Of a stretch of DNA of 10,302 nt, positions 1 to 10,302 are shown piece after piece (positions within the stretch are counted from its first letter, which is position 1; each line of letters starts with the position of its first letter). Origin of the DNA: Lachnospiraceae bacterium (GTDB lineage: Bacteria > Bacillota_A > Clostridia > Lachnospirales > Lachnospiraceae); the NCBI GenBank assembly GCA_017435025.1, contig JAFSFU010000141.1, positions 1 through 10,302 of the forward strand. Direction: 5' to 3'. The notes under the pieces were generated by a model that saw only the letters and a list, made by a program, of their open reading frames with translations, was not told where the DNA came from and made no database searches. Made by a program: the position numbers and the translations under genes.

Positions 1-547
1 CTGTGTTCAGAAAATCTGTACTCTTGAGCCCTGTTCGCAAATTGCGATCCATGGTAATACGCACATTCCCCGGTTCATACAAAAAGGCCTCGCGATCATA
101 GCAGACAATGGTTGTCGGGCGCAGCTGCTGTCCCTGCATCTTACTGTATAGCTCCACCAAAAGCGGTTCGTCGCTCTTCAGCAGAAAATTTAAATCTCCG
201 CGCAGAATCTGCTCCACCTGTGTTTTTGTTAACCGGGCGCTTCGCTTTGCACAAAGGCCATTGACCTTCATCTTTTTTTCCAGTCGTATAAACGACAGAT
301 CCGAATTATAGTAGCGAATGCGAAATTTCTCTCTCTGATTGACTCCATCCATTTTCTGGCGCAATGCTTTGTCATAAGGCGTATCAAAATACAGACTGCT
401 CACACGGTAAATACCGTGTGAGTCAGCATGTGCATCATGGGGGAACAATTTGCGAAGTCTCGAGGAAACCACCTGATCATCCATGCGATTGATCATATGT
501 TTCCACTCATGTCTAAAACGAATTGCGTTCTTTTCCTTAGTCATCAT
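1..547 (-). CDS. VTC-domain polyphosphate polymerase-like protein (partial, 3' end beyond left edge)
   Basis: The frame read leftward from 547 stays open to the window edge and gives about 182 residues matching the N-terminal half of the VTC (polyphosphate polymerase) domain. Visible motifs in order are FRHEWKHMIN near the N-terminus, SLYFDTPYDKA, REKFRIRYYN, LEKKMKVNGLCAKRS and, near the edge, YDREAFLYEPGNVRITMDRN. The many Lys/Arg residues on these strands are what lines the nucleotide/polyphosphate tunnel in characterised VTC proteins. The start is ATG 547 (or the next codon, ATG 544): FRHEWKHMIN is the usual first strand, so little is missing. The start lies inside the last codons of the upstream lipoprotein gene, an 11-nt overlap with only a weak GGTGA ribosome site, so translation is probably coupled and transcription should come from the promoter at 1408-1440. 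Family knowledge: bacterial VTC proteins often neighbour DUF4956 or CotH genes, which could lie beyond the edge. The substrate in vivo is inferred, not shown. Confidence 0.85.
   Translation of the reverse strand, partial: MMTKEKNAIRFRHEWKHMINRMDDQVVSSRLRKLFPHDAHADSHGIYRVSSLYFDTPYDKALRQKMDGVNQREKFRIRYYNSDLSFIRLEKKMKVNGLCAKRSARLTKTQVEQILRGDLNFLLKSDEPLLVELYSKMQGQQLRPTTIVCYDREAFLYEPGNVRITMDRNLRTGLKSTDFLNT
399..422. repeat. Near-perfect palindrome inside the VTC gene
   Basis: CTCACACGGTA and its exact reverse complement TACCGTGTGAG are separated by only two bases (AA). The site lies about 125-150 nt into the VTC coding sequence, where it encodes part of the segment leading into the SLYFDTP strand. 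It may be coincidental with codon choice, or a protein-binding or RNA-hairpin site. No function is assigned. Confidence 0.6.
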
Positions 548-1358
548 ACTCAGAGTCACCATCATCGTAATCAGATGCTCCGTCATCGTAATCGGATGCC
601 CCATCATCATAATCGGTCACTCCATCATTGTTTGGACCGTAGTCTGTGTCATCGTAATCCGTCACTCCGTCGTTGTTCGGGCCGTAGTCTGTGTCATCGT
701 AGTCCGTCACTCCGTCGTTGTTCGGGCCGTAGTCTGTGTCATCGTAATCCGTCACTCCGTCGTTGTTCGGGCCGTAGTCTGTATCATCGTAATCCGTCAC
801 TCCATCGTTGTTCGGGCCATAGTCTGTGTCATCGTAATCGGTAATACCGTATTCGCTTTCACCTTCCACGCTAACTGGGCTTGTCCACTTGTTTTCCTTT
901 ACGTTCTCACGAATTTCCTTTACCACTTCATCCAGAAATTCCTCGCTCGGAAGCTTGGATCCACGCTCGATCTCAATTACAATCTGACGTCCCTCTCCTT
1001 CAATCTCCTCTGTAAAATATCCGGCATCACCAATTTCTGTTACCAATTCTCCTACCACTTCGCGACAGCTCTTGCCTTCGAAATCTTTATAGCTCTCAAG
1101 AATCTTTTTTGCATCTTCATTTCTGGAGGAAACCTCTGTAACAAGACCTTCCTCATCATAGGTAATTGCAATTTCCGGATTAACCTTCAGACAAAGAATA
1201 CCTCCACCATTCAATCCATTCTTTTCCGCTTCTGTCGCAGCAGCAACTTTATCCGTCGCTCCTTTTGTTACATTGTTTGCGCATCCTGTCAAGCCGGATA
1301 CACAAAGGGAAGATACCGCTAATACGGCTAACATTGTTCTTACATAATTCTTTTTCAT
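537..1358 (-). CDS. Lipoprotein with RsgI-like ectodomain and acidic Asp-Tyr repeat tail
   Basis: The 273-residue product begins with a lipoprotein signal peptide: basic MKKNYVR, a hydrophobic core, and lipobox LTGC with the lipidated Cys at 26. It is therefore predicted to be anchored on the outer face of the membrane. Residues about 52-120 match the periplasmic middle domain of RsgI anti-sigma factors, with the pattern LKVNPEIAITYDEEG, a later N-x-D-A and a Gly-Tyr-Phe, closely parallel to the neighbouring RsgI. The Asn-Pro pair (60-61) is at the position where RsgI proteins are known to self-cleave. No cytoplasmic anti-sigma domain is present, so it cannot itself bind SigI. Residues 171-245 are five 15-residue repeats (GVTDYDDTDYGPNND type) and 246-273 four 7-residue units (GASDYDD type), ending DSEYDD. 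An AAGGAGA ribosome site precedes ATG 1358, and a sigma-I-like promoter lies upstream. Its role is unknown: a co-sensor, a decoy or a surface polymer-binding protein are all possible. Confidence 0.85.
   Translation of the reverse strand: MKKNYVRTMLAVLAVSSLCVSGLTGCANNVTKGATDKVAAATEAEKNGLNGGGILCLKVNPEIAITYDEEGLVTEVSSRNEDAKKILESYKDFEGKSCREVVGELVTEIGDAGYFTEEIEGEGRQIVIEIERGSKLPSEEFLDEVVKEIRENVKENKWTSPVSVEGESEYGITDYDDTDYGPNNDGVTDYDDTDYGPNNDGVTDYDDTDYGPNNDGVTDYDDTDYGPNNDGVTDYDDTDYGPNNDGVTDYDDGASDYDDGASDYDDGDSEYDD
540..623 (-). repeat. Four 21-bp tandem units at the 3' end of the lipoprotein gene
   Basis: Four in-frame 7-residue units (GVTDYDD, GASDYDD, GASDYDD, GDSEYDD) follow directly on the 45-bp array. 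The 15-residue unit looks like one of these 7-residue units plus TDYGPNND, so the longer repeat probably grew from the shorter one. Confidence 0.85.
624..848 (-). repeat. Five 45-bp tandem repeats in the lipoprotein gene
   Basis: Five consecutive in-frame 45-bp units encode residues 171-245 of the lipoprotein, each reading G-V/I-T-D-Y-D-D-T-D-Y-G-P-N-N-D. Copies differ only at a few mostly silent positions (for example TAC/TAT in Tyr codons), so they are recent or homogenised and could change number by slippage or recombination without breaking the frame. Confidence 0.9.
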
Positions 1359-1407
1359 AATTCTTTCTCCTTATTCTAGATGTATTATCTTTTGTTCCTT
1401 ATACTAT

Positions 1408-1440
1408 AGAATACGAGGACTCATTTCAAAAAACGGGGTC
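1408..1440 (-). promoter_or_regulatory. Sigma-I-type promoter for the lipoprotein and VTC genes
   Basis: On the minus strand GACCCCG (1434-1440) and CGTATTCT (1408-1415) are separated by exactly 18 nt. The same two boxes with the same spacing occur upstream of sigI. The ACCCC/CG-A pattern is the type reported for sigma-I promoters in Bacillus and Clostridium. The -35 starts 17 nt after the rsgI stop codon, and no terminator is visible between, so read-through from sigI-rsgI is also likely. The predicted transcript start gives a leader of roughly 40 nt. Confidence 0.8.
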
Positions 1441-1457
1441 ACATCAAATATTTTTAT

Positions 1458-2573
1458 TTAATCATCAAAATCGCTGTCATCTATATCCTCGTAGTCACGA
1501 TCGAACTCTTCCTCATAGTCGCTGGCCAACTCTTCCTCGTAATCACTGACTGATTCTTCCTCGTAATCACTGACTGATTCTTCCTCATAATCACTGACTG
1601 ATTCTTCCTCGTAATCACTGGCTGATTCTTCCCCGTAATCACTGGCTGGTTCTTCCCCGTAATCACTGGCTGATTCTTCCTCATACCAACTGTCGGCTTC
1701 TTCATAATCGCTATCCGATTCTTCATAGTCACTGGCCAACTCTTCCTCATAATCACTGGCTGACTCTTCCTCGTAATCACTGTACGACTCATTATACGGT
1801 GAATCTTCAAAATCATCCAACGGTATCACGATGGCTTCCACGGTTTCTCCATAGTCCGATTCATGATAAACCGCTGTCTCATGCACTTCAGACTCGCCTG
1901 GTAAGGAAATTTCCACTTGCTCATCCACTGGTTCCTCACGCATCCCTACCTCAATTGTTACAGATATTTTTTCAGTCAAGTATTCATCCAGATGTATTTT
2001 CAGTTCATTACCTTTGTCTGTAATCCACTGTTCATCTTCCGCTTCCAAATCTAAAAGAATCTGTCCTCCTTCATGCAAAAATCCCTGCTCAATTGCTCGA
2101 TCTACCAATTCATCCATAACCGGATCTAACTGTTTCTTCTTATAGGAATATCCCTCAACTAACTGTTCGCCATCATCATTTAGCCCATCAATATCAACAA
2201 CAACATTCTTTCGATTCACATCGATACGCACCTCTGGATTGATCGTCATATATACTGAACCGAATGTCTGCTGATTCAAGTGGAAGACAGATGTGACAGC
2301 CACTACCAAACATGCTGCCGCTGCTGCCAATCCGGCCATAATCTGTTTTGCTCTTCTTCCGGCAAAAACAATAATCTTACTTTCTTCTTTTTTTGAACAC
2401 TCTGGTTCCCAAGGCACAATCTCCAGAATCTCTGATTCAGGTTCTATCATTTCAACGATTTTCGTAACGGTCTGTCCAACTTCATACCGCAAATTGGCTG
2501 CTTTCAAAAATCTTCCATCTTCTGACAGTACGACCGCATAACTGGTATGACATTCCATAACTATATATTTCAA
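1458..2573 (-). CDS. rsgI: RsgI-type anti-sigma-I factor with acidic Tyr-repeat ectodomain
   Basis: This 371-residue single-pass membrane protein should hold SigI inactive on the cytoplasmic side and release it when the outside part is triggered. Residues 1-50 are the RsgI N-terminal anti-sigma domain (YIVMECHTSYAVVLSEDGRF). Residues about 77-98 form the membrane helix (IMAGLAAAAACLVVAVTSVF). Residues about 104-200 are the RsgI extracellular middle domain with Asn112-Pro113 in MTINPEVRIDVN, the known self-cleavage position in this family. Residues about 261-371 are a low-complexity tail of 8-residue units (SDYEEESA/SDYEEESV type) ending DSDFDD. Other RsgI proteins often carry carbohydrate-binding or protease modules there; none is present. 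The start is TTG 2573, overlapping the sigI stop as TTGA, with AGGGGG 9 nt upstream. The next ATG (2558) would cut into the first beta strand. It is co-transcribed and probably co-translated with sigI. Confidence 0.9.
   Translation of the reverse strand: MKYIVMECHTSYAVVLSEDGRFLKAANLRYEVGQTVTKIVEMIEPESEILEIVPWEPECSKKEESKIIVFAGRRAKQIMAGLAAAAACLVVAVTSVFHLNQQTFGSVYMTINPEVRIDVNRKNVVVDIDGLNDDGEQLVEGYSYKKKQLDPVMDELVDRAIEQGFLHEGGQILLDLEAEDEQWITDKGNELKIHLDEYLTEKISVTIEVGMREEPVDEQVEISLPGESEVHETAVYHESDYGETVEAIVIPLDDFEDSPYNESYSDYEEESASDYEEELASDYEESDSDYEEADSWYEEESASDYGEEPASDYGEESASDYEEESVSDYEEESVSDYEEESVSDYEEELASDYEEEFDRDYEDIDDSDFDD
1461..1781 (-). repeat. 24-bp tandem repeats encoding the RsgI acidic tail
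   Basis: About twelve in-frame, imperfect 24-bp units encode S-D-Y-E/G-E-E-S/L/P-A/V octapeptides (residues about 265-360), with two 7-residue units (SDYEESD, SDYEEAD) in the middle. Three central copies (SDYEEESV) are almost identical in DNA. The tail is then closed by a degenerate DRDYEDIDDSDFDD end. Confidence 0.88.
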
Positions 2574-3298
2574 ATCCGGGCGCCCCCTTTCTCTTTGAAT
2601 ACACGTTTCAAATGTCCTCGGATAATCTCATATCCATTTGTCTGTATCAGCAGCATAGCCAGCACATACTTTCGATGACGTTCCAATGTCTTTCTTTCCA
2701 CACCGGTTCCCTCTGTCAATTGTGCTAACGGCAATTTTTTTGTTTTCAGCAATTCATCCAAAATATATGGGTGTTCAATCGCATAATTGACCACTCGTCT
2801 GCACGCATCCAGCGTTCTTTCCTGTTTGGGGGAATGTTCTGCCACATCCGTCAAACAAACCCCAAAACCGGCCATAACTGCACTCAATTCTTCAATCTCC
2901 TGTCTTGTGGCATTTCGATTTGTTAACTCCTCAGCATGATCGTAATCGTCTGCCAAACGATCCTGTAATGTCAAACCATCCTCGTCATGTTCTTCATTCA
3001 GTGAGACATTCCCTTCATGTCTGGATTCCTTCCTTCGATAATCGATCAAACGACTTCGCATGATCATAGATGCATAGGCTAGAAATGCCCCACGCTCTTT
3101 TGTGTAGCCGCGAATCGCCTCATGAAATGCAATCATTCCTATACTAAATTCATCATCATAATCGGTGCATCCTCTCCCGATTATCTTTGACACTTCTGCT
3201 TTGATGAAGGGAATATAAGCTCTGATCAGATCATCTGCTTTCTGCATATCATGTTTTGCATCATACACTTGTTTTACAATCTGATGCTCTGTCTTCAT
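2570..3298 (-). CDS. sigI: RNA polymerase sigma factor SigI
   Basis: The 242-residue protein directs RNA polymerase to sigma-I promoters. Residues about 20-95 are sigma region 2, with DDLIRAYIPFIKAEVSKI, the core-binding helix DDEFSIGMIAFHEAIRGY and the -10-recognition/melting segment FLAYASMIMRSRLIDYRR. The acidic linker (100-125) is followed by the SigI-specific C-terminal domain, including YILDELLKTKKLPLAQLTEG and GVERKTLERHRKY, the helix-turn-helix that reads the -35 element. Length and domain order are normal for SigI. ATG 3298 is preceded by AAAGGAGGG at 3304-3312. The stop overlaps the rsgI start, the usual SigI/RsgI arrangement. The gene lies behind a promoter of the type SigI itself should recognise, implying positive autoregulation once RsgI releases it. 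In related bacteria SigI responds to heat or cell-wall stress, or to extracellular polysaccharide; the trigger here is unknown. Confidence 0.93.
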   Translation of the reverse strand: MKTEHQIVKQVYDAKHDMQKADDLIRAYIPFIKAEVSKIIGRGCTDYDDEFSIGMIAFHEAIRGYTKERGAFLAYASMIMRSRLIDYRRKESRHEGNVSLNEEHDEDGLTLQDRLADDYDHAEELTNRNATRQEIEELSAVMAGFGVCLTDVAEHSPKQERTLDACRRVVNYAIEHPYILDELLKTKKLPLAQLTEGTGVERKTLERHRKYVLAMLLIQTNGYEIIRGHLKRVFKEKGGARI

Positions 3299-3318
3299 AA
3301 TTTCCCTCCTTTATATAA

Positions 3319-3351
3319 AGAATACGCAGGCCTCTTCCTGAAATCGGGGTC
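3319..3351 (-). promoter_or_regulatory. Sigma-I-type autoregulatory promoter of sigI-rsgI
   Basis: On the minus strand GACCCCG (3345-3351), an 18-nt spacer and CGTATTCT (3319-3326) match the promoter at 1408-1440 base for base in both boxes. The expected start point falls at about 3312, so the ribosome site (3304-3312) sits almost at the RNA 5' end and the leader is only about 14 nt. I see no convincing second, housekeeping promoter in the AT-rich stretch 3352-3466. Confidence 0.8.
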
Positions 3352-3466
3352 TGCGCTGATATTTTTAAAAAAGTTCACGATCATATTCTAAAACACCAAA
3401 GTAAAATCCATTCTTTTGGCATGTAAATTCTCTGTAAAATAAAGGTAAAACTTTTTCCTCGTACAC

Positions 3467-3516
3467 AAAAAAAGAAACATGAACCAATGCAGGTTTATCT
3501 GCACTGTTCATGTTTC
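3467..3516 (-). terminator. Rho-independent terminator of the add / choline-binding protein unit
   Basis: An 11-bp outer stem (GAAACATGAAC at 3474-3484 pairing with GTTCATGTTTC at 3506-3516) encloses an inner TGCAG/CTGCA stem. Seven T residues follow on the minus strand (3467-3473). It lies 36 nt past the stop codon of the choline-binding protein gene and insulates it from sigI. Confidence 0.9.
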
Positions 3517-3552
3517 CAGTCAATAATTCCTATTTATTGTGTCAAATCTATC

Positions 3553-4326
3553 TTAATAATAGGTATCCAAAGAGTTCAAAATTGCTTCCATTCTCGCCTT
3601 ATCCCACTCACTCGCATATGCAAGACCGATATGCATGTAAATCGGAGTTCCTTCATATTCAAAACGACGAATGTAGAAATCGTCATGCATCTCACCCTTC
3701 TGGATACCGATCTTCATATACTCGCGTCCGTCATTCAGCAGAACTTTTCCGTAATCCTGTGTTGCGTATCCGCTTTCCCGGAATGCTTTGATACTTTCTG
3801 TCCGATACTGCTCTTCTGTCAGTTTAGCATCATCACTTCCATCGTATGCCACACGAACACTCGGCATCAGTGCCGCATTTCCATCAATCTGCGCATAAAA
3901 ATCATAAGAATTTTCCAGCAGATTTAAGACAGCATCATCGTAGAAATAGCTGCCTGCCGGAATGTACATTGCATAATCAGAAAGTGGATTGGAGAGAACC
4001 CAGTCATCCAGCATTGCTCCGTCTGAACCAAAGCGATAATGATATCCTTCAATGATCAAATCGGTATTCGCCGCCATTCCACCGCTCTCTACAAGATAAT
4101 AATACTTTCCATTGTCCTGGATCCAGCCGGTTTCCATATAGCCCGCTTCATCAAACCAATACCAGACATTGTCGATATGAGCCCACCCGTCCTTTGCGTA
4201 AGATCCATCGTCATTCTGATACCACCAGCCTACGTGATCCAGCTTCCATTCACCTGCATAGCTTGTCATTGCAAGTCCTGCTGTCATAGCCATTGCCATA
4301 CCTAATACTGCCAGTTTCTTTTTCAT
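3553..4326 (-). CDS. Secreted choline-binding-repeat (cell-wall-binding) protein
   Basis: The 257-residue product has a Sec signal peptide (MKKKLAVLGM, hydrophobic core, AMTSYA with likely cleavage after Ala24). Residues about 25-110 are aromatic-glycine choline-binding type repeats: GWWYQNDDGSYAKDGW, VWYWFDEAGYMETGW, KYYYLVESGGMAANT and a degenerate YHYRFGSDGAMLDDW. Such repeats bind choline or other teichoic/cell-wall decorations or glucans. The remaining C-terminal domain of about 145 residues is mixed alpha/beta in appearance, ending in a WDKARMEAILNSLDTYY helix, and I do not recognise it. Start ATG 4326 is chosen over the in-frame ATG 4347 because AAGGAGGAG (4331-4339) sits just before it and it begins the signal peptide. 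It follows add by 29 nt with no terminator, so the two are probably co-transcribed; no functional link to adenosine is evident. Confidence 0.85.
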   Translation of the reverse strand: MKKKLAVLGMAMAMTAGLAMTSYAGEWKLDHVGWWYQNDDGSYAKDGWAHIDNVWYWFDEAGYMETGWIQDNGKYYYLVESGGMAANTDLIIEGYHYRFGSDGAMLDDWVLSNPLSDYAMYIPAGSYFYDDAVLNLLENSYDFYAQIDGNAALMPSVRVAYDGSDDAKLTEEQYRTESIKAFRESGYATQDYGKVLLNDGREYMKIGIQKGEMHDDFYIRRFEYEGTPIYMHIGLAYASEWDKARMEAILNSLDTYY

Positions 4327-4355
4327 GTTGCTCCTCCTTGATGTCATTTTTAATT

Positions 4356-5354
4356 TTATAAAAATCCCATCTTCCTGCGAAGCGCATCCTTTGTCTCATT
4401 GCTGCAGAATGCCGCATCGATGGAATTCTCTGCACATTTCTTTAACTGCTCCATGGATACACCAAGTGCACGCATCTGCGCATACTCGTTATCCAGATCT
4501 GTCTTTACAAAAGTCATATTGTCGGTGTTTAGGGTTACTTTCACGCCTGCTGCCAGGAGATCACGAACCGGGTGAGCCGCGTAATTGCATTTCATGGAAG
4601 AAACATTGCCGCTGAGGCAAACCTCCAACGGAATCTGTTTCTCTACCACTTCCCGCAGCCATTCCGTGTTCTGCACACAGTTGATGCCATGACCAATTCT
4701 CCAGGCACCCATGGCAATCGCCATCGGAACATGGGATCCATCTCCCATTTCACCGGCATGGATCGTATACGGAATTTCCAGTTCTTTTGCCATCTCGAAT
4801 AACGGTGCATAGAGATTGAAATCACCATTATTTTCATAACCTGCCAGGTCCAGTGCAACCACACCCTGTCCGAGGAACTCTTTGGTCACGCGGATCGTCT
4901 CCACATTGGCGTCCCAGTTTACATGAGCATCCTCGCCTTTGTGCATCATACAGTTGATCAGACCAACTTCCACTTCCGGGAAATCTTTTTTCGCCTGCTC
5001 CATGCCGGAAAGAACGGCCTCCACAACCTCTTTCTGGCTCAGGCCCTCCAACATATGCTGCTGCGGTGCAAAGCGAATCTCTGCATAAAGCATCTCCTTT
5101 TCTGCCAGTGTTTCGATCAGATGATAGATGCTGGCTGCCAGATCTTCTCTTGTCTGCATGACCGCAATCGGGAAATCGAAGCGTTTCATTCGCTCCTCCC
5201 GGTTCTTAAACTCGGTTCGATGCATGATATCATAATACTCTTCGAATGTACAATCCGGAGCAACCACTCCACGTTTTTTCGCGGTTTCCCACGCCCATGT
5301 CAGATTCAAAGAACCATCTAAATGCAGATGCAAGTCTACTTTTGCGTATTTCAT
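4356..5354 (-). CDS. add: Adenosine deaminase
   Basis: The 332-residue cytoplasmic zinc enzyme converts adenosine (and deoxyadenosine) to inosine in purine salvage. The metal and catalytic residues of the family are in place: His9 and His11 in DLHLHLDGS, His199 and Glu202 in HAGEMGDG, His222 in RIGHG and zinc-ligand Asp278 in LNTDNMTF. The canonical second Asp of the TDD motif, which contacts the purine ring, is Asn279 here; I recall this TDN variant in several Gram-positive Add proteins, so it is probably a subclass trait, but substrate range could differ. Length is typical. GGAG lies 8 nt before ATG 5354. It is the first gene of an add/choline-binding-protein unit driven by the leftward promoter in the divergent region. 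An adenine deaminase or 6-aminodeoxyfutalosine deaminase role is less likely but not excluded. Confidence 0.88.
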   Translation of the reverse strand: MKYAKVDLHLHLDGSLNLTWAWETAKKRGVVAPDCTFEEYYDIMHRTEFKNREERMKRFDFPIAVMQTREDLAASIYHLIETLAEKEMLYAEIRFAPQQHMLEGLSQKEVVEAVLSGMEQAKKDFPEVEVGLINCMMHKGEDAHVNWDANVETIRVTKEFLGQGVVALDLAGYENNGDFNLYAPLFEMAKELEIPYTIHAGEMGDGSHVPMAIAMGAWRIGHGINCVQNTEWLREVVEKQIPLEVCLSGNVSSMKCNYAAHPVRDLLAAGVKVTLNTDNMTFVKTDLDNEYAQMRALGVSMEQLKKCAENSIDAAFCSNETKDALRRKMGFL

Positions 5355-5403
5355 TTTTCATTCTCCAATCCATATCAATCTATCTATGTTCTTCATTTTA
5401 TTC

Positions 5404-5432
5404 TCTGATTATAGCACATTTTGTGATATAAT
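5404..5432 (+). promoter_or_regulatory. Rightward extended -10 promoter for the aldo/keto reductase gene
   Basis: TGATATAAT (TATAAT at 5427-5432) is a perfect extended -10, with only a weak -35 candidate near 5404-5409. Transcription should begin near 5439, just after which an ATG occurs at 5444, but the strong ribosome site (5451-5456) points to TTG 5465 as the start. Confidence 0.65.
5408..5425 (-). promoter_or_regulatory. Leftward extended -10 promoter for add
   Basis: On the minus strand TGCTATAAT (TATAAT at 5408-5413, TG just upstream) is a perfect extended -10. No good -35 is seen 16-18 nt upstream, as is common with extended -10 sites. The predicted leader is about 45 nt. It overlaps the rightward promoter. 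Confidence 0.65.
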
Positions 5433-5464
5433 GCGCGTAAGGAATGAAAAAGGAGGACGAATCT

Positions 5465-6424
5465 TTGAAAAAAGTGCTGTTAGGAAATACAGGAATTGAA
5501 GTGAGTATCGCCGGAATCGGTGTCCTTCCGATCGGTCCAAGCCAGCTGGCACTGCCTGTGGATGAAGGTGCAAAAATCATTCAGTACGCTTTCGACCACG
5601 ATATGAATTTCATCGATACAGCCCAATATTACCGAACTTATCCCTACATCCGAAAGGCATTAGAAAGCGGAGATTATAAAGATGTGATTGTTTGTTCCAA
5701 ATGTCTGGAACCGGATTATGAAAGTATGATGGACGCGATCCAAGAGGCGCGCGCAGAACTGAACCGTGATGTGATCGATATTTTCCTGATGCACGAGGTT
5801 CGTTCAGGACAGTTGGAAGAGCGCACCGGCGCATGGAATGCATTGAAAGATGCCAAAAAAGCCGGGCTTGTTCGTGCGATCGGACTCTCCACTCACCATG
5901 TCGATATCACAGAAATGGCCGCCGATATTCCGGAACTGGATGTGATATTTCCGCTGATCAACTATGCCGGCCTCGGAATCCGCTGCGGCGACCGGTTTGC
6001 CACCTGCGATGAAATGATGAAAGCGATTCAAAAATGTCATCAGGCTGGAAAGGGTATATTTGCCATGAAGGCATTTGGCGGCGGCAGTCTCACTGCTAAT
6101 TATCAGACCGCACTCAACTATGTATTTTCCCAACCGGAGATTTCCTCCGTCATGATTGGCTTTGGAAAAACATCCGAAGTGGACGACCTCTTGCACTATC
6201 TGGATGGTACCATGGAACCAACTTATAATCCGGATATCTCCAAAAAGAAGGTCCATATCAATCACGAGGACTGCGAAGGCTGTGGTGCCTGCAAAGCCGC
6301 CTGTCCGGCAGGAGCCATCTATTACAATTCTGAAAACGGTCTGGCTGAAGTGGACCATGAAAAATGTCTGACCTGTGGTTACTGCAGTCCGGTATGCCCG
6401 GTGCGAGCTGTGATCATGTATTAA
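5465..6424 (+). CDS. Aldo/keto reductase with C-terminal 2x[4Fe-4S] ferredoxin domain
   Basis: The 319-residue product joins an aldo/keto reductase barrel (about 1-255) to a bacterial ferredoxin-like domain (about 262-319). The barrel shows the family's catalytic residues: Asp51 in FIDTAQYY, Tyr55 or 56, Lys79 in VIVCSKC and His110 in IFLMHEV. The ferredoxin part has two clusters: Cys270, 273, 276 and 280 (CEGCGACKAACP) and Cys301, 304, 307 and 311 (CLTCGYCSPVCP). Such fusions are common in anaerobic Clostridia and probably couple an NAD(P)H-linked oxidoreductase to ferredoxin-type electrons; the substrate is unknown. Start TTG 5465 is preferred because AGGAGG lies 8 nt upstream and the protein then begins with the typical KKVLLGNTGIEVS strand. 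ATG 5444 has no usable ribosome site. This is the only plus-strand gene here, and it is monocistronic. Confidence 0.9.
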   Translation: MKKVLLGNTGIEVSIAGIGVLPIGPSQLALPVDEGAKIIQYAFDHDMNFIDTAQYYRTYPYIRKALESGDYKDVIVCSKCLEPDYESMMDAIQEARAELNRDVIDIFLMHEVRSGQLEERTGAWNALKDAKKAGLVRAIGLSTHHVDITEMAADIPELDVIFPLINYAGLGIRCGDRFATCDEMMKAIQKCHQAGKGIFAMKAFGGGSLTANYQTALNYVFSQPEISSVMIGFGKTSEVDDLLHYLDGTMEPTYNPDISKKKVHINHEDCEGCGACKAACPAGAIYYNSENGLAEVDHEKCLTCGYCSPVCPVRAVIMY

Positions 6425-6430
6425 AACATA

Positions 6431-6486
6431 AAAACTTCCGCAGACGATGTCTGTTCGACACATCTGCGGAAGTTTTCGTTTTTATT
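6431..6486. terminator. Strong bidirectional terminator
   Basis: A 14-bp perfect stem (AAAACTTCCGCAGA at 6431-6444 with TCTGCGGAAGTTTT at 6463-6476) has further TGTC/GACA pairing in the loop. It is followed by a T-rich tract on the plus strand. It lies 6 nt after the reductase stop and just past the stop of the convergent acetyltransferase gene, so it can end both transcripts. Confidence 0.92.
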
Positions 6487-7030
6487 CCATTGCTTCATTT
6501 AAAAGTACGTAATGAATATGATCTTCCCAGACACCGTTGATCTTTAAATATTTTCTCGATGTCCCTTCGTTGACAAATCCACATTTTTCCACAACTGCCC
6601 TTGAAGCATGGTTTCTCGGTATTATATTTCCCTCAATTCGATGCAGGCGAAGCTCATCGAACGCAAATTCTACGATTCTTCTTGTTGCTTCTGTCATATA
6701 GCCGCGATTTACATGTTCTGCGTCCAACTGATATCCTAAAAAACAGGACTGAAAAACGCCTCGCACAAGATTGGTCAGTGCGATTGTTCCGATAACCTCC
6801 GACTCATTCTCCTTCCTGCAAATAAAAAAACGATAATCTGTCTGCTTTTCCCAGGCATTTTCCTGATCACAACACATCTTTTCCTGATATTCCGTCGTGT
6901 AAAACTCTTCCGAACGTATCGGTCCAAATTGCTGGAGGAAATCCCGGTTTCTATTATAATAGTCCGCTACCGCCCCTGCGGTCACCTCATGCGGTGATTT
7001 TAACAGCAGCCGCTCTGTTTCCACTATCAT
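6482..7030 (-). CDS. RimJ/RimL-like GNAT family N-acetyltransferase
   Basis: The 182-residue protein has the Gcn5-related acetyltransferase fold, transferring acetyl from acetyl-CoA to an amine. It starts with TERLLLK; the acetyl-CoA-binding strand and loop read FLGYQLDAEHVNRGYMTEA (97-115), and the C-terminal motif is RNHASRAVVEKCGF (139-152), both typical of the RimJ/RimL branch. Members acetylate ribosomal protein N-termini, antibiotics, amino acids or polyamines; the target here cannot be read from sequence. ATG 7030 lies 4 nt after the flavoprotein stop codon with AGAGG-type sites just upstream, so it is the last gene of the operon and translationally linked to it. Confidence 0.88.
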   Translation of the reverse strand: MIVETERLLLKSPHEVTAGAVADYYNRNRDFLQQFGPIRSEEFYTTEYQEKMCCDQENAWEKQTDYRFFICRKENESEVIGTIALTNLVRGVFQSCFLGYQLDAEHVNRGYMTEATRRIVEFAFDELRLHRIEGNIIPRNHASRAVVEKCGFVNEGTSRKYLKINGVWEDHIHYVLLNEAME

Positions 7031-7034
7031 GCCT

Positions 7035-7679
7035 CTATCCTCTTACCATTTCTGCACCCAGTTCGAATGCGTTTAATTTCTCGTTCTGGAAGACTGTTCC
7101 GTGGCGTTTCTTCTTCTCCTCCGGATCAAACATCGTCCAGTTGTATTTGCTGTAATCAGAAACCTGCAGAGTATTGGCACTGATCAAAGTCTTTGTCGGC
7201 CCCACAAATACTTCGAAATTATTTTTATAACCTTCGATCATCTGTGTATATCCAATCTGATCATAGAATTCCTCTTTCGCATTGCTGGTCATGATAAACA
7301 GAACCGGAATCTTGCGCTCGTTATAACTTCTTCTCTCTACCTGATAGGTAATCGATTGAAAAACCAGTCTCTCGTACAAGGCGCGGAATCCTGCAGTCAC
7401 GTTTCCAAGATAATTCGGCGAACCAATAATCAATCCATCTGCCTCACGGATTGCATCCAACACCGGTTTCAATCCATCTCTGCAAATACAGACACCTTCA
7501 TTGGGAGCTGTTTTACATCCAAAACAGGAAACGCAGCCCTGGTATTTTTCTAATTTATAAAGATCAAAATAAACGATTTCTGCCCCCTGCGCCTCGGCTC
7601 CCTTCGCAGCTTCACGCACCAGTGCAGCAGTATTCCATGTTGTTCGCGGACTGGTATTGACTGCTACAATTTTTTTCAT
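7035..7679 (-). CDS. Flavodoxin-family NAD(P)H-dependent FMN reductase with Cys cluster
   Basis: The 214-residue cytoplasmic flavoprotein has a flavodoxin-like fold: the first strand and phosphate loop MKKIVAVNTSPRTTWNTAAL, and the isoalloxazine loop IIGSPNYLGNVTAGFRALYE (about 85-103). Between them is CVSCFGCKTAPNEGVCIC (Cys49, 52, 55, 64, 66), a spacing like that of iron-sulfur flavoproteins, so an Fe-S cluster is possible but not proven. The remainder fits the NADPH-dependent FMN reductase family (PF03358). The function is redox chemistry with an unknown electron acceptor. AAAAGGAG lies upstream of ATG 7679. It is the third gene of the four-gene operon, 40 nt after the cyclase-family gene. 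Confidence 0.85.
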   Translation of the reverse strand: MKKIVAVNTSPRTTWNTAALVREAAKGAEAQGAEIVYFDLYKLEKYQGCVSCFGCKTAPNEGVCICRDGLKPVLDAIREADGLIIGSPNYLGNVTAGFRALYERLVFQSITYQVERRSYNERKIPVLFIMTSNAKEEFYDQIGYTQMIEGYKNNFEVFVGPTKTLISANTLQVSDYSKYNWTMFDPEEKKKRHGTVFQNEKLNAFELGAEMVRG

Positions 7680-7719
7680 GCACTTTTTCTCCTTTTATTC
7701 TAAAACCACAAGCCTTCTC

Positions 7720-8316
7720 TTACTTCCATTCCATCAATATCGCTCGACAAGGCGCTCCATCGGCTCCACCCAGATTCAGCGGCGCCGCGTTGAGCAGATA
7801 CACTCCTTCTGTGACACTTTCCAAGCGGATTCCTTCTAATAAAATCACTCCTGCTCCTAAAAGCACCTGATGCACTTCCATCGGTGCATCTTCCGGTCCA
7901 ACAGTCTGAGATTCATTCCCAATAAGAAGCAGTTTTGCATCCGCAAAAACTTTTGCTGCATCCGCAGAGACCTCCGCATCACCTTTGATCAAAATTCTTT
8001 CAGCGGCACACACATCCGCCTTCGCAGCTTTCTCTAAAATCGTTTCTGCATCCTTCCCGGTTACAACTCCATGATGCTCTGCCACATAAGCCAAACCGAC
8101 AAATGCTTCCAAGTCAACCTCGTCAATGGTCTTTCCATCCCGAATAAAATGAAACGGAGCATCCACGTGGGTACCATTGTGAGCACACATACGAAAAGAT
8201 GTCAGGTTACATACTTCTCCATCTTCAATCGAACTCAATCTTTCATACTCCGGCACCGGATCACCGGGATAAACCTGGCAGCTGAAAATCTCCTGAGAAA
8301 TATCATAAATCTTCAT
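7720..8316 (-). CDS. Cyclase / kynurenine-formamidase-family metal hydrolase
   Basis: The 198-residue protein belongs to the cyclase family (PF04199), which includes kynurenine formamidase KynB and isatin hydrolases, all metal-dependent amidases or ring-openers. The diagnostic metal motif HNGTHVDAPFHF is complete (His46, His50, Asp52, His56), followed by the usual DLEAFVG segment and a late HQVLLGAGVILLEGI. The N-terminal YDISQEI is also standard. Two start codons, ATG 8322 and ATG 8316, are only 6 nt apart. AGAGGG abuts the first but is well spaced from the second, so 8316 is preferred. It begins about 10 nt after the upstream gene's stop and is in the same operon. No tryptophan-degradation partners are visible, so a kynurenine role is not supported. 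Confidence 0.86.
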   Translation of the reverse strand: MKIYDISQEIFSCQVYPGDPVPEYERLSSIEDGEVCNLTSFRMCAHNGTHVDAPFHFIRDGKTIDEVDLEAFVGLAYVAEHHGVVTGKDAETILEKAAKADVCAAERILIKGDAEVSADAAKVFADAKLLLIGNESQTVGPEDAPMEVHQVLLGAGVILLEGIRLESVTEGVYLLNAAPLNLGGADGAPCRAILMEWK

Positions 8317-8326
8317 ACCCATCCCT

Positions 8327-8899
8327 CTATTCCAATGGCATACAGATTACTCGGTCAATTTTGGTTTTTAAAATTTTGCTGGAAACCTCCGGACGCAGTA
8401 CCATCGCCGTATCAGCACCTCTGGATGTTCCTCCTACCGCAACAACCGGTTCGCCGCCAACGATATAACCCGCATCCGCAGCCATTGCACAGATCTCAAC
8501 GCATACCTTTGTACCCTGACCAAACATACGGAGTGTGTGAGCAATAATCTCCACAGGATAAACACCTTTAAATGTATTGGATAAAGAACGCTCTGCTCCG
8601 CTGAGAACGTGAGCTGCCGTGCAGATATTGAAACCTTTTTCGATCAAATAACGGCGAAGCTCCGACGGCATAGGATTGGTGCCCGGTTCCACCTGCCCAT
8701 AAGCATGGGTTACCGCTGTAATCGTAATCCCTTCATGATCGATCGAATCCGCCATCATCTTTGCAGTATTTCCATCGGTTGTTGCTAAAACAATATTCGT
8801 AATATTCAATTGTTTCGCAGCCTCCACTGCAAGTTTCAGTGTATTTTCCGTATTTTCACGCCCCGGTGTTTCAAAGTATACAATCTTATCCTGAATCAT
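8327..8899 (-). CDS. Stand-alone pyruvate kinase C-terminal-like (alpha/beta) domain protein
   Basis: The 190-residue product resembles the pyruvate kinase alpha/beta C-terminal domain (PF02887) without any kinase barrel. It reads YFETPGRENTENTLKLAVEA at the N-terminus, then VLATTDGNTAKMMAD, VTHAYGQVEPG and a conserved-looking VGGTSRGADTAMVLRP near the C-terminus. In true pyruvate kinases this domain binds allosteric effectors; free-standing copies are of unknown function and may bind a small phosphorylated ligand. Start ATG 8899 is chosen because GGAGGTG (8908-8914) is 8 nt away; GTG 8905 would be too close. It is the first gene of the four-gene operon, with a promoter at 8942. Confidence 0.82.
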   Translation of the reverse strand: MIQDKIVYFETPGRENTENTLKLAVEAAKQLNITNIVLATTDGNTAKMMADSIDHEGITITAVTHAYGQVEPGTNPMPSELRRYLIEKGFNICTAAHVLSGAERSLSNTFKGVYPVEIIAHTLRMFGQGTKVCVEICAMAADAGYIVGGEPVVAVGGTSRGADTAMVLRPEVSSKILKTKIDRVICMPLE

Positions 8900-8941
8900 A
8901 GTCACAGCACCTCCACAACTTCTTACTTTTCACATAAACCA

Positions 8942-8970
8942 ATTATAGCATTTTACCGAAAAAAAGGGAA
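8942..8970 (-). promoter_or_regulatory. Extended -10 promoter of the four-gene operon
   Basis: On the minus strand TGCTATAAT (TATAAT at 8942-8947) is identical to the add extended -10. The -35 position (TTCCCT at 8965-8970) is poor and lies inside the upstream gene's terminator hairpin, so the two elements are interleaved. Confidence 0.65.
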
Positions 8971-8990
8971 TTGCCATAACGCAATTCCCT
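8959..8990 (-). terminator. Rho-independent terminator of the XRE regulator gene
   Basis: Perfect 10-bp arms AGGGAATTGC (8965-8974) and GCAATTCCCT (8981-8990) with a 6-nt loop are followed on the minus strand by seven T. It lies about 30 nt past the regulator stop codon. Confidence 0.93.
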
Positions 8991-9019
8991 CAATGTCCCT
9001 GTCTAACCCAATCAACTTC

Positions 9020-9784
9020 CTATCGTTTTTTGTAAACCACCAATTCCGGATCAGCACCGTTTTCTTTATAAGTGCAAACAAGCAAAAAGTCCATATTCGC
9101 GACAACACCAAAGCATCTCTCTCCGCCAAACTCACATTCTAACTGGTTTCCAAGATAGGTGGTCTCATCGTCCAAAAATTTGACCATTTTTCCGTTCGGC
9201 AATCGATACTCGAGATTGACAAATCTGCCAACAAGTGCATTGAGACTTTCAACTTTTGGCATCCCTTCAATACCCAGCTCATTCAATTCATCCATGATTT
9301 TTTTCTTGAATTCATCGAACTTTTCTTTCCCTGCAAGATCCGTATACCGTTTCCAGTAGTTTAATTTCGGCAGCATGTCTTTCATATATGTCCGAACCTG
9401 CTCTGATGAAAAGGTTTCATTTGCCATATGTACAGCACAGTAATCAATCAGGTCATCCATATTGTTATATGTATATTCACCATCTGCATAGCACCACTTA
9501 CAATATTCTTCGTTAAATACGCCGTCCGTCTCTTTGCTGATGATAGAGTCCTCAAGAGGCATACCACAGCACTGACAGATTAATTGTCTCGGAGACCCAA
9601 GCAGCGTGTTGATTGAAACATCAAAAACTTTTGACAACAATTTCAATGTTTCCGTATTGGGTATTGTGTCTCCATTTTCCCAGCGCGATACTGCCTGACG
9701 GGTAACATGTACTTTCTCTGCCAATTCCTCCTGTGAAAACCCCGCCTTATTTCTCAATTCCTGTATTACATTCTTTGTTTCCAT
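9020..9784 (-). CDS. XRE-family transcriptional regulator with zinc-ribbon domain
   Basis: The 254-residue protein has an XRE/HTH_3 domain at residues 1-60, with the helix-turn-helix FSQEELAEKVHVTRQAVSRW, so it should bind DNA as a repressor or activator. Residues about 68-120 are a putative zinc ribbon (PF12674 type): ICQCCGMPL (Cys70, 72, 73), EEYCKWCYADG (Cys95, 98) and DYCAVHM (Cys116, His119). A region of helices up to about 170 and a beta-rich end (VNLEYRLPNG, FVVYKKR-like end) complete it. This HTH plus zinc-ribbon architecture is frequent in Firmicutes; the signal is not known. The start is ATG 9784, since GGAGGTGAG sits 6 nt upstream; upstream codons to 9838 lie in the promoter. It is monocistronic and might control its neighbours or an unlinked target. 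Confidence 0.88.
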   Translation of the reverse strand: METKNVIQELRNKAGFSQEELAEKVHVTRQAVSRWENGDTIPNTETLKLLSKVFDVSINTLLGSPRQLICQCCGMPLEDSIISKETDGVFNEEYCKWCYADGEYTYNNMDDLIDYCAVHMANETFSSEQVRTYMKDMLPKLNYWKRYTDLAGKEKFDEFKKKIMDELNELGIEGMPKVESLNALVGRFVNLEYRLPNGKMVKFLDDETTYLGNQLECEFGGERCFGVVANMDFLLVCTYKENGADPELVVYKKR

Positions 9785-9805
9785 GAACTGCTCACCTCCA
9801 TAAAC

Positions 9806-9814
9806 AGTATACCA
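9806..9814 (-). promoter_or_regulatory. Extended -10 promoter of the XRE regulator
   Basis: On the minus strand TGGTATACT (TATACT at 9806-9811) forms an extended -10 about 21 nt before the start codon, giving a very short leader. No convincing -35 is visible. Confidence 0.5.
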
Positions 9815-9903
9815 GAAATATGGGGAACGGGAAAGCAACCTGTTGTTGCGGATTGTTTAGATATGATTGATCAGGAAAGCGTGGACAAAGATTAAGTTAT
9901 AAC

Positions 9904-9937
9904 AAAAATCCGCTGGAATACACCCCAGCGGATTTTT
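9904..9937. terminator. Bidirectional terminator after the TraX-like gene
   Basis: Perfect 13-bp arms AAAAATCCGCTGG (9904-9916) and CCAGCGGATTTTT (9925-9937) with an 8-nt loop give a T-run on either strand. It lies 16 nt past the TraX-like stop codon and must serve that minus-strand gene. The flanking 65 nt (9839-9903) hold no supportable gene. Confidence 0.92.
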
Positions 9938-9953
9938 ACGATGGCTCAGCCCA

Positions 9954-10302
9954 TTATAATAATTTAATCACACCCAAGATCAACAGATGAAGGGGATAAA
10001 ACACATAGTAAACCATTTGAAGCTGTTTACTGTGATACCCCTGATTTCCTCGATACAGCCAGATTGGAATCAACGCTAAGAGTGCAAAACTCTGGCGTAA
10101 CAGGAAATAGGTTTGTCTAAACATATGCAGTTCATAGGAAAAACCGCCCAGCATCTCTGTATTGATATACCACAAACAGATTGTCTGTCCTAAATAACTC
10201 CACCACTTCCTCTGCCGGAAGAAATAAAACACAAGGACCGTCATAATGCCTGCGTGGTAAAAGTCGACCATCGTCACAAGCCCAATGATATAGCCTAACA
10301 GC
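9954..10302 (-). CDS. TraX-family integral membrane protein (partial, 5' end beyond right edge)
   Basis: The frame is open to the right edge, so only the C-terminal 115 or so residues are seen. They contain several hydrophobic segments: IIGLVTMVDFYHAGIMTVLV, an AxLIPIWLY-type stretch and a final hydrophobic helix. The ending, in which a short basic-aromatic YHSKQLQMVYY leads into FYPLHLLILGVIKLL, is characteristic of TraX proteins (PF05857), whose founding member acetylates F-pilin. In Clostridia chromosomal homologues act as membrane acyltransferase-like proteins of unknown substrate. The stop codon is at 9954, followed directly by the terminator. No conjugation genes are in view, so a pilin role should not be assumed. 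Confidence 0.82.
   Translation of the reverse strand, partial: LLGYIIGLVTMVDFYHAGIMTVLVFYFFRQRKWWSYLGQTICLWYINTEMLGGFSYELHMFRQTYFLLRQSFALLALIPIWLYRGNQGYHSKQLQMVYYVFYPLHLLILGVIKLL

Follow-up and report, generated by a model that had tools for sequence, protein, structure and literature searches.

A probable phosphate-primed, self-amplifying SigI switch for one polyphosphate and surface-kinase locus in a Lachnospiraceae bacterium

The 10,302-nucleotide stretch of Lachnospiraceae DNA analyzed here (the window) appears to encode a phosphate-primed, self-amplifying SigI switch serving one polyphosphate/surface-kinase locus, a reading to which, with all four of its steps, we give a probability of about 70%. 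First, judging from DNA sites, low phosphate would act through a PhoB/PhoP-type regulator on an 11-bp TTTAC array to drive sigI-rsgI from a housekeeping promoter. Second, RsgI would keep SigI at the membrane, with its extracellular part self-cleaved at an Asn-Pro site; when that part is pulled off, intramembrane proteolysis would follow and SigI would be set free. Third, SigI would transcribe sigI-rsgI again and, via one or two more promoters, lipoprotein-VTC-DUF4956-CotH; the promoter sites are conserved. Fourth, VTC and DUF4956 would make and move polyphosphate, and CotH would modify [ST]-x-Y repeats common to the tails of RsgI and the lipoprotein, which would let the anti-sigma factor's tail report on the module under its control.

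The genes and associated features are as follows.

2570..3298, minus strand: sigI, a probable SigI-type sigma factor of 242 aa (Pfam Sigma70_r2 over cut-off; best NCBIfam hits are SigI models)
1458..2573, minus strand: rsgI, an anti-sigma factor with RsgI_N, a hydrophobic segment, RsgI_M with INPEV, and an acidic [ST]xY tail
1507..1782, minus strand: repeat region of the SDYEEE-type RsgI tail (tandem repeats of period 24; motif counts)
537..1358, minus strand: lipoprotein with an RsgI_M domain and [ST]xY repeat tail (VNPEI motif; lipobox cysteine C26)
541..839, minus strand: lipoprotein tail repeats of the DTDYGPNNDGVTDYD type (45-bp period over 604-839)
2..544, minus strand: VTC-domain gene, polyphosphate polymerase-like (Pfam VTC 111.1 bits, cut-off 23), running off the window
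3485..3506, minus strand: terminator-like hairpin between an upstream choline-binding-repeat gene and the sigI unit

Each of the sigma factor's ten top NCBIfam hits is a SigI model, at a score below its curated cut-off (NF006178, 186.4 bits for a cut-off of 306; TIGR02895, 178.6 for 185), and only the general sigma70-ECF model is over its own (52.8 vs 42.9). RsgI exceeds the Pfam cut-offs for RsgI_M and, narrowly, RsgI_N (28.5 vs 25) in a scan that ran from 2594. The lipoprotein carries RsgI_M at 59.2 bits (cut-off 25.3), and its residues 1-166 match the fold of Bacillus subtilis RsgI (8t9n, E 1.3e-6). Both proteins have the Asn-Pro autoproteolysis motif, as INPEV in RsgI and VNPEI in the lipoprotein, and cleavage is predicted; self-cleavage and intramembrane proteolysis are the known mechanism of the RsgI family, and its motifs are present in the window. 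Read from the sequence, the TTG start of rsgI at 2573 overlaps the sigI stop, as the VTC ATG at 544 overlaps the lipoprotein stop. The hairpin was the one found in 1300-3600, where shuffles averaged 1.3, which is no more than chance. At gathering scores the window gave no Rfam match, and no plasmid match to window positions 1-5400 was found.

A genome scan with six peptide patterns of the window's SigI gave 44 related loci from 41 genomes, 45 with the window; because the patterns came from this SigI, these loci are its kin and no sample of all SigI proteins, and their SigI tree is poorly resolved. The cluster order in relatives is sigI-rsgI-lipoprotein-VTC-DUF4956-CotH, and of the 45 loci, 25 have VTC, 22 DUF4956, and 27 CotH (families named on the proteins of locus L003); genome G001 gave no VTC match. 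Since the window stops inside VTC, the presence of DUF4956 and CotH at its locus is assumed from these relatives. The bacteria with this locus are mostly gut-dwelling. We know of no established function for the bacterial CotH-VTC-DUF4956 module.

Two SigI-type promoters frame the circuit.

3319..3351, minus strand: SigI-type promoter of sigI (-35 GACCCCG at 3351-3345, T-tract, -10 CGTATTCT at 3326-3319)
1408..1440, minus strand: SigI-type promoter of the lipoprotein-VTC unit (box match and conservation among relatives)

The first-pass annotation had described these as twin boxes, GACCCCG-N18-CGTATTCT, and the description is exact: the two minus-strand sites agree in all 15 box letters, and each spacer is 18 nt. 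The pattern arose in 0 of 200 dinucleotide-preserving shuffles of the window, and a chance origin is rejected on the window shuffles, a box scan of shuffled sequence, and a reversed-pattern control. The spacers, given there as different, are not unrelated, sharing a T-tract at spacer positions 2-5: the window spacers start ATTTC and TTTTTT, and across the loci T stands at those positions in 82-100% of the spacers before sigI (n = 40) and 75-94% of those before the second gene (n = 53). The sigI ATG lies 20 nt past the end of its -10 box and, from the coordinates, the lipoprotein ATG 49 nt past its own.

The assignment to the sigma-I promoter type is borne out by published promoters, namely the Bacillales SigI consensus ACCCCC--AA-15N-CGAA and the clostridial sigmaI3 elements CCCYYAAA and CGWA given in the cited passages of PMC4711584. 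An ACCCC-type -35, an A/T-tract, and a CGWA -10, as described in parts of PMC4711584 and PMC10575876, are all found in the window promoters, where the coding-strand tract consists of T instead of A, the sigI copy having three T.

The box precedes sigI in 44 of 44 relatives and in the window, with 12-15 of 15 letters matching, and is repeated before the second gene in all 38 readable loci, window included (7 of the 45 with early contig ends being left out of this count), doubled in 17. A box scan of both strands over 435 kb returned 111 rows, 4 of them outside the two promoter regions; shuffled sequence gave 6. It is very improbable that the boxes are instead read by another sigma factor, or form a repressor operator, with SigI not the activator: the link between box and SigI comes from co-occurrence alone, and this SigI scores under the curated SigI-model cut-offs, but in letters, spacing, and A/T-tract the boxes are like the SigI promoters in print, and all 45 loci carry the box ahead of sigI itself.

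A whole-genome search for the boxes, which had been proposed as a check, was carried out in the 41 relatives' genomes and placed 55 of 62 strict matches at sigI loci. The other 7 compare with 5 for the reversed pattern; six were inspected, five of these lying inside ORFs, and the seventh, in G026, fell outside the inspected set. The strict pattern is absent in 7 of 41 genomes despite a sigI locus, so it is too strict for some. For this pattern, a broad regulon is rejected because the off-locus matches are near background, 5 of the 6 inspected being within ORFs. Comparison thus favors the autoregulated SigI circuit originally suggested, with boxes conserved before both sigI and the second gene. 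Calling the lipoprotein unit a "first target" undersold it, for it is nearly the sole predicted target in relatives. Inclusion of rsgI and VTC in the circuit is also supported, as the overlapping starts place both for co-transcription; activation of sigI, rsgI, the lipoprotein, and VTC by SigI is what these arrangements would predict.

What looks like a second, Pho-type input at sigI, absent from a sigma-I-only reading, lies further upstream.

3423..3449, minus strand: Pho-box-like array TTTAC-N6-TTTAC-N6-TTTAC (units 3449-3445, 3438-3434, 3427-3423)
3385..3390, minus strand: weak candidate -10, TAGAAT, of a putative Pho-dependent housekeeping promoter

The array has three units at an 11-bp period, 129-151 nt upstream of the sigI ATG. 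A Pho box, bound by PhoB/PhoP, is defined in the cited passage of PMC4415409 by at least two direct repeats of 11 nt, a definition that includes this putative site. A TTTAC pair at exactly 11 bp precedes sigI in 33 of 45 loci (shuffle mean, 0.365) and is missing from 12; TAGAAT or TATAAT occurs 16-95 nt from the first unit in 11 of the 33 array loci, window included, as a raw count. The culturable commensal Gemmiger sp. An120 (L038) is among the relatives that have the array; Traorella massiliensis (L014) has no exact pair. A Pho-like pair also stands before pstS in relatives in 13 of 20 cases by ORF starts (7 without), or 10 of 20 by a cruder count, the 20 hits having been chosen from 32 listed rows with second pieces and other rows left out. 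Control ORFs, counted alongside the cruder tally, had it in 7 of 311, and 5 of those 7 are sigI with a longer called start. Away from sigI, the 41 genomes hold 12 distinct triple arrays, 7 of which adjoin phosphate-related genes: Pit (2), Na/Pi cotransporter (3), Ppx/GppA (1), and a UgpB-like protein (1).

The array could also be read as the site of another OmpR-family regulator, above all WalR, leaving plain SigI autoregulation with no phosphate input. The WalR box is TGTWAH-N5-TGTWAH, and an other-strand reading fits the array letters: the consensus TTTACATA-ATTTTACA becomes TGTAAA-N5-TGTAAA. B. subtilis lytE combines a SigI promoter with a WalR-requiring SigA promoter (PMC7299342, in the part cited). 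Four of the seven phosphate-gene arrays (L078, L083, L099, and L100) point away from the phosphate gene, that of L100 toward a Mur ligase gene at a distance of 286 nt, as WalR would have it, and that of L078 toward a DUF2325 gene; such away-facing arrays suit WalR or chance equally well. The pairs before pstS and the triple arrays beside phosphate genes speak against WalR, and no cell-wall hydrolase appeared among those array neighbors that were scanned. WalR is thus less likely than PhoB/PhoP at the array, and a circuit wholly without phosphate input is unlikely. The pair also follows the cluster: loci shown without CotH/VTC have it in 0 of 4 cases vs 33 of 41 others (Fisher p 0.0033, kinship ignored), the 41 including contigs that end before the cluster could appear.

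The two proteins with RsgI_M domains have similar tails. Among tails of at least 40 residues with a readable NP motif, [ST]xY accounts for 231 of 279 tyrosines in RsgI (33 tails) and for 347 of 359 in the lipoprotein (22 tails). In 119 of the 120 homologues listed, it accounts for 2252 of 2472 tyrosines; all such counts are inflated by tandem repeats and kinship. The four loci shown without the CotH/VTC cluster have 3 [ST]xY among 20 tyrosines (last 100 residues, eight proteins), and a link between tail motif and CotH, based on these four negative loci, is suggested. The RsgI tails of L021 and L027 have 1 [ST]xY each though their genomes carry CotH; that of L024 has 3, in a genome that shows only other-type CotH hits and whose contig ends early. 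The short flanks of CotH loci L133-L192, scanned for an acidic [ST]xY-rich frame, had one next to the operon-type CotH of L170 and a match of low grade in the overlapping L134/L157; the remaining loci had none in these flanks, a silence that means little for most operon-type CotH loci because the flanks stop short of the lipoprotein.

CotH is a member of a secreted kinase family. RsgI and the lipoprotein would then have the [ST]-x-Y motif as a common CotH substrate, and the RsgI tail might, within the phosphate-primed SigI loop, sense extracellular CotH activity, perhaps fed by VTC polyphosphate, and so match production of the module, a proposal we regard as tentative and rather doubtful. For the fourth step only, a competing account, to which we assign slightly less than an even chance, makes the acidic [ST]xY tails cation-binding or wall-spanning linkers, alike because the two proteins, RsgI and the lipoprotein, share an ancestor. 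The RsgI_M domain common to both fits such an origin, and L017, L019, L023, and L034 keep acidic tails from which the motif is almost absent; yet the motif rule is kept though repeat units vary across proteins and species, the motif nearly disappears in the four loci shown without CotH/VTC, and in B. subtilis the proteins whose genes adjoin cotH have Ser-rich repeats that CotH phosphorylates (PMC7821199, in the passages cited).

The proposed switch shares with the SigI-RsgI systems of B. subtilis and Clostridium thermocellum the sigma/anti-sigma pair, autoregulation, promoter type, and RsgI_N-RsgI_M architecture with Asn-Pro. It differs in that the predicted regulon in relatives comprises a single polyphosphate/CotH locus instead of genes for the cell wall or the cellulosome, and in its acidic [ST]xY repeat sensor tail, its Pho-type array at sigI, and a second RsgI_M protein that is a lipoprotein. 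A CotH kinase, polyphosphate polymerase, and DUF4956 also occur together by pelDEADAFG, where the part of PMC7112168 cited ties them to Pel exopolysaccharide; the module here adjoins sigI-rsgI. A gene list in PMC2879425 (Table 4) shows that NELoc-2 of Clostridium perfringens CP4, likened by description only, combines the sigma factor "SgiI," a wall protein of 348 aa, VTC, a membrane protein of 226 aa, and CotH in one locus; the passages cited mention no regulation, Pho site, or tail motif. In cotB-cotG-cotH of B. subtilis spores, CotH likewise lies beside repeat-tailed proteins, but those are coat proteins with Ser/Lys/Arg-rich repeats whose phosphorylation is shown, whereas here it is proposed (PMC7821199). 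The lytE gene offers a further likeness in its SigI promoter joined to a SigA promoter dependent on an OmpR-family regulator, with the difference that it is a wall hydrolase gene under WalR and the Pho-type site proposed here is at sigI itself (PMC7299342). SigI6 controls the cellulosomal CotH-dockerin gene cseP, according to the cited passage of PMC4711584. Among matches listed in open-licence PMC papers (titles, abstracts, and passages), none tied a SigI circuit to phosphate.

From these comparisons of sequence, we infer that a phosphate-primed SigI switch may be a new form of SigI-RsgI control. If true, it would give the CotH-VTC-DUF4956 module an inducer (low phosphate), a one-locus regulon, and candidate kinase substrates, and would link two known regulatory systems by an unexpected joining of a self-activating SigI with phosphate-starvation control.

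On its minus strand the window carries two copies of GACCCCG-N18-CGTATTCT. The first-pass annotation had reported both and proposed that SigI acts at them as identical promoters before sigI and before the lipoprotein gene; none of 200 dinucleotide-preserving shuffles of the window contains the pattern. The sites and genes concerned are:

3449-3423, minus strand: three TTTAC units
3319-3351, minus strand: SigI-type promoter of sigI, 20 nt ahead of its ATG
2570-3298, minus strand: sigI, with SigI models as top matches, below their curated cut-offs
1458-2573, minus strand: rsgI (RsgI_N and RsgI_M), its TTG start at 2573 overlapping the sigI stop
1408-1440, minus strand: SigI-type promoter of the lipoprotein gene, 49 nt ahead of its ATG
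537-1358, minus strand: lipoprotein gene (RsgI_M, 59.2 bits against a cut-off of 25.3)
544 to past the window end, minus strand: VTC gene (VTC domain), its start overlapping the lipoprotein stop

A SigI-based genome scan yielded 44 loci in 41 genomes of relatives (best identity 69%), and the box upstream of sigI is present in all 44 and in the window, matched at 12 to 15 of 15 letters and spaced by 18 nt in 40 loci, 19 in four and 17 in one. A weight matrix built from these boxes, with second-gene sites kept out of its construction, picks up another promoter region downstream of rsgI in 38/38 loci, window included, counting those whose sequence extends 2150 nt or more past the start of sigI (the contigs of the seven others end too early); two copies lie there, 81-140 nt apart, in 17 of the 38. 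Run on 435,146 bases, both strands, the matrix returned 111 rows, four of them outside the two promoter regions, and one mononucleotide shuffle of the same sequence returned six matches. Both promoter sets carry a T-tract at spacer positions 2-5; in the SigI promoters described in PMC10575876 and PMC6056542 the -35 box is followed by an A-tract.

The genome-wide box search recommended in that annotation was run in the 41 relatives' genomes, where ACCCC-N19-CGTAWTCT occurs 62 times, in 34 genomes, against five occurrences of a reversed-pattern control. By contig coordinates, 55 of the 62 lie at the sigI locus or its second gene (counting a further sigI copy in genome G004 and a second-gene fragment, L059, in G027) and seven elsewhere; coding-region occurrence had also been raised, and five of the six off-locus matches inspected sit inside ORFs. 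This distribution suggests that SigI serves essentially one locus in the relatives, as far as the strict pattern reaches. There are genomes with more than one copy of that locus (L007, L093 and L095 in G007; L004 and L203 in G004; L036 and L037 in G034), in some cases with near-identical upstream regions.

TTTAC units repeating every 11 bp stand upstream of the SigI promoter of sigI; direct repeats of 11 nt are the definition of PHO boxes (PMC4415409). Pairs at exactly 11 bp occur in 33/45 loci (shuffle mean 0.365) and triples in 15 (shuffle mean 0.01). Within these genomes a like pair precedes pstS in 13/20 TIGR02136 hits, chosen from 32 rows and some of them partial or weak, at 90-171 nt ahead of the most distant start possible (10/20 with cruder gene starts); control ORFs have it in 7/311, and five of the seven are sigI called from a start further upstream. 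Triples in the 41 genomes gave 28 rows, 13 at sigI and 15 for 12 other places, seven of which adjoin phosphate-related genes and one (L075) a further lipoprotein gene:

L076, L078: beside Pit
L083, L099, L100: beside a Na/Pi cotransporter
L094: beside Ppx/GppA
L096: beside a UgpB-like protein
L075: beside another RsgI_M lipoprotein

No phosphate gene was seen by the remaining four (L080, L087, L088, L098). In L078, L083, L099 and L100 the array faces away from the adjoining phosphate gene, and in L100 it is directed at a Mur ligase gene; such orientations could point to a repressive role, to a divergently transcribed unit or to some other regulator. WalR, acting at the array in place of a Pho-type regulator, is the serious rival, because the WalR box fits the opposite strand of the TTTAC array.

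In a structure search the AlphaFold model of the lipoprotein (first 166 residues, mean pLDDT 78.7) matches 8t9n, the periplasmic domain of B. subtilis RsgI (E 1.3e-6); C. thermocellum RsgI periplasmic domains also match the model, at E above 0.001. The Asn-Pro motif of RsgI self-cleavage does not vary across 30 aligned lipoproteins. Acidic C-terminal tails of RsgI and lipoprotein (window 1507-1782 and 541-839; L001-L044) mostly follow an [ST]xY rule, Ser/Thr two residues before Tyr, in species whose repeat units differ. The counts, inflated by tandem repeats and kinship, are 231/279 tyrosines in 33 RsgI tails (shuffle mean 51.9) and 347/359 in 22 lipoprotein tails (61.3). Homologue tails, whose count is inflated in the same way, give 2252/2472 (shuffle 390.8), from 119/120 matches listed of 1228 found, the window's own protein included and the search biased toward the query's repeat; their folded domain gives 64/420. 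Some lipoprotein relatives (such as P0013, P0038, P0081; L204 4528-5514) have a PepSY domain between RsgI_M and tail; one, in G021, has its own Pho-like array, and the ORFs in the 8 kb covered there showed no sigI.

Elsewhere, the window encodes a choline-binding-repeat protein, probably secreted, directly upstream of the sigI unit (3553-4332), with a terminator-like hairpin between (3485-3506); a stand-alone protein whose sole match is the pyruvate kinase C-terminal domain, PK_C (8327-8905), adjoined by a putative cyclase gene (7720-8322); a zinc-ribbon helix-turn-helix protein (9020-9838); and a TraX-like protein interrupted by the window end (9954-10301).

By ORF clustering the gene order is sigI-rsgI-lipoprotein-VTC-DUF4956-CotH, with VTC in 25/45 loci, DUF4956 in 22/45 and CotH in 27/45, counts that cover many contigs stopping before the cluster end; Pfam names were assigned on L003 proteins. 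Four loci (L017, L019, L023, L034) have no VTC-DUF4956-CotH genes beside the lipoprotein. Their tails are acidic, with three [ST]xY among 20 tyrosines (last 100 residues, eight proteins), and the Pho pair is found in 0/4 against 33/41 of the others (Fisher p 0.0033, kinship ignored). The genomes of L017, L019 and L034, metagenome-assembled and perhaps incomplete, gave no CotH or VTC match; that of L023 gave one of each, at another place in the genome. On the SigI tree the four require four changes, of which well-supported branches force only one. Exceptions are the L021 RsgI tail and the L027 tail, with one [ST]xY each and CotH present in both genomes, and L024, with three and only another CotH type found in its genome.

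A similar gene set has been published as NELoc-2 of C. perfringens (PMC2879425), and CotH, polyphosphate polymerase and DUF4956 were reported next to pel genes (PMC7112168), whereas here they lie beside sigI-rsgI. Among the papers listed, no title or abstract joined SigI with phosphate or a CotH-VTC module, the nearest cases being the NELoc-2 gene list and cellulosomal cseP.

Our observations are of promoter sites and their conservation, gene order and motifs. Promoter recognition by SigI is established in published work, as are the self-cleavage of RsgI with subsequent proteolysis by RseP and ClpXP (PMC12203970) and phosphorylation of neighbouring repeat proteins by CotH (PMC7821199). B. subtilis lytE, with a SigI promoter and a two-component-dependent SigA promoter (PMC7299342), is a precedent for one gene under both. 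On the model proposed here there may be phosphate priming, SigI would activate the downstream genes, and CotH may modify the tails, the modification serving as a feedback signal.
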